Assembly (NCBI RefSeq): GCF_038023995.1
Contig: NZ_CP150660.1
Location: forward strand, 494,501 to 558,500
Reading direction: 5' to 3'
From: Polaribacter atrinae
Lineage (GTDB): Bacteria > Bacteroidota > Bacteroidia > Flavobacteriales > Flavobacteriaceae
Length of the DNA: 64,000 nt
The notes under the pieces were generated by a model. It had not been told where the DNA came from, ran no database searches, and worked only from the letters and a program-made list of their open reading frames with translations. A program made the position numbers and the translations under genes. This document shows positions 1-64,000 of this stretch, piece after piece; position 1 is the first letter of the stretch, and every line of letters begins with the position of its first letter.

Positions 1-2
1 TA

Positions 3-977
3 GATTATAACAGTGTTGTTAAAGAAGGTCAGTTAATTGCAGAGTTGGATAAAACCAATTTGAATGCATCTAAAACACAAGCTCAAGCAGCGTATGACAA
101 TGCCGTAAGTCAAAGAAATTACATGAAGACGATTTTTGATAGACAAGAAAGTCTATACAATAATCAGGTAATTAGTAAAGCAGATTTTGATGATGCACAA
201 TACAATTATCAAACGGCAAAAGGGACAGTAACACAACGTTATTCAGATTTGCAACAAGCCAGAACTAATTTAGGATATGCTAATATTTATTCGCCTATAG
301 ACGGAGTTGTGCTATCTAGAGCTATTGATGAAGGACAAACGGTTGCAGCAAGTTTAAGTACGCCAACACTATTTACCATTGCACAAGATTTAAAAGAAAT
401 GCAAGTAGAAGCAGATGTAGATGAAGCAGATATTGGACAGGTTAAAAATGGACAAAGAGTAGAATTTACTGTAGATGCTTACATTGGAGAAACTTTTAAA
501 GGTGTTGTAACGCAAGTAAGATTAGATCCAACAGTTACTTCTAATGTGGTAACGTATACGGTTGTAATTAAAGCTGATAACCCAGACTTAAAACTAAAAC
601 CAGGCCTAACAGCAACCATTTCTATTTTTACTTTAGAATTAAATAATGTGTTAACTGCAGAAGCGAAAGCGATTAACTTTAAACCTGAAGCAGCCATTTT
701 ATCGACTTATAATGCACAACATCAATTAGCAGAAAACAATAGCAATATATCTACTGATGATACAACGCTTTGGGTATTAGAAAATAACGGAGCTATTACT
801 TCTAAAACAGTAACACTTGGCGCAAGTGATGGAGTAAATGTACAATTATTAAGTGGAGTATCTGAAGGAGATAAATTAGTTTATAACTTAAAAGAGATCA
901 GTAAATCTGAAGTTAAAAAAGGAGGAACTAGCGAAAGTCCATTTATGCCACAACGTCCCGGAGGGAAGAAAAAATAA
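3..977 (+). CDS. RND/ABC efflux periplasmic adaptor subunit (MacA/HlyD family), 5' truncated by window edge
   Basis: This is the membrane-fusion adaptor of a MacAB-type tripartite exporter. It would bridge the inner-membrane ABC pump to an outer-membrane channel. The reading frame is open to the window edge, so the TTG at 45 is internal and the N-terminus is missing. The first visible residues (VVKEGQLIAELDKT) are half of a lipoyl/barrel-sandwich motif. A coiled-coil hairpin follows, then the second lipoyl half (YSPIDGVVLSRAIDEGQTV), a beta-barrel domain and a membrane-proximal domain. The C-terminus is basic (PGGKKK). The ATPase gene starts 7 nt downstream. The substrate cannot be told from sequence. 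Confidence 0.9.
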   Translation, partial: DYNSVVKEGQLIAELDKTNLNASKTQAQAAYDNAVSQRNYMKTIFDRQESLYNNQVISKADFDDAQYNYQTAKGTVTQRYSDLQQARTNLGYANIYSPIDGVVLSRAIDEGQTVAASLSTPTLFTIAQDLKEMQVEADVDEADIGQVKNGQRVEFTVDAYIGETFKGVVTQVRLDPTVTSNVVTYTVVIKADNPDLKLKPGLTATISIFTLELNNVLTAEAKAINFKPEAAILSTYNAQHQLAENNSNISTDDTTLWVLENNGAITSKTVTLGASDGVNVQLLSGVSEGDKLVYNLKEISKSEVKKGGTSESPFMPQRPGGKKK

Positions 978-983
978 AGAGCC

Positions 984-1727
984 ATGAGTAAAGAAATCAT
1001 TAAAATAGAAGATTTAAAACGACAGTTTACCATGGGTACCGAAACGGTGCATGCACTTAGAGGTATTTCATTTGATATAAAAGAAGGCGAGTTTGTTACT
1101 ATTATGGGATCTAGTGGTTCTGGTAAAAGTACCATGTTAAATATCTTAGGATGTTTAGATCAACCCACTTCTGGTATTTATGAGATTGATGGGGTAAAAG
1201 TGAAAGACTTAAGTAGAAATGAATTGGCAACGATAAGAAATGAAAAAATAGGATTCATTTTTCAATCCTACAATTTATTGGCAAGAACATCTGCCATAGA
1301 AAACGTAGAGTTACCTTTATTATACAACAGTAACGTTTCTACAGAAGAACGAAGAGAGCGTGCTATAAAAGCCTTAAAAATGGTTGGTTTAGGAGAGCGA
1401 ATGGATCATACACCATCTCAACTTTCTGGAGGACAACAACAGCGTGTGGCTATTGCAAGATCTTTGGTAAATAACCCTGTAATGATTCTTGCTGATGAAG
1501 CTACAGGGAACTTAGATACTAGAACGTCTTACGAAATTATGTCCTTATTTCAAGAGTTAAATAAACAAGGTATTACGATTACTTTTGTAACACATGAGCC
1601 AGATATAGCAACGTTTAGTAACAGAACCATTGTATTAAAAGATGGGCATGTTATTAAAGATTATCAAAATGATAATATTCAATCTGCAGCAAACGAATTA
1701 GCAAAATTACCTAAACAAGACGATTAG
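984..1727 (+). CDS. ABC transporter ATP-binding protein (MacB/LolD type)
   Basis: This cytoplasmic ATPase powers the MacAB-like exporter formed with its neighbours. Its 247 residues carry a Walker A motif (GSSGSGKST, residues 42-50), a Q-loop, the signature LSGGQQQR near 145, and Walker B/D-loop ([10 protein letters not shown]) near 165. A His in VTHEPD fits the H-loop. Length and motif order are normal for the LolD/MacB-NBD family. In E. coli MacB the ATPase and permease are fused; here they are separate genes, as is usual in Bacteroidota. The permease gene follows after 2 nt, so translation is probably coupled. Confidence 0.95.
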
Positions 1728-1729
1728 TT

Positions 1730-2950
1730 ATGAGACTATTAAATTTATTTAAAATCGCAACAAAAGCCATCATTCTTAATAAAACAAGAACGTTATTAAC
1801 CATGCTGGGGATTATTATAGGTGTAGCATCTGTTATTACTATGTTGGCCATTGGAGAAGGATCTAAAGAAAGTATTAGAACAACCATTTCTGCCATGGGA
1901 TCTAATATGATTACTATAAAAGCCGGAGCAGATACACGTGGTGGTGTTAGACAAGCAGCAAGTGTTATGGAATCGCTTACTTTGAGTGATTATGAGGCGA
2001 TTAAAAATCAATCGACCTTGCTAAGTTATAGTACTCCAATGGTGAATGGCGGCGGACAAGTCATTAACGGATCTAACAACTGGCCAAGTACCATTTATGG
2101 TGTAAATCCAGATTATTTAAAGATTAAAGTCGTCGATTTACAAAGCGGAAGTATGTTTACAGATACAGAAGTTAAAACGGCATCTAAAGTTGCTATAATA
2201 GGTCAAACTGTGGTAGAAAATGTTTTTCCTGATGGTAAAGAACCAGTGGGGCAAATGATTCGTTTTAATAACATTCCGTTTAAAGTGATTGGTGTTTTAG
2301 AAGAAAAAGGAGAAAACACCTTTGGGCAAGACCAAGATGATGTAGTAATTGCACCTTATACAACGGTTCAAAAACGTATTTTGGCTATAGATCACTTAAA
2401 TCAAATTATGGCTTCTTCCATTAGCGAAGAAGACGCACCGAGTGCCGTGATAGAAGTTTCTGAAATTTTACGTACGCAACACAAACTAACCGCTACAGAA
2501 GATGATGATTTTAGTGTGCGTTCTATGGAAGAATTGATTTCTACATTTAGTTCTACAAGTGAAATGTTAACCTTACTTTTAGTAGCCGTGGCGAGTATTT
2601 CTTTGTTGATTGGAGGTATCGGAATTATGAATATTATGTATGTTTCTGTAAAAGAACGTACCAAAGAGATTGGTTTAAGAATGGCAGTAGGAGCAAAGGG
2701 AGCAGATATTTTAATGCAGTTTTTAATTGAAGCAATTCTAATAAGTATTACTGGTGGCGTTTTAGGAGTTTTACTAGGCTTAGCATCTACCGTGTTTATA
2801 GAAAAATTCTTAAACTGGCCTACAAGTGTTGCTTTATATTCTATTATAATTTCTTTTGCAGTATGTGCTGTAACAGGTATTTTCTTCGGATGGTATCCTG
2901 CAAGAAAAGCATCGGCATTAGACCCAATTACGGCCTTACGTTATGAATAA
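1730..2950 (+). CDS. ABC transporter permease, MacB-PCD/FtsX family
   Basis: This is the inner-membrane subunit of the exporter, 406 residues. There is one N-terminal transmembrane helix (about 18-40), a large periplasmic MacB-PCD domain (about 45-250), and three C-terminal helices (about 280-395) with the conserved FtsX segment KERTKEIGLRMAVGAKG. It ends in the family-typical WYPARKASALDPITALRYE. MacB-type pumps act by mechanotransmission, pushing periplasmic substrates through an outer-membrane channel. It closes the operon and is followed by a bidirectional terminator at 3026-3083. Confidence 0.94.
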   Translation: MRLLNLFKIATKAIILNKTRTLLTMLGIIIGVASVITMLAIGEGSKESIRTTISAMGSNMITIKAGADTRGGVRQAASVMESLTLSDYEAIKNQSTLLSYSTPMVNGGGQVINGSNNWPSTIYGVNPDYLKIKVVDLQSGSMFTDTEVKTASKVAIIGQTVVENVFPDGKEPVGQMIRFNNIPFKVIGVLEEKGENTFGQDQDDVVIAPYTTVQKRILAIDHLNQIMASSISEEDAPSAVIEVSEILRTQHKLTATEDDDFSVRSMEELISTFSSTSEMLTLLLVAVASISLLIGGIGIMNIMYVSVKERTKEIGLRMAVGAKGADILMQFLIEAILISITGGVLGVLLGLASTVFIEKFLNWPTSVALYSIIISFAVCAVTGIFFGWYPARKASALDPITALRYE

Positions 2951-3025
2951 TATCAATAGGTTTAACATCCTAAAATATTTAGAAATATAGAAATTGAAAT
3001 TAAAGTAGGTATTTCAGTAAATTTT

Positions 3026-3083
3026 AAAAGACTAATTGTTTAGAATACGTATAGGTTATTCTAAACAATTGGTCTTTTTTTTT
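3026..3083. terminator. Bidirectional rho-independent terminator
   Basis: A near-perfect stem pairs 3026-3045 with 3057-3077 around a short loop (core arms GTTTAGAATA and TATTCTAAAC). A-rich sequence lies on the left and T9 on the right. It sits between the convergent MacB-like operon and the MFS gene and can serve both strands. Confidence 0.85.
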
Positions 3084-4248
3084 ATGCTTGATGTTTAGGT
3101 TCAAATACAAATTGAGCTATTAAAATACTAACCGTTATTAAAAGGCCTAATATAGAAACGCCTTGCCAACCATGGTTTTCCCAGGCATAAGCTCCTAAAA
3201 AAGTACCAAAAGCACCACCTATAAAAAAACCGACCATATAAACCGTATTCACTCGATTTCTAGCTTCTGGATTTTTAGAAAAAATAGTTACCTGGTTTGT
3301 AATATGTAAAATTTGTAAACCCAAATCTACAATAATTACACCCACTGCTAACCCGATTAGAGAGTATCCAGAAAATAAGAAAATCAACCAAGAAACCATC
3401 AATAATATGGTAGAGAAGATAATCATACTTTTTCTATCATATTTATCATTCATTTTTCCTACAACAGTTGCTCCAAGGGCTCCAACAATACCAAAAACAC
3501 CAAAAGCACCAGCAATATCACTATCATATCCAAAATGATCTTCCATCAAAAAAACAAAGGTGGTCCAAAAAACACTCAATCCTGCAAAACCAAGTGCACC
3601 ACGCAATGCCGCTAATCGTAACGAAGGTTCTGTTTTAAAGTAATGTCCTATAGATTTTAATAAACTGCCATAACTCCCTTTGTAATTAGGTTTAATTTTT
3701 GGTAATTTATACTGAAGTAAAATAAACAACAATACCATAAGTACAGTTGCAGCAGAAAACATAAATCTCCATCCAAACCATTTACCTATAATTCCACTTA
3801 ATACTCGGCTACCTAAAATACCAATCAATAAACCGCTCATTACAATACCAATAGCACGTCCACGACCTTTATCATCTGATAATTGAGCAACCATAGGCAC
3901 AAATAATTGTGGTATAGCCGATGAAAAACCAATAAAAAAACTACTTATAATTAACAGATACAAGGTATTTGACAAGGATGCCGCAATTAATGATACTATC
4001 ATTAAAGCAAAATCAAACTGTAATATTTTTTTGTTAGAAACCTTATCTCCTAGTGGAACGATAAACAACAAGCCAAAAGCATACCCCAATTGTGTTGCTA
4101 AAGGCACATTACTTATGGCAGATTCACTTACACCAAACTCAACAACCATTTGATGCAGAAGTGGTTGGTTGTAATAGAGGTTTGCTACAACAAGTCCAGC
4201 AGATATACTCATTAAATATAATACTGAATTTGATAAATTTTTACTCAT
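3082..4248 (-). CDS. MFS transporter (12-TM, drug-efflux-like)
   Basis: A 388-residue major facilitator protein with about 12 predicted transmembrane segments. The MFS signature between TM2 and TM3 is recognisable (PLGDKVSNKK) and its counterpart is in the second half (GKMNDKYDRKS). The N-terminal GLVVANLYYNQPLL is typical of YgaY-like DHA1 members annotated as arabinose-efflux-like permeases. The substrate is unknown. It is monocistronic, with its 3' end sharing the terminator at 3026-3083. The ATG at 4246-4248 is the only sensible start. Confidence 0.85.
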   Translation of the reverse strand: MSKNLSNSVLYLMSISAGLVVANLYYNQPLLHQMVVEFGVSESAISNVPLATQLGYAFGLLFIVPLGDKVSNKKILQFDFALMIVSLIAASLSNTLYLLIISSFFIGFSSAIPQLFVPMVAQLSDDKGRGRAIGIVMSGLLIGILGSRVLSGIIGKWFGWRFMFSAATVLMVLLFILLQYKLPKIKPNYKGSYGSLLKSIGHYFKTEPSLRLAALRGALGFAGLSVFWTTFVFLMEDHFGYDSDIAGAFGVFGIVGALGATVVGKMNDKYDRKSMIIFSTILLMVSWLIFLFSGYSLIGLAVGVIIVDLGLQILHITNQVTIFSKNPEARNRVNTVYMVGFFIGGAFGTFLGAYAWENHGWQGVSILGLLITVSILIAQFVFEPKHQA

Positions 4249-4360
4249 ATTTTAATATCTTAATTATGCTTTTAAATAAAGCTCCAAAGGTATTAAACTC
4301 TAAAAATTTACAAGTAATGAAAGGCTTAATTAATTTATCTAATTTTAATTTCCTTTATTT

Positions 4361-4504
4361 TTAAATTAAGGAATCTTCTTGAATTCGAATCATGTATTCG
4401 GTTATTTCTTCCGCACTTTTGGTTAATCCGTTGTCCCAAAACTTCTTTTGTTTACTGCAACCAATTATGGATAAAGAAAAAAATAATATCAGTAGTCTGT
4501 TCAT
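4361..4504 (-). CDS. Small lipoprotein, 47 aa, function unknown
   Basis: Reading the minus strand from ATG at 4504 gives a 47-residue protein with a clear lipoprotein signal: MNRLLILFFSLSIIGC, with Cys16 as the lipid site. A short charged tail follows (SKQKKFWDNG, then EEITEYMIRIQEDS). No domain is recognised. It lies downstream of the class D beta-lactamase gene, separated by the palindromic spacer at 4522-4638, and in the same orientation. It may be an intact small lipoprotein or the 5' remnant of a longer gene. Confidence 0.6.
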   Translation of the reverse strand: MNRLLILFFSLSIIGCSKQKKFWDNGLTKSAEEITEYMIRIQEDSLI

Positions 4505-4521
4505 TTGGTTTTAATTATACC

Positions 4522-4638
4522 CAACGGTTTTTGTGTATGATTATTGACGTGTTTAAGTAACTAATTTAGTAAATAAAAACAGAATAGAACATCTGCAAGG
4601 AATTTTGTAAGTGAGCTAAACCTATTAGTAATACAGAT
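4522..4638. repeat. Cassette-like palindromic spacer, copy 1
   Basis: This copy shares with 5474-5600 an ordered block: TGTGT, then TTTA, CTAAnTTAGnAA, TAAAAAC, GAATAGAA, ATCnG and ATTTT. It separates the beta-lactamase gene from the 47-aa lipoprotein gene. The class resembles an interspersed spacer I recall from flavobacterial genomes. It is degenerate, so its outer limits are approximate. Confidence 0.6.
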
Positions 4639-4652
4639 ATTAATAACTGTAT

Positions 4653-5459
4653 TTATTTCATAAGATCTAAAGCTTTAAGAGTGATTTCTTTTCTTAATTT
4701 TGGAAATAATTCTTTATTCGTATTTTCATTAGGTTCAATATTAATAGCAAAAAAATACGTGTTATTTTTCGATTTACGATACCCTACAAACCAACCATTA
4801 TAATTTCCATTTCTAACTGATAAACCTGTTTTTCCATATAATCTATATCTTTCGTTTTCTTCAATAAAAGATATTCTTTTTAGGATTTCTTCAGTTCTTT
4901 TAGAAATTTTTAACTCTGAATTAACAAAACGTATTAAAAAATCTATCTGTTGAAATTGATTAATTCTTGACTCTCCTTCCAACCAAAAGATATCTAAATT
5001 TTTAGAGGTAACATTCATATCTCCAAATTGTAATTTTTTAAGATATTTATTCATTCTTTTTTCTCCAATTTTATTAGCAATTTCTTGATAACAAGGAACA
5101 CAAGAATATTGAAAAGCATTTCTTAATATTAAATCTTGTTCCCACATTTTATAAGCTCTATTTTCTCCATTCCATTTGAACAATGTACTATCATTTTCTA
5201 CAACTTTAGTTTCTAAAGCAATTATAGAATTCGGAATTTTAAATGTAGATGCGGGTAATCGTCCAGTTTTAGCCCAATCAAAGTTATTAGAGTAAAATAA
5301 ATCTTTATGTAGATCATAAATTAAAATAGATCCATTTACATTACTTGAACTAATAATTGATTGAAACTCAGGTTTAAGTATTTCTTTTGTTTTAGCTTTT
5401 TCATTACAAGAAACTAAAATGATTACTACTAAAAAAATCTTTAATATTATGATTTTCAT
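4653..5459 (-). CDS. Class D (OXA-type) serine beta-lactamase, lipoprotein
   Basis: This 268-residue protein carries the class D motifs in order: active-site S71-T-F-K74 (preceded by LPA), S119-C-V121 (the S-x-V motif), an omega-loop W159-L-E-G, and K210-T-G212. The usual Y/F-G-N is F145-G-D here. The N-terminus ends in LVSC with Cys18 in the lipobox, so the enzyme is probably tethered in the periplasm, which is less usual than a free periplasmic OXA enzyme. Class D enzymes hydrolyse beta-lactams through an acyl-enzyme with a carboxylated Lys (here K74). The spectrum cannot be predicted. Related palindromic spacers lie on both sides of the gene. Confidence 0.9.
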   Translation of the reverse strand: MKIIILKIFLVVIILVSCNEKAKTKEILKPEFQSIISSSNVNGSILIYDLHKDLFYSNNFDWAKTGRLPASTFKIPNSIIALETKVVENDSTLFKWNGENRAYKMWEQDLILRNAFQYSCVPCYQEIANKIGEKRMNKYLKKLQFGDMNVTSKNLDIFWLEGESRINQFQQIDFLIRFVNSELKISKRTEEILKRISFIEENERYRLYGKTGLSVRNGNYNGWFVGYRKSKNNTYFFAINIEPNENTNKELFPKLRKEITLKALDLMK

Positions 5460-5473
5460 ATGGTTTCCAAAGT

Positions 5474-5600
5474 ATTTGTTTGTGTTTTATTGCGTGGTTT
5501 AGCACCTAACTTAGCAAGTAAAAACCGAATAGAAAATCCGTGAATATTTTAGTTAGTAGGCGATAACTAGCAATAAATTGTATAGGGTGTTGCCTTACGT
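5474..5600. repeat. Cassette-like palindromic spacer, copy 2
   Basis: A better-preserved copy of the 4522-4638 element. Its ends are imperfectly inverted: TTTTATTGCGTGG near 5484 faces the complement of CTAGCAATAAATTG near 5568, and an AACACC/GGTGTT-like edge follows. It contains ACCTAAC at 5504-5510, whose complement GTTAGGT fits the GTTRRRY core seen in integron attC sites. It lies between the beta-lactamase gene and the barrel-protein gene. Confidence 0.65.
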
Positions 5601-5611
5601 TATTTTATATG

Positions 5612-6244
5612 TTAGTTAATTTGTAAATAGAAACTATTTGTTCTTAAATTATAATTATCCGTTTTATATAAATCAGTCAATGCAGTTTGATTATTATATC
5701 CAACTCCAATATTCCAAGTTTCTAAAATTTCGTAGTTAATTAAAACTCCGACAAAAGCTTCTAAAAAATAACCTTTACTTTGTTGTTTTAAATCATTCTC
5801 AATTTCGATGTTGCTTTTAAATCCAGCTTTTAAAATTGGTTCTAAATTCCCTAACTGAAAATTATAATCGATTGATATTGGAATTACTAAAAATCTTTGT
5901 TTCAACGTTTCAGGTGAATAACCCGGAAAAGTTCCAATAAAATCACAAGTTCCACAACTATAAGTTCCAGTAAAATCTTTATTTGAATATAAAAGTCCAG
6001 ATGAAACGCTTATTTTTTCATTAAACAAGAATTGTGTAATTACTCCGATAGTATGGTTATTCTTGTCAAATTCAATTCCGTATCCATTTATGTTTCCTTC
6101 TGTAACGATAAAGTCATTATTCTGTCCGTTGTCAATAGATAATTTATCCATTGAATATTCAATTCCTATTTTCCATTTTGAACTCTCTTGCGCATAAAAG
6201 CTCAATTAAAATAGTAAAAATGTTATTAGCAAAGTTTTTTTCAT
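5612..6244 (-). pseudogene. Outer-membrane beta-barrel protein gene with nonsense codon in the signal peptide
   Basis: The mature part (about 195 codons) alternates like a small PorT-type barrel and ends in an aromatic strand (NSFYLQIN). The true start is ATG at 6242-6244. From there the frame reads MKKTLLITFLLF, then TAA at 6206-6208, then LSFYAQESS, a textbook signal peptide with cleavage after YAQ interrupted by one stop. The only alternative start, TTG directly after the stop, would give a protein with no export signal. The gene is therefore probably dead, unless the TAA is a base-call error. A cassette-like spacer lies just downstream. Confidence 0.8.
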
Positions 6245-6724
6245 AATGTTGAGTAGCTACTTATATAGGTTCTTAAACTAGCTATATAATACTAAAAAGG
6301 AGGGATTTTAAAACTTTTTAAAGGTATTATACTGCTATTGTATAGCGTGTTTTTAATAAGTAGACTAATGTAGTTCCTTTTTACTAACTGTCAAATATTC
6401 ATGCTAATAAATATTACTTTTTACAGATTTATATAGCTCTTTACAAGTACAAAAGATTGGTTTTATTTTGGTAAGTTAATGTGTTTTTAAAAAGATACTT
6501 TTGGAAAGCAAACAAGTAGCCGCTTTAAATAAACAGAATACCACTATGCCATTGTTTGCTTATTTTAATAACAATTCTCATCTATAAAAAGCTAGTATTG
6601 GTATATAAAATACCGTAAAACATCAATTATGTGGCAGCAAAAGCCTAAATAGTTTTACCTTTGGTTTACAGAGGAACATTCCAATAGTTCCCTATGAATT
6701 TTTCAATTTTAGAATAGTAAACCA
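6245..6724. other. 480-nt intergenic region upstream of the LytS-type kinase
   Basis: AT-rich and without a credible gene. It separates the divergent barrel gene and the histidine-kinase gene. Two matches to the Bacteroidota -7 box (TAnnTTTG) face the kinase gene: TACTTTTG at 6496-6503 and TACCTTTG at 6656-6663. Neither has a well-placed -33 TTG, so promoter calls are weak. Confidence 0.4.
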
Positions 6725-7762
6725 ATGTACAAGAATATAAGAATAACCGTATTATCGCATCTGCTCGTTTGGTTAACACTAATCTGTTTGCCTTATTTAT
6801 TGTCTTACGGACAAGAACAAGATTTTAGTAGGGTAATTGCACATTTTTGGATTCCGTTGTTCTTTTCTGCAATTATATTTTATCTCAATTATTTTGTGTT
6901 AATAGATCGTTTTTTGTTTCCTAAAAAAATGCTGTATTTTATTATCATCAATGCAGTAGCTATTGTCTGTTTTTTATATTTAAAAGAATATATAGAAGAT
7001 AATTTCTTTAAAGACATTATTAAAAAAAGTGTTTTAGGTGCAGAACGAGTAAGACCTCCTTTTATAATAGCAGTCTACATACAAATACTATCATATCTAG
7101 CTCCTTTATTCTTTTCAATCGCTTTAAAATCTACAAAACGATGGATTAAAACAGAAGCAGAACGTAAAGAAGCTGCTAATTTTAAATTAAAATCGGAGTT
7201 GCAGCATTTGCGTTATCAACTGCAACCACATTTCTTTTTTAACTCCTTAAATAATATTTATGCTTTGGTTGATATTTCTCCAGATCAGGCTAAAAAATCA
7301 ATCCACAGTTTAAGCAAGTTGATGCGTTATATGTTGTACGAAACAAACGAAGAATCCATTTCTTTATTAAAAGAAATAGACTTTATGAAAAAATATATCG
7401 ACTTAATGAAACTACGAGTTTCTGATAAAACCGTTGTAAATTATAGTTTTCCATCTGAAGAAACAGGGATTAAAATTGCCCCTTTATTATTTATATCATT
7501 AATAGAAAATGCGTTTAAACATGGAGTATCTGCAAGCAAACCAAGTACCATTAATATAAAAATGACTTGCAATACTAAAACCGTTTTGTTTGTGATAGAA
7601 AATGATAACTTCCCAAAAAAGACAGAAGATAAAAGTGGTTCTGGCATTGGGCTACCTAATATAGAAAAACGTTTAGAGTTGTTGTATCCTAATAACAATC
7701 GTTTTAAAACGGCTGTAAATAACAATCGTTTTGTTGCGGAATTAGAAATTGAAACCAACTAA
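6725..7762 (+). CDS. LytS-type sensor histidine kinase (His_kinase, PF06580)
   Basis: A 345-residue membrane kinase with four hydrophobic segments in the first 135 residues and no separate extracellular sensor domain. The phospho-acceptor block is LQPHFFFNSLNN with His169. The ATP-binding N-box is near SLIENAFKHG and the G-box is GSGIGLPNIEKRL. These are the hallmarks of the LytS/YehU class that pairs with LytTR regulators. The matching regulator is at 9758-10486, separated from it by an ABC exporter gene. The signal sensed is unknown. Confidence 0.93.
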   Translation: MYKNIRITVLSHLLVWLTLICLPYLLSYGQEQDFSRVIAHFWIPLFFSAIIFYLNYFVLIDRFLFPKKMLYFIIINAVAIVCFLYLKEYIEDNFFKDIIKKSVLGAERVRPPFIIAVYIQILSYLAPLFFSIALKSTKRWIKTEAERKEAANFKLKSELQHLRYQLQPHFFFNSLNNIYALVDISPDQAKKSIHSLSKLMRYMLYETNEESISLLKEIDFMKKYIDLMKLRVSDKTVVNYSFPSEETGIKIAPLLFISLIENAFKHGVSASKPSTINIKMTCNTKTVLFVIENDNFPKKTEDKSGSGIGLPNIEKRLELLYPNNNRFKTAVNNNRFVAELEIETN

Positions 7763-7824
7763 GCATACTAGCAAAACTAAAATTATTGATGTTTAAAAAT
7801 TACAATTCGTTTAAACTTTAATCT

Positions 7825-9624
7825 ATGAAAGTTGCCTCTAAGCAGACGCTTGTAGCGCTTTTAAAAAAACTCTGGGATTACGTAAAACCTTATAAAAAAT
7901 TGGTAATTGCGTCTTTAATCCTAACCATCATTGGCGCATTATTGGCGCAGGTTAATGCCTTAGTATTGCGCTACACTGTAGATGAATTAACCACCTTAAG
8001 TGACGCTAATAAAACCGTAAAAGATGGTTTTTCGTTATTAGCCACCATTAGCATTATACTTCTTTTAAAGGAAGGTTTTTATGCATTGGTACAATTTGGT
8101 CAAAAGTTCTATGGAGAAAAAATGAAAATTTACATTTCAAAAGACTTTGCGCAAAACATTGTAGAACGTATATTGACTTACAAAATGGCTTTTTATAGTT
8201 CTCCAACTAATGAAAGTGGTAAATTACAAACCCGAATAGATTTAGGCGTTTCTAGCCTTACACAGTTAGTAAAAAACTTCTTTATAGACATATTACCGTT
8301 GTTTTTTAACGCCTTTGTCGCTTTAATTATCATGTTCAACGCTAACGTATATGTGGGGTTAGTGAGTCTTTCAATTATTCCACTTTTCTTCTACATAAGC
8401 AGTCTGCAAGCTAAAAAACTAAAAGGTTTTAGACGCACCATGAGAAAATATAGAGAAACAAAAAATAATGGCATTATTGGTTTAATAAATTCAATTACCG
8501 TTATCAAATCTTTTACAAGAGAAAGTTTTGAAAGTAAAAAACACGAAGCCATTCAGTTGGACATGACTGAAAATCAATTACAAACTAGAAAACTAAGTTT
8601 CTTATTTGACGGATTAAAAAAATTCACAGAACAATTTGGAGTCGTTATAATTATCATATTAACCGCTTATTTTGTTTTAAATGGCAGCATGACTATCGGC
8701 GCCATAATGTTTCATATTTTGCTATTTAACAATGTATCTGCACCTATACAACAATTACATCGTATTTATGATGAAGTACAAGATGCGATAATATATTCGG
8801 ATGCGTTTTTTGAAATTATGGACGCAGATGACCAAACAGAATTAAGTGGCACTTACATTCCTGAAAAATTCACCGGTACTTTTGAAATCACAAATGTTGA
8901 TTTTGCATATCCCAATGGAACAAAAGCCCTGTATGATGTTTCCATGGTTATTAAACCCAATACTATAAATGCACTAGTTGGGTTAAGTGGAGCTGGAAAA
9001 AGCACGGTGATTAATTTGTTAGATAAATTCTATGCACCAACCTCAGGTAAAATACTTTTAGATGGCGTTGATTTACAAAAATATGATACGCATTGGCTAA
9101 GAGATAACATTGGGTTGGTATTACAAAAGAACCATATATTTAATGGTAGCATTAAAGAAAACATTCTTTACGGAAAAGAAAATGCTACAGATAACGAGGT
9201 TGTAGCTGCCGCAAAACAAGCCTATATACATGAGCAAATTATACAATTACCAGAAGGCTATAATTCAAAAGCAACCTTAGTGTCTGGTGGGCAACAACAG
9301 CGGGTTTCTATTGCACGATTGTTTTTAAAAAATCCTCCTATTATTTTTCTTGATGAACCCACGGCGAGTTTAGATGCTATAGCAACAGAAAAAATAAAGA
9401 AAAGTCTAGACGCCATAAAAAAGGGGCGAACGGTAATTGTTATTTCGCATAGTATTTCTCAAATAATCGATGCTGAAAATGTCATTGTTTTAGAAAAAGG
9501 AAAAATTATTGAACAGGGGACTCATGAGGCATTGTATAACAATGAGAGTGCCTATTATAAAATTTTTAATGCGATGGCGAACAGTTTAAATATTGATAAA
9601 ATTAAAAATACCTTAAAAGAATAA
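7825..9624 (+). CDS. ABC exporter, fused transmembrane and ATPase domains
   Basis: A 599-residue half-transporter of the type I exporter class. Six transmembrane helices occupy about residues 25-315 and the nucleotide-binding domain about 345-580. Visible motifs are Walker A GLSGAGKST (about 385-393), signature VSGGQQQR (about 484), Walker B IIFLDEPTAS (about 505) and H-loop VISHS (about 540). It probably works as a homodimer exporting lipid, peptide or drug; the substrate is not readable. Its place between a LytS kinase and a LytTR regulator suggests that the two-component pair controls, or responds to, this transporter. Confidence 0.93.
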   Translation: MKVASKQTLVALLKKLWDYVKPYKKLVIASLILTIIGALLAQVNALVLRYTVDELTTLSDANKTVKDGFSLLATISIILLLKEGFYALVQFGQKFYGEKMKIYISKDFAQNIVERILTYKMAFYSSPTNESGKLQTRIDLGVSSLTQLVKNFFIDILPLFFNAFVALIIMFNANVYVGLVSLSIIPLFFYISSLQAKKLKGFRRTMRKYRETKNNGIIGLINSITVIKSFTRESFESKKHEAIQLDMTENQLQTRKLSFLFDGLKKFTEQFGVVIIIILTAYFVLNGSMTIGAIMFHILLFNNVSAPIQQLHRIYDEVQDAIIYSDAFFEIMDADDQTELSGTYIPEKFTGTFEITNVDFAYPNGTKALYDVSMVIKPNTINALVGLSGAGKSTVINLLDKFYAPTSGKILLDGVDLQKYDTHWLRDNIGLVLQKNHIFNGSIKENILYGKENATDNEVVAAAKQAYIHEQIIQLPEGYNSKATLVSGGQQQRVSIARLFLKNPPIIFLDEPTASLDAIATEKIKKSLDAIKKGRTVIVISHSISQIIDAENVIVLEKGKIIEQGTHEALYNNESAYYKIFNAMANSLNIDKIKNTLKE

Positions 9625-9726
9625 CAAAGGACATTTATTCTAATTTTAAGTAGTTTTAAATCTTTAGATATAGATAAAAATAGATTAAAACCCATTGTTG
9701 TTTAGCATAAATTAAATTTAAGTAGT

Positions 9727-9734
9727 TATTTTTG
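9727..9734 (+). promoter_or_regulatory. Candidate -7 box of the LytTR regulator gene
   Basis: TATTTTTG fits the Bacteroidota TAnnTTTG consensus 23 nt before the ATG at 9758. A TTG-containing stretch lies 26 nt upstream, a little too far for a standard -33 element. It suggests the regulator has its own promoter. Confidence 0.4.
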
Positions 9735-9757
9735 TTAGGAATCAAATCACTTTATTA

Positions 9758-10486
9758 ATGAGCAATATAAAAATTAGTTGTGTTATTGTTGACGATGAGC
9801 CAATGGCTTTAAATTTAGTAGAAAGTTATGTTGAAAAAACACCCTTTTTAGTACTAAAAAAGAAGTGTAGTAGTGCTATAGAAGCCTTGGAGTTTATTAA
9901 AAATGAGCCTGTAGATTTACTCTTTCTAGACATACAAATGCCAGATTTAACAGGTATTGAGTTTTCTAAAATGCTACCAAAAGAAACACGCGTTATTTTT
10001 ACTACGGCTTTTGATCAATATGCTTTAGAAGGCTTTAAAGTAGAAGCTTTAGATTATCTTTTAAAACCTTTTGATTATGCAGAGTTTTTAGCAGCAGCTA
10101 ATAAAGCAAATACCTGGTTTGAGTTGGTAAAAGGAAAACAACAAAAGATAGTTTCTGAAGAAAAAGAGTTTCTATTTGTAAAGTCAGAATACAAGCAATT
10201 GCGTATTAAATTGGCAGACGTTTTGTATTTTGAAGGCTTAAAAGACTATATAAAAATATGGGTAAAAGACAATCCGAAAGCTATTTTAACCCTTATGAGT
10301 TTAAAATCACTAGAGGAAGAATTACCTGAAACTCATTTTATGCGAGTACATCGTTCTTTTATTGTTTCACTAAAAAATGTTGAAGTTATAGAGCGTAGTC
10401 AGATTATTATTAATGATCAACGTATCACTGTTTCTGAACAATACAAACCTAAGTTTTTGGAGTTTGTGAATAATAATTCTTTGTAA
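9758..10486 (+). CDS. LytTR-family response regulator
   Basis: A 242-residue DNA-binding regulator. The receiver domain (1-120) has the acidic pair D12-D13, phospho-acceptor D58 (FLDIQMPD), T82/T83 and K103 (LLKPFD). A LytTR domain follows (about 137-240; ending in MRVHRSFIVSL and the ERSQIIINDQRITVSE stretch). LytTR proteins bind paired direct repeats upstream of target promoters. It is the presumed partner of the LytS-type kinase at 6725-7762. Possible target sites may be the shared motif noted at 13325-13345 and 13944-13960, but this is a guess. Confidence 0.93.
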   Translation: MSNIKISCVIVDDEPMALNLVESYVEKTPFLVLKKKCSSAIEALEFIKNEPVDLLFLDIQMPDLTGIEFSKMLPKETRVIFTTAFDQYALEGFKVEALDYLLKPFDYAEFLAAANKANTWFELVKGKQQKIVSEEKEFLFVKSEYKQLRIKLADVLYFEGLKDYIKIWVKDNPKAILTLMSLKSLEEELPETHFMRVHRSFIVSLKNVEVIERSQIIINDQRITVSEQYKPKFLEFVNNNSL

Positions 10487-10794
10487 TGAATTACCATACA
10501 ATTGTGAGTATTTATTTTTAACTCCGTGAATCTTTGTTTTTTCTATATGAAACTCTGTGTAATAACTTTCTTTTCATTTTTCCATTGATGAAAAACGAAA
10601 CAAAAAATCTAGACTTATTTTAAATTTTTATAATGCTACGCTTTATTCCATTCACGTGTCCAGACCACTGCGTTCTTTGGACACTAGCCATTACATAAAA
10701 CTTGAATTGTAACGAAATTTAAAAGTAGGTCGGTTTTTAGATTCTGAATTATTTATTTATATCCTTTCTAATATCAGCATCCGTTAAAACCCGT
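10487..10794. other. Gene-free spacer with decayed repeat pieces
   Basis: No gene. The segment around 10520-10565 contains ACTCCGTGAATC and CTCTGTGTAATA, which recur in part at 45765-45850. A small hairpin pairs GTGTCCA (10656-10662) with TGGACAC (10678-10684). Confidence 0.4.
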
Positions 10795-10883
10795 AATTGT
10801 CATTCCGAAGTATTGAGGAATCGCATCACAAGGCAACACTTTGTGCTCTTTTATGCGATTCCTCCGTTGTCGGAATGATAATT
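10795..10883. repeat. Palindromic intergenic repeat, family B variant
   Basis: A long inverted repeat. The outer arms AATTGTCATTCCGA (10795-10808) and TCGGAATGATAATT (10870-10883) pair, and the inner arms GAGGAATCGCAT and ATGCGATTCCTC pair around a short centre. It is laid out like the repeats at 54962-55055 and 56941-57025 (GTCATTTCGA arms, inner TCTCC). A small open frame running through it is not a gene. Confidence 0.8.
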
Positions 10884-11018
10884 ATGAAGTGTTTTAATAT
10901 TCGTCTATTAAAAAGCCGATTTCATAGAGAGAATATAAAACAAGATCTATTTTATTTTATCTTTAAAGAGAATACAGATACTTTTAAACTTTAGAGTACC
11001 AAATAATCAGATATAAAC

Positions 11019-11516
11019 ATGTATAAAAATATTCTCATTCTAATTGCTGTGTTATTTCTAGGTTTTACAACTAAGAGTAATTCACAAATCAACACAAATA
11101 CGACAAAGATTCCTGTTTTAAACTTTGACGCTTTAGAACCTTTATTATATACAGATTCTGAAGAGATTCATATTGTTAACTTTTGGGCAATGTGGTGTGC
11201 ACATTGCGTTAAAGAGTTGCCAATATTGCAAGAATATCAAAAACAGCACCCGAATGTAAAAATTACATTGGTTAGTCTCGATTTTACGGAAGATATAGCA
11301 ACAAAACTAAAACCGTTTTTAAAGAAAAAAGGAATTACAACCCAAGTGGTTCTTTTAGACGATCCAGATTCTAATACTTGGATAGATAAAATAAACCCTA
11401 ATTGGTCTGGATCTATTCCGTTTACTATTATTTTCAATGCTAAAAAACGTTCTTTTCACGAGCGAATGTTTGAAAACATAGAGGATCTTGAAAATGAAAT
11501 TAACAAAATAAATTAA
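11019..11516 (+). CDS. Thioredoxin-like (TlpA/ResA-type) periplasmic protein
   Basis: A 165-residue exported thiol-redox protein. The signal peptide is about residues 1-22 (ending NSQ). The thioredoxin fold carries active-site C60-A-H-C63 in FWAMWCAHCVKELP, and a cis-Pro region IPFTIIF. Such proteins reduce or keep reduced periplasmic disulfides. It lies 11 nt upstream of another thioredoxin-fold protein, so the two form an operon. Confidence 0.9.
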   Translation: MYKNILILIAVLFLGFTTKSNSQINTNTTKIPVLNFDALEPLLYTDSEEIHIVNFWAMWCAHCVKELPILQEYQKQHPNVKITLVSLDFTEDIATKLKPFLKKKGITTQVVLLDDPDSNTWIDKINPNWSGSIPFTIIFNAKKRSFHERMFENIEDLENEINKIN

Positions 11517-11527
11517 CACAAATAACA

Positions 11528-12226
11528 ATGAAAAAAACCAATTTAATTTTCGCATCTATTATTTTACTATGTAGTTTATTTATAACAAATACTACAAGTG
11601 CGCAAGATAGAAAAGGCCCTCCGAGAAATGGAGAACGCAAAGGCCCACCAAAAGGCGGTTATAATCCGGAACAAACCAAAACATTAGAAGAAATAGGAGG
11701 TTATAAAATAGGGGATGTTGCTACAGATTTTCAATTAAAAAATGTAGATGAAACTACGTTTTCATTATCAGACATTAAAGATGCAAAAGGATATATTGTT
11801 GTTTTTACATGTAATGAATGTCCGTTTGCTAAAATGTACGAAGACCGTTTAATTTCTCTTCATAATACCTATGCTCCTCAAGGATATTCTGTAATTACCA
11901 TTAACCCAAATGTAAGTGCAGATAATGAAAAAGAAAGCTTTGCTGCAATGCAAAAAAGAGCCAAAGAAAAAGAATTTCCGTTTGCGTATTTAGCAGATGA
12001 AAATAAAGAAGTATTTCCTAAATACGGTGCTGTAAGAACTCCGCATGTATTTTTATTAGATGCAGAAAGAAAAGTACAATACATTGGTACTATAGATAAT
12101 AATGCTAAATCAGCTAAAGATGTTACTATTAAATATGTAGAAGATGCTATTATTGCTTTAGAAAACGGTAAAAAACCAAGTCCTAATTTTACAAAAGCGA
12201 TTGGTTGCCCTGTAAAAGGCATTTAA
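11528..12226 (+). CDS. Redoxin/peroxiredoxin-like thioredoxin-family protein
   Basis: A 232-residue exported protein: signal peptide to about A25-Q26, then a Gly/Pro/Lys-rich linker (KGPPRNGERKGPPKGG), then an AhpC/TSA-like thioredoxin fold from about residue 55. The active site is C95-N-E-C98 followed by PFAKMYEDRL. This is the PRX-like-1 layout, in which the reductive CxxC is followed by P-F. A late cysteine occurs in AIGCPVKG. It pairs with the upstream TlpA-like gene. Its partner and substrate are unknown. Confidence 0.88.
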   Translation: MKKTNLIFASIILLCSLFITNTTSAQDRKGPPRNGERKGPPKGGYNPEQTKTLEEIGGYKIGDVATDFQLKNVDETTFSLSDIKDAKGYIVVFTCNECPFAKMYEDRLISLHNTYAPQGYSVITINPNVSADNEKESFAAMQKRAKEKEFPFAYLADENKEVFPKYGAVRTPHVFLLDAERKVQYIGTIDNNAKSAKDVTIKYVEDAIIALENGKKPSPNFTKAIGCPVKGI

Positions 12227-12407
12227 AGAAATAATGCGTTATTATTAACGTACTAAAAATACTCTTAAAATAAATGCGTGTTTGTTTGCGTTAGGGTTTT
12301 CTTTTTCGAAAATTCTCGTAACCAAAAACGCATTTTTTATATCTAGCCATCTAGATAAAAAAAAGAATTCAAGTATCTGGTTTTCTGCCTCCTCCCAAAA
12401 AAACACA

Positions 12408-13154
12408 ATGAAACTATTTCGTAAAATAAGAAGAAATTTAATTGATTTAGGTAAGTTTAAATCTTACGCTGTATATGCTTTGGGTGAAATTGTGTTAATA
12501 GTAATTGCGGTATCTATTGCTTGGAAAATAAATGATTTAAGTGATATTCAAAAAAACAATACGCTTGTAGATGAAATTTACATCAACTTAAATGAAGAGT
12601 TAACTACAAATTTACGTTTGCTAAAACAATCTATAGAAGAAAATACAGAAACGATTATTTATTTAGAAAGTACATTAAATTATGTGGGGACTAACACCAA
12701 TGAATTTACGCAAGGTGCAAAAGACACTATTTTAAACGTAGCAGTTAAGGAAGTAAATTTACAAGACAGTTCTGTAAAATCTATTCTTTCTACAGCTAAA
12801 ATGGAACTGATAGAAAGTAGTAAACTAAAAGATTTAATAGCCACTTATTTAGCCAAAATAGAGCAATTTAATAATCAGGATAAAAAGAATAAAAATATCG
12901 TTGAAAATAAGATAAAACCTACTTTAGAAAAACTTATATCACTGGTAGATATGCTTCCTGACAATGATTTAAAATATAAGCATATTAAAGAATTTGGAAA
13001 TAAATCTGATTACAAAACGTTACTTGCTACAAAAGAATATCAGAACAGTATTATTGATCGGTTATTACAAACCAAAATACAATTAGGATATGCAAGAACG
13101 CTACATAGTAAAACAAAAATACTGATTACGAAGTTGCAAGAAGAATTAGATTAG
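12408..13154 (+). CDS. DUF6090-family membrane-anchored protein
   Basis: Starting at ATG 12408 the protein is 248 residues and begins MKLFRKIRRNLIDLGKF, the usual opening of DUF6090 proteins. One transmembrane helix follows (about 20-42, YALGEIVLIVIAVSIAWKIN), then a long helical, probably coiled-coil extracytoplasmic part rich in Lys and Glu. The frame is open back to 12282, but the extra 42 codons have no family match and low-complexity character, so I reject that start. Function is unknown; the family is very common in Flavobacteria. Confidence 0.82.
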   Translation: MKLFRKIRRNLIDLGKFKSYAVYALGEIVLIVIAVSIAWKINDLSDIQKNNTLVDEIYINLNEELTTNLRLLKQSIEENTETIIYLESTLNYVGTNTNEFTQGAKDTILNVAVKEVNLQDSSVKSILSTAKMELIESSKLKDLIATYLAKIEQFNNQDKKNKNIVENKIKPTLEKLISLVDMLPDNDLKYKHIKEFGNKSDYKTLLATKEYQNSIIDRLLQTKIQLGYARTLHSKTKILITKLQEELD

Positions 13155-13324
13155 AATATTCTTAAATGGCTTTTACAAGCTAAAATTGAGTTTCAAAAGA
13201 CCTCTTTAAACGTCCATTTACCAACCAATTTATTCGAAATTCTGAGAGTTTTATACTACTACTTACTTATATAAATATGTCCGTTTTACTTCATCTATCA
13301 ATCCACCTTATTAAGAGGTAAATA

Positions 13325-13345
13325 CATTGCGTTTGTCTATTTCAT
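13325..13345 (+). promoter_or_regulatory. Shared upstream motif, copy A
   Basis: ACATTGCGTTTGTCTATTT lies about 60 nt before the EF-hand lipoprotein gene. The core GCGTTTGTCTATT recurs at 13947-13959 before the next gene. TACTTTTG at 13369-13376 is a good -7 box without a -33 TTG, which fits an activator-dependent promoter. Confidence 0.45.
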
Positions 13346-13402
13346 TATACAGATGGTTGAGATAAAAGTACTTTTGTTTGAACAAAAAACAAATACATAT
13401 TT

Positions 13403-13705
13403 ATGAAAAAAGTAGCATTCACATTAGTATTAACGATTAGCATGTTTAGTTGTAACAGTATTCAAAACATTGGTTCTTCATCTAACCTTAAACAAGCAGC
13501 TACGCTATTAGGTTCTTTAAGTTCAAACTCTACTGTACAGCAAATTTCTACCCTTTTTACGTTATTAGATACTAACAAAGATGAAGCGATTAGCACAACA
13601 GAAGCAATTGGTTCTGTAGCAGAAAACTTTAACGTATTAGACACAGACAATAGTACTTCTTTAGACCTTACTGAATTAACAGGTTTATTAGCGTTATTAA
13701 AATAA
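13403..13705 (+). CDS. Small EF-hand lipoprotein
   Basis: A 100-residue lipoprotein: signal ending MFSC (Cys17), a Ser-rich spacer, then a pair of EF-hand loops, DTNKDEAISTTE (about 52-63) and DTDNSTSLDLTE (about 80-91), each with acidic residues at the Ca2+-ligand positions. It probably binds calcium at the cell envelope. It is monocistronic, preceded by the GCGTTTGTCTATT motif and followed by a terminator at 13732-13758. Confidence 0.8.
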   Translation: MKKVAFTLVLTISMFSCNSIQNIGSSSNLKQAATLLGSLSSNSTVQQISTLFTLLDTNKDEAISTTEAIGSVAENFNVLDTDNSTSLDLTELTGLLALLK

Positions 13706-13731
13706 TATAGTTTTAATTTAGAAGAAAGAAA

Positions 13732-13758
13732 GGCATGCTTTAGAGTATGTCTTTTTTT
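13732..13758 (+). terminator. Rho-independent terminator of EF-hand lipoprotein gene
   Basis: GGCATGC pairs (with G-U) with GTATGTC around a short loop, followed by T7. Confidence 0.65.
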
Positions 13759-14034
13759 GCTTTAATGTGTATCTCTTTTAAAATCTGGTTGTTATCATTC
13801 CATTTCTTTGACTAATATGGAGCTGAAAATCTCATTTACACTTAAAATTGATACTGAACGTAATTGATAAACAAATGAACGCTTAAAGCACTTTGTAAGA
13901 AAATGATTCCGTCTATAAAATGATCTATTTGATAGATAAAAATACCGCGTTTGTCTATTCTCACCATAATTGATTAAACTTAGGTTGTAAATAGAAGTCT
14001 TAGAAGTATATAAAAAGAAGTTTAATTTAAAAAC
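13759..14034. other. Upstream region of DUF6515 gene with shared motif copy B
   Basis: No gene. It contains AATACCGCGTTTGTCTATT at 13941-13959, matching the motif before the EF-hand gene. TAAACTTA at 13975-13982 is a possible degenerate -7 box. Confidence 0.4.
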
Positions 14035-14658
14035 ATGAACATTATGAGAACATTTATAAAAACAGTTGTTTTACCATCATTATTTATAGTTGCTGTAGCA
14101 ACAAATGTTTCTGCACAATCACGCAGAAGTACAACAACTAAAACGACTCCAGTAAAATCAACAAGAACAGTAACTACTACAACCACTAAGAAAAGTACGG
14201 CAAGTAGAAGAATTCCAAGTAAGAAAGTAACTTATAAAAAACCTACCAAGAAAGTTGTTTCTGTAAGAAATGTACCCAACAGAGCGGTTGTTACCTATAA
14301 AAATCAAAACTACTATTATGCAAATAATAAGTATTACACACAATCTAGAGGACGTTATATAGTAATCGCTCCAAAAATTGGATTTAGAGTACGTGTTTTA
14401 CCAACAAATTATAAAAGAATTAGGTTTAACAATTACAACTATTACAATGTAAATGGTACTTTTTATCTACAAATAAATAATGAATATGAAGTGGTAGAAC
14501 CAGAAGTAGGAACAGTGGTTTATGAGTTACCAGATGATTATGAAAAAGTAGTGATAGATGGACAAAGCTATTATGAATATGCAAATATTCTATATGAAAA
14601 AGTACAAGTAAATGGCACGAGAGCTTATGAAGTAGTGGGTGTTATTGATGTAGAATAA
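14035..14658 (+). CDS. DUF6515-family secreted basic/tyrosine-rich protein
   Basis: A 207-residue exported protein. The signal peptide ends near VSAQ (about 28). A very Thr/Lys/Arg-rich region follows (to about 75), then three repeats of a Tyr-rich module: KNQNYYYANNKYYTQ, NNYNYYNVNGTFYLQ and DGQSYYEYANILYEK. Each module is followed by a V-L/P-P-like turn. This is the layout of the DUF6515 family, whose function is unknown. ATG 14044 is an equally possible start, 3 codons downstream. It shares an upstream motif with the EF-hand lipoprotein, so the two may be co-regulated. Confidence 0.8.
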   Translation: MNIMRTFIKTVVLPSLFIVAVATNVSAQSRRSTTTKTTPVKSTRTVTTTTTKKSTASRRIPSKKVTYKKPTKKVVSVRNVPNRAVVTYKNQNYYYANNKYYTQSRGRYIVIAPKIGFRVRVLPTNYKRIRFNNYNYYNVNGTFYLQINNEYEVVEPEVGTVVYELPDDYEKVVIDGQSYYEYANILYEKVQVNGTRAYEVVGVIDVE

Positions 14659-14683
14659 AAGTATTGGTTGATTGCAAAAAGAT

Positions 14684-14762
14684 GGTTGCCTAAAAGGAAA
14701 GTTTTTGTCATACATATTCTAAAATATGACAAGATTTAATACTTTTAGACAGCCACTTTTTA
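14684..14762. terminator. Two-level hairpin between convergent genes
   Basis: Outer arms GGTTGCCTAAAAG (14684-14696) and CTTTTAGACAGCC (14742-14754) pair with few mismatches. An inner GTCATA/TATGAC stem sits at 14707-14730. It separates the convergent DUF6515 and MscS genes and ends in ACTTTTTA. Confidence 0.55.
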
Positions 14763-14772
14763 TGTTTAAAAA

Positions 14773-16023
14773 TTATTTTCTTTTATTGTTAAAACTAGAA
14801 CTACTAGGTAATTCGAAAATTTCTAAATTAAAGTAAGGTACTGCTGCAATTACATGGTCAAAAATATCTGACATAATGTATTCGTAGTTTTTCCAACGTT
14901 TATCACTACTAAATGCATAAATTTCAATCGGAATACCTTGCGTATCTGGTGGCATTTGGCGCACCATAATCATCATATCTTTGTTGGTACCAGAATGGTT
15001 TTCTATATAGGTTTCAATATATTTTCTAAAAACACCAATGTTCGTAAGGTTTCTACCGTTTAATAATAGTTCTTTATTGATGTTGTTTTTTTCATTATAC
15101 GCATCAATATCTGCTTGTCTTGTTTCTAAATAAACGCTAATAGACTGAATTTTCTTAAAGTCTTCAACTTCTTGTGTAGATAGATAATGAATGCTCTCTA
15201 AATTGATATTCAAAGATCTTTTAATACGTCTACCACCAGAATTGGTCATTCCCCGCCAGTTTTTAAACGAGTCAGAAATTAACGCGTAGGTAGGGATTGT
15301 TGTAATCGTTTTGTCAAAATTTTGAACCTTTACAGTTGATAAATTAATTTCAATAACATCTCCATCAGCACCATATTTTTCAAAAGTAATCCAGTCTCCA
15401 ATTCTTACCATATCATTGATCGATACTTGAATACTGGCAACAAAACCTAAAATAGTATCTTTAAAAATCAAGATAATAACAGCAGAAGCAGCACCAATGG
15501 TAGTAATAAATTTGATAAACTCTATACCTGTAATAATCGCAAAAGCTGATAAAACACCGAATACCCAAGCAAAAATCATAAACACCTGAATGTAACTATC
15601 TATCGGTTTATCCTTTAAATTTGGTAAGGTTTTAAAATAGTCTTTTAGAGAATTTAAGAAACTTCTAACTATCCAAAGGACTAAAACAATGGTAAATACC
15701 TCTAAACTTTTCTGAATTATATTTTCTATATATTGAAAATCAAAAAATACAAAAGGCACACATTCTAAAGCAAAAATTAACGGAACGATATGCGCTATAT
15801 TTCGAGGCACTTTATTATTCACTAAAATATCATCAAAATTAGTCTTACTCCTAAGTGCAAACTGTGTAAAGAATTGAACAATGATTTTTCTGATAATATA
15901 ATCGATTGAAAAGGTAAGAACCGATACCGTTAATAGTAAAGCAAACATATTTATATATGCTGCATATGTTTGAGGGATTCCTGTATTTACTAAATAATCG
16001 TATAATAGATGTGTAATTTTCAT
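14773..16023 (-). CDS. YbdG-type MscS-family mechanosensitive channel
   Basis: A 416-residue channel resembling E. coli YbdG (about 415 residues). It has five N-terminal transmembrane helices rather than the three of MscS, then the pore-lining TM3-like helix (GAASAVIILIFKDTILGFVASIQ, in two parts) and the beta domain (NDMVRIGDWITFEKYGADGDVIEINLSTVKVQ). The C-terminal domain includes NWRGMTNSGGRRIKR. These channels open on membrane tension and release osmolytes during hypo-osmotic shock. A second, smaller MscS homologue is at 53189-54022. Confidence 0.92.
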   Translation of the reverse strand: MKITHLLYDYLVNTGIPQTYAAYINMFALLLTVSVLTFSIDYIIRKIIVQFFTQFALRSKTNFDDILVNNKVPRNIAHIVPLIFALECVPFVFFDFQYIENIIQKSLEVFTIVLVLWIVRSFLNSLKDYFKTLPNLKDKPIDSYIQVFMIFAWVFGVLSAFAIITGIEFIKFITTIGAASAVIILIFKDTILGFVASIQVSINDMVRIGDWITFEKYGADGDVIEINLSTVKVQNFDKTITTIPTYALISDSFKNWRGMTNSGGRRIKRSLNINLESIHYLSTQEVEDFKKIQSISVYLETRQADIDAYNEKNNINKELLLNGRNLTNIGVFRKYIETYIENHSGTNKDMMIMVRQMPPDTQGIPIEIYAFSSDKRWKNYEYIMSDIFDHVIAAVPYFNLEIFELPSSSSFNNKRK

Positions 16024-16200
16024 AAATGAAGATTTTAAATAAGCCTTAATGTTAGAAAAAGGGCTACTTATTATATTATATAAGTGTATTTAAAAACAAA
16101 CCAAATTATTCAGTTCGTTTTATAAAGTAGTAGCATTTTAGCTTACAGCTAACATGTATAATTATTTTATAGAGCTAAGCTCTAAAGTAAATTATTGAGA

Positions 16201-16839
16201 CTAAAAAGTGTGTCGTTGTTCTTGTGTAGACGACGCATTTAACAATTCGTTGAACTTTTTAATAGAATCAAAGTTTTGTGAAATTGCATCCGAAACCGCA
16301 ATTCCTGATACTCCAGTTTCTAAAATGTCAGCAACATCATCTGTCGTGATTCCTCCAGCACCAATAATAGGAGTTTCAGTTTTTAAAGCTTCCACAATTA
16401 AAGAAAAACCATTTAAACCTAAATCCTTTGTAGAGTTCTCTTTCGTTTCTTTATCCTTAAACGGACTTAAAGTAATATAATCTACTTTTTTGCTAATTAA
16501 AGCGTTACAATCTTGCAAGGTGTTTGCTGTTGCGCCAACAATTTGCCAAGTGTACAAATGTTCTAAAGCCGTTGTAGCGCAGAAATCTATGTTCTCTAAA
16601 TGAACACCATCTGCTTTTACTTCTTTCGCAATTTTATAGTGATTGCTTAAAATTAATCTAGTTTGAAAATGAGATGTAATTTCTCTCGCTTCCAGTGCTA
16701 ATTTTAGATATTTCTTTTCAGAAATACCAGCAACTTTTAATTGTACCAATTCTGCTCCAGCCGAACACGCTTTCTGAATATTTTCTAGATGTTCTTTTGG
16801 AGAATTACCTTGAGATATATAATGTAGTTTAGGGATCAT
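16201..16839 (-). CDS. thiE: Thiamine phosphate synthase (ThiE-like)
   Basis: A 212-residue TIM-barrel enzyme that would join HMP-pyrophosphate and thiazole phosphate to make thiamine phosphate. Visible features are the barrel opening LHYISQG, QLK near 54, DGVHLEN (about 76), the phosphate/pyrimidine stretch VGATANT, LSPFKDKETKEN, and the phosphate-binding IIGAGGITTDDV. The opening replaces the usual YLVTD, and the gene stands alone with no thiC, thiG or thiM beside it, so it could be a second ThiE or TenI-like copy. The ATG at 16837-16839 gives a full barrel. Confidence 0.78.
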   Translation of the reverse strand: MIPKLHYISQGNSPKEHLENIQKACSAGAELVQLKVAGISEKKYLKLALEAREITSHFQTRLILSNHYKIAKEVKADGVHLENIDFCATTALEHLYTWQIVGATANTLQDCNALISKKVDYITLSPFKDKETKENSTKDLGLNGFSLIVEALKTETPIIGAGGITTDDVADILETGVSGIAVSDAISQNFDSIKKFNELLNASSTQEQRHTF

Positions 16840-16903
16840 GTTGTGTTCGTTTTTGGTGATTATTATTGGCGTAAATTAATGTACTTTCATTAATACGTTG
16901 TTT

Positions 16904-17677
16904 TTAATTCCACATTCCATTAGACTTAGTCAAAATAATAGGATTTTTGTCTGTAATCAATATTGTTTGCTCATGTTGTGTAACGTATCCTCCTTTATTT
17001 CCAACTAAAGTCCAACCGTCATTTAATTCTACAGCAACAGTTGATTTTGTGGAGATGAAAGTTTCAATAGCGACTGTTGTGTTTTTTCTAAATCTTTCAC
17101 GATTAGATTTTACTCTATAGTTTAAAATGTTTTTGGGGCTTTTCATGCAAACTTCTTCCCACTCCATGTCCCGCCAAGTTTTTAATAACTTTAAAGCCAG
17201 ATTTTTTTGCTTCTATTTCTATTAAATGTCCAATATCAGCTATTTTTACACCACCTTTTATGTTGCTTATTGCTTTATTGCTTTATGTAAAATATCTTTA
17301 GAAGCATTTACAAGAGGTTGGTGATTATGAATATCTTTTCCAATTACAAAAGAACCTCCATTATCAGACCAAAATCCGTTTAATTCGGCAGAAACATCAA
17401 TATTTATTAAATCTCCTTCTTTCAATATTTTTTTTGCAGAAGGAATTCCGTGAGCAGCTTCTTTATTTACACTGATACAAGCATACCCAGGAAAATTATA
17501 AGTTTCATAAGGAGCAGATTTAGCCCCATAACTTTTTAAAATTTCAGCTCCATAGTCATCTAATTCCTTCGTTGACATACCAACTTTAGCATGTTTTTTC
17601 ATGAGCTTTAGCGTTGTTCCAACAACTTCACTAACTTTTTGCATGCCGATTAATTCTGCTTCTGTAGTTATAGACAT
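16904..17677 (-). pseudogene. Methionine aminopeptidase (type I, M24), broken by two frameshifts
   Basis: The gene starts at ATG 17677 and codes for a normal M24A N-terminal half up to HKAI. An 8-bp tandem duplication (ATTGCTTT on the + strand, 17269-17276 and 17277-17284) then shifts the frame and brings in a stop at once. The next segment continues in another frame (KIADIGHLIE, GHGVGRSLHEKP). One extra base in a G4 run (17135-17138, + strand; three expected) shifts it again to NILNYRVKSNRERF and a proper C-terminus. All five metal ligands are still encoded: two Asp in NIDVSAELNGFWSD, His in GHG, Glu in IETF and Glu in QHEQT. It is probably a redundant second copy. Confidence 0.88.
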
Positions 17678-17701
17678 TCTTTTTTGTTTTTTTATAAACC
17701 T

Positions 17702-18316
17702 TTATTTAATAGATACGGTTTTGGCGTATTGCATAAAGTAAGACTCAAATCGTTTTAAAATTGGGTCCATTTTTTCTGAATACAATACATATTGGCATTT
17801 ATGTATGCTTTGTGTAATTGCCATTAATGCTGCATACGCAGTTTTCTCAACTAAAAACTCAGCATCGTCTATACTTAAAATCTTTAATTGTGTGGTATTT
17901 ACACCTTCTAATAAAAGCAACTTATTCATGGTTTTAGGCGTAGCAATAAGTACGTCTACACCTTCAAATATTTCTGATTTTAACAACTCTATGTGTTCTC
18001 TATCATCACAAGCATAAATACGTAAAGCATCATATTTAGTGTGTTTTATAAATTCATCATGCAATGCGAGTCCTTTTACAGAGTTTTCTACCAAAACCAA
18101 TGCCCTTGGTGCAGAACCAACTTCTTGACACTTTAACTTATGCAAAGTAGTAAGTACTAGTGTGGTTGTTTTTCCGCTATTTTCTGGAGCTGTACAAAAA
18201 ACGTTTGCACCACTTTTAATAACAGGTATACTTTTACTTTGAAATGGAGTAGGAGTTGTTATTTCTAGAGATTCTAAGATCTCTTTTATATCAGCATGTA
18301 ATTTTTTAAAAGGCAT
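17702..18316 (-). CDS. DEAD-box helicase-like protein, N-terminal RecA domain only
   Basis: A 204-residue protein covering only the first RecA-like domain of a DEAD-box helicase. The Q-motif region (TTPTPFQSKSIP) is present. The Walker A is degenerate, APENSGKTTT. Motif Ib-like LIATPKTM is recognisable, motif II is D-D-A-E (in SIDDAEF) instead of DEAD, and motif III SAT is absent. There is no second RecA domain with motifs V and VI, and no continuing frame downstream, so helicase activity is unlikely. Similar short proteins are common in Flavobacteria as far as I recall, so this is probably a stable family rather than a fresh truncation. Confidence 0.8.
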   Translation of the reverse strand: MPFKKLHADIKEILESLEITTPTPFQSKSIPVIKSGANVFCTAPENSGKTTTLVLTTLHKLKCQEVGSAPRALVLVENSVKGLALHDEFIKHTKYDALRIYACDDREHIELLKSEIFEGVDVLIATPKTMNKLLLLEGVNTTQLKILSIDDAEFLVEKTAYAALMAITQSIHKCQYVLYSEKMDPILKRFESYFMQYAKTVSIK

Positions 18317-18354
18317 ATCTAAAAAAAGGTAAATGTTTGTTGTAAAAATAAAGG

Positions 18355-18362
18355 CAAATATA
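18355..18362 (-). promoter_or_regulatory. Candidate -7 box of the half-DEAD-box gene
   Basis: On the minus strand this reads TATATTTG, matching TAnnTTTG, about 39 nt before the ATG at 18316. A convincing -33 TTG is not seen. Confidence 0.35.
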
Positions 18363-18749
18363 CAATTTAATTGACGTAGTCATTTCTTTTAAGAGCTCCA
18401 TTTTATAGGAACCTTGAACAGAAATTTACACTAAACAATTCCCAATGTTTTCTTGGGGTGAATTAAAAGAATTGGGAGTACAGAATTTAAGGTTAAAATT
18501 GTCTTAGAAATATAGATGTCAGAATAATAGATAAAATAAATACACTTAAAAAAGGCTCAATTAAATAGGTTGCTTTAAGTGTATGTATTCTTCCTCTTTT
18601 TTTAAGTCAGATAAGACCTGTTTTTATGATTTTTTGGAGGTTTAAAAAGTAAATATATGTGTGTAAATATTTTAAGAAAAATATATCATAATTACTTAGG
18701 TTATAAAGAACTAATTCAATTGTTTTGCAGATTCAAAACTTTAGAATAA
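18363..18749. other. Intergenic region before marC with a hairpin
   Basis: No gene. An inverted repeat pairs ATACACTTAAA (18540-18550) with TTTAAGTGTAT (18574-18584), followed by a pyrimidine-rich run ending in T7. It resembles a terminator with a large loop, but no plus-strand gene lies directly upstream. Confidence 0.4.
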
Positions 18750-19373
18750 ATGGATAATTTAATAACCTTTGCAATAACTGTTTTTACAGGCTTTTTTGCA
18801 ATAACCAACCCGATCTCGAACATGACGGTTTTTGTGTCTTTAACGAGAGGTTTGGACAAAGAAACGAAAAGAGACATTAACAAACGAAGTAATATTATTG
18901 CTTTTGTAATTGTAACTGTTTTTGTGCTTTTAGGTAAATATATTTTTGAACTGTTTAATATAAGTGTCCCTGCATTTAAGATTACAGGTGGTATTTTAAT
19001 ATTTTACATAGGATTTGAAATGCTACAATCTAAAAAATCTGATGTAAAAAACATTAAAAATGTAGATGTTGATGAAGATATTGCAATATCTCCATTGGCA
19101 ATTCCTATTTTGGCAGGTCCAGGAACCATTGTAACTGCAATGAATTTTGTGGCGAATGTACAAACCATACACATCTTTTTAGTGATTGCTATCTTCGGAA
19201 CCATGAGTTTAATTACTTTCTACACGTTTAGATTGAGTGATTTAATAGTAAAAGTAGTGGGGAATAACGTGATTTCTGTAATTGGTAAAATAATGGGTTT
19301 AATCATTGCCATTATTGGTACAGGTATGGTAATAACAGGTATTAAAATTTCTTTTGATTTGATTACCACATAA
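18750..19373 (+). CDS. MarC-family integral membrane protein
   Basis: A 207-residue protein with six hydrophobic helices. MarC hallmarks are visible: ITNPISNMTVFVSLT near 18, ITGGILIFYIGFEML near 80, and SPLAIPILAGPGTI near 110. The family (UPF0056) was once linked to multiple antibiotic resistance in E. coli, but that role was not upheld and no transport function is established. It is monocistronic and ends at the strong bidirectional terminator 19434-19473. Confidence 0.93.
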   Translation: MDNLITFAITVFTGFFAITNPISNMTVFVSLTRGLDKETKRDINKRSNIIAFVIVTVFVLLGKYIFELFNISVPAFKITGGILIFYIGFEMLQSKKSDVKNIKNVDVDEDIAISPLAIPILAGPGTIVTAMNFVANVQTIHIFLVIAIFGTMSLITFYTFRLSDLIVKVVGNNVISVIGKIMGLIIAIIGTGMVITGIKISFDLITT

Positions 19374-19433
19374 TTCCAAAGTATATTTTTTAGTTGAAAC
19401 TTTTATTTCAAAGGTTTCAATACAATCTTAAAT

Positions 19434-19473
19434 AAAAAAAGCCAGTTAGTAATTTTACTAACTGGCTTTTACT
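19434..19473. terminator. Strong bidirectional terminator between marC and the large T9SS gene
   Basis: Perfect arms GCCAGTTAGTA (19441-19451) and TACTAACTGGC (19456-19466) are flanked by A7 and T4. It serves the two convergent genes. Confidence 0.9.
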
Positions 19474-19488
19474 TTTTAAAAAGAATGC

Positions 19489-22400
19489 TTATTTCTTTAC
19501 AATTTTCATGGTCGTATTCAATTCAGCAATATGCAAGACATAAACACCTGAATACAACCTAGCCATATTGTCTAAAGTTACTTTACCGGTTGATACATCC
19601 ATTTTTTTACTAAAAACAACAGCACCTAACATATCTATAATTTTTACGGTAGCCATTGTTATATTCGTTGATGTATTTAGTTGTAAATGTAATGTATCAT
19701 CAAAAGGAATAGGAAACGTTTTAACCGTATTTACTGTATTATCGTAAACACTTAAAACAGTTCCTCTATTTCCTGGTGAACCTACAGCAGCTTCATTGGC
19801 ATTATTTACTGCAGTTGCAGTAGCAAAGTAAGGTGCTCCGCTTGTGCTGAATTCCCCTTTTTCTATATCATAAGATTGACCTGGATTAGAAGCTGTGTCT
19901 GGATACGTTTCAAAATCTACTATTGTTCCAACTGTTGTTGGCTCTCCAATCCATAATGTTACTGCATCACCACCACCAGATAAACCAGCTCCGGCATACG
20001 TTCCTATTTGAATATCTGTAATGTTATAAACTTCTCCCCAAAGAGCCGTAAAATTAGCGGTGTCTGCAGCATCAATGGCAATTACAGATTCTCCTGGTTG
20101 AATGGCAGTAATTCCATTAATTAATACCGCAGACGCAGGATCTTTAGAATCATCATCAAAATAAAGACCACCTAATTCTGGTGTCCAAGTTAAAGGCCCA
20201 TTGTTTGTAATCTCAAACCAATCTGCAGTAAGATTACTTCCTTCACCATTCCCTGGCCAGATTTCAGTAATATTTAATATTGGCCCTACAAGTTTGTTAT
20301 AAGCGTTAGGCGTATTAATTGCTTCTCCTTCTAAAGGCGTTCCTGTAAATCCATCAAAACCTTCACCATCATAATCATTACGTACCCAATCACTCGTGCT
20401 ATCTGTATCTACACCATTTGGTACACGAGAAGCTCCACCAACTTGGTTCTCATTTCCATCAAAACCAGGGGCTAAATCTAGTGCATATACCAAATCACCT
20501 GTTTGTCCTTCAGAACTCGCAATGCCATCTACAATTGCAGACCAATAAGTAGTATCAATCGTGCCGTCATCATTGGTATCAATATCATCTCCAAGAGTAC
20601 CGTTGTAATCTTTTACTAATAAAAATGTTGTTGCTCCGTTTTCTAGATTATTCTCTTGAAAACTTGTGGTCCAGAAACCGTTTTCATCCGTAGTACCAAC
20701 CGTAAAAGTAGCATCATCAATTAAACCTGTATTTCCACTATCTCCTTCAATCTCTACAAGGGTATAATTAGAATAATCAGTAAAAGGATCTCCATAAATT
20801 TCTAGATATTCTTTTGTATCGGTTCCTGTATGGTCAATTACAAACTCGTTAATTACTGGTGTTTTAACAAATGCTTCACCAACAGTACCTAGAGTAACAA
20901 CATCACTTCTAAATTTTTTCCATTGGTCACGTAAACCTTTATTTTCTTCGCCATCATTATAAATAACGGTAGCACCTAAATCTACTAATAATTTTACAGT
21001 ATCTGTATCTCCATCAGCTCCTAAAAAAGTAGAATTTGGTAAAGCAACCAAGCCTTCAAAAGAACCATTTGCATTTAATGCCGATAAATCTGCATTTCTT
21101 AGTTCTGGTTGGTCTGTACTATTTCCAGTCCAAGTAAATAATTTAAAGTCTGTTTTTGTGCCAAAAGGACCTCCAATTAAGATACATCCATTTTCATTAC
21201 ACTCCATACTTCTTAAACTTCTACCCGCTAAATCAATTAAAATAGGAGTCCCAAAGGTTGCAGAACCAGCTTCCAATCCTGGTAAACTTGTAAAATTAGT
21301 AACAGGTATTACAATGGCTTTATTTTCTATAGTTGCGCTACGCAAACCTAAATAAGCAGTAGTTGTACTGTTGGGAGCAAGGGCTAAGGCTTCTACTTCT
21401 AAAACAGTGTTTAATTTAAAATAGTTAACACCTAATCCATGAAGGTTGTTTTCATCCCAATTTAATAAATCTGCTTGTAAACCGTTGTATTTAGCATTGT
21501 AGGTTAGGGTAGAAGTAGCTCCGGATCCTGATAAAATAGTTGTAAAAATAACCGATCTATCTGCTTCTGCCGTAGAACCCATCCAATAAATAGTGTCTTC
21601 TAATCTAAAAGAACCTTCTAAATCTGCTTCTTTTGTGGAACCTAAATAACTATTAAAATCGATTTCTTTTACAGGTAAACCTGATTGATTTGCGTTGTAT
21701 AAACGAATGGTTTGATCTTCATCATCACCAACCCAAATATAGTTTTCATCAATAGCAATTCCTGTTGATCCGTCTGATGAACCTGTATAAAAACGACTTG
21801 TATTTGGCGTAACAGAAGCTGCTGAGGCTGCATAATTAATGGTATACGTTGCTGCGTTAGCTTCTGCATCTTCTACAGTGATTGTGATGGTTGAGAAACC
21901 AAAAGTATTCGGTATAATTTTTAACAATCTTTCGCCAGTAGTACCTGTAAGCACTAAGTTATCGTTAGACACCACCGCTTCATTACTGCTGTTTACAGAA
22001 ACCGTTAAATCTGCCAAATCTGTATTAGAATCTGAAACTACAAAAGGAATACCAATAGTACTTGCAGGATCGGTTGTGTCATTTACAACACCACTTACAA
22101 AGCCCGAATTTGTTTCTGACACCTCTAAATAAGGAGTTAAATTAGCCGTATCTACCACGATATTTATAGTAGAAGGTGCTATTTTTTCTAAGTTACCAGG
22201 AGATCCTATGGCAGCTTCTCCTTTGTCATTTACAGCGGTAGCAACTGGTAAAAAAGGTGCTTCTCCAAGTACACTAAAACTTCCCTTGGTTACATCGTAA
22301 GATTGCCCTGGGTTTGCTGCTGTATCTGGGTACGCTTCAGAATCTACTCTTGTGCTATTATCGGTTGGAGTAGTAGCACTTACAAATAAATTCACCGTAT

Positions 22401-23337
22401 CTCCACCGCCACCTAATCCTTTTCCGTCATGCGTAGCAATTTGAACATTTGTTAGGTTGTAAACACCGCTCCAAACTGTAATAAACGTTGTAGCGTTTTC
22501 ATCTTTTACTGCTATAATAGATTCTCCTGGGGCAATTGTGGTAACACCATTTAATACTACAGCATCCTCTACATAATCAGCTTCATCTCTATCATCCACA
22601 AAATAAAGGTTTCCCATAGTAGATGTCCATGCTGCAGATCCTGTATTTGTTATTTCAAACCAATCTCCTGTAAGATCATTTCCTTCACCGTTTCCTGCCC
22701 ATATTTCTGTAATTTGTAAATCTGGTTTTGTAGATCCTGTATTTCCTGGAGATGCAATGGCAGCTTCTCCTTCATCATTTACAGCGGTAGCAACCGGAAC
22801 ATACGGTGCCTCACCAATAACACTAAAAGCACCTTTTGTAACATCGTAGGATTGCCCCGGATTTGCTTCTGTATCTGGATACGCTGCAGAAGCTACTCTT
22901 GTACTATTATCTGTAGGAACCGTTGTGCTTATAAATAAATTAACAACATCACCACCTTTACCTAATCCTTTTCCATCGTGTGTTCCTATTTGAAGATTTG
23001 TAATATCATAAACGTCACCCCAAACGGATCTAAATTCTGTAGCATCTTCATCTTTTATGGCGATGATAGATTCTCCTGGTTTAATAACAGCAATACCGTT
23101 TATTAGCACAGCATCGTCTATATAATCAATTTCATCTCTATCATCAATAAAATAAAGGTCTCCCATGGCAGGTGTCCATGCTTCTGATCCCGTATTTGTT
23201 ACCTCAAACCAATCTGCTGTAACATTATTCCCTTTACTATTTCCAGACCAAATTTCTGTGATTTTTAGTGTTGCTTGAGAAAACCCCATAAAATAACTGA
23301 ATAACCCTGCAGTTAATAGTGTAATTTTTTTGTACAT
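19489..23337 (-). CDS. Large secreted protein with repeated lamin-tail-like domains and T9SS sorting domain
   Basis: A 1282-residue exported protein. The signal peptide ends near GFSQ (about 21). Two near-identical lamin-tail-like (LTD) units, each about 180 residues, follow (about 23-205 and 207-390). Each begins with a L-x-I-T-E-I-W-x-G-N motif and ends with EAAIxSPGN. A cadherin-like region (about 395-520) and a beta-propeller-like region (about 525-830) come next. A divergent LTD-like unit (about 835-1015) precedes a third full unit (about 1018-1195). The last 85 residues are a type A T9SS C-terminal domain (TVKTFPIPFDD, YSGVYVLHI, MKIVKK). It is probably surface-attached or secreted; the ligand is unknown. 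Confidence 0.88.
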   Translation of the reverse strand: MYKKITLLTAGLFSYFMGFSQATLKITEIWSGNSKGNNVTADWFEVTNTGSEAWTPAMGDLYFIDDRDEIDYIDDAVLINGIAVIKPGESIIAIKDEDATEFRSVWGDVYDITNLQIGTHDGKGLGKGGDVVNLFISTTVPTDNSTRVASAAYPDTEANPGQSYDVTKGAFSVIGEAPYVPVATAVNDEGEAAIASPGNTGSTKPDLQITEIWAGNGEGNDLTGDWFEITNTGSAAWTSTMGNLYFVDDRDEADYVEDAVVLNGVTTIAPGESIIAVKDENATTFITVWSGVYNLTNVQIATHDGKGLGGGGDTVNLFVSATTPTDNSTRVDSEAYPDTAANPGQSYDVTKGSFSVLGEAPFLPVATAVNDKGEAAIGSPGNLEKIAPSTINIVVDTANLTPYLEVSETNSGFVSGVVNDTTDPASTIGIPFVVSDSNTDLADLTVSVNSSNEAVVSNDNLVLTGTTGERLLKIIPNTFGFSTITITVEDAEANAATYTINYAASAASVTPNTSRFYTGSSDGSTGIAIDENYIWVGDDEDQTIRLYNANQSGLPVKEIDFNSYLGSTKEADLEGSFRLEDTIYWMGSTAEADRSVIFTTILSGSGATSTLTYNAKYNGLQADLLNWDENNLHGLGVNYFKLNTVLEVEALALAPNSTTTAYLGLRSATIENKAIVIPVTNFTSLPGLEAGSATFGTPILIDLAGRSLRSMECNENGCILIGGPFGTKTDFKLFTWTGNSTDQPELRNADLSALNANGSFEGLVALPNSTFLGADGDTDTVKLLVDLGATVIYNDGEENKGLRDQWKKFRSDVVTLGTVGEAFVKTPVINEFVIDHTGTDTKEYLEIYGDPFTDYSNYTLVEIEGDSGNTGLIDDATFTVGTTDENGFWTTSFQENNLENGATTFLLVKDYNGTLGDDIDTNDDGTIDTTYWSAIVDGIASSEGQTGDLVYALDLAPGFDGNENQVGGASRVPNGVDTDSTSDWVRNDYDGEGFDGFTGTPLEGEAINTPNAYNKLVGPILNITEIWPGNGEGSNLTADWFEITNNGPLTWTPELGGLYFDDDSKDPASAVLINGITAIQPGESVIAIDAADTANFTALWGEVYNITDIQIGTYAGAGLSGGGDAVTLWIGEPTTVGTIVDFETYPDTASNPGQSYDIEKGEFSTSGAPYFATATAVNNANEAAVGSPGNRGTVLSVYDNTVNTVKTFPIPFDDTLHLQLNTSTNITMATVKIIDMLGAVVFSKKMDVSTGKVTLDNMARLYSGVYVLHIAELNTTMKIVKK

Positions 23338-23675
23338 ATTTTCTTTTTTAAAATTGCTACAATAATAATCTCGTATTGTTAATATAATTGAAACTCACTA
23401 TTACATATTGGTTAATTAAACCAAGCCTATGTAAAGAAATTATGTATTCTCATCCCTTATTTTGAATATTAAAATGATATGAATTGCATTGGTTTATTCA
23501 ATCTTATCTAACCTAAAAAGTTCTCTTTTAATTAAATCTATTTTTATACATTCGTTTTCTTAAAATAATAAGTAATTAAGTTAATAATGGTGATATCTTT
23601 GAATTTAATTAAACCAATTGCGACTTTTAGATTGGAAATTATAAAAAAAGGTCTCAAAATAAATAAGCATAAATT
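23338..23675. other. Divergent intergenic region
   Basis: It separates the T9SS protein gene from the antiporter gene, and both promoters must lie here. AT-rich, with no clear TAnnTTTG plus TTG pair and no repeats seen. Confidence 0.35.
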
Positions 23676-25508
23676 ATGACAGGAAGTCTACTTTTTGTAG
23701 CAATTATATTGTTGGCAGGAGCAATTATTTGTGTGTCTATAGCCAAACGACTAGGACTCAGTTCTGTATTGGGCTATTTAATAGCTGGTGTAGTAATTGG
23801 CCCTTATATGTTAGGGATTATTGGAGAAGAAGGACAAGATATCATGCATATTGCAGAATTTGGCGTTGTAATTATGTTGTTTTTAATTGGTTTAGAAATT
23901 GAACCTAAGAATTTTTGGAACATGCGTAAAACCATTTTAGGAATGGGAGGTGTGCAAGTTTCTGTAACCATGTTGTTGTCTTATTTTCTATTCACTTCGT
24001 TTGATTATGAACCTAAAGTAGCCTTGGTATTGTCTATGGCTGTAGCACTTTCATCTACCGCTATTGTTTTACAAACGATTAAAGAAAAAGGCTTAATGAA
24101 CACCACATCTGGTGCTGCTGCTTTTTCAATCTTGTTATTTCAAGATATCGTTGTTATTTTTATGATTGGTTCTATACCGTTGTTAGCGAGTTCTAATGCA
24201 GCAGCAATACCTACTAACAACCATAATGGGCACGTAAATTTATTAGATGGTTTGCCAATGGAACTACAAACGTTAGCCATTATTCTATCTGTAGTTTTTA
24301 TTATTGTAGCAGGGCGTTACTTAATAGTGCCTATGTTGCGTAAAGTGGTAAACTCTGGGGTTAGAGAACTGTTAATTGCTGCTGCCTTTTTAATTGTATT
24401 CGGTATTTCATTTGTAATGGAATATGTTGGGTTAAGTCCGGCTTTAGGTGCCTTTTTAGGTGGTGTTGTCTTATCTAACAGTGAGTTTAAACATGAGTTA
24501 GAAAGTACCTTAGAACCTTTTAAAAACCTAATGTTAGGCTTGTTTTTTATTGCCGTTGGTGCTTCTGTTAATTTTATTGTTATTGCAAACAGTCCTTTAA
24601 CCATTGCAGGTATTTTAATTGCTGTAATCTTTATAAAAGCCCTTGTTTTATTTATGGTAGGACTTTTATTTAAATTAAAAATAGATCAGAATTTATTATT
24701 GACTTTTAATTTATCGCAGGTAGGAGAATTTGCTTTTGTATTGCTTTCCTTTGCTTTTCAGTCTAGTATTTTGGGGCAAGAGCAATTAGATATTATGCTT
24801 GTGGTAACTGCATTAACTATGGGAATTACACCTATTATTGGTATGGTTAATGAGCATTTAATTCTGCCTAGAATCGGTACCAAAGAATCGGTTAAAAGAC
24901 CGATGGATGAACATACAAAATCAGAAAAAATTATCTTGGTTGGGTTTGGTCAATTTGGTAGTACCATTGGGCGTTTTTTAAAATCTCATGATATAGAAAC
25001 TACTATTTTAGATCATGACTCTAACCGTGTAGATTATCTTAGAAAATTAGGGTTCGAAGTGTATTATGGAGATGCTACACGAATGGGACTCTTAGAATCT
25101 GCAGGTATTGCAGAAGCTAAATTTTTAATTTGTGCTATAGACAATCCTGCTGCAGCGCTTCAAATTAGTAAACAAGTAAAAGAGAAGTATCCGCATGTAG
25201 AATTAATGGTAAGAGCCAGAAACAGGTATGATGCTTATGATTTTATAAACTTAGGAATTAAAAATATTTATAGAGAAAATTTAGAAACTTCATTAACATT
25301 AGCGAGTGATGTTTTAACCAAAGTAGGCTTCGAAAAAGAAACTTTAAAAAAGCAGGTAGAAAACTTTATAAAGTACGATGAAGAAAGTATCAGACGTTTG
25401 GCTGGAGAGCCTAAAGGCGATGAAAATTATATTGTTAAAAAGCGAGAAGAGTACAAACAACAAGTAGCATCTCTTAAAGAAGATTTTAAAAGAGGTAAAA
25501 TGGAGTAA
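23676..25508 (+). CDS. Cation:proton antiporter, CPA2/KefB type with RCK (TrkA-N) domain
   Basis: A 610-residue membrane protein. The Na+/H+-exchanger-type membrane domain (about 1-385, 12-13 helices) has typical blocks GYLIAGVVIGPY, FGVVIMLFLIGLE and ALSSTAIVLQT. The cytoplasmic RCK domain (about 410-520) begins with a Rossmann motif (GFGQFGSTIGRFL) and has the NAD(H)-site acidic residue in ILDHDSNR. A charged helical tail of about 60 residues closes the protein. KefB/KefC relatives exchange K+ for H+ under control of nucleotide or glutathione adducts; no KefF/KefG partner is adjacent. The gene stands alone. Confidence 0.92.
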   Translation: MTGSLLFVAIILLAGAIICVSIAKRLGLSSVLGYLIAGVVIGPYMLGIIGEEGQDIMHIAEFGVVIMLFLIGLEIEPKNFWNMRKTILGMGGVQVSVTMLLSYFLFTSFDYEPKVALVLSMAVALSSTAIVLQTIKEKGLMNTTSGAAAFSILLFQDIVVIFMIGSIPLLASSNAAAIPTNNHNGHVNLLDGLPMELQTLAIILSVVFIIVAGRYLIVPMLRKVVNSGVRELLIAAAFLIVFGISFVMEYVGLSPALGAFLGGVVLSNSEFKHELESTLEPFKNLMLGLFFIAVGASVNFIVIANSPLTIAGILIAVIFIKALVLFMVGLLFKLKIDQNLLLTFNLSQVGEFAFVLLSFAFQSSILGQEQLDIMLVVTALTMGITPIIGMVNEHLILPRIGTKESVKRPMDEHTKSEKIILVGFGQFGSTIGRFLKSHDIETTILDHDSNRVDYLRKLGFEVYYGDATRMGLLESAGIAEAKFLICAIDNPAAALQISKQVKEKYPHVELMVRARNRYDAYDFINLGIKNIYRENLETSLTLASDVLTKVGFEKETLKKQVENFIKYDEESIRRLAGEPKGDENYIVKKREEYKQQVASLKEDFKRGKME

Positions 25509-25638
25509 TAAAGTTGTTATTTAGGTTGATGTATTTAAGGAGTTGTAATACAGATAGATATAAATAATAATCACAGCTTTCAACAACTATAAAACAGCTT
25601 TCTCAACAATAAGGTTAGCTGTTATAATTAAAAAAATG

Positions 25639-25664
25639 AGTCCTGCTTTGGTAGGACTTTTTTT
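25639..25664 (+). terminator. Rho-independent terminator after the antiporter gene
   Basis: AGTCCT (25639-25644) pairs with AGGACT (25653-25658) with additional inner pairs, followed by T7. It lies 130 nt after the stop codon. Confidence 0.75.
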
Positions 25665-25754
25665 ATTCGGATTAGTGCCAAACAGGAGGAAAGCTACTTT
25701 TTATAATTAGTAGTACTACGACAGAATTACTATTTATTAGAGCAAATTTTAGGC

Positions 25755-25802
25755 AAAAAAATACCCAAAAATTAAAACATAAAGTTCTAATTTTTGGGTA
25801 TT
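25755..25802 (-). terminator. Rho-independent terminator of the outer-membrane barrel gene
   Basis: Perfect 15-bp arms AATACCCAAAAATTA (25760-25774) and TAATTTTTGGGTATT (25788-25802) are followed on the minus strand by a T7 run. Confidence 0.9.
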
Positions 25803-25821
25803 AAAGAGATTTCTTTTTTAA

Positions 25822-26727
25822 TTATTTTTTAGAACCACTAAATTTATAAGTAACTCCAAAGTTTAATCCGAAAGAAGAATAAGGTACTTTTTGAGATAAT
25901 TTTTTTGTGTGATCTGAATCTGGTGCTTGCGCTTGAGCTGCTGCTTCTGCATGAGATAATTCATCTACATAAGTTGTTGTTCTATAAACATCTGTTGCAC
26001 TTCCAGTAGGTGTTGGTAAATTATCTAAAGAATAAAATCCAGCAACCGCAACAGTACCATCAGGTAAAACAATATCTGTATTAAACTCTGTTATCTCAGA
26101 ATCTTTTCTTTTCAAACTAATTCCGTAATATTCTGCTTCTACAAAAAGAGCAAAATTTTCATCTAAATCAAATGAATATCCCAATGCACCTACAAAGCCT
26201 AAAGGAAAGTGTCCATGATAATCTTCCACATAATTGGTTTCAGAATAAGAACCACTAGGTAAATTTTGAGCTGATGCTTGTGCATCTGTAAAGTAAGACT
26301 TGTTAGAAATAACAGCTTCTGTTTTTCCTCCAATTTTTAATAAAGCACCAATACGTCCGTAAAAGTTCTCTGTAAAATTATAAACCATAGAAGCAGAGGC
26401 TCCAAATGCACGAGCTCTTGCAACTGCGTTTACTTCTGCTACTGTTGGTATAGATGTTTTGTTAATTGTTTGGTCTGCACCGTGTAAATATCCTACAGAT
26501 AAATCTAATCCAAATTTTTCATTTAAAAAGTATGTACCTCTTATCTGAACATTTGAACCTTCTCCGTAACTACCACAATTATTTTCTGTACTTGTTGTAG
26601 TTGTTGTGGTTCCTAATTGCATTCCTGCACTACTCATTGCGTACCCTGTGCTAGCAGATACTTGAAATTGTGCAAAAGATGCTGTACTAACTAAAATTGC
26701 TGCTACTGCTGTAATTAATTGTTTCAT
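25822..26727 (-). CDS. Outer-membrane beta-barrel protein
   Basis: A 301-residue exported protein. The signal peptide is MKQLITAVAAILVSTASFAQ, cut after residue 20. The rest alternates polar and hydrophobic residues as expected of an OmpA/OprF-like barrel: NVQIRGTYFLNEKFGLDLSVGY, read in two halves, then FYGRIGALLKIGG, FALFVEAEYYG, and a C-terminal strand ending NFGVTYKFSGSKK. One loop is unusually rich in Ala/Gln (HAEAAAQAQAP, about 268-279). No specific channel function can be inferred. It is monocistronic with a perfect terminator. Confidence 0.8.
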   Translation of the reverse strand: MKQLITAVAAILVSTASFAQFQVSASTGYAMSSAGMQLGTTTTTTSTENNCGSYGEGSNVQIRGTYFLNEKFGLDLSVGYLHGADQTINKTSIPTVAEVNAVARARAFGASASMVYNFTENFYGRIGALLKIGGKTEAVISNKSYFTDAQASAQNLPSGSYSETNYVEDYHGHFPLGFVGALGYSFDLDENFALFVEAEYYGISLKRKDSEITEFNTDIVLPDGTVAVAGFYSLDNLPTPTGSATDVYRTTTYVDELSHAEAAAQAQAPDSDHTKKLSQKVPYSSFGLNFGVTYKFSGSKK

Positions 26728-27082
26728 AATATATAATTTTTGAATTATTTATAAAAAGATAGAAATTTTAGGGATTCTAATATCTCACATAAATGCAACT
26801 AATTTACAAAAACTTAGAGATCATTATTGTACACCTTAAATTAAAATCGAAGGCAAATATACTTTTTTTTTAATAAGATTTAGTTTCCATACTAAAGGTA
26901 AAGATTTTCAATTTAATGACCCTGTTTTTTTAGTAAAAATATTGCAGCATATTACTGCTTAATTACTAGGTAGATAGCCATGAAATAGGTTGATAAACAG
27001 TGTGTTTTTAATCTGTAGTTTCTTACATAAAAATAGCCACCGAATTTATTGTTTTAAAAACCGATAATTAATTATTACGAGA
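26728..27082. other. AT-rich intergenic region, no feature recognised
   Basis: It lies between two minus-strand genes. No open frame with coding character, no repeats matching the other families and no strong hairpins were seen. It must carry the promoter of the barrel gene. Confidence 0.35.
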
Positions 27083-28123
27083 CTATTTTAAAACCAGTTT
27101 TCCTAATTTATTGTTTCCAGATAACCAAGCCGTATTTTTATCTACAAACTGAATGGCATAATACGCTTCTTTACTTACTGCTACCCAAGTAAGACCTCCG
27201 TTATTAGAAAATGAAACTCCTGTTTTGCCTACTGCAAAAATTTCTTTTCCATTGGTTTTTGGTACATATTGCACACAGCTTTTGTAGTTTGGGTTTTGTC
27301 CGTTGGCAACTAGAGTCCAAGTTAGGCCACCATCTTTAGTAATGGCTTTATTTGCGTTGTTTTCTAAAGGAATAGAATAATCTCCGCCAATTGCAATTCC
27401 GTTATTTTTATCAGCAAAATCTATAGAATAAATTCCTTGTGGTCCGTTTCCTTGTACAATAGGCGTATTGTAAATTTGCCAAGTATGGCCAAAATCATCC
27501 GACTTTAAAATGCGTGCTTTTTTTCCTCCGGATGCTATCCAAACCGTACTTCCCATCGTTTTAATATTGGTGTTGCTTGCTGCAAAAAAAGCTTCTCCAT
27601 CTTCAAAGACTGGTAAATTAGCACATTTAATTTTAGACCAAGTATCTCCACCATCCGAAGTTAAAAGGATAGAAGCACAATTTTCTGTTGGATCTCCTAC
27701 TGCAATTCCATGTAAATTATCATCAAAAAACTGTAAGGCATCATAAAAAACCTTCTCGTGGTTTTCGGTATATTTTAAGGTTGCTTTTCCATCTGAAAGA
27801 TGATACAACAACGCCGGATTACCAATACTTAAAGCAAAAACAGCTTTATTGTTAGCAGCAATACTTCTAAAATTTGGTCTTATAGAATCTTGATATTTAA
27901 TTTCTAATACCATCGGTTTGTCAATATCAGAAAAGAAACCAATATCTCCGTTAGAGCCCGCATAAATTACTTCATTCTTGTTTATCACCTCAATAGCACG
28001 GATGCTAACGCTGTCTATTTGGAACTCTTTTATGATAATAGCATTGATTTCTCTAGGTTGATAATGGTCTGCACAAGACACAAAAGCTAGGAAAGTAAAA
28101 ATAAATATGATTATTCTGTTCAT
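27083..28123 (-). CDS. Ycf48-like/sialidase-like beta-propeller lipoprotein
   Basis: A 346-residue lipoprotein; the signal ends AFVSC with Cys17. The body shows repeated Asp-box-like (BNR) motifs: TSDGGDTWSKI, SDDFGHTWQI, TKDGGLTWTLV and SNNGGLTWVAV. These mark blades of a beta-propeller like plant/cyanobacterial Ycf48 or glycosyl hydrolase 33. In Bacteroidota such proteins are often labelled oxidoreductase, for which the sequence gives no support. No sialidase catalytic set is seen. It probably has a scaffold or binding role at the envelope. Confidence 0.78.
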   Translation of the reverse strand: MNRIIIFIFTFLAFVSCADHYQPREINAIIIKEFQIDSVSIRAIEVINKNEVIYAGSNGDIGFFSDIDKPMVLEIKYQDSIRPNFRSIAANNKAVFALSIGNPALLYHLSDGKATLKYTENHEKVFYDALQFFDDNLHGIAVGDPTENCASILLTSDGGDTWSKIKCANLPVFEDGEAFFAASNTNIKTMGSTVWIASGGKKARILKSDDFGHTWQIYNTPIVQGNGPQGIYSIDFADKNNGIAIGGDYSIPLENNANKAITKDGGLTWTLVANGQNPNYKSCVQYVPKTNGKEIFAVGKTGVSFSNNGGLTWVAVSKEAYYAIQFVDKNTAWLSGNNKLGKLVLK

Positions 28124-28359
28124 TTTTGATACTTTTATAGCACTAAAATAGCTGTTTTTTTTGAACTATCTATACATTCATTTCATCCCTTTTAGGATAA
28201 AATTCGGAATAGGTGTAACTGTTAATAACAAAAAAAACTATTTTAGATTTCTACTAACGATTATCTTAGGTGAAGTAAAAAGGTAGAGAAGTCAATTTTA
28301 AAGATATCTGGGACACATATAACAGGACTCTTTTTTAATAAATAAATTATTTTTAGATA

Positions 28360-29328
28360 ATGAAAAAAGCATTGGTGATTTCTGGAGGTGGAAGTAAAGG
28401 AGCATTTGCAGGTGGAGTTGCGCAATATTTAATGAAGAAAGAAAAAAAAGATTACGATTTATTTATTGGTACTTCTACAGGTAGTTTAATGGTTTCTCAC
28501 CTAGCTTTAGGTAAATTAGATGAATTAAAAGAGCTATACACCAATGTAAACCAGAAAACTATTTTTAGTAATAGTCCTTTTAATATTAAAAAAGTAGCCG
28601 GTGAAAAAGTGATTAGTATTCGACATTTAAATACTTTCTGGAACTTTTTAAACGGAAGAAAAACGTTTGGAGAAAGCAAAAACTTACGCATCTTAATCAA
28701 GAAAAAAATTACCAAAGAAATATATGACGAAATTAAAGAAAACAACAAAGAGGTTGTTGTAACAGTTTCTAACTTAACAGCCAATCAAATTGAATACAAG
28801 TCTATAAACGATTGTACTTATGATGATTTTTGTGACTGGATTTGGGGTTCTTGCAATTATGTACCTTTTATGAGTTTGCTAGAAAAAAATAATTGCCAGT
28901 ATGCAGACGGTGGTTTCGGTTCTTTAGTGCCAATTAGAGAAGCTATTTTAAGAGGAGCCACAGAAATTGATGCCATTATTTTAGAAACAGAGGTTACTCA
29001 GTTTAATAAATTACCTGCCACAAATCCATTTTCTTTACTATTTGATGTGTTCGATTTTATGTTGGCACACGTAGAAAGACACAATATTACCATTGGTAAA
29101 TTAGCAGCCACTAATAAAGACATAAAACTAAATCTATATTATACTCCAACTGTTTTAACCACTAATTCTTTAGTTTTTGATGAAACTTTAATGCGTAAAT
29201 GGTGGAAATCTGGTTATAAATACGCTAAGTCTAAGCAAGAAGAATTAATGAGCGAGTTTAGACCTGATGTTTTAACAGATCAAGAAATAGAAGAAGGAAT
29301 AGATGATGTAGAAGATTTAAATATATAA
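28360..29328 (+). CDS. Patatin-like phospholipase
   Basis: A 322-residue lipid acyl hydrolase. The oxyanion-hole motif GGGSKGAFAGG (residues 9-19), nucleophile elbow G37-T-S39-T-G41 and the D183-G-G motif of the Ser-Asp dyad are all present. There is no signal peptide, so it is a cytoplasmic or peripheral enzyme. The C-terminal tail is acidic (EIEEGIDDVEDLNI). Patatins release fatty acids from phospholipids; in this group the physiological substrate is unknown. It is followed directly by the repeat-rich REP/RAYT region. Confidence 0.9.
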   Translation: MKKALVISGGGSKGAFAGGVAQYLMKKEKKDYDLFIGTSTGSLMVSHLALGKLDELKELYTNVNQKTIFSNSPFNIKKVAGEKVISIRHLNTFWNFLNGRKTFGESKNLRILIKKKITKEIYDEIKENNKEVVVTVSNLTANQIEYKSINDCTYDDFCDWIWGSCNYVPFMSLLEKNNCQYADGGFGSLVPIREAILRGATEIDAIILETEVTQFNKLPATNPFSLLFDVFDFMLAHVERHNITIGKLAATNKDIKLNLYYTPTVLTTNSLVFDETLMRKWWKSGYKYAKSKQEELMSEFRPDVLTDQEIEEGIDDVEDLNI

Positions 29329-29368
29329 GTTTTGGAATTATGAGATCAATGATTTAGTAGTTGTAGGT

Positions 29369-29422
29369 GTGTAATTGTGTAATTGTGTAATTGTGTAATT
29401 GTGTTATTGTGTTATTGTGTAA
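29369..29422. repeat. 8-bp tandem repeat, about 6.75 units
   Basis: Four units of GTGTAATT (29369-29400) are followed by two of GTGTTATT and a partial GTGTAA. It lies directly next to the first REP hairpin and is a candidate phase-variable or slippage-prone tract, though no gene starts immediately after it. Confidence 0.9.
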
Positions 29423-29501
29423 GCACGAGCGAGACGCTCGCGCTAGCTTGAGTTAACTGAATGTTTGTTATTTGTCAGCGTGAGCGTCTCGCTCGTGACA
29501 G
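29423..29501. repeat. REP hairpin pair (REP1 and REP2)
   Basis: REP1 at 29423-29450 (GCACGAGCGAGACGCTCGCG, then CTAGCTTG) forms a CGAGCG/CGCTCG hairpin. REP2 at 29476-29501 is an inverted copy (GAGCGTCTCGCTCGTGA). They belong to the same family as the REPs around the RAYT gene. Confidence 0.88.
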
Positions 29502-29567
29502 CTGATTACTGTATTCGTTCTTGTAGATTAAAACTATTTGTAGAATCTATTTATTAATTACTATTGG

Positions 29568-29877
29568 TATTCTCAAAGTCAATTGTATTCATTTTAAACT
29601 AAAAATAAACATCATCATCATGCGCTAACGCGAGCGTCCCGCTCGTGAAACATCTAAAAAGTACAAACCAAAACACCAATGAGTAGAAAATATAAATTGA
29701 GATAAAAATTTTGAGTTTATCTTATTAATTAACGCCTATTTGCTTAATAATAAGTGTTTTATATTATTTAAGTATATTGAAGCTTCAAATTACGATAACA
29801 ACGATTCAATCATCTTATAGATGTTTTTAACTAAATTGTTGTGTATAAGCACGAGCGGGACGCTCGCGCTAGCTTGA
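29568..29877. mobile_element. Internally deleted REP-RAYT element, unit 1 (310 bp)
   Basis: The unit is bounded by inverted REP hairpins at 29623-29648 and 29849-29876. Between them it keeps the RAYT leader and first codons (ATGAGTAGAAAATATAAATT at 29679-29698, then a stop) and the homologue of the last RAYT codons (AACGATTCAATCATCTTATA, about 29800-29819). The gene body is missing. It is a non-autonomous derivative of the element at 30188-30854. Confidence 0.82.
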
Positions 29878-30187
29878 TATTCTAAAAGTCAATTATATTT
29901 ATTTTAAACTAAAAATAAACATTATCATTATATGCTAACGCGAGCGTCCCGCTCGTGAAACATTAAAAAAGCACAAACCAAAATACCAATGTATAGAAAA
30001 ATACAAATTGGGATAAAAATTTTGAGTTTATCTTATTAGTTAACGTCTATTTGATTAATAATAAATGTTTTATATTATTTAAGTATATTTAGACTACAAA
30101 TTACGATAACAACGATTCAATCATTTTATAGATATATTTAAACTAAATTGTTGTGTATGCACGAGCGAGACGCTCGCGCTAGCTTGA
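29878..30187. mobile_element. Internally deleted REP-RAYT element, unit 2 (310 bp)
   Basis: A direct tandem copy of unit 1 with the same 310-bp length and scattered substitutions. REP hairpins lie at 29933-29958 and 30159-30186. The start-region remnant is ATGTATAGAAAAATACAAATT-like at 29989-30009, and the same 3' remnant follows. The next copy in the series is the full RAYT element. Confidence 0.82.
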
Positions 30188-30208
30188 TAAAAAATCAACA
30201 TCGTTATA

Positions 30209-30235
30209 CGCTAACGCAAGCGTCCCGCTCTTGAA
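30209..30235. repeat. REP hairpin upstream of RAYT (REP7)
   Basis: CTAACGCAAGCGTCCCGCTC form with two substitutions against the consensus (CGCAAG for CGCGAG, TTG for GTG). It lies 30 nt before the RAYT start codon, at the same place as REP3 and REP5 in the deleted units. Confidence 0.8.
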
Positions 30236-30264
30236 ACATCTAAAAAGTACAAACCAAAACACCA

Positions 30265-30813
30265 ATGAGTAGAAAATATAAATTTAGAGAAAAATCAGGA
30301 GCTTATTTTATCAGTTTTGCTACGATTAATTGGATAGATGTCTTTACAAGAGATGCTTATTTTTGGTGTATTATAGATTCTTTAGATTATTGTAGAAAGC
30401 ATAAAGGAATGGAAATTTATGGATATTGTATCATGCCAAGTCATATCCATTTAATTTTTCGCTCTGCATTAAATAATCCTTCCGGATTAATTAGAGATTT
30501 TAAAGGTTTTACTTCTAAAAAAATGTTGAAAGCAATTGAAGAGAATCCGCAAGAAAGTAGAAAAAAATGGATGCTTTGGATGTTTGAACGTGCAGGAAAA
30601 AAGAATAGTAATGTTACCAATAAACAATTTTGGCAGCAACACAATCATCCTATTCAAATTTGGTCATTAAAAGTATTTGAACAAAAACTAAAATATGTTC
30701 ATAATAATCCTGTAGAAACCGGATTTGTAACTGATCCTATAGATTGGAAATATAGCAGCGCTAGAAATTATGGCAATGACGATTCTACTATTATAGAAAT
30801 AGATTTGAATTAG
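30265..30813 (+). CDS. REP-associated tyrosine transposase (RAYT, TnpA_REP)
   Basis: A 182-residue Y1-transposase of the IS200/IS605-related HUH superfamily. The HUH motif is H-I-H in YCIMPSHIHLIF (about 54-65). The C-terminal YVHNNPVETGFV contains the conserved Tyr of the family. RAYTs cut and join single-stranded REP hairpins and are usually domesticated single-copy genes. The gene is full length and intact, and is flanked by inverted REP sequences (30209-30235 and 30833-30854). Two tandem deleted copies of the same element lie directly upstream. Confidence 0.93.
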   Translation: MSRKYKFREKSGAYFISFATINWIDVFTRDAYFWCIIDSLDYCRKHKGMEIYGYCIMPSHIHLIFRSALNNPSGLIRDFKGFTSKKMLKAIEENPQESRKKWMLWMFERAGKKNSNVTNKQFWQQHNHPIQIWSLKVFEQKLKYVHNNPVETGFVTDPIDWKYSSARNYGNDDSTIIEIDLN

Positions 30814-30832
30814 ATTATTGTGTTGGCAAGAG

Positions 30833-30854
30833 GCACGAGCGGGATGCTCTCTCG
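30833..30854. repeat. REP hairpin downstream of RAYT (REP8, decayed)
   Basis: GCACGAGCGGGATGCTCTCT is a weakened copy of GCACGAGCGGGACGCTCGCG. It marks the 3' boundary of the full RAYT element. Confidence 0.7.
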
Positions 30855-30929
30855 AAAACTTGTTATTATTGATTGAAATTGTTTATAGAATCTATCTGTT
30901 AAAACAATTGGTCTACATTTTCCGGTATT

Positions 30930-32411
30930 TTAATTGAGTGTTTCTAGGTAGTTTTCGGCATTTTCTATATGCTGAATTCTTTTTTCTTGTGGCATTTTGT
31001 CAAACATTTTTACCAACATACCTAATCTTGGATTTTGTTTAAAAAAATCACGATGTGTATCCATAAATCGCCAAAATAGACCATCCCAAGTTGCTTGCCA
31101 ATCTCCTTTTTTATAATTACTCATTTTCATTAAATAATTACTACCACTAATATAGGGTTTGGTAGCCATCAACCCTCCATCAGCAAACTGACTCATGCCA
31201 TATACATTGGGTACCATTACCCAATCATAACTATCTATAAAAAGTTCCATAAACCATTTATAGACTTCATCTGGATCAAATTCGCACAACATCATAAAAT
31301 TCCCCAACACCATTAAGCGCTCTATATGATGACAATACCCCGTTTGCAATATTTTTTTTATGGTTTGATCTATTGGATAAATCCCTGTGGTACCGTTGTA
31401 AAAAGAAGCGGGAATTTTCCTTTTAAAATTCCAAAAATTACAAGTTCTTTCATCACTTCCTCGGCTTTCATACATACCACGAATAAACTCGCGCCAACCA
31501 ATAATTTGTCGCACAAAACCTTCTAAAGAATTGATAGGGATATTGTGTTCTTTTGCAAATGAAATACTCTGTACTATAATGGTTTTAGGCGTAATTAAAC
31601 CCACATTAAGCATGGGTGTTAACACACTGTGATTTAAAATAGAGTTTTCTGCAACAATAGCATCTTCATACGTACCAAACTCAAGAAATCGTTGTTCTAA
31701 AAACTGTTGAAACCATTGTTTACTCGCTTTAAAATTGGTTGGATATAAAGAGTTTTCAGTAAGTTGACCAATATTTTCTGAATAGTTTTTTTGTACATAG
31801 TCTAGTGCTTCTTTATAAAAATCATCTACATCCGGAAACTGAATAGCAGGTGGAATTTTCTTTGCAGGATATTTCTTTCTGTTTTCAGCGTCAAAGGTCC
31901 ATTTACCACCTGTTGGTTTACCATCAGCATCAATCAAAATATTTCTTTTTTTTCTTTGATCTGTATAAAATGAAGTTTGATGGTATTTCTTTTTATCTTT
32001 CCTAAAAAAGGATTGTAAATCTTCTTTGGTATTTAAAAATAAAGGCGAATTATAAACGCTTCTTTCAATAGTATTTGTAGTACAGCCTTGTGCTAAGCGC
32101 CTTTCTAGGTAATTATCTACAGGATCTATATAATGTAGCATCGTAATTCCTTCTGATTTTAAAAAAGGAATTAGTTTTCTAGTATCAGAGATACTTTCTA
32201 TGGATGCTATATAATGAACTTCTATATTTTTAGCCTCTAAAAAAGTTTCATACTGTTTCATCGTAGCTCTGTGAAATGCTATTTTTTGTTGATGAAAATT
32301 GTACTGTTTAAAGAACAAATATTCTTCTACAAGATACACAGGCAAACCATTTTCTAATAGAGGAGAGGTTTCAAATAATTGATGTGGAAAAATGATATTT
32401 ACTGCTTTCAT
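30930..32411 (-). CDS. Cryptochrome/photolyase-related protein (DPRP family, PF04244)
   Basis: A 493-residue FAD protein of the prokaryotic (6-4) photolyase/cryptochrome-related family. The N-terminal alpha/beta domain opens IIFPHQLF and contains VYLVEEYLFFKQYNFH and HRATMKQYE. The C-terminal FAD domain has GYCHHIERLMVLGNFMML, YDWVMVPNVYGMSQFADGG and GSNYLMKMSNYKKGDW. In the Fe-S members (PhrB-like) a Cys-rich segment follows the NxxxMS motif; here it reads KKGDWQATWDG with no Cys, so a [4Fe-4S] cluster is not evident. It is last in a five-gene cluster and starts directly after the stop of the DUF2256 gene. Confidence 0.87.
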   Translation of the reverse strand: MKAVNIIFPHQLFETSPLLENGLPVYLVEEYLFFKQYNFHQQKIAFHRATMKQYETFLEAKNIEVHYIASIESISDTRKLIPFLKSEGITMLHYIDPVDNYLERRLAQGCTTNTIERSVYNSPLFLNTKEDLQSFFRKDKKKYHQTSFYTDQRKKRNILIDADGKPTGGKWTFDAENRKKYPAKKIPPAIQFPDVDDFYKEALDYVQKNYSENIGQLTENSLYPTNFKASKQWFQQFLEQRFLEFGTYEDAIVAENSILNHSVLTPMLNVGLITPKTIIVQSISFAKEHNIPINSLEGFVRQIIGWREFIRGMYESRGSDERTCNFWNFKRKIPASFYNGTTGIYPIDQTIKKILQTGYCHHIERLMVLGNFMMLCEFDPDEVYKWFMELFIDSYDWVMVPNVYGMSQFADGGLMATKPYISGSNYLMKMSNYKKGDWQATWDGLFWRFMDTHRDFFKQNPRLGMLVKMFDKMPQEKRIQHIENAENYLETLN

Positions 32412-32543
32412 TTATGTTTTATTTCTTCTACAACGTTCGCTGCAGTATTTAACTTCGTTCCAATTTTTCTCCCACTTTTTACGCCAAGTAAAGGGTCTTT
32501 TACAAACCACACATCTTTTTTCAGGTAAATGCTCTTTCTTCAT
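32412..32543 (-). CDS. DUF2256-family small zinc-ribbon protein (43 aa)
   Basis: A 43-residue protein read from ATG at 32543. It has two Cys pairs, C11-V-V-C14 and C34-S-E-R-C38, and the family-specific block [10 protein letters not shown] between them. This is the complete DUF2256 domain (PF10013). The ATG overlaps the TGA of the upstream photolyase gene (ATGA), and its TAA directly abuts the ATG of the next gene, so translation of all three is coupled. DUF2256 genes often neighbour photolyase/cryptochrome genes; a Zn-binding accessory role is an inference. Confidence 0.9.
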
Positions 32544-34000
32544 CGGCTGTTATTTACATGAGTTGCTAAAAGTCGATGTTTTTCTGCTAGTACAGCAGGA
32601 TGCTTTTTATGTCCCCAAATTTTATCTCTTGCTTTTTTTGCACTTATTTTTAAATCTACAATAGGTAGTGGATAATCTTCACCCATAGTAACGCTACAAA
32701 AAGTTTGTTCCATGATACTCATGGTCCAAGGTTCATGAATATACGTTTCTGGAACATTTGCCAATTCAGGAACCCATTTTTTAATAAAGGTTCCTTTTGC
32801 ATCATGTTCTTCAGAGTTTTTTACGGGATTATAAAGTCTTACCGTATTAATTCCGGTAGTTCCTGCTTGCATTTGAAATTGCGGATAATGAATACCAGGT
32901 TCATAATCTAAAAATAAGCGTGCCAAATGATACACACCATCTCGCCAATCTTGATCTAAATTTAAGGTTAAAAAGGAAACCACCATGGCACGCATCCTAA
33001 AATTGATCCAACCTGTTTGTGCTACAGCACGCATACACGCATCGATTAAAGGATATCCTGTTTGTCCGGTTTTCCAAGCTTTTAAAAAAGCTTCATTTTT
33101 TGTATGAGTTAATAATTCATACCCTTTATTAATACAATGTGTTTCATAAGCGCATTCTACTTCAAATTTTTGAATAAAATGACAATGCCAATGCAAACGC
33201 GTTAACATACCAGAAAACGCACGATCATTTGCAGCACCATTGGGATGTGTACCCACAAACTGAAAAACTTGTTTGATACTTAAATTCCCCCAAGCGAAAT
33301 AAGGAGACAATCTGCTGCAAGCCATTCTACTTTCTGTAGGTTTAGAAATATGTCTGTGATAATTAAAACCTCTTTTTTGAGTAAAAGAATTCAGGTATTT
33401 CCAAGCATTTTTTTCTCCTGCTGGTTGATATTGTTTTGGGTAATTCTCTAGTTTTACAACCAATTCATCTGGTAATTCAAAAGAATGTTCAATAGCATTA
33501 AGGGGGTTTATAGAATAGTTGTTTTTAAGAATAGGAGCGTGCATCGTAGCATGCCAACGCTGGTTCCAATTATCTCTATTTTTAATCCCTCTTATAATTC
33601 CATCTCTTTGATTTTCAGTCCAATGAATATTGTTGTTAAAACAAAAATTTTTAATCCATTTATCACGATTCCAAGTAGTTTTTGTACCACTTTCTTGGTA
33701 ACTAAACAGTTGCTTTAATTGATAGTTTGTGTTTAGGAAGTTAAAAACCTCTAAAGCTTCTCCATAGAAAACTGTAACTTTTCTACGATAAACTTTTAAA
33801 TCTGTATTGAGCGATTTTATAGCGTGATATACAAATTGTAAATGACGTAAACTTGTATCTGGATATTGCATCATACTAGGCTCAAAAAGATAAATAATGA
33901 TATACGGAATACCTGCTTTTTCTGCTAAATACAACGATTTATGATCTTGCAAACGAAGATCTCTTTTTAACCAAACAATATTTACGGCTTCATTTATCAA
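32540..34000 (-). CDS. Deoxyribodipyrimidine photolyase/cryptochrome family, FAD-binding
   Basis: A 486-residue member of the classical photolyase/cryptochrome superfamily. The N-terminal antenna domain opens [18 protein letters not shown]. The FAD domain has [33 protein letters not shown] and the [17 protein letters not shown] region; the usual G-D-W before that Pro/Gln segment is altered to Y-E-P-G-I. KDPxG-like text is [13 protein letters not shown]. It probably repairs UV-induced pyrimidine dimers with blue light, or acts as a photoreceptor; sequence alone does not separate these. It is first of three coupled genes. Confidence 0.88.
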
Positions 34001-34108
34001 AATAGCAATTCTTTTTTACATTTTTTCCAAAAGTGAAGAAAGAAAGGTAGTAGTCTTTTACGGTAAATAAACAAGCTATTTCTTCTTCAATTTATTGATA
34101 ATGATGGA

Positions 34109-34456
34109 TTAACGTTTACTTATTTTGTTACCAGAAATAGCACGTTGCCTAGTACATTTAAAACGAGTGATATCTTGACTTCTTTTTTTTAAGTGCTTTG
34201 TGCTAACACAACTATTTACACGTTTTCGCCAGCGTTTAAAACTAGATTCCTTAAGCGTTTTACGCATTAGTTTTATAACCTCTTTTTCTGCAAAACCAAA
34301 CTGGAATTTTATCGCTTCAAAAGGGGTACGATCTTCCCAAGCCATTTCTATAATTCTATCTAGCTGTCTTTCTGTTAATTCTTTATTTACGTCCACAGTA
34401 GTAGCTACGTTATTTTTTAAAGATTGTGTTGTGGTTATTTTAGATGGTAAAATCAT
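34109..34456 (-). CDS. TIGR03643/DUF2805 family protein
   Basis: A 115-residue basic protein. The family block is clear: LTERQLDRIIEMAWEDRTPF, then GFAEKEVIKLMRKTLK, then SSFKRWRKRV and TKH. The helical segment with EVIKLMRK looks like a small helix-turn-helix, and the C-terminal third is very basic. TIGR03643 genes are often found next to photolyase/cryptochrome genes in marine bacteria; a nucleic-acid-binding role is an inference. It lies 108 nt upstream of the photolyase gene and 6 nt after the Lacal_2735 gene. Confidence 0.85.
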   Translation of the reverse strand: MILPSKITTTQSLKNNVATTVDVNKELTERQLDRIIEMAWEDRTPFEAIKFQFGFAEKEVIKLMRKTLKESSFKRWRKRVNSCVSTKHLKKRSQDITRFKCTRQRAISGNKISKR

Positions 34457-34462
34457 AAGCTA

Positions 34463-34627
34463 TTATTGAATTTTCTCTAACTTTTTCATTATTTCTTCAG
34501 CCTCAAATACTTTTTGATCACTTAATTTTCTATTGCTAGTAGATAATGCATGCGCTTCTTTAGTCAATTTTTGATATTGTTTATATAAAGTTTCTTTGGC
34601 TGTTTTCTTTTTAAATATTCCGAACAT
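34463..34627 (-). CDS. Lacal_2735-family small protein (54 aa)
   Basis: Read from ATG at 34627: MFGIFKKKTAKETLYKQYQK, then a helical region with ALSTSNRKLSDQK and ending EEIMKKLEKIQ. This matches the short Flavobacteria-specific family named after Lacinutrix gene Lacal_2735. It is highly charged and probably a coiled coil, of unknown function. It is the first gene of the photolyase cluster and its stop codon is 6 nt before the TIGR03643 start. Confidence 0.85.
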   Translation of the reverse strand: MFGIFKKKTAKETLYKQYQKLTKEAHALSTSNRKLSDQKVFEAEEIMKKLEKIQ

Positions 34628-35194
34628 ATCGATAATTTTTTATTGGATTCAATTTTATAGTGATATTGTAAAGATATAATATTTGTTTAACATTTTACCA
34701 ATGAAGTTAAACACTTTTTAATGAAGAGATAATAAGTTTTTTTTTATCGTTTTTTATTTCAACTTTTATTTATTGAATAAGAAGAGATAGTGGATAATAT
34801 TATATGCTTGTAAATAACTTTTTTTTCATGTTTAAAATTAATGGTGGTTATTATAGAAGAGAGTGTTGTTAAAAAACCTATTTAACATAATATAAATTAT
34901 AATACACATTATAGCGATTAGCAAAACAGCGATTTTGGGCGATATTTAACATAATTGTGGCTTCGTTAAAATAATTTTAATTTGTAGATATAATGATACT
35001 ATGTAAAATAGAGCTTCTCGTTAAATTAAATATTCTGTACAATTATCAAGAAACTATTTTTTTAAACAATTCTCAGCGATTAGCATTTTTGAAATAAAAT
35101 GTATCTATAATTAACCGTTATGCAAAATAGCCGCACCAAGCACTCGTTTGTTTTATAAAATAAAAATGCTCTGTAAATTTATTTTACACACAAA
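34628..35194. other. 567-nt AT-rich intergenic region
   Basis: No gene in either strand. It must hold the promoter of the minus-strand photolyase cluster. AGCGATTAGCA occurs at 34912-34922 and CAGCGATTAGCA at 35074-35085, a partial direct repeat of unknown meaning. It also contains TTTAACATAAT twice (34881-34891 and 34946-34956). Confidence 0.4.
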
Positions 35195-36007
35195 TTACAT
35201 GTTTTGTGTGTAAAAATTATAATCTTTTAAAACCACATCTATAAATTCGGTATCACTTTTATGAACAGATTTAATTCCGGTAACTTCTAAAATTTTAGAA
35301 CGCAGTTTAATCAATGTTTTAAAATCATTAAATTTCTTTGCAGAACGAAACGTATTTTTAATAATACGTGCATCATTATCCGACAATTTAATCACATTCG
35401 GATACGTTGGCACATACGTATTAGAAATATTTTCTAAAATAGTTTCAGAAAATTTTACTTCATCTTTTAAGTAAATAACAACCGTATTGGCAATAATATC
35501 TCCAAAACGCTGGTTATTATCCGTAAATAACACTAAAAAGAAACCAATCATTTTACCAAAGAAAAACAACAACATTAATAAAACAATCTCACCATCAAGT
35601 CCTAACGAAGCAACATAGACAAATAATAAAGTAAACAGATTAAAATCTACCATTCGTAAAAACCAACGGATGATAAAATCGGTTGTAGATGGTTTAAAAC
35701 CATCAATATTAATGACTTTTAAATGGAATAATTTTTTTCCTACGGTTTGTCCGTCTAACAATAATTCGGAGTACAAAGAATAAAATGTAATTGGTAAAAA
35801 AATAAGTACATCTATAGCTTTAATAGACCAAGAATCTCCTTCCAAAGCAGTTTTAAACATGCTAAAATCTAAAATTTCTATAGCAAAATAGAGATACGCA
35901 AACTTTACAACATTATCTACACCAAAAGCAAATAGCCTTTGCCCAACGTCTGCAAGGGTAAAATTGATGTTTACATTTTGTGCTGTTTTTATTTGGAGTC
36001 TTTTCAT
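35195..36007 (-). CDS. RDD-family membrane protein
   Basis: A 270-residue protein with an RDD domain in the first about 165 residues. The Arg and Asp signature residues are in LADVGQRLFAFGVDNVVKF, and a typical DGQTVGKKLFHLKVIN and NNQRFGDIIANTVVIY follow. Three to four transmembrane helices are predicted, then a cytoplasmic helical tail of about 90 residues. RDD proteins are poorly characterised; some are Na+/H+ antiporters. It is divergent from the SpoIIM/MoxR operon, and its start codon overlaps the 5' end of that operon, an arrangement conserved in Bacteroidota as I recall. Confidence 0.85.
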   Translation of the reverse strand: MKRLQIKTAQNVNINFTLADVGQRLFAFGVDNVVKFAYLYFAIEILDFSMFKTALEGDSWSIKAIDVLIFLPITFYSLYSELLLDGQTVGKKLFHLKVINIDGFKPSTTDFIIRWFLRMVDFNLFTLLFVYVASLGLDGEIVLLMLLFFFGKMIGFFLVLFTDNNQRFGDIIANTVVIYLKDEVKFSETILENISNTYVPTYPNVIKLSDNDARIIKNTFRSAKKFNDFKTLIKLRSKILEVTGIKSVHKSDTEFIDVVLKDYNFYTQNM

Positions 36008-36029
36008 GCAATGGTTAAATTCGCTCTAT

Positions 36030-36995
36030 ATGAGAGAGGTCGCTTTTATAAAGCAAAATAAAGAAAAATGGCTCGAATTTGAACAAGGTTTTTCAAATAA
36101 AGAGAAAAAAAGTCCAGATGACATTGCAAACCTGCATATAAAAATCATGAATGATTTGGTGTATGCCCAAACCTACTACCCAAAAAGTAAAGTTACTCAG
36201 TATTTAAATAAATTAGCAAAGTCTAGTTTTGATAAAGTATATCACTCAAAAAGACGCAACCAAAATGTTTTATTATATTTCTTTTTTGACAAAGTACCAC
36301 TACTCGCCTACCAATACAGAAAATATATTTATTTATCATTCATTGTCTTTTTTGCTTGTTTTTTTATTGGATTGTTATCAACTTTAAATGACACTTCATT
36401 TGCAAGACAGATTTTAGGAAACAATTATATAGATCAAACTTTAGAAAATATAGAAAGTGGCGATGCCATGGCGATCTATAAAGGAGGTAGCAATTGGGGG
36501 ACTTTTATAGGAATTTATGATAACAACCAACGTGTTGGTTTAAATATGTTTTTATCTGGGTTGTTTATAGGTATCGGAACTGGGTTTTACGTAGTGTATA
36601 ATGCTATAATGGTTGCCGTTTTTCAAGCTTTTTTTTATCAGAATAATAGTTTGTTCGATAGTTTAAAAGGAATTTGGATTCATGGAACTTACGAAATTTT
36701 TAGTATGATTATAGAAGCTGCTGCAGGTTATATAATTGGTGCTAGTATTTTGTTTCCAGGAGCTTACAAACGTTTTGAGTCTTTTAAACGTGGTATGAAA
36801 GCAGGTTTTTATATTTTTATAAGTACCATTCCGTTTACCTTAGTCGCAGCGTTTTTAGAAGGTTATATTACACGATATTCTAATATTATGCCCACAATTT
36901 TATGCTTTGCTATTATTGGTTTTAGCTTAGTTTCTATTAGTTATTATTACTTAATATTACCTTTTAAGGTAGCTAATAAACACCAACTACGTTAA
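36030..36995 (+). CDS. Stage II sporulation protein M-like (SpoIIM/DUF95) membrane protein
   Basis: A 321-residue integral membrane protein when started at ATG 36030 (MREVAFIKQNKEKWLEFE), the usual opening in Flavobacteria. ATG 36006 is possible, but it overlaps the divergent RDD start codon, and the further upstream frame to 35964 lies inside the RDD gene. The SpoIIM domain has about six helices in the C-terminal two thirds, with GGSNWGTFIGIYDNNQRVGLN in two parts and HGTYEIFSMIIEAAAGYIIG. The family is unrelated to sporulation here. It heads the DUF4129/DUF4350/MoxR/DUF58 operon. Confidence 0.85.
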   Translation: MREVAFIKQNKEKWLEFEQGFSNKEKKSPDDIANLHIKIMNDLVYAQTYYPKSKVTQYLNKLAKSSFDKVYHSKRRNQNVLLYFFFDKVPLLAYQYRKYIYLSFIVFFACFFIGLLSTLNDTSFARQILGNNYIDQTLENIESGDAMAIYKGGSNWGTFIGIYDNNQRVGLNMFLSGLFIGIGTGFYVVYNAIMVAVFQAFFYQNNSLFDSLKGIWIHGTYEIFSMIIEAAAGYIIGASILFPGAYKRFESFKRGMKAGFYIFISTIPFTLVAAFLEGYITRYSNIMPTILCFAIIGFSLVSISYYYLILPFKVANKHQLR

Positions 36996-37711
36996 TGCAG
37001 AAAAGGATATTTCTTTTAGTCGTGCTTTTTACTTCTATTGCTTTTGGACAAGTTGATAATGATAGTCTTAGTTTATTTGAAAAAGACACGATTCATTATC
37101 AGAAAACAATCGATAATGCCCAAAAAAGAACCTTTACAGAAAATGTAAAGGAAAAATACAATGACAAAGAGTTTCAATATACAGAAGAAGACATAGAAGA
37201 GCCAAAGGTAAAAGAGCATTCTACTGGCGATAATCCTTTTGTTGGGGCGTTTTTATTTTTTATCAGCACTATTTTCCCTTTTTTATTAGGCGCAATAATC
37301 ATATTTATCGTTTTAAAAACCTTTTTAGGTACAGATGCTAGTTTTTGGAATTTTAAAAAGTCTAAAAAGAAAGTAGCAAAAAAGTTGATTTATGAAGATG
37401 AAGATATTCATGAAACAGATATTGATGGTTTGTTACAGAATGCCATTCACAATAAAGAGTATCGATTGGCAATTCGATATTATTACTTGTCGGTTTTAAA
37501 AGTATTATCAGACAAGAAACTGATTGATTATCATAAAGATAAAACCAATTCAGAATACCTTTTCGAAATTGAAAATACCACTACAAGAACTGATTTTTCA
37601 TATTTATCGTATGTCTATTCTTATGTTTGGTATGGAGATTTCCCCATAGATGAAACCAACTTTAAGTTGGCAGAAAGCAAGTATCAATCTTTTAAAAAAT
37701 CTTTAAAATAA
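36995..37711 (+). CDS. DUF4129-domain membrane protein
   Basis: A 238-residue protein: signal sequence (about 1-18), an acidic periplasmic stretch, a transmembrane helix (about 80-105), then a cytoplasmic DUF4129 domain with RLAIRYYYLSVLKVLSD and TNSEYLFEI, ending with the WYGDFPIDETNF motif. The start overlaps the SpoIIM stop (TAATG), as does its own stop with the next start. DUF4129 proteins go with MoxR and DUF58 genes; in some bacteria they are also fused to transglutaminases. Confidence 0.88.
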   Translation: MQKRIFLLVVLFTSIAFGQVDNDSLSLFEKDTIHYQKTIDNAQKRTFTENVKEKYNDKEFQYTEEDIEEPKVKEHSTGDNPFVGAFLFFISTIFPFLLGAIIIFIVLKTFLGTDASFWNFKKSKKKVAKKLIYEDEDIHETDIDGLLQNAIHNKEYRLAIRYYYLSVLKVLSDKKLIDYHKDKTNSEYLFEIENTTTRTDFSYLSYVYSYVWYGDFPIDETNFKLAESKYQSFKKSLK

Positions 37712-38916
37712 TGGTACTACAACGTTTACAAAAATACGCTTCACTCCTATTGTTATTTACACTAATAGGTTGTAATAAAACAGATTGGAATGAGAATTTT
37801 AAAGAGAAAGAGAAAAGTCCGTTTGGCAATTACATTATTTACAATGAAGCAGAAAACCTTTTTAAAGACCAAGAAGTTTCTTTGTTAAAAGAAAATATAT
37901 ATGATTATTTAGCTTTCAATTCAGATTTTGATAGCACTAAAACACACAATTATGTTGCTATAAAACATAGTGGTTATAAATTGACAAATACAGGTGTTAC
38001 AGAGCTTTTAAGCTTTGTATCTAAGGGAAATAACGTTTTTTTAGCATTTAATAGTTTTAAAGACAGTTTAAAAACATCTCTAAAATTCACTACTAATAAT
38101 TTAGATAAAAACGTATATGCTGTAAATGATTTAAAAAAGTTAAAAGGAACTTTTGAGTTAAATAATAAGTCGTTTTCTAAGACTTCTTTTTCTTTTGATA
38201 GAAACATTAGAAGAAACTACTTTTTACAATACGATGAGAACACCACCAGTGTCTTAGGAACCTTTGCGGTTGATGGAGAGAAAGTACCTAATTTTATTAA
38301 AATTCATCACGGTAAAGGAGCTTTTTATCTGCACATACACCCCATTTCCTTTACCAATTATTATTTGTTAAATGATAAAGAAGCATATGCAGCCAATGTA
38401 TTTTCATATTTACCAAATGCAGCCGTTATTTGGGATCCACAGATAAAGTCAAGTAAATATGAAGATAAAAAAGAGGATGATTCTAATGTGTTTAAATTCT
38501 TTTTAGAGCACCCAACATTAAAGTGGTTCTTGTTTGTTTCTATAATTGGAGTATTGTTATTTATGCTTTTCAACGCAAGAAGAAAACAGCGTCCAATTCC
38601 GGTTATAGAACCTTTAAAAAATTCGACGGTAGCCTTTACACAAACCATTGCCAATTTGTATTTAAAAGAACAAGATCATAAGAATTTAGTAGATAAAAAA
38701 ATAGCTTACTTTTTAGAGAAAGTACGTTCTAAATACCTTTTAGATACCACCAATTTAAACAGCGATTTTATAGAGAAATTAGCATCTAAATCTGGAAATG
38801 AATTGCAAAAAACAAAATATTTAGTAAATACAATCATTACTTTAAATAAGAAGCCAGAATGTATTGAAGAAGAATTGATTGTGTTACATAAAATGATTGA
38901 AAATTTCTTAAAATAA
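37711..38916 (+). CDS. DUF4350-like lipoprotein/membrane protein
   Basis: A 401-residue protein: lipoprotein signal ending LIGC (Cys21), a periplasmic Rossmann-like DUF4350 domain (about 38-245, opening SPFGNYIIYNEAENLF), a transmembrane helix near 270-287 (WFLFVSIIGVLLFMLFN), and a cytoplasmic helical tail. Members of this family sit with MoxR-DUF58 genes throughout Bacteroidota. Its role is unknown; it may pass envelope signals to the MoxR ATPase. Both ends overlap or nearly abut the neighbouring genes. Confidence 0.82.
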   Translation: MVLQRLQKYASLLLLFTLIGCNKTDWNENFKEKEKSPFGNYIIYNEAENLFKDQEVSLLKENIYDYLAFNSDFDSTKTHNYVAIKHSGYKLTNTGVTELLSFVSKGNNVFLAFNSFKDSLKTSLKFTTNNLDKNVYAVNDLKKLKGTFELNNKSFSKTSFSFDRNIRRNYFLQYDENTTSVLGTFAVDGEKVPNFIKIHHGKGAFYLHIHPISFTNYYLLNDKEAYAANVFSYLPNAAVIWDPQIKSSKYEDKKEDDSNVFKFFLEHPTLKWFLFVSIIGVLLFMLFNARRKQRPIPVIEPLKNSTVAFTQTIANLYLKEQDHKNLVDKKIAYFLEKVRSKYLLDTTNLNSDFIEKLASKSGNELQKTKYLVNTIITLNKKPECIEEELIVLHKMIENFLK

Positions 38917-38922
38917 TAAGAT

Positions 38923-39927
38923 ATGGAAACAGCAAATAATGGAGAAATACAAGAAAGTATTTCTTTTGAAAATAGAATAGATTTATCGGAATTACAGGAG
39001 AGTGTTTTTAAGATAAAAAAAGAATTACAAAAAGTAATTGTCGGTCAAAAAGACATGATGGATTTATTGATCGTTGCACTGCTTGCAGATGGACATGTGT
39101 TGATTGAAGGCGTACCTGGAGTTGCCAAAACCATAACTGCAAAATTACTAGCAAGAACTATTGATGTTGGTTTTAGTCGAATTCAGTTTACACCAGATTT
39201 AATGCCTTCGGATATTTTAGGGACTTCTGTTTTTAACGTAAAAACGTCTGAATTTGAGTTTAAAAAAGGGCCTATTTTTTCAAGCATGATTTTAATCGAT
39301 GAAATAAATAGAGCGCCAGCAAAAACGCAAGCCGCTTTGTTTGAAGTAATGGAAGAAAAGCAAATTACTATAGACGGACAAACTTTTAAATTGCAAGAAC
39401 CTTTTGTGGTTCTAGCAACGCAAAACCCTATTGAGCAAGAAGGTACTTATAGATTGCCAGAAGCACAGTTAGACCGTTTTTTATTCAAAATAAATGTCGA
39501 TTACCCAAATGCTGAAGAAGAATTAGAAATTCTTTTAAAAGAACAAGCTTTAGAAAACACAACGAAAGCAAGTAAAATTGAAACTGTAATTACGGGTGCT
39601 AAAATAAATGAATTTAGAAATTTAGTAAATCAAATTAAAATTGAAGAGAATTTACTAAAATACATCGCGAATATTGTAGTCAATACACGTTCTAATTCGT
39701 TCTTGTATCTAGGAGCATCACCAAGAGCAAGTATTGCTATTTTAGGTGCATCAAAAGCATTTGCTGCCATTGAAGGGAGAGATTTTGTAACACCAGAAGA
39801 CATTAAAAGAGCCACCATACCTGTATTACAACATCGGGTAATTGTAACGCCAGAAAGAGAAATGGAAGGTTTAACGAGTAATCAAATTATAGAGCAAATT
39901 ATTGAAGCGGTAGAGATTCCGAGGTAG
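38923..39927 (+). CDS. MoxR-family AAA+ ATPase
   Basis: A 334-residue chaperone-like ATPase. Walker A is GVPGVAKT (about 65-72), Walker B MILIDEINRAPAKTQAALFE (about 122-141), sensor 1 LATQNPIEQEGTY, and sensor 2 near GASPRASIAIL. MoxR ATPases act with von Willebrand-A or DUF58 partners to mature or insert metal enzymes and envelope complexes. Its DUF58 partner follows after a 198-nt gap filled by a palindromic repeat, which is unusual because these two genes normally touch. Confidence 0.94.
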   Translation: METANNGEIQESISFENRIDLSELQESVFKIKKELQKVIVGQKDMMDLLIVALLADGHVLIEGVPGVAKTITAKLLARTIDVGFSRIQFTPDLMPSDILGTSVFNVKTSEFEFKKGPIFSSMILIDEINRAPAKTQAALFEVMEEKQITIDGQTFKLQEPFVVLATQNPIEQEGTYRLPEAQLDRFLFKINVDYPNAEEELEILLKEQALENTTKASKIETVITGAKINEFRNLVNQIKIEENLLKYIANIVVNTRSNSFLYLGASPRASIAILGASKAFAAIEGRDFVTPEDIKRATIPVLQHRVIVTPEREMEGLTSNQIIEQIIEAVEIPR

Positions 39928-40010
39928 TTTTTGTTGACCAGTAATCAATTATCAGTAAAACAAGTAGAAAGTCTTCGATAAATCTTAGACTGACATGGAT
40001 AAAAATACAC

Positions 40011-40089
40011 GTCATTACGAGGAACGAAGTAATCTGTTTGTTATTTAGTTCTTTGTTAAGTAGAGATTGCTTCGTTCCTCTCAATGACA
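40011..40089. repeat. Family A palindromic repeat between moxR-like and DUF58 genes
   Basis: GTCATTACGAGGAACGAAGT (40011-40030), AATCTGTTTG, a short centre, then GAGATTGCTTCGTTCCTCTC and AATGACA. The outer and inner arms are inverted. It is the same family as the copies at 54763-56904. It lies inside an otherwise tight operon. Confidence 0.9.
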
Positions 40090-40125
40090 AAAAGAAACGA
40101 ATACAAATAAACAATTACACATTTT

Positions 40126-41460
40126 TTGAAAAATTTATACAACACTTTATTCTTAAACAACCGATTTTTCTACATTCTAGGAGGAATTGCCCTCTTTTTT
40201 GTTGTTGGTTTTTTTATACCTATCTTTTTTGAAATCTCTAAAGTGTTACTATTTATAATAGTTGTATTGGTTTTGGTTGATATTTTTATTTTATACAACA
40301 CCAAGAACGCAATTACGGTAAATCGGTATTTACCGGAAAGATTATCGAATGGAGATGTAAATAAAATTTCGATGCAATTGCAAAATCAATATAATTTTAA
40401 AGCACATCTTTCTATTATTGAGGAAATTCCGTATCAATTTCAAAAAAGAGATTTTATTTTCAATTTAATTTTAACAAACAAAGAAGAAAAAACAATTCAT
40501 TACGATTTAACTCCTACGGAAAGAGGTGTTTATTTATTTGGGAATATCAATGTATTTGTGAGTTCACCTTTGCAATTGGCAACTAAAAAATATGTTTTAG
40601 GAGAAGAAAAAGAACTTAAATGTTATCCTTCTTTTTTAAAGTTAAGAGAATTCGATTTTAGAGCCTTTAATAACGACGCTATTTCATACGGAACCAAAAA
40701 AGTGCGTAGAATTGGTCATTCTTTAGAGTTCGAGCAAATTAAAGAATATGTATCTGGTGATGATATTCGTTCTTTAAACTGGAAAGCAACTGCAAAGAGA
40801 AATCAGTTAATGATCAATCAATATGTAGAAGAAAAATCGCAACCCGTATATTCTATTATTGATAAAGGGCGGGCTATGCAAATGCATTTCAATAATTTAA
40901 GTTTGTTAGATTATGCCATCAATTCCACTTTGGCAATTAGCAATGTTATTTTAAGAAAACAAGACAAGGCTGGTATGCTATCATTCTCAACAAAGTTGGA
41001 AGATTGGGTGGTTGCAGAAAAAAGGAACTCTCAAATGAGTTTAATTTCAGAGGCATTGCACAATATAAAAACAGATTTCTCAGAATCGGACTTTAGTACA
41101 TTATATGCGGTAGTAAAGCGAAAAATTACTCATAGAAGTTTATTAATTTTATATACCAATTTTGAAACTATGGATGGTTTAAAGCGACAACTCCCCTATT
41201 TAAGAGCGTTGGCTAAAAACCATTTGGTATTAGTAGTGTTTTTTGAAAATACCGATTTAGAAACCTTAACAACACAACCAAGTGAAGACGTTTTAGGGGT
41301 TTATGACAGTATTATTGCTGAGAAATTTATGTACGAAAAAAGAAGTATTGTAAAAGAATTAAAAAAATACGGAATTCAATCTGTTTTAACAAAACCAGAA
41401 AACCTAACAGGAGATACGATTAACAAATATTTAGAACTTAAATCTAGAGGACTATTTTAA
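40126..41460 (+). CDS. DUF58-domain protein, MoxR partner
   Basis: A 444-residue membrane-anchored protein. Two N-terminal transmembrane helices (about 12-55) are followed by a beta-rich region and the DUF58 block with VRRIGHSLEFEQIKEYVSGD and DIRSLNWKATAKR, then a vWA-like fold with a partial MIDAS (SIIDKGRAM). The only start available is TTG at 40126: a stop lies 18 nt upstream and no ATG occurs in the first 80 codons. The nearby palindromic repeat ends 37 nt before it, so insertion of the repeat may have displaced the original leader. Confidence 0.9.
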   Translation: MKNLYNTLFLNNRFFYILGGIALFFVVGFFIPIFFEISKVLLFIIVVLVLVDIFILYNTKNAITVNRYLPERLSNGDVNKISMQLQNQYNFKAHLSIIEEIPYQFQKRDFIFNLILTNKEEKTIHYDLTPTERGVYLFGNINVFVSSPLQLATKKYVLGEEKELKCYPSFLKLREFDFRAFNNDAISYGTKKVRRIGHSLEFEQIKEYVSGDDIRSLNWKATAKRNQLMINQYVEEKSQPVYSIIDKGRAMQMHFNNLSLLDYAINSTLAISNVILRKQDKAGMLSFSTKLEDWVVAEKRNSQMSLISEALHNIKTDFSESDFSTLYAVVKRKITHRSLLILYTNFETMDGLKRQLPYLRALAKNHLVLVVFFENTDLETLTTQPSEDVLGVYDSIIAEKFMYEKRSIVKELKKYGIQSVLTKPENLTGDTINKYLELKSRGLF

Positions 41461-41639
41461 GATAAGATATTGAAGAGAAGGACGATGAATTGTCTGTAAA
41501 TTTGATTGTTTTAATTTGGTGTATTTTGATTGATGGATCAATAAATGGAAGATCGTTGTGATACATCAATAAATAAGATGATTGCTTAAAAAATGGTGCA
41601 AAAATGATGAGATTAATGCTGTTGGTAAAGAATAAATAA

Positions 41640-41647
41640 TATATTTG
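41640..41647 (+). promoter_or_regulatory. Candidate -7 box of the DUF805 pair
   Basis: TATATTTG matches TAnnTTTG, 33 nt before the first DUF805 start. A TTG lies 15 nt upstream, slightly too close for the usual spacing. Confidence 0.4.
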
Positions 41648-41679
41648 TCAGCTTAATAAAAGAAAAAAAACATTACAAA

Positions 41680-42063
41680 ATGAATTGGTATATAAAAGTA
41701 TTAAAACAGTATTCTGACTTTAAAGGAAGAGCAAGACGTCAAGAATACTGGATGTTTGTTTTGTTTAATACGATTATTTCTATCGGTTTTATGTTTCTAG
41801 ACAAAGTTTTGGGTACCAATTATGGCGATTTAGGTGAAGATGGATATCTTGAAACACTTTATAGTTTAGCTGTATTGATACCTTATTTAGCTGTTACCGC
41901 AAGAAGAATGCATGACGTTGGTAAAAGTGGCTGGTATATGTTAATACCATTTTATAACTTTTATCTAGCTTGCACAAATAGTGTGGCTGGTGAAAATAAA
42001 TGGGGAGAAAACCCGAAGGGTGAAGGAAATAGTACGGAAATTAATCAAATAGGTCAAGAATAG
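41680..42063 (+). CDS. DUF805 membrane protein, copy 1
   Basis: A 127-residue integral membrane protein of the YhaH/YhaI-like DUF805 family. It opens MNWYIKVLKQYSDFKGRARR and contains QEYWMFVLFN, AVTARRMHDVGKSGWYMLIP and GENKWGENPKG, with about four helices. Function is unknown. It is 24 nt upstream of a paralogue with the same layout. Confidence 0.9.
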   Translation: MNWYIKVLKQYSDFKGRARRQEYWMFVLFNTIISIGFMFLDKVLGTNYGDLGEDGYLETLYSLAVLIPYLAVTARRMHDVGKSGWYMLIPFYNFYLACTNSVAGENKWGENPKGEGNSTEINQIGQE

Positions 42064-42086
42064 TCTAATTATTAAAAATAAAATAA

Positions 42087-42491
42087 ATGAATTGGTATTT
42101 AAAAGTAGTAAAAGAACATTATGCAGATTTTAACGGAAGAGCTAGAAGAGAAGAATATTGGATGTTTACACTGTTTAATGCCATCTTTTCAATTGCAATA
42201 ACTGTTGTTTTTACAGGTATTGGTTTGGCTATTGATGTTCCTTCTTTAGCAGCATTAAGTTATATTTATACTTTAGCGTTAATAGTACCAAGTTTAGCTG
42301 TTATGGTAAGAAGATTACATGATACAGGAAAAAGTGGTTGGTTCTTTTTAGTTTCACTTATTCCATTAGCAGGACCAATCTGGTTATTAGTAATATTGTG
42401 TACAGATTCTCAAAACGGTGAAAATAAATGGGGAGAAAACCCAAAAGGAGTTGGAAATAATGCTGCCATCAATGAAATAGGTAGAGAATAA
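42087..42491 (+). CDS. DUF805 membrane protein, copy 2
   Basis: A 134-residue paralogue of the preceding gene: MNWYLKVVKEHYADFNGRAR, REEYWMFTLFN, MVRRLHDTGKSGWFFLVSLI and the identical GENKWGENPKG tail. The two clearly arose by tandem duplication; the second has a longer helix 2-3 region. Transcription ends at the hairpin 42514-42546. Confidence 0.9.
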   Translation: MNWYLKVVKEHYADFNGRARREEYWMFTLFNAIFSIAITVVFTGIGLAIDVPSLAALSYIYTLALIVPSLAVMVRRLHDTGKSGWFFLVSLIPLAGPIWLLVILCTDSQNGENKWGENPKGVGNNAAINEIGRE

Positions 42492-42513
42492 ATATTTCAT
42501 ATAAGAATATATA

Positions 42514-42546
42514 TAAAGGCTGCTAATTTAGCAGCCTTTATTTTTG
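42514..42546 (+). terminator. Rho-independent terminator after the DUF805 pair
   Basis: Perfect arms TAAAGGCTGC (42514-42523) and GCAGCCTTTA (42531-42540) are followed by a T-rich run. Confidence 0.9.
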
Positions 42547-42591
42547 TGTTTTTTTTAGGTGTTTTCTCTCTTTTTAGAGTATAAATAAAAC

Positions 42592-42599
42592 TACTTTTG
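42592..42599 (+). promoter_or_regulatory. -7 box abutting a GTG start codon
   Basis: TACTTTTG fits TAnnTTTG. It ends 4 nt before the GTG at 42604, so transcription would begin at or next to the start codon. Confidence 0.5.
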
Positions 42600-42603
42600 C
42601 CTT

Positions 42604-43797
42604 GTGAAAATTAGACAAAAATCAGAATCGGAATTTATTATTGTAATGGCATCTTTAATGTCTTTAGTTGCCTTTGCAATAGATGCATTATTGCCTGCAG
42701 TTGCAGAAATCAGTAAAACCATACATATTGTAGATCCTAAAAACAATCAGTTATTTATAACTATGATTTTTTTAGGTATTGGTTTCGGACAGCTTATTTC
42801 CGGGCCATTATCCGATAGTTTTGGTAGAAAACCTATTATTTATGTAGGGTTCACCGTTTTTGTACTCGCCAGTTTTATTTGCCTTTTTTCAACCAATCTA
42901 GAAATGATGATTGTTGGGCGACTACTGCAAGGTGTTGGATTGTCTGCTCCAAGAACCATAAGTATCGCCATGGTTAGAGATCGTTTTAGCGGCAATTATA
43001 TGGCGAGAGTGATGTCTTTTATTACTGTTATTTTTCTTTTAATACCTGTTATAGCGCCTGCTTTAGGAAAGCTATTATTAGATGCTTATGGCTGGAAATC
43101 TATATTTTATAGTCAGTTAATTGTTGGGGTTTTTATCATGCTTTGGGTTTGGAAAAGACAGCCAGAAACGTTGGTTTTAGAAAAAAGAAAGAAATTTAAA
43201 TTAGCGCTTTTTGTAGAAGGTCTTAAGGAGTTTGTAAAATATAAGTATGCTGTAATTTTCACCATATTTTCTGGTTTTATTACCGGATCTTTTATGGTGT
43301 ATTTAAGTGCTAGTCAACATATTTTTGTAGAGCAGTACCATTTAGAAGAAGAATTTCCTTTTATTTTTGCATGTTTGGCAATTAGTATTGGGTTGGCTAC
43401 TTTTTTAAACGGAAAGTTAGTAGTAAGAATGGGGATGTTTAAATTAGTTTCCTTTTTTACAGTAATGTTTACGGTTGTTTCTCTTATTTATATTTTATTT
43501 TTCTATGGAGAATCAAATCCTAATATTTATATTTTATTGATCTTTTTTGGATTGCAATTTTTTTCCATCGGATTTTTGTTTGGAAATACAAGAGCTTTAG
43601 CCATGGAGCCAATTGGGCACATTGCAGGTGTGGGTGCAGCAATTAATGGTTTTGTTTCTACAATTATGGCGGTGCCAATTGCTACTTTTATTGGTAGTTA
43701 TATAACTGATACAGCTTTACCTCTATTTCTTGGTTTTTTTGTTTGTGGGATGATCTCTTTATTATTAATTCTAATTCTTAAATTAAGGAGAAATTAA
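42604..43797 (+). CDS. Multidrug efflux MFS transporter (Bcr/CflA type)
   Basis: A 397-residue drug:proton antiporter with 12 helices. Characteristic segments are LMSLVAFAIDALLPAV, the motif A region GPLSDSFGRKPIIY, and the motif C-like GRLLQGVGLSAPRTIS and VMSFITVIFLLIPVIAPALG. The start is GTG at 42604, chosen because the family's polar N-terminal leader (KSESEFIIVMASLM) is preserved; ATG 42646 would cut into helix 1. A -7 promoter box lies just before the GTG, which suggests a leaderless or very short-leader mRNA. The substrate is unknown. Confidence 0.9.
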   Translation: MKIRQKSESEFIIVMASLMSLVAFAIDALLPAVAEISKTIHIVDPKNNQLFITMIFLGIGFGQLISGPLSDSFGRKPIIYVGFTVFVLASFICLFSTNLEMMIVGRLLQGVGLSAPRTISIAMVRDRFSGNYMARVMSFITVIFLLIPVIAPALGKLLLDAYGWKSIFYSQLIVGVFIMLWVWKRQPETLVLEKRKKFKLALFVEGLKEFVKYKYAVIFTIFSGFITGSFMVYLSASQHIFVEQYHLEEEFPFIFACLAISIGLATFLNGKLVVRMGMFKLVSFFTVMFTVVSLIYILFFYGESNPNIYILLIFFGLQFFSIGFLFGNTRALAMEPIGHIAGVGAAINGFVSTIMAVPIATFIGSYITDTALPLFLGFFVCGMISLLLILILKLRRN

Positions 43798-43927
43798 TTC
43801 TAAATGTACTGTAATAGCCTTTTTTGCTTAATTTCATTAGGGATAAAAGGTAAAAAAAACAATAATACTGTAGAAATAATAGTATTTTGCTCTGTTCTTT
43901 ATTTTAGATGAATGTTAAATATATTTT

Positions 43928-45046
43928 ATGCCTAAATTGCTAATCTTTTGTGTTTTTCTATTATTAACTTCTTGTAATTTAATCGATAAGAAAGAAGAAG
44001 TTTATAAAGGGTATAGCATTAATGGTGCTTTACCTCATACAACCAATGCTGCTCTTGTTTATTTAATCAATGGTGAAAACAAAAAAATAGATTCCTCGAA
44101 AGTAATCAATAACGCTTTTCATTTTAAAGGCTTTTTAAATCAACCAGAGATTCATCAGTTACAAGTAAGAAATCAAAGAGAAAAACATATCATCATTTTA
44201 GAAAACAGCAGTTATACTGTTGTTTTAAATGATGACAATACAATAGTTTCTGGTGGTGATCTAAACACAAAACAACTTACTTTCAATAACTTAAAAAACC
44301 ATTTAAATACAGAAAAATTAGCATTATTAGACAAGTTTATGCTTGGTGAAATCACATCAGATTTCCTACAGAAATCAGTTCAGGAACTTGAGATTGAGGA
44401 GAAAAAGATAACGACAGACTATGTTATGTCAAATGCAAATAACCTGCTATCTAATACTCTTTTTTTAACAACACAAAACTTTAGTTTAGAAGAACTTAAA
44501 AACTTAGTAAACAATACGGAAATTTCAAAAACGACTATTCTAAAAAGTGTTTTAGTTGAAGAGATTAAAAGATTGGAAAAAATTGTTGAGGATGAATTGG
44601 CTAAAACCATAAAAATTGCTCAAGCTAATAAAATATACAGAAAACCTGCTATTATGTTTTCTGGTGATGGCTTAAATAGAGAGTTAATTTCTTTGGAATC
44701 AATTATAAAAGGTAAAAAATTAGTGCTCATAGATTTTTGGGCGAGTTGGTGTGGACCTTGTAGAATGACAATGCCTAAAGTTCGGGAACTCTACCATACT
44801 TATAAAAACAAAGGTTTTACAATTCTTACTGTTTCTGAGGATAAAAACAGAGAAGATTGGAAAAAAGGTATTGAGCAAGATCAAATGTTGAGTTGGCATC
44901 ATATCTTTGATGATTTCGGTAGAATATCTACTATGTACGGAGTTAAAACAATTCCTTATATGGTGTTGATTGACGGAAACGGAGGTATTATTAAAGAAAA
45001 AATTTCAATAACAGAATTAGAGTATCAACTTCAAAAATTATTATAA
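43928..45046 (+). CDS. TlpA-family thiol-disulfide protein with DUF4369 domain, lipoprotein
   Basis: A 372-residue lipoprotein; the signal ends LLLTSC (Cys16). The N-terminal DUF4369 beta domain (about 25-115, opening GYSINGAL) is followed by a helical linker and a thioredoxin domain with active site C275-G-P-C278 in DFWASWCGPCRMTMPK. Such two-domain proteins are periplasmic, often inner-leaflet-tethered thiol oxidoreductases, and are numerous in Bacteroidota. The truC gene follows after 6 nt, so the two are probably cotranscribed, although the functional link is not obvious. Confidence 0.9.
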   Translation: MPKLLIFCVFLLLTSCNLIDKKEEVYKGYSINGALPHTTNAALVYLINGENKKIDSSKVINNAFHFKGFLNQPEIHQLQVRNQREKHIIILENSSYTVVLNDDNTIVSGGDLNTKQLTFNNLKNHLNTEKLALLDKFMLGEITSDFLQKSVQELEIEEKKITTDYVMSNANNLLSNTLFLTTQNFSLEELKNLVNNTEISKTTILKSVLVEEIKRLEKIVEDELAKTIKIAQANKIYRKPAIMFSGDGLNRELISLESIIKGKKLVLIDFWASWCGPCRMTMPKVRELYHTYKNKGFTILTVSEDKNREDWKKGIEQDQMLSWHHIFDDFGRISTMYGVKTIPYMVLIDGNGGIIKEKISITELEYQLQKLL

Positions 45047-45052
45047 TTATTT

Positions 45053-45757
45053 ATGGAAATCCCTATAATTTATCAAGATGAGTATATTATTTGCGTTAAT
45101 AAGCCTAATAATGTACTTGTACACCATGCACATCATTCTAGAAATGTTGCTGATGAAAAATCGCTTCTACAACTATTAGATGAGCAAATAGGTGGTAAAT
45201 TTTATCCTATTCATAGATTGGATAGAAAAACTTCTGGAATTATTCTGCTTGCAAAAGAAACACAGTTTGTTTCTAAGTTTCAAGATCTTTTTACAGCTAA
45301 TGAAATTCAGAAAACGTATTACGGAGTGGTTCGTGGGTTTTCTCCAGAAACAAAAGTTATAGATTCTCCAGTAAAAGGAAGAGATGCAAATGTGCATAAA
45401 GAGGCACTAACACACTTAAAAACGCTAGAGCAAGTTACTTTAGACATTCCTGTAAAACCGTATGATTCTTCTCGCTATAGTTTGGTAGAGCTATCTCCAA
45501 AAACAGGAAGAATGCATCAATTACGAGTGCATTCCAATAAAATAAGTCACCCTTTAATTGGTGATACAAAGTATGGAGACAAGAATCATGATGTAATGTT
45601 TGAAGAAAACTTTGGTTGGAAAAATATGTTTTTACATGCGGGTCAATTAGTTTTTAAACATCCTTTCTCGAATGAAGAGTTAACCTTAAAAGCTTCTTTT
45701 TCTGAAGATTGGATTGCTTTATTTAAAGCTTTTTCTTGGAAAAACCCTGTTGAGTAA
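45053..45757 (+). CDS. truC: RluA-family pseudouridine synthase, TruC-like (tRNA U65)
   Basis: A 234-residue enzyme that isomerises uridine to pseudouridine. The catalytic block is HRLDRKTSGIILLAKE, with Asp56 as nucleophile. The TruC-like features are the opening IIYQDEYIICVNKPNNVLVHH (two parts), SSRYSLVELSPKTGRMHQLRVH, and GDTKYGDKNHD close to the E. coli TruC counterpart. No S4 domain is present, consistent with TruC. E. coli TruC modifies U65 of tRNAs Ile1 and Asp. The specificity here is inferred from overall similarity. Confidence 0.85.
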   Translation: MEIPIIYQDEYIICVNKPNNVLVHHAHHSRNVADEKSLLQLLDEQIGGKFYPIHRLDRKTSGIILLAKETQFVSKFQDLFTANEIQKTYYGVVRGFSPETKVIDSPVKGRDANVHKEALTHLKTLEQVTLDIPVKPYDSSRYSLVELSPKTGRMHQLRVHSNKISHPLIGDTKYGDKNHDVMFEENFGWKNMFLHAGQLVFKHPFSNEELTLKASFSEDWIALFKAFSWKNPVE

Positions 45758-45849
45758 ATAAGTTGTTTCGCAGAGATTCACAGAGAAAAAGTACAGAGTT
45801 TTACGGAGTTTTTTTTTCAAAAACATCTTTGTAAATCTCTGTGTAATAA
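45758..45849. repeat. Decayed interspersed repeat, family D
   Basis: It contains CAGAGATTCACAGAG and ATCTCTGTGTAATAA as rough inverted arms. CTCTGTGTAATA also occurs near 10552 together with ACTCCGTGAATC. It lies between convergent genes. Confidence 0.5.
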
Positions 45850-46035
45850 TTATTGTTCTATAGACTGTGCATTGAAACTAGCCAATGCTCCTTCTTCAAA
45901 AATTGGTGTAATTTCTATAGGATTACAACAAACTTCGCAATCTTCTATATAGGTTTGCTGATACACGCTTTGGTCTAAAATCATTGAGATTTCTTCCCAA
46001 CAATATGGACACTGAAAAAAATGTTCTAACTCCAC
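45850..46035 (-). CDS. CPXCG-motif cysteine-rich zinc-ribbon protein
   Basis: A 61-residue protein with two Cys pairs: C9-P-Y-C12 and C33-E-V-C36-C37. This is the CPXCG family (PF14255), probably binding Zn2+; function unknown. The start is GTG at 46033-46035, whose G overlaps the TAG stop of the upstream oxidoreductase (TAGTG), so the two genes are translationally coupled. Confidence 0.88.
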   Translation of the reverse strand: MELEHFFQCPYCWEEISMILDQSVYQQTYIEDCEVCCNPIEITPIFEEGALASFNAQSIEQ

Positions 46036-47039
46036 TACTCTATTACTTTTAATACTAGTTTACCTTTCTTTTCTCCAGAAAATAACCTGTTATAGGTTTC
46101 TTGAAAATTCTCGATTCCTTCATAAACATCTTCTCGAGACTTTAGTTTGCCTTCTTTTAACCAAATAGCCATTTGTCTCGCTGCTTTGCCAAAATCTTTT
46201 GTATAATCTGTAACCACCATTCCTTTCATGGTAGAGCGTGTAACCAATAAAGACAAGTAATTACTTGGGCCAGTTACTTTAGATTTGTTGTTGTATTGAG
46301 AAATTGCACCACAAATTACCACCGTTGCTCTCATGCGTAATTTACTTAAAGCTGCATCTAAAATTTTTCCTCCTACATTGTCAAAATAAACATCAATTCC
46401 TTTTGGGCATTTTTGTTTTAATGCGGTATAAATATTTTCTGATTTATAATCGATAGCTGCATCAAAACCTAACTCATTTACAATATAATCGCATTTTTCT
46501 TTTCCGCCAGCAATACCAATTACTCTACAACCTTTAATTTTTGCAATCTGACCAACAATACTCCCCACAGCACCAGCCGCACCAGAAACCAATACAATAT
46601 CTCCTTCTTTTATATTTGCTACCTCTAAAATGCCAAAATAAGCTGTCATACCAGGCATGCCTAAAACACCAAGATAAGCTGGCATTGGAGCTATTTTTTC
46701 ATCCACCTTAAAACATCCTTTTCCGTCTGAAACAATAAATTGCTGAACGCCTCCCCAACCAGAAACACAATCGCCAATTTGAAAATTAGGATTGTTGTTG
46801 TTTTTAATGACTTTACCAATAGAACCTGCCCTCATAACACTATCTAATGCTACAGGCGGAATGTATGATTTGGTGTCATTCATCCAACCACGCATTGCCG
46901 GATCTAGAGAAATATAATGTTGTTGAATTAAAATTTCTCCTTCTTTTAAAGCGGGAATTGGGTTTTCTTCAAATTGCCAAGTATTATTGTCTGGTGTACC
47001 TTGCGGACGATTTTTTAGGGTGATTTGTTTGTTGTTCAT
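46035..47039 (-). CDS. NADP-dependent oxidoreductase (MDR, CurA/leukotriene B4 dehydrogenase-like)
   Basis: A 334-residue medium-chain reductase when started at ATG 47039 (MNNKQITLKNRPQGTP); the frame extends 10 codons upstream, but those overlap no family sequence. The GroES-like domain has DPAMRGWMND, and the Rossmann domain GAAGAVGSIVGQIAKIKG (about 152-169). The family, lacking catalytic zinc, reduces alkenal/alkenone double bonds with NADPH (E. coli CurA, prostaglandin reductases). It is downstream of the fused E1 dehydrogenase gene and upstream of the coupled CPXCG gene. Confidence 0.9.
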   Translation of the reverse strand: MNNKQITLKNRPQGTPDNNTWQFEENPIPALKEGEILIQQHYISLDPAMRGWMNDTKSYIPPVALDSVMRAGSIGKVIKNNNNPNFQIGDCVSGWGGVQQFIVSDGKGCFKVDEKIAPMPAYLGVLGMPGMTAYFGILEVANIKEGDIVLVSGAAGAVGSIVGQIAKIKGCRVIGIAGGKEKCDYIVNELGFDAAIDYKSENIYTALKQKCPKGIDVYFDNVGGKILDAALSKLRMRATVVICGAISQYNNKSKVTGPSNYLSLLVTRSTMKGMVVTDYTKDFGKAARQMAIWLKEGKLKSREDVYEGIENFQETYNRLFSGEKKGKLVLKVIE

Positions 47040-47072
47040 TAGTAGTTGTTTAAGTTCTAAAAATAACAATTT

Positions 47073-49064
47073 TTAATATTCCATCAAATTTAAAATAGCC
47101 ATTTCTATTCTATTTTTTCCTAAATATTGATTTTCTAAATTTTTATCAAACGGAATAGGTGTTTCTAAACTCGCGAGCCTTTTTACAGGAGCATCTAGGT
47201 GTTCAAAACAATTTTCGTTGATTAAAGCAGCAATATCACTCGCAATTCCGCCAAACAAAGAATCTTCTTGTACTATAATGGCTTTCCCTGTTTTCTTTAC
47301 GGATGCATAAATTGTTGCTACGTCTAATGGTTGTAAAGTTCTAAGGTCAATAAGATCAGCAGAAATGTGTTTATGTTTTTCTAAAACCTCTAAACACCAA
47401 TGTATTGCAGCACCATAACTAATAATTGTAAGTTGTGTTCCTTCTTTTACATGTGCAGCTTTTCCTATTTCTGTCGTAAAATAATTCTTTGATACTTCTT
47501 GATAAACAGATCGATATAATGCTTTGTGTTCAAAGAAAAGTACAGGGTTAGGATTGTTTATAGCTTCAATTAACAAGCCTTTTGCATCTTGAGGAAATGC
47601 AGGATATACTACTATTAATCCCGGAGTTTTGGTAAACCAAGCTTCATTGGTTTGACTATGAAAAGGGCCTGCTCCAATATCTGCTCCACAAGGCATTCTA
47701 ATGACTACATCAGCTTTTTGCTGCCATCTATAATGAGATTTAGCTAATAAATTTACAATTGGGTTAAAGCCAGAGGAAGCAAAATCTGCAAATTGCATTT
47801 CTACTACGACTTTCATTCCGTTTACAGACAAACCATACGCGGCAGAAACAATTGCAGATTCACAAATAGGTGTATTTCTAACACGTTCTTTTCCGAATTT
47901 AGCAACAAAACCATCTGTAATTTTAAAAACACCACCATATTCCGCAACATCTTGTCCCATGATTATCAAATCAGTATGTTTTTCCATGGATTGTTCTAGG
48001 CCTTCAGAAATGGCGTCTACAAATCTGATTTTTTTCTTTTCTATGGAAGGTTCAATATGGTTAAATTTATAATTCTGATACACATCATTCAATTCAGTTT
48101 CTAAATGTGGAATTATTTTTTCCTCATCAAAAGCAATTTGTAGGTGTTTATTTATTTCATGGACTATTTCTTTTTTAAGAGTAACTTCTAGCTCTTCGGA
48201 TAAAATACCTTCGTTTTTAAGAAATTCTTGATAGTTTTCTACAGGATCTTTAGCTGCCCAAAAGTCTAAATCCGCTTGCGGTACATATTTAGTACCACTT
48301 GCTTCTTCATGACCACGCATTCTAAAAGTTTTAAACTCTAACAAAATAGGTCTTGGAGTTTCTCGAACACTTTTTGCCAATTCGCTCACTTTAGCATAGA
48401 CTTCTAAAATATTATTACCATCAACAATGTGGCTTTCCATTCCGTAACCAATTCCTTTGTCTGCAATATTTTTGCATTTAAATTGCTCTAAAGTTGGTGT
48501 AGATAGTCCGTAGCCATTATTTTCAATACAGAATAAAACAGGTAAGTTCCAAACTGCAGCTACGTTTAATGCTTCATGAAAATCACCTTCACTAGTAGCG
48601 CCTTCGCCAGAAAACACAGCACAGACCTTATTATTGTTTTGTAATAAATTGGCCAATGCAATTCCGTCTGCAACACCTAATTGCGGACCTAAATGAGAAA
48701 TCATGCCTACAATATTGTATTCTTGGGTACCAAAATGAAAACTTCTATCTCTGCCTTTTGTAAAACCGTTCATTTTACCCTGCCATTGAGAAAATAATCT
48801 ATGCAAAGGAATTTCTCTAGTCGTAAAAACACCTAGATTTCTATGCATTGGCAAAATATATTCATCTTTTTCTAATGCAGCTGTAACGCCCACAGAAATT
48901 GCTTCTTGACCAATACCAGAAAACCATTTAGATATTTTTCCTTGCCGTAAAAGAATCAGCATTTTTTCCTCTATTAAACGAGGTTTTAACATGCTTTTGT
49001 AGAGGCTTAATAACATTGCGTTATGTATGGAAGCGGGTTTAATAAAATCAATTTTTGAAGACAT
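47073..49064 (-). CDS. Fused alpha/beta E1 of branched-chain 2-oxoacid (2-oxoisovalerate) dehydrogenase
   Basis: A 663-residue thiamine-diphosphate enzyme. The E1-alpha half (about 1-310) has the ThDP motif from GEGATSEGDFHEALN to CIENNGYG and RMRGHEEASGT. The E1-beta half (about 333-663) opens IRFVDAISEGLEQSM and has GQDVAEYGGVFK, TPICESAIVSAAYG and VIRMPCGADIGAGPFHSQ. It decarboxylates branched 2-oxoacids from Val/Leu/Ile to feed branched-chain fatty acid synthesis or catabolism. No E2 or E3 gene is nearby. An Lrp regulator gene lies just upstream, fitting amino-acid control. Confidence 0.93.
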   Translation of the reverse strand: MSSKIDFIKPASIHNAMLLSLYKSMLKPRLIEEKMLILLRQGKISKWFSGIGQEAISVGVTAALEKDEYILPMHRNLGVFTTREIPLHRLFSQWQGKMNGFTKGRDRSFHFGTQEYNIVGMISHLGPQLGVADGIALANLLQNNNKVCAVFSGEGATSEGDFHEALNVAAVWNLPVLFCIENNGYGLSTPTLEQFKCKNIADKGIGYGMESHIVDGNNILEVYAKVSELAKSVRETPRPILLEFKTFRMRGHEEASGTKYVPQADLDFWAAKDPVENYQEFLKNEGILSEELEVTLKKEIVHEINKHLQIAFDEEKIIPHLETELNDVYQNYKFNHIEPSIEKKKIRFVDAISEGLEQSMEKHTDLIIMGQDVAEYGGVFKITDGFVAKFGKERVRNTPICESAIVSAAYGLSVNGMKVVVEMQFADFASSGFNPIVNLLAKSHYRWQQKADVVIRMPCGADIGAGPFHSQTNEAWFTKTPGLIVVYPAFPQDAKGLLIEAINNPNPVLFFEHKALYRSVYQEVSKNYFTTEIGKAAHVKEGTQLTIISYGAAIHWCLEVLEKHKHISADLIDLRTLQPLDVATIYASVKKTGKAIIVQEDSLFGGIASDIAALINENCFEHLDAPVKRLASLETPIPFDKNLENQYLGKNRIEMAILNLMEY

Positions 49065-49091
49065 AAATTGTAGATTTTACACTTATGCTAA

Positions 49092-49099
49092 CAAACATA
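49092..49099 (-). promoter_or_regulatory. Candidate -7 box of the fused E1 dehydrogenase gene
   Basis: The minus strand reads TATGTTTG, a TAnnTTTG match, 28 nt before the ATG at 49064. The -33 element is not clear. Confidence 0.45.
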
Positions 49100-49121
49100 C
49101 AGATTAAGAGATAGAATTCAT

Positions 49122-49157
49122 AAAAAAACCTTATCATTTTACTGATAAGGTTTTTTT
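49122..49157. terminator. Strong terminator after the Lrp gene
   Basis: Perfect arms AAAAAAACCTTATCA (49122-49136) and TGATAAGGTTTTTTT (49143-49157). It ends the minus-strand Lrp transcript before the next gene. Confidence 0.9.
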
Positions 49158-49177
49158 ATAACATTTAAAAAAGAAGC

Positions 49178-49657
49178 TTACAATTGTTGAAAAATCTCGT
49201 GCATCATTCTCTTTTTATCGTTGATACTTTCTTCTAAAGCGATCATTGTTTCTGTTCTATTTACTCCAGGAATATCATCTATTCTATAAATAATATCTTT
49301 TGCATCGTTGGTTCCTTTGGCTCTAACTTTACAGAAAATATTGTATTTACCAGCAGTTACATAAGCTACAGTAACATTAGGAATGTTTCTTAAATCTGCA
49401 ATAACATTCTGAGTCATAGATGTTTTCTCTAAGTAGACACCTACATGTGCTATAAAAGAATACCCCATTTTCTCATAATTTAAAGTAAGTGTAGATCCTT
49501 GAATAATACCCTCGTCTTCCATCTTTTTTACACGTACGTGAATTGTACCCGCAGATACTAATAATTGTTTTGCAATATCGGTAAATGGAGTTCTTGCATT
49601 TTCAATTAACACATCTAAAATTTGATGATCTATTTCGTCTAATATAAATTTTTTCAT
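49178..49657 (-). CDS. Lrp/AsnC-family transcriptional regulator
   Basis: A 159-residue regulator. The N-terminal helix-turn-helix (about 5-60) has IDHQILDVLIENARTPFTDI and LLVSAGTIHVRVKKM; the C-terminal RAM/AsnC ligand domain includes FIAHVGVYLEK and the AYVTAGKYNIFCKV segment. Such proteins bind DNA as octamers or dimers and respond to amino acids. Its location upstream of the branched-chain E1 gene suggests that as a target. A terminator separates them, so they are separately transcribed. Confidence 0.93.
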   Translation of the reverse strand: MKKFILDEIDHQILDVLIENARTPFTDIAKQLLVSAGTIHVRVKKMEDEGIIQGSTLTLNYEKMGYSFIAHVGVYLEKTSMTQNVIADLRNIPNVTVAYVTAGKYNIFCKVRAKGTNDAKDIIYRIDDIPGVNRTETMIALEESINDKKRMMHEIFQQL

Positions 49658-49685
49658 TTTTTTACGTATTATTCAAATTACTACG

Positions 49686-49693
49686 CAAATTTA
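49686..49693 (-). promoter_or_regulatory. Candidate -7 box of the Lrp gene
   Basis: The minus strand reads TAAATTTG (TAnnTTTG), 28 nt before the ATG at 49657. A TTTTG lies 25 nt upstream of it, slightly beyond normal spacing. Confidence 0.45.
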
Positions 49694-49734
49694 TGAATTT
49701 AATTTAATTAAACGAACACAAAACTAACAAATAC

Positions 49735-50793
49735 TTAAACTTTTTTACCTCCGAAAACGATTTCGGAGTGCCCTATTTTAGAATTTAAACTTTTTTCATC
49801 TACTTTGTTTAATTTTGAAACAAACTTTCCGTCAATTATTTTGTCTTCATATTGATAAGCAACATCATTATAAGAGTCTTCATATCTGTGTATTAGATCG
49901 TAGAAAATTTTATCATTATTAGGTATATTGAAGTAATTCTCGTAATTGATAAACGTAGTTTCATTTGCAATATGATGCAACCCTTGAAGTATCGAAAAGA
50001 AAGTGTATTTCCTTGCTTCTTCTCTATTATAGTCATCAGGATAATGACCAGATTCAATTAAAATAGTATTGTATCCTAATTTTTGAAAATTATCCCCTGT
50101 TGCTGTTGGGTAAAACTCATCTGTATATCTACCTACAAAATTAGGAATCACGTTTTGTAACATATTATTCATACTCACAATAACATCCATTGTCGCAATT
50201 CTCCCTTTGGTAAGTGCTCTAGTAATTTCTTCCGAAGGTGCTAAAAAGGAAATCGTTGCGGGGTTTTTGGTGCCTTCTACACTAAAAATAGTTCTTTGAT
50301 CGTGCAGATTAAAACAAAACTGCGGATTGAATTCTTCTAATATACTGCGTAAAAGTTTACTTTCTTTCGCTTCTCTGTTTACTGCATCTCTATTTAAATC
50401 AACATTATTTGCATTAACTCTTGTATATGCCAACGCTCCATCAGGGTTTAACATCGGTATAAAAAGCAACGTACATTCTTCTAGTATTTTATGAAAAGTA
50501 CCTTCAGATGAATTTAGAATACAGTTAAAAAGGTCGAATAATGCTCTTGTACCTGTACTTTCATTTCCATGCATTTGAGACCATAATAATATTTTTTTAG
50601 AACCTGTACCTATTTTTAATTGTTGAATAGGTCTGTTTTCTTCGGATGTACCAATTTGAGAAACTTCAAATTTTGAAGTGTATTTAGAAAATAAATTTTC
50701 GATGTCTTTATAGGTAATCCATTTTCCATGTAAAGTGTTTTCTTTTTCTGTGGAATAAATATTTTCTAAAAAATCAATTGGTAAAGTATTCAT
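49735..50793 (-). CDS. M14-family zinc carboxypeptidase
   Basis: A 352-residue metallopeptidase of the M14 (carboxypeptidase A-like) family. Zn ligands are H75 and E78 in MHGNESTGTRA and H164 in FNLHDQRTIF. The substrate-binding block NPDGALAYTRVNANNVDLNRD contains the usual Asn-Arg pair (read in two parts). The general-base Glu is in TILIESGHYPDD. There is no signal peptide, so it is probably cytoplasmic. It may trim peptides or peptidoglycan fragments; substrate not readable. Confidence 0.9.
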   Translation of the reverse strand: MNTLPIDFLENIYSTEKENTLHGKWITYKDIENLFSKYTSKFEVSQIGTSEENRPIQQLKIGTGSKKILLWSQMHGNESTGTRALFDLFNCILNSSEGTFHKILEECTLLFIPMLNPDGALAYTRVNANNVDLNRDAVNREAKESKLLRSILEEFNPQFCFNLHDQRTIFSVEGTKNPATISFLAPSEEITRALTKGRIATMDVIVSMNNMLQNVIPNFVGRYTDEFYPTATGDNFQKLGYNTILIESGHYPDDYNREEARKYTFFSILQGLHHIANETTFINYENYFNIPNNDKIFYDLIHRYEDSYNDVAYQYEDKIIDGKFVSKLNKVDEKSLNSKIGHSEIVFGGKKV

Positions 50794-50944
50794 GTTGTGC
50801 TGATGTATTTTTTTTTCAAAAATAAAGAATTTTTAAAAGTTAGCTATCATATAAATTTAATCATATAGATATTATTATGATAAAAATAAGCTTCAAAAAT
50901 TCATTTAAATATTCTATTCTAATCCGTTTTTACAAGAACATTTC

Positions 50945-51054
50945 GTTACCATTTTTACTGTTACAATTGTTAATAGTTTACAAGTTACAATTGTAAATTC
51001 ACTAATTGTTACAAATGTAAATCTTGTTTCGAGATACAGATGTTACCGTTGTAA
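50945..51054. promoter_or_regulatory. Operator-like cluster of GTTACNNTTGTAA sites upstream of the XRE gene
   Basis: Five related palindromic sites: GTTACCATTTTTAC (50945), GTTACAATTGTTAA (50960), GTTACAATTGTAA (50984), GTTACAAATGTAA (51008) and GTTACCGTTGTAA (51042). Neighbouring starts are 15, 24, 24 and 34 nt apart. The density and dyad symmetry suggest cooperative repressor binding. Confidence 0.65.
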
Positions 51055-51218
51055 ATTGCAAACTGTAACCACTGCTATCTTGGTCAATGTCATGTGAAAT
51101 TGAATAGTAAATTTTTATAATTAAAAAATAAAATACTATAATTAAGCTGCTTATAGACTTTATTTAAAGTTTAAGTTTACCTTTAAAAACCAACTATTTA
51201 CTGTTTACAATTATATCT

Positions 51219-51253
51219 TTTGTTAGTAAGATTAGATTGTATACATTTGTATA
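51219..51253 (+). promoter_or_regulatory. Promoter of the XRE-HipA_2 module with an embedded palindrome
   Basis: TTTG at 51219-51222, a 19-nt spacer and TACATTTG at 51242-51249 fit the Bacteroidota -33/-7 promoter well. The -7 box lies inside the dyad GTATACATTTGTATA (51239-51253), as expected for autorepression. The start codon is 21 nt after the box. Confidence 0.65.
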
Positions 51254-51269
51254 AAGAAACAATATTACA

Positions 51270-51623
51270 ATGGTAAACATATCTGAATTTACTGCGCGTT
51301 TAAAGCAGGTCATGGAATTTCATCAATTATCCGCCTCTATGTTTGCAGATAAAGTGGGTGTTCAGCGATCTAGTATTTCTCATATTTTGTCTGGAAGAAA
51401 TAAACCAAGTTTAGATTTTATTCTAAAAGTTACATCAGAATTTAGTGATGTAGATATGTATTGGTTGTTAAATGGAAAAGGTAGTTTTCCTAAAAATTCA
51501 GAAACTAAGGCAGCCACTGCTCCAACTTTTTTTAATGAAACTCCGACTGAAACTGTTGGAAAAAAAATACAACGTATTGTTGTTTTTTATTCTGATGGTA
51601 CTTTTGATGAATATCAGAAATAA
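51270..51623 (+). CDS. XRE-family helix-turn-helix regulator
   Basis: A 117-residue DNA-binding protein. The Cro/CI-type helix-turn-helix spans about 5-62 (FADKVGVQRSSISHILSGRN and KPSLDFILKVTSEF). A linker of about 35 residues and a short C-terminal beta segment (KIQRIVVFYSDGTFDEYQK) follow. This domain layout is common for Bacteroidota XRE regulators. It is preceded by a promoter with an embedded dyad and a cluster of operator-like sites. The HipA_2 kinase gene begins 85 nt downstream, so it may act as the antitoxin-like regulator of that module. Confidence 0.9.
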   Translation: MVNISEFTARLKQVMEFHQLSASMFADKVGVQRSSISHILSGRNKPSLDFILKVTSEFSDVDMYWLLNGKGSFPKNSETKAATAPTFFNETPTETVGKKIQRIVVFYSDGTFDEYQK

Positions 51624-51708
51624 GAAAAACACATCTGAATTAGATTTTTTTAAAAACAATTTTTTCTTTTTTATCTACAATTTATAGAATTAGTATAATT
51701 TAGTCTTT

Positions 51709-52488
51709 ATGAATACAATTGATATTAGAACCGTAAATGTTGTACAATACTTACAACCTTTACGAGAAGGTGGTTCTTTGCCTGCAATCGTAAAAGCAGA
51801 TGATGGTTTTTTATATGTACTAAAGTTTAGAGGTGCGGGACAAGGTAAAAAAGCGTTGATCTCAGAATTTATCGGTGGGGAACTTGCAAGAGCAATAGGA
51901 TTAAAAGTACCTGAATTGGTTTTTATGAACTTAGATGATTCTTTTAGTAAAACGGAACCTGATGAAGAAATTCAGGATTTACTAAAATTTAGTGTTGGTT
52001 TAAATTTAGGACTGCATTTTTTATCGAGTGCAATTACTTATGATCCTTTGGTTTCTAAAGTAGATTCACTAACAGCTTCTAAAGTTGTTATTTTAGATAG
52101 CTTAATCAGCAATATAGATAGGACTGCAAAAAATACCAATCTTTTAAACTGGAATAATGAGCTTTGGATTATTGATAACGGAGCTAGCTTTTATTTTCAT
52201 CATAATTGGGCAACTTGGGAAAATCATTTAACAAGAACCTTTCCTTTAATTAAAGACCATGTGCTTTTGCCTAAAGCAACACAATTACAAGAAGCTTCAT
52301 CAGCAATTAAAAAAGTGATAAATGCAGCGGTTATAGATGAGATAATTGCTAACATTCCAGAAGATTGGTTATTAAATGAAGGAGAAATTTTATCGCCAAA
52401 AGAAATAAGAGCAGCGTACATTCAGTTTTTAAATGCGAAACTTTCTATGATTGATCAATTAGTTAAAGAAGCGGAAGATGCAAGATAA
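51709..52488 (+). CDS. HipA-family kinase (HipA_2 type)
   Basis: A 259-residue protein kinase-like protein of the short HipA_2 family. The N-terminal nucleotide-binding strand region has LYVLKFRGAGQGKKALISEF, with Lys41 as the likely ATP Lys. The catalytic region is LDSLISNIDRTAKNTNLL (Asp and Asn in the NxDR...N pattern), and the metal-binding motif is D-N-G in IIDNGASFYF. Classical HipA toxins phosphorylate tRNA synthetases. This short family lacks the HipB-binding N-terminal domain and its target is unknown. Its 3' end overlaps the DUF3037 gene by 11 nt, a pairing conserved widely. Confidence 0.88.
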   Translation: MNTIDIRTVNVVQYLQPLREGGSLPAIVKADDGFLYVLKFRGAGQGKKALISEFIGGELARAIGLKVPELVFMNLDDSFSKTEPDEEIQDLLKFSVGLNLGLHFLSSAITYDPLVSKVDSLTASKVVILDSLISNIDRTAKNTNLLNWNNELWIIDNGASFYFHHNWATWENHLTRTFPLIKDHVLLPKATQLQEASSAIKKVINAAVIDEIIANIPEDWLLNEGEILSPKEIRAAYIQFLNAKLSMIDQLVKEAEDAR

Positions 52489-52861
52489 AGTTACCTTTGA
52501 ATACGCTATTATTAGATTGGTGCCAAAAGTGGAACGCGAAGAGTTTTTTAATGTAGGTGTAATTCTGTTTTCTAAACGTAAAAAATTCTTAGGGATAAAA
52601 TATTACATCAATCCAGATAAATTAAAAGCGTTAGCTCCGGAATTAGAATTAGATTTTTTAAATGATTATTTAAACGCTTGGAAATTAATTTGCGAAGGAA
52701 AAGCTTCTGGTGGTAAAATTGGTGCTTTTGATGTTTCCGATCGTTTTAGATGGTTGGCGGCTTGTAGAAGTACTATTATACAGAGTTCTAAAACACATCC
52801 TGGTTTATGTGATGAACCAGAAAAAGAATTGAATGATATTTTTGAAAAATATGTTTTGTAA
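52478..52861 (+). CDS. DUF3037-family protein
   Basis: A 127-residue protein that starts inside the HipA_2 gene (11-nt overlap). The DUF3037 domain opens FEYAIIRLVPKVEREEFFNVGVILFS (two parts) and ends near RFRWLAACRSTIIQSSKTHPGL. Function is unknown. The fixed pairing with HipA_2 suggests that it is substrate, regulator or neutraliser of that kinase. It is soluble, with no membrane segment. Confidence 0.88.
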   Translation: MQDKVTFEYAIIRLVPKVEREEFFNVGVILFSKRKKFLGIKYYINPDKLKALAPELELDFLNDYLNAWKLICEGKASGGKIGAFDVSDRFRWLAACRSTIIQSSKTHPGLCDEPEKELNDIFEKYVL

Positions 52862-52876
52862 AAATACAGACTAAAT

Positions 52877-53164
52877 ATGCATGGAGCTTTTGGAGCATTA
52901 ACATCATTAATAAAAAAACAAGAAGCTGCTAAGTACAGAAAAAGCACTTTAAAATATGAGCTTCAAAAAAGAAGAGAAAGTTTACTAAAAGACAAACCTG
53001 CCCAAGAATTAGAATTTCCTGAGATTTCTAATATCGAAATGAAAATTTTAAAAGAAAAAATCAGAAAACAGTATAAAGCAGATAAGATTAAAAATATCAT
53101 TATAAACATCTTAATACTTACTTTTGTAGTTGCTGTATTTTATTACATAATAAGTAGTGTCTAG
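52877..53164 (+). CDS. Small C-terminally anchored membrane protein, unknown function
   Basis: A 95-residue protein. It is strongly charged and helical to about 72 (KYRKSTLKYELQKRRESLLK, then IEMKILKEKIRKQYKADK) and then has a single membrane helix (IIINILILTFVVAVFYYII). No domain is recognised. It is 15 nt after the DUF3037 gene and 24 nt before the MscS gene on the same strand, so it probably belongs to the same operon. Confidence 0.7.
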   Translation: MHGAFGALTSLIKKQEAAKYRKSTLKYELQKRRESLLKDKPAQELEFPEISNIEMKILKEKIRKQYKADKIKNIIINILILTFVVAVFYYIISSV

Positions 53165-53188
53165 ATTATTTTTATCAAATAGAAGAAT

Positions 53189-54022
53189 ATGGATTTATTA
53201 AAAACTATTTTAGAATTCGAACTTTTTAGTGTCGGAACATATAGCTTAAAGGTTAGCACCTTGTTTATGGTGCTCCTTATTTTTATCATAACAAAAGTTG
53301 TGTTATGGTTGCTTAAAAAATCTTTATTTAGAATTAAAGGAGCAGATGAATTTAGCGAAGGAAACATCTATTCCTTATTCCAAATTATAAAATATGTAGT
53401 TTGGATTATTGCTTTTGGTTTTATTTTAGAAGCTTTCGGAATTAAAGTAACCATATTAATTGCGGGTTCTGCAGCCTTATTGGTTGGTGTTGGTCTTGGT
53501 TTACAGCAAACATTTAATGACGTAATTTCTGGTATTATTTTGCTTTCTGAAAGATCTATTAGGGTTTCTGATGTTTTAGAAATAGACGGCGATATTGTAA
53601 AAATACAAGAGATTGGTTTGCGTACTTCTAAAGGATTAAATACAGATGATATTTCTATCATCATCCCTAATTCTTTAATAACCACTAATAAAGTAATTAA
53701 TTGGAGTCATCAAACACATTTAAATCGTTTTAGAGTTAATATTGGTGTTTCGTACGAAAGTGATGTAGAATTTGTAATTAAAATTTTAGAAGAAAGCGCC
53801 AAAGAACATCCAGATGTAGATAGTCAAAAAAACATAGAAGCGAGATTGGTAAGCTTTGGAGATTCTTCTTTAAATTTTCAAGTATTATTTTATAGCAGTA
53901 CTATTTTTGGTTCTGATAGAATGAAGAGTGATATCCGCAGGGTAATAAGGCGTAAGTTTATAGAAAATGATATTTCCATCCCTTTTCCACAAATGGATAT
54001 TCACATGAAACCAAGCAAATAA
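53189..54022 (+). CDS. MscS-family small mechanosensitive channel
   Basis: A 277-residue channel close to E. coli MscS (286 residues). Three transmembrane helices (about 18-38, 60-82, 90-120) are followed by the pore-lining stretch LIAGSAALLVGVGLGLQQTF. The beta domain (SERSIRVSDVLEIDGDIVKIQEIG, two parts) and the C-terminal domain come next, ending IPFPQMDIHMKP. It opens on membrane tension to release solutes. It may be transcribed with the HipA_2 module upstream, which would be an unusual combination. Confidence 0.93.
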   Translation: MDLLKTILEFELFSVGTYSLKVSTLFMVLLIFIITKVVLWLLKKSLFRIKGADEFSEGNIYSLFQIIKYVVWIIAFGFILEAFGIKVTILIAGSAALLVGVGLGLQQTFNDVISGIILLSERSIRVSDVLEIDGDIVKIQEIGLRTSKGLNTDDISIIIPNSLITTNKVINWSHQTHLNRFRVNIGVSYESDVEFVIKILEESAKEHPDVDSQKNIEARLVSFGDSSLNFQVLFYSSTIFGSDRMKSDIRRVIRRKFIENDISIPFPQMDIHMKPSK

Positions 54023-54105
54023 CATTACTTAAAAAAACACACAATTAACATTAAACTTTTAACGAAGATTAAAGTCTATATAATGGATTTTAAAACACAA
54101 CAATC

Positions 54106-54621
54106 ATGGCAAAAAGAAAAACACCAGTATCACTTCAAGTTAGAATTATTCACAGATATTTAGGATATTTTTTATCTGGAATTATGTTTGTGTAAGCTTT
54201 AAGCGGAATTATAATGGTGTACAGAAATACCGACTTCTTAAAAACAGAAGTTATTACTGAAGAAAAATTGGCTCCAAATTTAAAGGAACGTCAATTAAAG
54301 CCCATCTTTAAAAAAGGTGCAGAAGTAGTTAAAAGAGAAGGTGATGTTATTTATCTTAAAAATGGAACTTATAATAAAGAAACAGGTGTCGCTATTATAA
54401 AAAGAAAACAACTTCCTTTTATTCTTGATAAAATGGAACACTTACACAAAGCAAATACCAACAGTCCGCTGTATTTTTTAAACATCTTTTTTGGAGCATC
54501 CTTATTGTTTTTTGTGTTTTCTGCTTTTTGGATGTATACACCAAAAATGCCTGTTTTTAAAAAAGGAATGTATTTTACAGCTGGCGGAATTGTGCTAACA
54601 CTTATTCTGTTGTTTATATAG
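54106..54621 (+). pseudogene. PepSY-associated membrane protein gene with nonsense codon in TM1
   Basis: From ATG 54106 the frame reads MAKRKTPVSLQVRIIHRYLG, YFLSGIMFV, then TAA at 54193-54195, then ALSGIIMVYRNTDFLKTE and 135 more codons in the same frame. The first helix continues smoothly across the stop (V-stop-A-L-S-G), and relatives have an aromatic residue at this place, so one base change of TAT or TAC to TAA is likely. A second helix pair lies near the C-terminus (FFGASLLFFVFSAFWMY). ATG 54214 could give a truncated protein lacking helix 1. Confidence 0.78.
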
Positions 54622-54716
54622 CACTCAATAAACGTTAAGCAACTTAACTTTTTAATTCGGTTTTACTATTGTTTTTAAGCAGTAGTAAAATCGAATTTTT
54701 AATTTATAAAAGCATT

Positions 54717-55055
54717 TGGTTCTCGACTGCGCTCGAACTGATAATTGGGGTTTGTTTCGAGTGTCATTACGAATAAGGAACGAATGAAGTAATCTTTTTT
54801 TAGATAAAGAGATTGCTTCGTTCCTCGCAATGACAAACCTACCGTCATTACGAGGACGATAGGACGAAGTAATCTGTTTATTCTGAGTTACAAATTAACA
54901 GATTGCTTCGTAACCTCGCAATGACAATCTGGTTATTTTTCGTTATAATTAAAACACACAGTTTTGTCATTTAGACCTTTGGGAGAAATCACATAAAGTG
55001 ATGCTATTGTTGTGTTTGTTGTTATGCGGTTTCTCCTATCGTCGAAATGACAATT
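54717..55055. repeat. Palindromic repeat array 1 (families C, A, A, B)
   Basis: No gene in 54622-55106. Members: family C (TCTCGACTGCGCTCGA, about 54721-54736), family A at 54763-54835 and 54844-54926 (GTCATTACGAGG ... CGAAGTAATCTGTTT ... GAGATTGCTTCGT ... CGCAATGACA), and family B at 54962-55055 (GTCATTT-GACC ... GGGAGAAATCACAT ... TTATGCGGTTTCTCC ... GTCGAAATGAC). Each copy folds into a long stem. Confidence 0.9.
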
Positions 55056-55106
55056 GGAGTTTTTTTTGTTTGGAGTTTTAAAATAAATAAAACAAAATCC
55101 TTATAA

Positions 55107-55418
55107 TTATTCTGCTATATCTTTTAATCCCCAAGCATCTAAGCTTCTAAGAATTGCTTCTAAAGATTGTCCTCTTTTTGTTAGCGTATACTCTACTTTT
55201 GGAGGAACAACAGGATATACTTTCCTAGAAATAAGTCCGTCTTTTTCTAACTCTCTTACCGTTTGTGTAAACATTTTGTTAGAAATACCCATTATGTGTT
55301 TTTGCAACACTCCAGAACGCAAACCACCTTCTAATAAATGGAATAAAATTAAAGGTTTCCACTTGGTACCTATTAAATTCATCGTGTAATTTAACGGACA
55401 TGTAATTTTTTCTATCAA
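55107..55418 (-). CDS. HxlR-family transcriptional regulator
   Basis: A 103-residue winged-helix regulator. It opens with the HxlR Cys block CPLNYTMNLIGTKWKPLILF, then LLEGGLRSGVLQKHIMGISN and MFTQTVRELEKDGLISRKVYP, followed by the wing PPKVEYTLTKRGQSL. Many members sense reactive or electrophilic species through the N-terminal Cys, here C7. It is divergent from the VOC gene at 55540, its probable target. Confidence 0.93.
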   Translation of the reverse strand: MIEKITCPLNYTMNLIGTKWKPLILFHLLEGGLRSGVLQKHIMGISNKMFTQTVRELEKDGLISRKVYPVVPPKVEYTLTKRGQSLEAILRSLDAWGLKDIAE

Positions 55419-55457
55419 ATTTTTATTTTTATAATATTGATAATCATTAATTTACTC

Positions 55458-55491
55458 GTTTAGGTAACTATACTACTTTTTGGTAAGTTAT
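55458..55491. promoter_or_regulatory. Candidate HxlR operator
   Basis: Two related half sites, TTTAGGTAACTA (55459-55470) and TTTTGGTAAGTTA (55479-55491), lie 20 nt apart in the HxlR-VOC divergent gap and overlap the VOC promoter's -33 region. Confidence 0.45.
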
Positions 55492-55521
55492 TGATATAAA
55501 GGCAAATATAAGTTAAATTTG
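55490..55521 (+). promoter_or_regulatory. Promoter of the VOC-family gene
   Basis: ATTG (-33, 55490-55493), a 20-nt spacer and TAAATTTG (-7, 55514-55521) match the Bacteroidota consensus. The ATG is 19 nt downstream. Confidence 0.65.
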
Positions 55522-55539
55522 TAGTCTAAATTATAGATT

Positions 55540-56052
55540 ATGAAAACAAATAAAGAATATCCTAAATCATTCTCACATATTGGTCTTACCGTTCCTAATA
55601 TTAATGAGGCTGTAAAATTTTATTCGGAAGTAATGGGGTGGTATATTATAATGGAACCTTCTACTGTTAAAAAAGAAACAGAAACTGCCATTGGTAAAAT
55701 GTGTATTGATGTTTTTGGTGAAGATTGGACCGAATTTGAAATTGCACATTTATCTACTTCAGATGGTATTGGTGTTGAGTTATTTTGTTTTCCGAACGGA
55801 ATTAAAGAAACGCAAGAATTTAGTCCTTTTAATACAGGTCTTTTTCATTTTTGTATTCAAGATCCAAATATTGAAGCATTGGTCGATAAAATTGTTGCTT
55901 ACGGAGGAAAACAAAGAATGCCAATTAGAGAATATTCCCCAGAAGATAAGCCTTTTAAAATGTGTTATGTAGAAGATCCTTTCGGAATTGTCTTTGAAGT
56001 GTACACGCATAGTTACGAGTTAACCTATTCTTCTGGTGCTTATGCGAAGTAA
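55540..56052 (+). CDS. VOC-family (glyoxalase/dioxygenase fold) protein
   Basis: A 170-residue metal-dependent VOC-fold protein. The first beta-alpha-beta-beta-beta module opens FSHIGLTVPNINEAVKFYSE, with a likely metal-ligand His; the second has GLFHFCIQDPNIEALVDKI (His) and the metal Glu in DPFGIVFEVYTH. It may act as glyoxalase I, a fosfomycin-type thiol transferase or a ring-cleaving dioxygenase. The divergent HxlR regulator suggests induction by a reactive compound such as an aldehyde. Confidence 0.88.
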   Translation: MKTNKEYPKSFSHIGLTVPNINEAVKFYSEVMGWYIIMEPSTVKKETETAIGKMCIDVFGEDWTEFEIAHLSTSDGIGVELFCFPNGIKETQEFSPFNTGLFHFCIQDPNIEALVDKIVAYGGKQRMPIREYSPEDKPFKMCYVEDPFGIVFEVYTHSYELTYSSGAYAK

Positions 56053-56065
56053 CATAAACTGGTTT

Positions 56066-56326
56066 GTCATTACGAATGAGGTACAAATGAAGTAATCTGT
56101 TTGTTTTGAATTACATGTTAAGAGATTGCTTCGTTCCTCGCAATGACAAACGACTGTCATTACGAGGAAGTATGACGAAGTAATCTGTTTATTATGAGTT
56201 ACAATCAAGAGATTGCTTCGTAACCTCGAAATGACAAATGGACTGTCATTACGAGGACGACAGGACGAAGTAATCTGTTTATTTTAGGTTACAAATTATG
56301 AAATTACTCTCTTCTTCGCAATGATA
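56066..56326. repeat. Palindromic repeat array 2 (three family A copies)
   Basis: Copies at 56066-56148, 56156-56236 and 56245-56326, each about 82 nt, 7-8 nt apart and in one orientation. Each has outer arms GTCATTACGA / CGCAATGACA and inner GAAGTAATCTGTTT / AGATTGCTTCG. The array ends 1 nt before the stop codon of the GIY-YIG gene. Confidence 0.92.
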
Positions 56327-56327
56327 A

Positions 56328-56624
56328 TTAAAACTGAAATAACCAACCATCAGACAAATCATTCCAATTAGGATTTTCTAAATTTACGATATCATTTTTA
56401 CGTTTTCTATTTCCTGCTTTTAATTGTTTCTCTCTTGCTATAGCAGAATTTATATCATCATATTCTTCAAAATACACTAATTTATCACAATTGTATTTTG
56501 CTGTAAAGCCTTTATACTCTTTCGTTTTATGCTGATAAATTCTTTTTAATAAATTACTAGTAACTCCAATATATAGAACAGTATTATTTTTATTGGTTAA
56601 AAAGTAAATGTGGTACTTTTTCAT
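56328..56624 (-). CDS. Stand-alone GIY-YIG nuclease-family protein
   Basis: A 98-residue single-domain GIY-YIG protein (UvrC-N/YhbQ-like). From ATG 56624: KYHIYFLTNKNNTVLYIGVT, in which the GIY and YIG strands read IYF and YIG. LLKRIYQHKTKEYKGFTAKY follows, with the catalytic Arg (in KRIYQH), and EEYDDINSAIAREKQLK, with a Glu at the metal position. The ORF is open upstream to 56657, but that part runs into the flanking repeat. It is embedded between palindrome arrays on both sides. Nuclease activity is probable; the target is unknown. Confidence 0.88.
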   Translation of the reverse strand: MKKYHIYFLTNKNNTVLYIGVTSNLLKRIYQHKTKEYKGFTAKYNCDKLVYFEEYDDINSAIAREKQLKAGNRKRKNDIVNLENPNWNDLSDGWLFQF

Positions 56625-56652
56625 AGTTTTTTCTTCTAAGATAAATGATTTT

Positions 56653-57076
56653 GTCATTACGAGGAAGTAACCTGTTTATTTTGAGAGCACATTAAGAGAT
56701 TGCTTCGTAACCTCGCAATGACAAACATGCTGTGTCATTACGAGGACGAAAGGACGAAGTAATCTGTTTGTTTTGAGTACACATTAAGAGATTTCTTCGT
56801 TCCTCGCAATGACAAATGGACTGTCATTACGAGGACAATAGGACGAAGTAATCTGTTTGTTTTGAGTTACAAATTAAGAGGTTGCTTCGTTCCTCTCAAT
56901 GACAATCAGGGTATTTTGCGTTAGAATTAAAACACACAGTTTTGTCATTTCGACCTTCGGGAGAAATCACATAAAGTTATGGTGTTTTTTGTTATGCGTT
57001 TTCTCCTATCGTCGAAATGACAATTGGAGATTGTTTTGGATAACAATTGGCTCTCGACTACGCTTGAAATGTCAAT
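56653..57076. repeat. Palindromic repeat array 3 (A, A, A, B, C)
   Basis: Family A at 56653-56723, 56734-56814 and 56823-56904; family B at 56941-57025 (TTTGTCATTTCGACC ... GTCGAAATGACAATTGG); family C near 57051-57076 (CTCTCGACTACGCTTGAAAT). The A-linker-B block 56823-57025 closely repeats 54844-55055, including the linker AATTAAAACACACAGTTTTG. The rest of the gap to 57207 has only a weak TTTTTTATTC/GAATAAAAAA hairpin at 57136-57161. Confidence 0.9.
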
Positions 57077-57207
57077 AGAAATAAATACAGCTTACCAACA
57101 AGTCTAGCCCTGATTGAATGACATGTTTGAGCTCTTTTTTATTCTTTTTCTGAATAAAAAAAGCGAGTAATGAAAGCAGGAAATAGCTTCTAAAAAAAGA
57201 ACTCCTT

Positions 57208-59067
57208 TTATTTTTCTAAAAAATTAGCTATTAAATTACTTTCTAAAGTGATTCTAGGAACCTTAAAATCGAAATATTTGTGCAACGGAATTTCAAAGCC
57301 TTTGTGATTTAAGTAATTGTTTAAAGCGGTATTTAATCCTTGGCTAAATAAGTGATGGGCTGCTCCTGTTGGATCTTCGTGATATAAATCGTTCTCGGCA
57401 AATCCTTTAAATTCTGGCCCAATAATGTTAATCTCAAACTCGTTTGGGTTTTTACCAACCGGACTGTGACTTGTACAGGCAAATTGATGCCAAAAAGCAG
57501 ACTGAATACAATTGTTGTAAAATAACTGACGTACCACTTCTAGAGAATCGATGGTTTCTTGTGCCGTTTCTGTAGGAAAACCAAACATTAAATAGGCATG
57601 CACCATAATGTTTTCGTCAGCAAAAGCTTTGGTAACGCGAGCAACCTGACCAATATCTACTCCTTTTTTCATCTTTGCCAATAACCTGTCCGAAGCTACC
57701 TCTAATCCGCCGGTTACGGCAATACAACCCGATTTTGATAATAATGCACAAAGTTCTGGTGTAAAAGTTTTTTCGAAACGAATGTTGGTCCACCACGTAA
57801 TGTACACTTTGCGCTCCATTAACTTATTTGCCAAGGCTCTTAACATTTTTGGTGGCGCTGCTTCGTCTACAAAGTGAAAACCTGTAATTCCGGTTTCTGA
57901 TATTATTTTTTCAATCTTATTTACCAAATCATCGGCAGTGGTGTTTTCGTAATTGCTAATATAATCTAGCGTAACATCACAAAAAGAGCATTGTTTCCAA
58001 TAACAACCGTGAGAAATGGTGAGTTTATTCCACTTTCCGTCAGACCACATTCTGTGCATCGGATTCATTACATCTAAAAAAGACAAATATTTTTCCGTTG
58101 GCAAACCAATATAACTTGGCGCTGGTAAGTTTTTATGATGAAAAATAGTGTTGGGCAATTTATTTGCATACACTACTTTGTTGTCTCTACAGATATAGGT
58201 TCTTTCTAGTTGGTCCTCGCCTACTTTACCTGCAATAAATTCGGTAATTCTTAACAACGGACCTTCGCCATCATCTAAGGTGATGAAATCTACAAAATCG
58301 AAAATTCTAGGATCCGACAAACGTCTTAATTCGGTATTGCAATAACCGCCACCCATTCCGATTTTAACGGTTGAATAGTTTTGTTTGATAAACTGAGCGC
58401 ATCGCAACGCAGAAAATAAATTACCAGGAAAAGGAACTGTAAAACAAACTAAATCATAATTGTCTTCTTGTAATTTTTCGTCTAACAAATACAGCATTTC
58501 ATCTTCTATCAGCGTAGTTTCAAACTGTAAACATTCGTCTAACTCATCGAAACTAGAGGCTGCTCTACCGATTTGTTCTGCATAGCGTGTAAATGAGAAA
58601 AACTCGTCTACATTTTGGTTGATAAAATCGCCCAATTCTTCTACAAACAACGTGGCAATATGTTTGGCTTTGTCTAAGATTCCTAATTTACCAAACTCGG
58701 TACTTAAATCTTTTTCTAATTTTATGCGTCGGTGTCCGTGTGGCAAATAATCTTTATGCACAATTTGATACGCTGCCGTAACTTCTTGCACACGTAAATA
58801 ATTCATTACAGAGTCTACTTTATTGATGTACTCTTCCTTTTGTTGCCAAACCAAAGGCAATTCTTTACCACCCAGCATTTCTGCTTGTTTAAAAATGGCG
58901 TCTATAAATTCTTTGGTAAACACTGCGGTAAATAACTCAATACTTAAATCCATTTGAGTTGTTTGTACCTCTTTAGAATCTAAAAATCCTTTAATGTAAG
59001 CGGTTGCAGGATACGCAGTATTTAACTGTGTAAATGGTGGTGTTATTAAAAGTGTGTTTATAGACAT
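57208..59067 (-). CDS. B12-binding-type radical SAM protein
   Basis: A 619-residue protein. The N-terminal part (about 10-310) includes a cobalamin-binding-like Rossmann region (DLVCFTVPFPGNLFSALRCA and IGMGGGYCNTELRR). The radical SAM core follows with the Fe-S motif C-Y-W-K-Q-C-S-F-C in LTISHGCYWKQCSFCDV, and GFHFVDEAAPP and AVTGGLEVASDRLLAKMKKG. The motif has CX4CX2C spacing instead of the standard CX3CX2C. ATG 59067 is chosen because the upstream ATG at 59085 overlaps the -7 promoter box. The product is unknown; such proteins modify lipids, cofactors or peptides. Confidence 0.88.
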   Translation of the reverse strand: MSINTLLITPPFTQLNTAYPATAYIKGFLDSKEVQTTQMDLSIELFTAVFTKEFIDAIFKQAEMLGGKELPLVWQQKEEYINKVDSVMNYLRVQEVTAAYQIVHKDYLPHGHRRIKLEKDLSTEFGKLGILDKAKHIATLFVEELGDFINQNVDEFFSFTRYAEQIGRAASSFDELDECLQFETTLIEDEMLYLLDEKLQEDNYDLVCFTVPFPGNLFSALRCAQFIKQNYSTVKIGMGGGYCNTELRRLSDPRIFDFVDFITLDDGEGPLLRITEFIAGKVGEDQLERTYICRDNKVVYANKLPNTIFHHKNLPAPSYIGLPTEKYLSFLDVMNPMHRMWSDGKWNKLTISHGCYWKQCSFCDVTLDYISNYENTTADDLVNKIEKIISETGITGFHFVDEAAPPKMLRALANKLMERKVYITWWTNIRFEKTFTPELCALLSKSGCIAVTGGLEVASDRLLAKMKKGVDIGQVARVTKAFADENIMVHAYLMFGFPTETAQETIDSLEVVRQLFYNNCIQSAFWHQFACTSHSPVGKNPNEFEINIIGPEFKGFAENDLYHEDPTGAAHHLFSQGLNTALNNYLNHKGFEIPLHKYFDFKVPRITLESNLIANFLEK

Positions 59068-59082
59068 AAATAAAATAAAGTG

Positions 59083-59090
59083 CAAAGATA
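59083..59090 (-). promoter_or_regulatory. -7 box of the radical SAM gene
   Basis: The minus strand reads TATCTTTG (TAnnTTTG). Transcription would start near 59076, just ahead of ATG 59067, and exclude the ATG at 59085. Confidence 0.5.
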
Positions 59091-59383
59091 CTACCTCATT
59101 TAGGAAAAGGACAGAAAACTTTTGTTGGTTTTTGTTGATGGGGATTTGGAAGGGGTTTTTGGTTTATTTAATTACTTAAAAAAGGAATAAAACGGAAACC
59201 CGTAACAATTATAGTTTAATTTTTTAGAATTTTGATTTAAGTAAATTTAACCTTAAAGAAAATAAAAAAAACTTTCAAAAAAGATACTATTATTAGTCAA
59301 AAAACTAAACTAACTAGTTCTATTTATAAAATATTAAAATGCAATATAGGAGTATTTTAATTAGCTTAATTTTACATAAAAAA

Positions 59384-60106
59384 ATGAAAGAAAAGTTATG
59401 GAACATTATAGAAGATAATACATCTAAAAAGGGTAAAATATTTGATTATTTCATTCAAATCCTAATCCTTTTATCACTTATAGCTTTTACAATTGAAACC
59501 CTTCCCAATAACTCAAAAAACACGATTAATATTCTAAAATATTTTGAATTATTCTGTATTATATTTTTTTCTATTGAATATTTCTTAAGGATTTACGTTT
59601 CAAAAAAACCTTTAAAATATATTTTTAGCTTTTATGGAATAATTGATTTTGTTGCTATTTTCCCTTTCTTTCTTAGTGGTGCATATGATTTTAGATCATT
59701 AAGAGCTTTTAGGATTTTTAGAATATTTAGAGCTTTAAAATTAATTAGATACAACAAAGCTATAGCAAGATTTCATATCGCAGCTAAAATTGTAAAAGAA
59801 GAAATAATACTATTTTTAATAGTAACTTCTATTTTCATTTTCCTAGCATCAGCAGGGATATACTTTTTCGAAAATAAAGCTCAACCGGAAATTTTTACTT
59901 CTGTCATACATAGTGGTTGGTGGGCAATTGTAACGTTAACAACTGTTGGTTATGGAGATGTATATCCGATAACAGTTGGAGGGAAAATATTTACTTTTTT
60001 CATTTTATTAATTGGTGTTGGAATTGTAACAATCCCAGCAGGTTTAGTTGCAAGTGCATTATCGAAAGCTAGAGAAGTAGAAGAAGAAAACATTAAAAAT
60101 AAATAA
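59384..60106 (+). CDS. Voltage-gated-type potassium channel (ion transporter family)
   Basis: A 240-residue six-helix channel subunit starting at ATG 59384 (MKEKLWNIIEDNTSKKGKIF); 15 further codons are open upstream but lack family character. S4 carries regularly spaced Arg residues (RSLRAFRIFRIFRALKLIRY). The pore loop is WAIVTLTTVGYGDVYP with the K+ selectivity filter TVGYGD. No cyclic-nucleotide or RCK domain is attached. It is followed after 2 nt by a TM2-domain gene, an operon of two. Confidence 0.92.
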   Translation: MKEKLWNIIEDNTSKKGKIFDYFIQILILLSLIAFTIETLPNNSKNTINILKYFELFCIIFFSIEYFLRIYVSKKPLKYIFSFYGIIDFVAIFPFFLSGAYDFRSLRAFRIFRIFRALKLIRYNKAIARFHIAAKIVKEEIILFLIVTSIFIFLASAGIYFFENKAQPEIFTSVIHSGWWAIVTLTTVGYGDVYPITVGGKIFTFFILLIGVGIVTIPAGLVASALSKAREVEEENIKNK

Positions 60107-60108
60107 AT

Positions 60109-60840
60109 ATGAACATATTAAACGACATCGTTAGTGGAGCATCTAGACAATTTGGAAGAGAGTTCGGACGTGCAGGAGCTAATGCAATATTAAAAGGAGC
60201 GAATTCATATACTATAAAAGGGAAAAGTGACTATTCTGGAAGAATTAAACCATCTGACAGTCATATAGTAAAAACTATAAAAGAGATTCAAAAAGTAAAA
60301 TTTGTATCAACCAACAAAGCAAATACGTCAAGACTAATAGAAATAACTGATTTAATACTATCAAGCATCTCTTTTAAAGGGAATGAAACTTTAAATGAAT
60401 TAACAGAACTAAATGAACTTGTTAATCAATACAATAATAAATTTAATCATGGAAGCAGTTTAATTGATGAGGATTTTAAAGATAAGAGTATTGACTATCT
60501 AAAAGAGAAACGAAAAGAATTTGCTGATTTAATGGATGCTTTTAATGAAAATACTAAAACATTTATAAACAAAAAACTTAGATTAGCTAAACAAAAAAGG
60601 AAATCAAAAAGAACAGCAACTATTCTTGCGTTCCCTATTTTAGGAGGCCTAGGTATTCATAAATTTTATTTAGGGAATATTGGTCAAGGAGTTTTATATT
60701 TTTTATTTTCATTTCTATTAATTCCTGCAATAATTTCTCTATTTGAATTTATTTCATATTTATCAATGTCAGTAGAAAGTTTTGATATTAAATTTAATCC
60801 AGAATATAGTTATTATAGTCAATTTAAAACAAGAAATTAG
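60109..60840 (+). CDS. TM2-domain protein with basic helical N-terminus
   Basis: A 243-residue protein. The N-terminal 160 residues are helical, charged and soluble, opening with SGASRQFGREFGRAGANAIL and containing a long coiled-coil-like stretch (about 90-165). A strongly basic linker (KQKRKSKRTAT) leads to a TM2 domain: AFPILGGLGIHKFYLGNIGQ, then GVLYFLFSFLL, the usual G-x-x-H-x-F-Y-L-G motif and two helices. Function is unknown. The 2-nt gap to the channel gene suggests that it may associate with the channel. Confidence 0.78.
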   Translation: MNILNDIVSGASRQFGREFGRAGANAILKGANSYTIKGKSDYSGRIKPSDSHIVKTIKEIQKVKFVSTNKANTSRLIEITDLILSSISFKGNETLNELTELNELVNQYNNKFNHGSSLIDEDFKDKSIDYLKEKRKEFADLMDAFNENTKTFINKKLRLAKQKRKSKRTATILAFPILGGLGIHKFYLGNIGQGVLYFLFSFLLIPAIISLFEFISYLSMSVESFDIKFNPEYSYYSQFKTRN

Positions 60841-61213
60841 ACGTAAACCTAGCCAATATAAATATCAAAAAATACGCTTTCTTATAACATTTAATAAAAT
60901 ACTTAAATAAAGACTACCAAATTTAGTTTTCAATGAGTTACTTGCAAATCAAACCAATTAAAATTGGTGAAAAAATATTAATAACATTAATTATAAAATA
61001 ATCAAAGAATAAAAAAAGATAAAGTCTATTAAGAGCATCATCACTTAATACAAAAGCTCCTTTATTTGAAATCAATATTAATTAAAATGACTATTTATAC
61101 TTGTCCTTTTTTTCATTCAAAAAATATAACTTTGTCGTCTACGGTTATGGTAGATTAACTCGCTGAATAAACGAATTAATCTACCCAATTAGAAAATAAA
61201 AAATCCCCACACC
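60841..61213. other. Intergenic region with inverted repeat upstream of the DTW gene
   Basis: No gene. A 14-bp inverted repeat pairs GGTAGATTAACTCG (61149-61162) with CGAATTAATCTACC (61172-61185) with one mismatch, 29 nt before the TTG start of the next gene. It could be an operator or an mRNA hairpin. Confidence 0.5.
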
Positions 61214-61933
61214 TTGCCATTAACCATAAAACAACCAAGAATAAAATGTTACAAATGCATGCGCTCTTCAAGCACGTGTATTTGCAAATACATTAGTTCT
61301 TTGCAGACGAAGACGCGTTTTATTATTTTGATGCATCCAAAGGAGTACAAAAAAGAAAAAAAAGGAACGGGTTACATGACGAATCTTCAACTTGAAAATT
61401 CAGAAATAATTGTTGGTGTCGATTTTACCAATAATGAACGTATCAATGAACTATTAATTCAAGAAAATAGTACGTCTTTCTTATTGTATCCTGGCAAGGA
61501 CAGTTTTAACTTATCGACAAGAAAAAGTGCAGAAATACAAACGGTTATTGGGAACAATGCGAACATTTTTATTCTAGATGGTACTTGGCCTTGCGCCCGA
61601 AAAATGCTGAAACTGAGCACCAACTTGCAAGCTTTAAAAAGAGTGAGTTTTGATAACAAGATCATATCAAAATTTATTATTAAGCAGCAACCAGATCCTC
61701 TTTGTTTAAGTACTATTGAGTCGGTTTATACAGTCTTAAATTTATTAAATAAAGCCGACTTGGAACAATGCGATACCAAAGACTTTTTAATTCCGTTTGA
61801 AAAAATGATTGCGTATCAACTAGAATATACGCTAGACCCAACAAATAAAAATTATTGTGCTACAGAAAACAGCACAGAAATTTCTAAAAATCTGTATAAA
61901 AAATCGACAGAAAGACGTGTTATTTTTGAATAA
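61214..61933 (+). CDS. DTW-domain protein (tRNA aminocarboxypropyltransferase, TapT/TuaA-like)
   Basis: A 239-residue SPOUT-related enzyme. The N-terminal Zn cluster is CYKCMRSSSTCICKYI. The DTW motif is in FILDGTWPCARKMLKLS (D-G-T-W), and the later RVSFDNK and KQQPDPLCLSTIESVY fit. E. coli TapT (YfiP) makes acp3U47 in tRNAs from SAM. The only start that keeps the Cys cluster is TTG at 61214, since a stop lies 22 nt upstream and the next ATG (61259) would cut the cluster. An inverted repeat lies just upstream. Confidence 0.88.
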   Translation: MPLTIKQPRIKCYKCMRSSSTCICKYISSLQTKTRFIILMHPKEYKKEKKGTGYMTNLQLENSEIIVGVDFTNNERINELLIQENSTSFLLYPGKDSFNLSTRKSAEIQTVIGNNANIFILDGTWPCARKMLKLSTNLQALKRVSFDNKIISKFIIKQQPDPLCLSTIESVYTVLNLLNKADLEQCDTKDFLIPFEKMIAYQLEYTLDPTNKNYCATENSTEISKNLYKKSTERRVIFE

Positions 61934-62124
61934 GAATAAATGTAATTTATTAATTCGTAGTGTTTTAAATTGCGCCATCTATACGCTTTGTTAAAACTTC
62001 CTTAAGAGTCTTAATACTTACTACTTTCTGTATAAAAAATCTTAAATTCGTTACTGCTTACTCCTAATTTTGAGGAGTATTTTTAGAACATTACACTGAG
62101 TTTACCACATATAAAGACAAAAAA

Positions 62125-62774
62125 ATGAAAACTTTAAGAGAACAAACAGATGCTAAAATAGCTGCAGGACGAAATGCAAAACCAGAATTTATGAAAGGTG
62201 TTGATGCCGTTATTGAGAAAGCAAAAGCTTTTGAAGAAGGAAAAAATGCACTAAAAGTTGGCGAAAAAAAACCAATTTTTCACTACCAAACCCTGATGGA
62301 AAATTAATTTCTTTAGATGTTTTATTAGAAAAAGGTCCGTTGGTAATTACATTTTATCCTGGAGATTGGTGCCCGTATTGTAACTTACAATTAAGAGCAT
62401 TACAAGCTAGATTACCTGAAATGGATGCACTTGGCGCAAGCTTGGTTGCTATTAGTCCGCAAGTACCAGACGATTCCTTAACCAAAAGTGAAATTAGCGA
62501 AATGGATTTTACGGTATTATCAGATCAAGACGCAAAAACAGCTACAAAATATGGAGTTGCCTGGAAAGTGCCTGATTTTTTAGTGGAACATATGCGTGTA
62601 GATAGAGGTCTAGATTTAGACAAAGTAAATAACGGAGATGGAAGTATATTGCCAATACCTGCTACCTTTATTTTAGGGCAAGACGGCGTTGTTGCTTGGA
62701 ACTATGTAAATGTAGATTACAGAACACATTCTGAACCAGAAGAAATTATTGAAGCTTTAAAAAAGATTTCTTAA
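62125..62774 (+). pseudogene. Peroxiredoxin-like (AhpC/TSA) gene with a -1 frameshift
   Basis: The first 60 codons from ATG 62125 match the N-terminus of the peroxiredoxin-like family (MKTLREQTDAKIAAGRNAKP ... LKVGEKKPIF) and then run to a stop. Reading in the other frame continues with LPNPDGKLISLDVLLEKGP and VITFYPGDWCPYCNLQLRAL to a proper end. One base is missing near 62272-62280 (AAAAAAAACCAATTTTT), a homopolymer-rich place, so a sequencing error is possible. The thioredoxin-like active site GDWCPYC and the rest of the fold are intact downstream. If real, the gene is inactive. Confidence 0.85.
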
Positions 62775-62810
62775 ATTATTTATATTTGAATATCACTTTA
62801 AAAAAAATCC

Positions 62811-63335
62811 ATGAAAATTAAAATGATCACCCTTTTTATCACCGCTTTATTAACTGTTAATTTACAAACATCTGCACAAGAAAGTACAGATACTTTATTA
62901 AAAAACGCACAAGCAATCGCTAAAAAAGAAGGAAAAGCTATCTTTATTAAGTTTGAAGCTTCTTGGTGTGGTTGGTGTCATAAAATGACCAAAGACATGA
63001 AAGCAGAAACCACAAAAAAGTTCTTTGCAGATAATTATGTAATGTTGCCTGTTGTGGTTAAAGAATCTAAAGATAAAAAACATTTAGAAAACCCAGGTTC
63101 AGATCTATTATTAAAGAAGTACAATGGCGATACAGCAGGTTTGCCTTTTTGGGTTGTTTTAGATGCAGACTTAAAGGTAATTACCAATTCTTATGATGCA
63201 AATGGTAATAGTTTAGGTGCTCCAGGAAGTGCAGAAGAAGTAACGGTATTTATCGAAAAAATAAAGAAATCTGCCAAAAAAGTTACGGCAAGCGATATTG
63301 AAAATATTACAAATCAATTTGTAATGAAAAAATAA
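62811..63335 (+). CDS. Exported thioredoxin-like (Thioredoxin_7) protein
   Basis: A 174-residue exported protein. The signal peptide is MKIKMITLFITALLTVNLQT-SAQ, cut near residue 23. The thioredoxin-fold active site is C53-G-W-C56 in FIKFEASWCGWCHKMTKDM, the layout of Thioredoxin_7/DUF255-like proteins. The second half has GLPFWVVLDADLKVITNS. It probably handles periplasmic thiols. It is separately expressed; TATATTTG at 62781-62788 is a possible -7 box. Confidence 0.88.
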   Translation: MKIKMITLFITALLTVNLQTSAQESTDTLLKNAQAIAKKEGKAIFIKFEASWCGWCHKMTKDMKAETTKKFFADNYVMLPVVVKESKDKKHLENPGSDLLLKKYNGDTAGLPFWVVLDADLKVITNSYDANGNSLGAPGSAEEVTVFIEKIKKSAKKVTASDIENITNQFVMKK

Positions 63336-63370
63336 AAAGCAGATACAACTCAGTTATAGTACAAAATAAG

Positions 63371-63403
63371 CATCCAACATTTTAGATAATGTTGGATGTT
63401 TTC
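63371..63403 (+). terminator. Rho-independent terminator after the thioredoxin gene
   Basis: Perfect arms CATCCAACATT (63371-63381) and AATGTTGGATG (63388-63398), followed by TTTTC. Confidence 0.8.
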
Positions 63404-63591
63404 TGTTAAATCCTTTTTCTGTTTTCAGCAAAACAAACTCTACAAAATACTTTACAGTATAAAAGTTTTACTATAAATTTAAAAAATTAAAAAATATCTG
63501 GTTTTTAAAACAACAACTCCCCTATTTTTTAAAATTTAAATCCGAAATTTAAAAAGACTAAAACAGTTTTTGTTTCCTTAAAATAGTAAGA

Positions 63592-64000
63592 ATGAAATTT
63601 ATACAAATTAAAAAGCTACTCCTATTTTTTATCCCATTAACTGTAATAACATATTTAGTTATCGATAATTATTATACGATTATTACTAAAAATCAGTTGG
63701 AAATTATTAAGAATGGAGCTGCTAATGATTTGAATTCTAAAGGGATTTTAATTAATGATATGTATAAATATCTTGCAAAAGACATTGATATTATTGATTG
63801 GGAATACAAAAAAGATTTTGCGCTAGATTTAGAACCAAATAAAGACAAACTAGAAGCCTTTTTTCTTCACTTGGCAAATTTACAAACTACTTATGATCAA
63901 GTTCGTTTTATAGATACATTGGGTAATGAAATTGTTCGTGTAGATTTTGATAGTATCAATGCCGCAAAAGTTACAGATTTTAAGAAGCTTCAGAATAAAA
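63592..64000 (+). CDS. Membrane sensor protein, N-terminal part (dCache-like), cut by window end
   Basis: The frame opens at ATG 63592 and runs off the window (136 codons seen). It has an N-terminal transmembrane helix (LLLFFIPLTVITYLVI, about residues 9-24) and an extracytoplasmic region resembling the start of a dCache sensor domain (TTYDQVRFIDTLGNEIVRVD). Such N-termini usually belong to histidine kinases or diguanylate cyclases. The output domain lies outside, so the class cannot be called. Confidence 0.65.
   Translation, partial: MKFIQIKKLLLFFIPLTVITYLVIDNYYTIITKNQLEIIKNGAANDLNSKGILINDMYKYLAKDIDIIDWEYKKDFALDLEPNKDKLEAFFLHLANLQTTYDQVRFIDTLGNEIVRVDFDSINAAKVTDFKKLQNK

Follow-up and report, generated by a model that had tools for sequence, protein, structure and literature searches.

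The locus lies in a window of 64,000 nucleotides (the whole stretch of DNA analysed) from the genome of Polaribacter atrinae, which is 4.01 Mb in size and forms one contig; the host is numbered G000 among the genomes compared, and all features are given in window positions on the + strand. A patatin-like gene is located upstream and a DPRP/photolyase-related gene downstream. From left to right, the region 29424–30849 holds an R-type REP, an inverted REP, two 310-bp units and an intact RAYT gene with REPs of its own. The R-type REP hairpin R0 (29424–29447), which precedes the array, belongs to the direct repeat family D4 and to the inverted repeats I3 and I8 and matches the REP core; taken with positions 29412–29423, it has the same sequence as the units show at their right end. 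It is faced by an inverted REP at 29477–29497 (I8, 95% complementary). Immediately 5' of R0, positions 29368–29422 are occupied by about seven copies of the 8-mer TGTGTAAT. These copies look like the sequence that separates the RAYT stop codon from the RAYT R REP and are perhaps a microsatellite grown out of an older RAYT tail.

Architecture of the array and of the intact RAYT

The initial annotation had described two consecutive head-to-tail 310-bp units in front of the intact RAYT, with REP hairpins at the positions where the full element has them. Both statements were confirmed, the first by Tandem Repeats Finder (period 310, 2.0 copies, 89% matches, 29564–30189) and by the same spacing in a repeat search, the second by the inverted repeats. 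Unit 1 (29568–29877; TRF period 310, repeats D1 and D2) consists of linker, L REP, RAYT leader, RAYT head, RAYT tail and R REP. Its L REP at 29624–29647 is 96% complementary to its R REP at 29850–29873 (I2 for both, D4 for the latter). Between the two are a remnant of the first ~27 codons of the RAYT at 29679–29760 (approximate end; shuffle tests and alignment) and one of the last ~26 codons at 29761–29840 (approximate start; shuffle tests against the RAYT tails of G009 and G076). Unit 2 (29878–30187; TRF and pairwise alignment) has its L REP at 29934–29957 (I4, I6), a remnant of RAYT head and tail at 29989–30150 (alignment, shuffle tests) and its R REP at 30160–30183 (I5, I6, I9). Each 310-bp repeat takes in linker outside its REPs, as seen in the repeat search. 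Read from the sequence, the frame is broken by a stop at codon 9 in unit 1 and at codon 17 in unit 2; both units are non-coding.

The intact RAYT (30265–30813) encodes a Y1/HUH transposase of 182 amino acids. It scores 93.5 bits with the curated RAYT model NCBIfam NF047646 (cut-off 80) and 26.6 bits with the IS200 model NF033573, well short of the cut-off of 55, and it contains a match to Pfam Y1_Tnp (PF01797). A PDB sequence search with the protein returned weak matches, the best to IS200-type transposases (E 0.0015), with TnpA-REP 4er8 at E 0.068. The motifs SHIH and YVHNNP, read by eye in the ORF, come close to, without exactly matching, the NH[LIV]H and YIH[QN]NP given in text passages of PMC6006769 for RAYT subclass 2.6 (mostly Bacteroidetes); they are also near subclass 2.4 (YIxNNP). 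The gene has a dN/dS of 0.034–0.088 against six relatives and of 0.03–0.09 over 21 pairs, and the full RAYT is under strong purifying selection. Its L REP (30210–30233; I7, 88% complementary) is unlike the unit L REPs at two positions, and its R REP (30834–30849; I15/I16) is degenerate. A second RAYT of the genome (G000:C1:2272204–2272740, L047; 61% identity) carries a different REP type on both flanks, as judged by eye.

The REP core GAGCGNNNCGCTCG has 15 forward matches in the 4.01-Mb genome and the reversed pattern has none. Of 16 places listed for the core, six fall between window positions 29426 and 30176; others are arranged as inverted pairs elsewhere in the genome, separated by short spacers and, by eye, lacking an obvious RAYT end. 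The resident RAYT is a REP-flanked gene with REPs recurring in the genome; the core is matched by the unit REPs and by neither of its own REPs. In the alignments the REPs seem better conserved than the unit interiors. At 43 kb from the locus (G000:C1:567271–567499, L041) we noticed an R REP, a linker like the RAYT-adjacent one and an L REP. This sequence also resembles a RAYT tail and reads as an R-to-L array fragment at another site (both by eye).

Gene-end homology of the units

Leader, ~27 first and ~26 last codons are kept in the units, and some 395 nt of gene body (codons ~28–158) are absent. The homology of the gene ends was assessed by comparing unit scores with those of dinucleotide shuffles (1000 or 2000). 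No shuffle out of 1000 reached the score of either unit interior against the first 100 nt of the resident RAYT. This signal resides mostly in the first ~20 nt, the remainder being reached by 68/1000 shuffles for unit 1 and 8/1000 for unit 2. With the G009 RAYT head, 0/2000 shuffles reached unit 1 or unit 2. At the other end, the score against the resident RAYT tail was reached by 99/2000 shuffles for unit 1 and by 5/2000 for unit 2 (186/1000 and 4/1000, respectively, for longer stretches), and that against the G090 RAYT tail by 244/2000 and 75/2000. With the RAYT tails of G009 and G076, none of 2000 shuffles reached either unit. Among four mid-gene control pieces compared with the unit tails, one scored high (unit 1, 6/2000). 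Virtually shortened RAYTs and the units align along their entire length.

These comparisons support the units as internally deleted, REP-bounded RAYT derivatives in tandem. The claim of the initial annotation that the gene ends are kept and the body is missing is right, but the case rests on the RAYTs of the relatives; the resident 3' end matches poorly, and the tail match to unit 1 in particular is weak. The unit tails are closer to the G009 and G076 RAYT tails than to the resident one, which points to an older or different allele as the parent; the resident 3' end is not the direct parent of the units. At the 5' side, unit 1 and the resident RAYT show no leader difference over 31 sites and the leader of unit 2 has four differences, while leaders differ between species. 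The 5' ends look homogenised inside the genome or newly copied. The opposite order of events, with the units as the original form and the RAYT inserted later, had been named as an alternative in the annotation and fails: the units hold pieces of both gene ends, and G009 and G076 show the join plainly.

Units and other RAYT derivatives in related genomes

Of the 166 genomes of the genus, 43 gave a match to the RAYT protein. All 166 were searched for units by BLAST and with the sequence profile R1, which was built from the five units described below and finds them by construction. Candidates scored per genome numbered 4 among the BLAST matches shown, 17 for the profile and 150 in a deeper look at seven genomes, a depth at which weak matches can be missed. 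Strong full-span matches were confined to the five source units in 3/166 genomes: two in G000, two in G009 and one in G076. All five adjoin a RAYT at a locus behind the same patatin gene, upstream of the RAYT in G000 and downstream of it in G009 and G076. In G009, CDS nt 80 abuts nt 476; in G076, nt 81 abuts nt 478. Among the top candidates that a permissive first scan of the 166 genomes passed on for scoring, none carried this deletion at a site other than the RAYT locus, and the deeper search of seven genomes added weak matches only, the best new full-span one (15.9 bits, E 0.05) being in G000. The remaining profile matches are RAYT ends or weak, apart from those in G075 described below.

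Among the fetched loci, the patatin gene stands beside the RAYT in G000, G009, G076, G090, G050 and G077, and the last three show no unit. A different deletion is present in G075, where three gutted RAYT copies stand in tandem with a period of 291 and span profile R1 at 29–31 bits. They keep a head of ~45 codons and the last few codons (tail by eye) and differ from each other at 8–18 of 291 sites; no full RAYT match was found in this genome. Each of these copies (G075:C125:1443–2178, L194) keeps a 46-codon open frame from the RAYT start. Copy number was checked against RAYT presence, as the annotation had proposed, and does not simply follow it: three of the six patatin-locus genomes have a unit, and the G075 derivatives occur without a full RAYT match.

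Several further arrangements were seen in the genus. In G090, shorter L-to-R units are repeated in a long tandem series; their spacer is leader-like, and a gene end is not clearly recognisable (by eye). In G077 (G077:C1:3243000–3248000, L193) a long tandem array of REP doublets with a period of ~145 bp lies away from the RAYT. G011 holds three RAYT copies at an exact spacing of 7312 bp and a fourth further on (L204, L212), and G081 has four RAYT copies with equal scores within a larger repeat (L208–L211), the shared stretch of one copy starting at the L REP. We considered self-mobility of the RAYT for the G081 copies and rejected it, since the shared stretch far exceeds the gene, running for at least 2 kb past the start codon in three copies and for 1559 bp when the fourth is compared, and segmental copying is simpler.

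To describe how widespread RAYT pieces are near RAYT genes, we counted them at 99 distinct RAYT loci (109 minus five without a match of >150 residues and minus five with identical CDS). This count included G009 and G076, left out the P. atrinae window, used flanks of 1.5 kb or 3 kb (shorter at contig ends) and omitted matches weaker than E 1e-6. Another full or partial RAYT stretch was nearby at 15 of the 99 loci (E <= 1e-6); the control with reversed CDS gave 0/99. Full extra copies were present at four loci (Flavobacterium aquidurense, Euzebyella, Pseudozobellia and an uncultured Flavobacteriaceae bacterium). The other eleven are partial: six tails, two heads, two head-plus-tail pieces (G009, G076) and one middle plus tail. 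RAYT-flank homology on both sides was detected at E 0.01 for 22/22 pieces against 11/180 random positions of the same loci, and at 1e-5 for 18/22 against 0/180. The annotation had regarded tandem copies with retained gene ends as unusual. Given these numbers, this is partly right: extra RAYT copies or pieces occur at 15 of 99 loci, but head-plus-tail units account for only two of the 15.

Derivatives away from a full RAYT occur in G159 (three copies), in G157 (two tail copies, by eye between REPs) and in G075. In a sample of the family, a RAYT match was found in 96/299 genomes, with a few partial copies read by eye (G198, G221, G175). Several tail pieces start within a narrow part of the gene, at CDS nt 470 (G028), 476 (G009, G157:C33, G159c), 478 (G076, Aquimarina pacifica) and 483 (G159a and G159b, which are alike); seven others start at nt 292, 384, 395, 433, 502, 511 and 514. 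A preferred 3' breakpoint near CDS nt 470–483 is suggested by this clustering, which was noticed post hoc.

Divergence and common origin of the units

Units of the same genome differ at 2/153 sites in G009 and 15/156 in G000. Between species, the difference of the unit interiors ranges from 0.25 (G009–G076) to 0.39 (G000–G076), with JC distances of 0.31–0.54. RAYT dS is 0.298 for G009–G076, 0.469 for G000–G009 and 0.533 for G000–G076. Unit JC distances are near these values, with 0.31–0.32 against 0.298 for the first pair and 0.46–0.53 against 0.469 for the second, and unit divergence is about that of neutral drift since the species splits. The copies within a genome are much closer to each other than those of different species, which indicates either a recent, lineage-specific doubling or homogenisation by gene conversion. 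The distance from units to RAYTs (JC) is 0.41–0.51 in G000, 0.18–0.25 in G009 and 0.19–0.27 in G076. The G000 units, being about twice as far from the RAYTs, would therefore be older or faster evolving, and one rate does not fit all.

Shared derived bases were counted against expectation: 1 against 0.7 for G009/G076, 3 against 1.6 for G000 unit 2/G009 and 5 against 1.7 for G000 unit 2/G076. Backbone support in the tree is 11–36. As there is no clear excess of shared derived bases, these counts do not establish descent of the units of all three species from one ancestral deletion. For G009 and G076, a single deletion event is likely behind the units, judging from the same join, the same position and a linker between RAYT and unit (L188, L189) that is alike at 88/97 sites. 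Between these two genomes, this linker is more alike than the unit interiors.

Discussion

The anatomy of the locus, the gene-end homology seen through the relatives, the loss of the reading frame, the presence of like units in two related species and the strong constraint on the RAYT are what the data show. We consider it probable that the array arose by an internal deletion within a REP-bounded array, followed by host-driven tandem duplication and drift, beside a RAYT that stayed under constraint. At the start, a domesticated RAYT passed on vertically would have stood within a tandem array bounded by REPs. In this array, one copy would have lost ~395 nt of the gene body while REPs, leader and first and last codons stayed in place. 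The shortened unit would then have been duplicated in tandem by the host machinery; the likeliest route is slippage during replication, or an unequal exchange, between near-identical REP and linker repeats. Both units would since have decayed free of coding constraint. RAYT nicking at REPs may contribute, and the pattern can be explained without it. We infer both the order, deletion before duplication, and host-driven slippage as the engine. The presence of linker outside the REPs but inside the repeat fits slippage or unequal exchange better than REP-bounded transposition.

That same linker weighs against the MITE-like reading put forward in the initial annotation. If the units were non-autonomous elements moved in trans by the RAYT through their terminal REPs, with the tandem resulting from preferential insertion beside the donor, REP-bounded transposition would not have copied sequence outside the REPs. 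The anatomical part of that reading (internally deleted, tandem, REP-bounded) stands: the units have terminal inverted REPs that are 92–96% complementary and an internally deleted gene without coding capacity. The exact core match of the unit REPs, in contrast to those of the RAYT, also speaks for movement in trans, as do the dispersed partial RAYT copies in other genomes such as G157:C33 and G159. What did not hold up is the mobility, since no dispersed copy of the unit was found in 166 genomes and in seven searched with more candidates scored, within the limits of the search; moreover, the similar tandem copies of G075 sit in a genome without a full RAYT match. We regard this explanation as unlikely. 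Slightly less likely again is recurrent deletion at a fragile spot, according to which the units of G000 and those of G009/G076 would be independent and RAYT/REP processing or hairpin-stalled forks would break the gene near CDS nt 470–483. The several tail pieces starting there and the units' lack of a clear excess of shared derived bases would fit. However, the clustering was seen after the fact, alignment starts are fuzzy in diverged copies, the tail match of G159c overlaps its head match, and the common head and tail breakpoints, position and linker of G009 and G076 argue for one event in these two.

That the units are kept for a function, for example as a structured RNA or as a decoy binding array for the RAYT, is in our view very improbable. 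The seemingly better conservation of the REPs and the recurrence of derivatives beside RAYTs could be taken in its favour, but the interiors diverge at about the synonymous rate, and three of six genomes with the RAYT at the patatin locus show no unit. An assignment to a known RNA family was dismissed, the Rfam match being at chance level (E 0.19).

The locus shares features with several known systems. RAYT/TnpA-REP loci (REPtrons) likewise comprise a REP-flanked, vertically inherited Y1 transposase gene under purifying selection, but here the intact gene is accompanied by two gutted copies in a tandem array. Passages of PMC3116915 and PMC8049555 describe the RAYT as a single-copy gene, and RAYT pseudogenes with deletions have been recorded for Pseudomonas and Stenotrophomonas (PMC3686654, in part). 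As in BIMEs and tandem REPIN clusters, REPs alternate in orientation and tandem units with flanking sequence are amplified locally (passages of PMC3116915 and PMC8049555); unlike there, the L-to-R interval is a ~200-bp shortened RAYT gene and not a short spacer. The units also differ from REPINs, which are REP doublets with a short spacer and a dispersed population, in that ~200 bp separate their REPs and the genome searches turned up no dispersed copy. With MITEs derived from internally deleted IS elements they share terminal inverted repeats, kept gene ends and absent coding capacity, but not dispersal or movement, for which we found no evidence in the case of the 310-bp unit. In the literature searched, partly top-ranked results and text passages and with most subscription papers outside its scope, we found no report of tandem internally deleted RAYT units.

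Local amplification of REPINs, probably by the host replication machinery, is a published view according to passages of PMC8049555, and tandem REPIN clusters including their flanks have been described (PMC3116915, in part). The present locus adds that a gutted RAYT gene, too, can form the amplified stretch. One origin of REPINs that Bertels and Rainey considered possible is from the REPs on either side of an IS200-like ancestor (PMC3116915). The intermediate required on this route is a RAYT copy that has been gutted but still bears a REP at each end, and copies reduced to a tail between REPs, as in G157:C33 (tail aligned, REPs by eye), are one step further along it. It is conceivable, though we hold this only tentatively, that RAYT loci of Flavobacteriaceae act as nurseries in which repeated gutting of the gene at a preferred 3' breakpoint yields non-coding units between REPs that amplify locally and occasionally disperse, as intermediates between a RAYT gene and a REPIN. 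The partial copies beside RAYTs in relatives suggest how small non-coding palindromic repeats may arise from a transposase gene, and in a genus with graded remnants this route from a gene to a palindromic repeat can be tested by comparing genomes.
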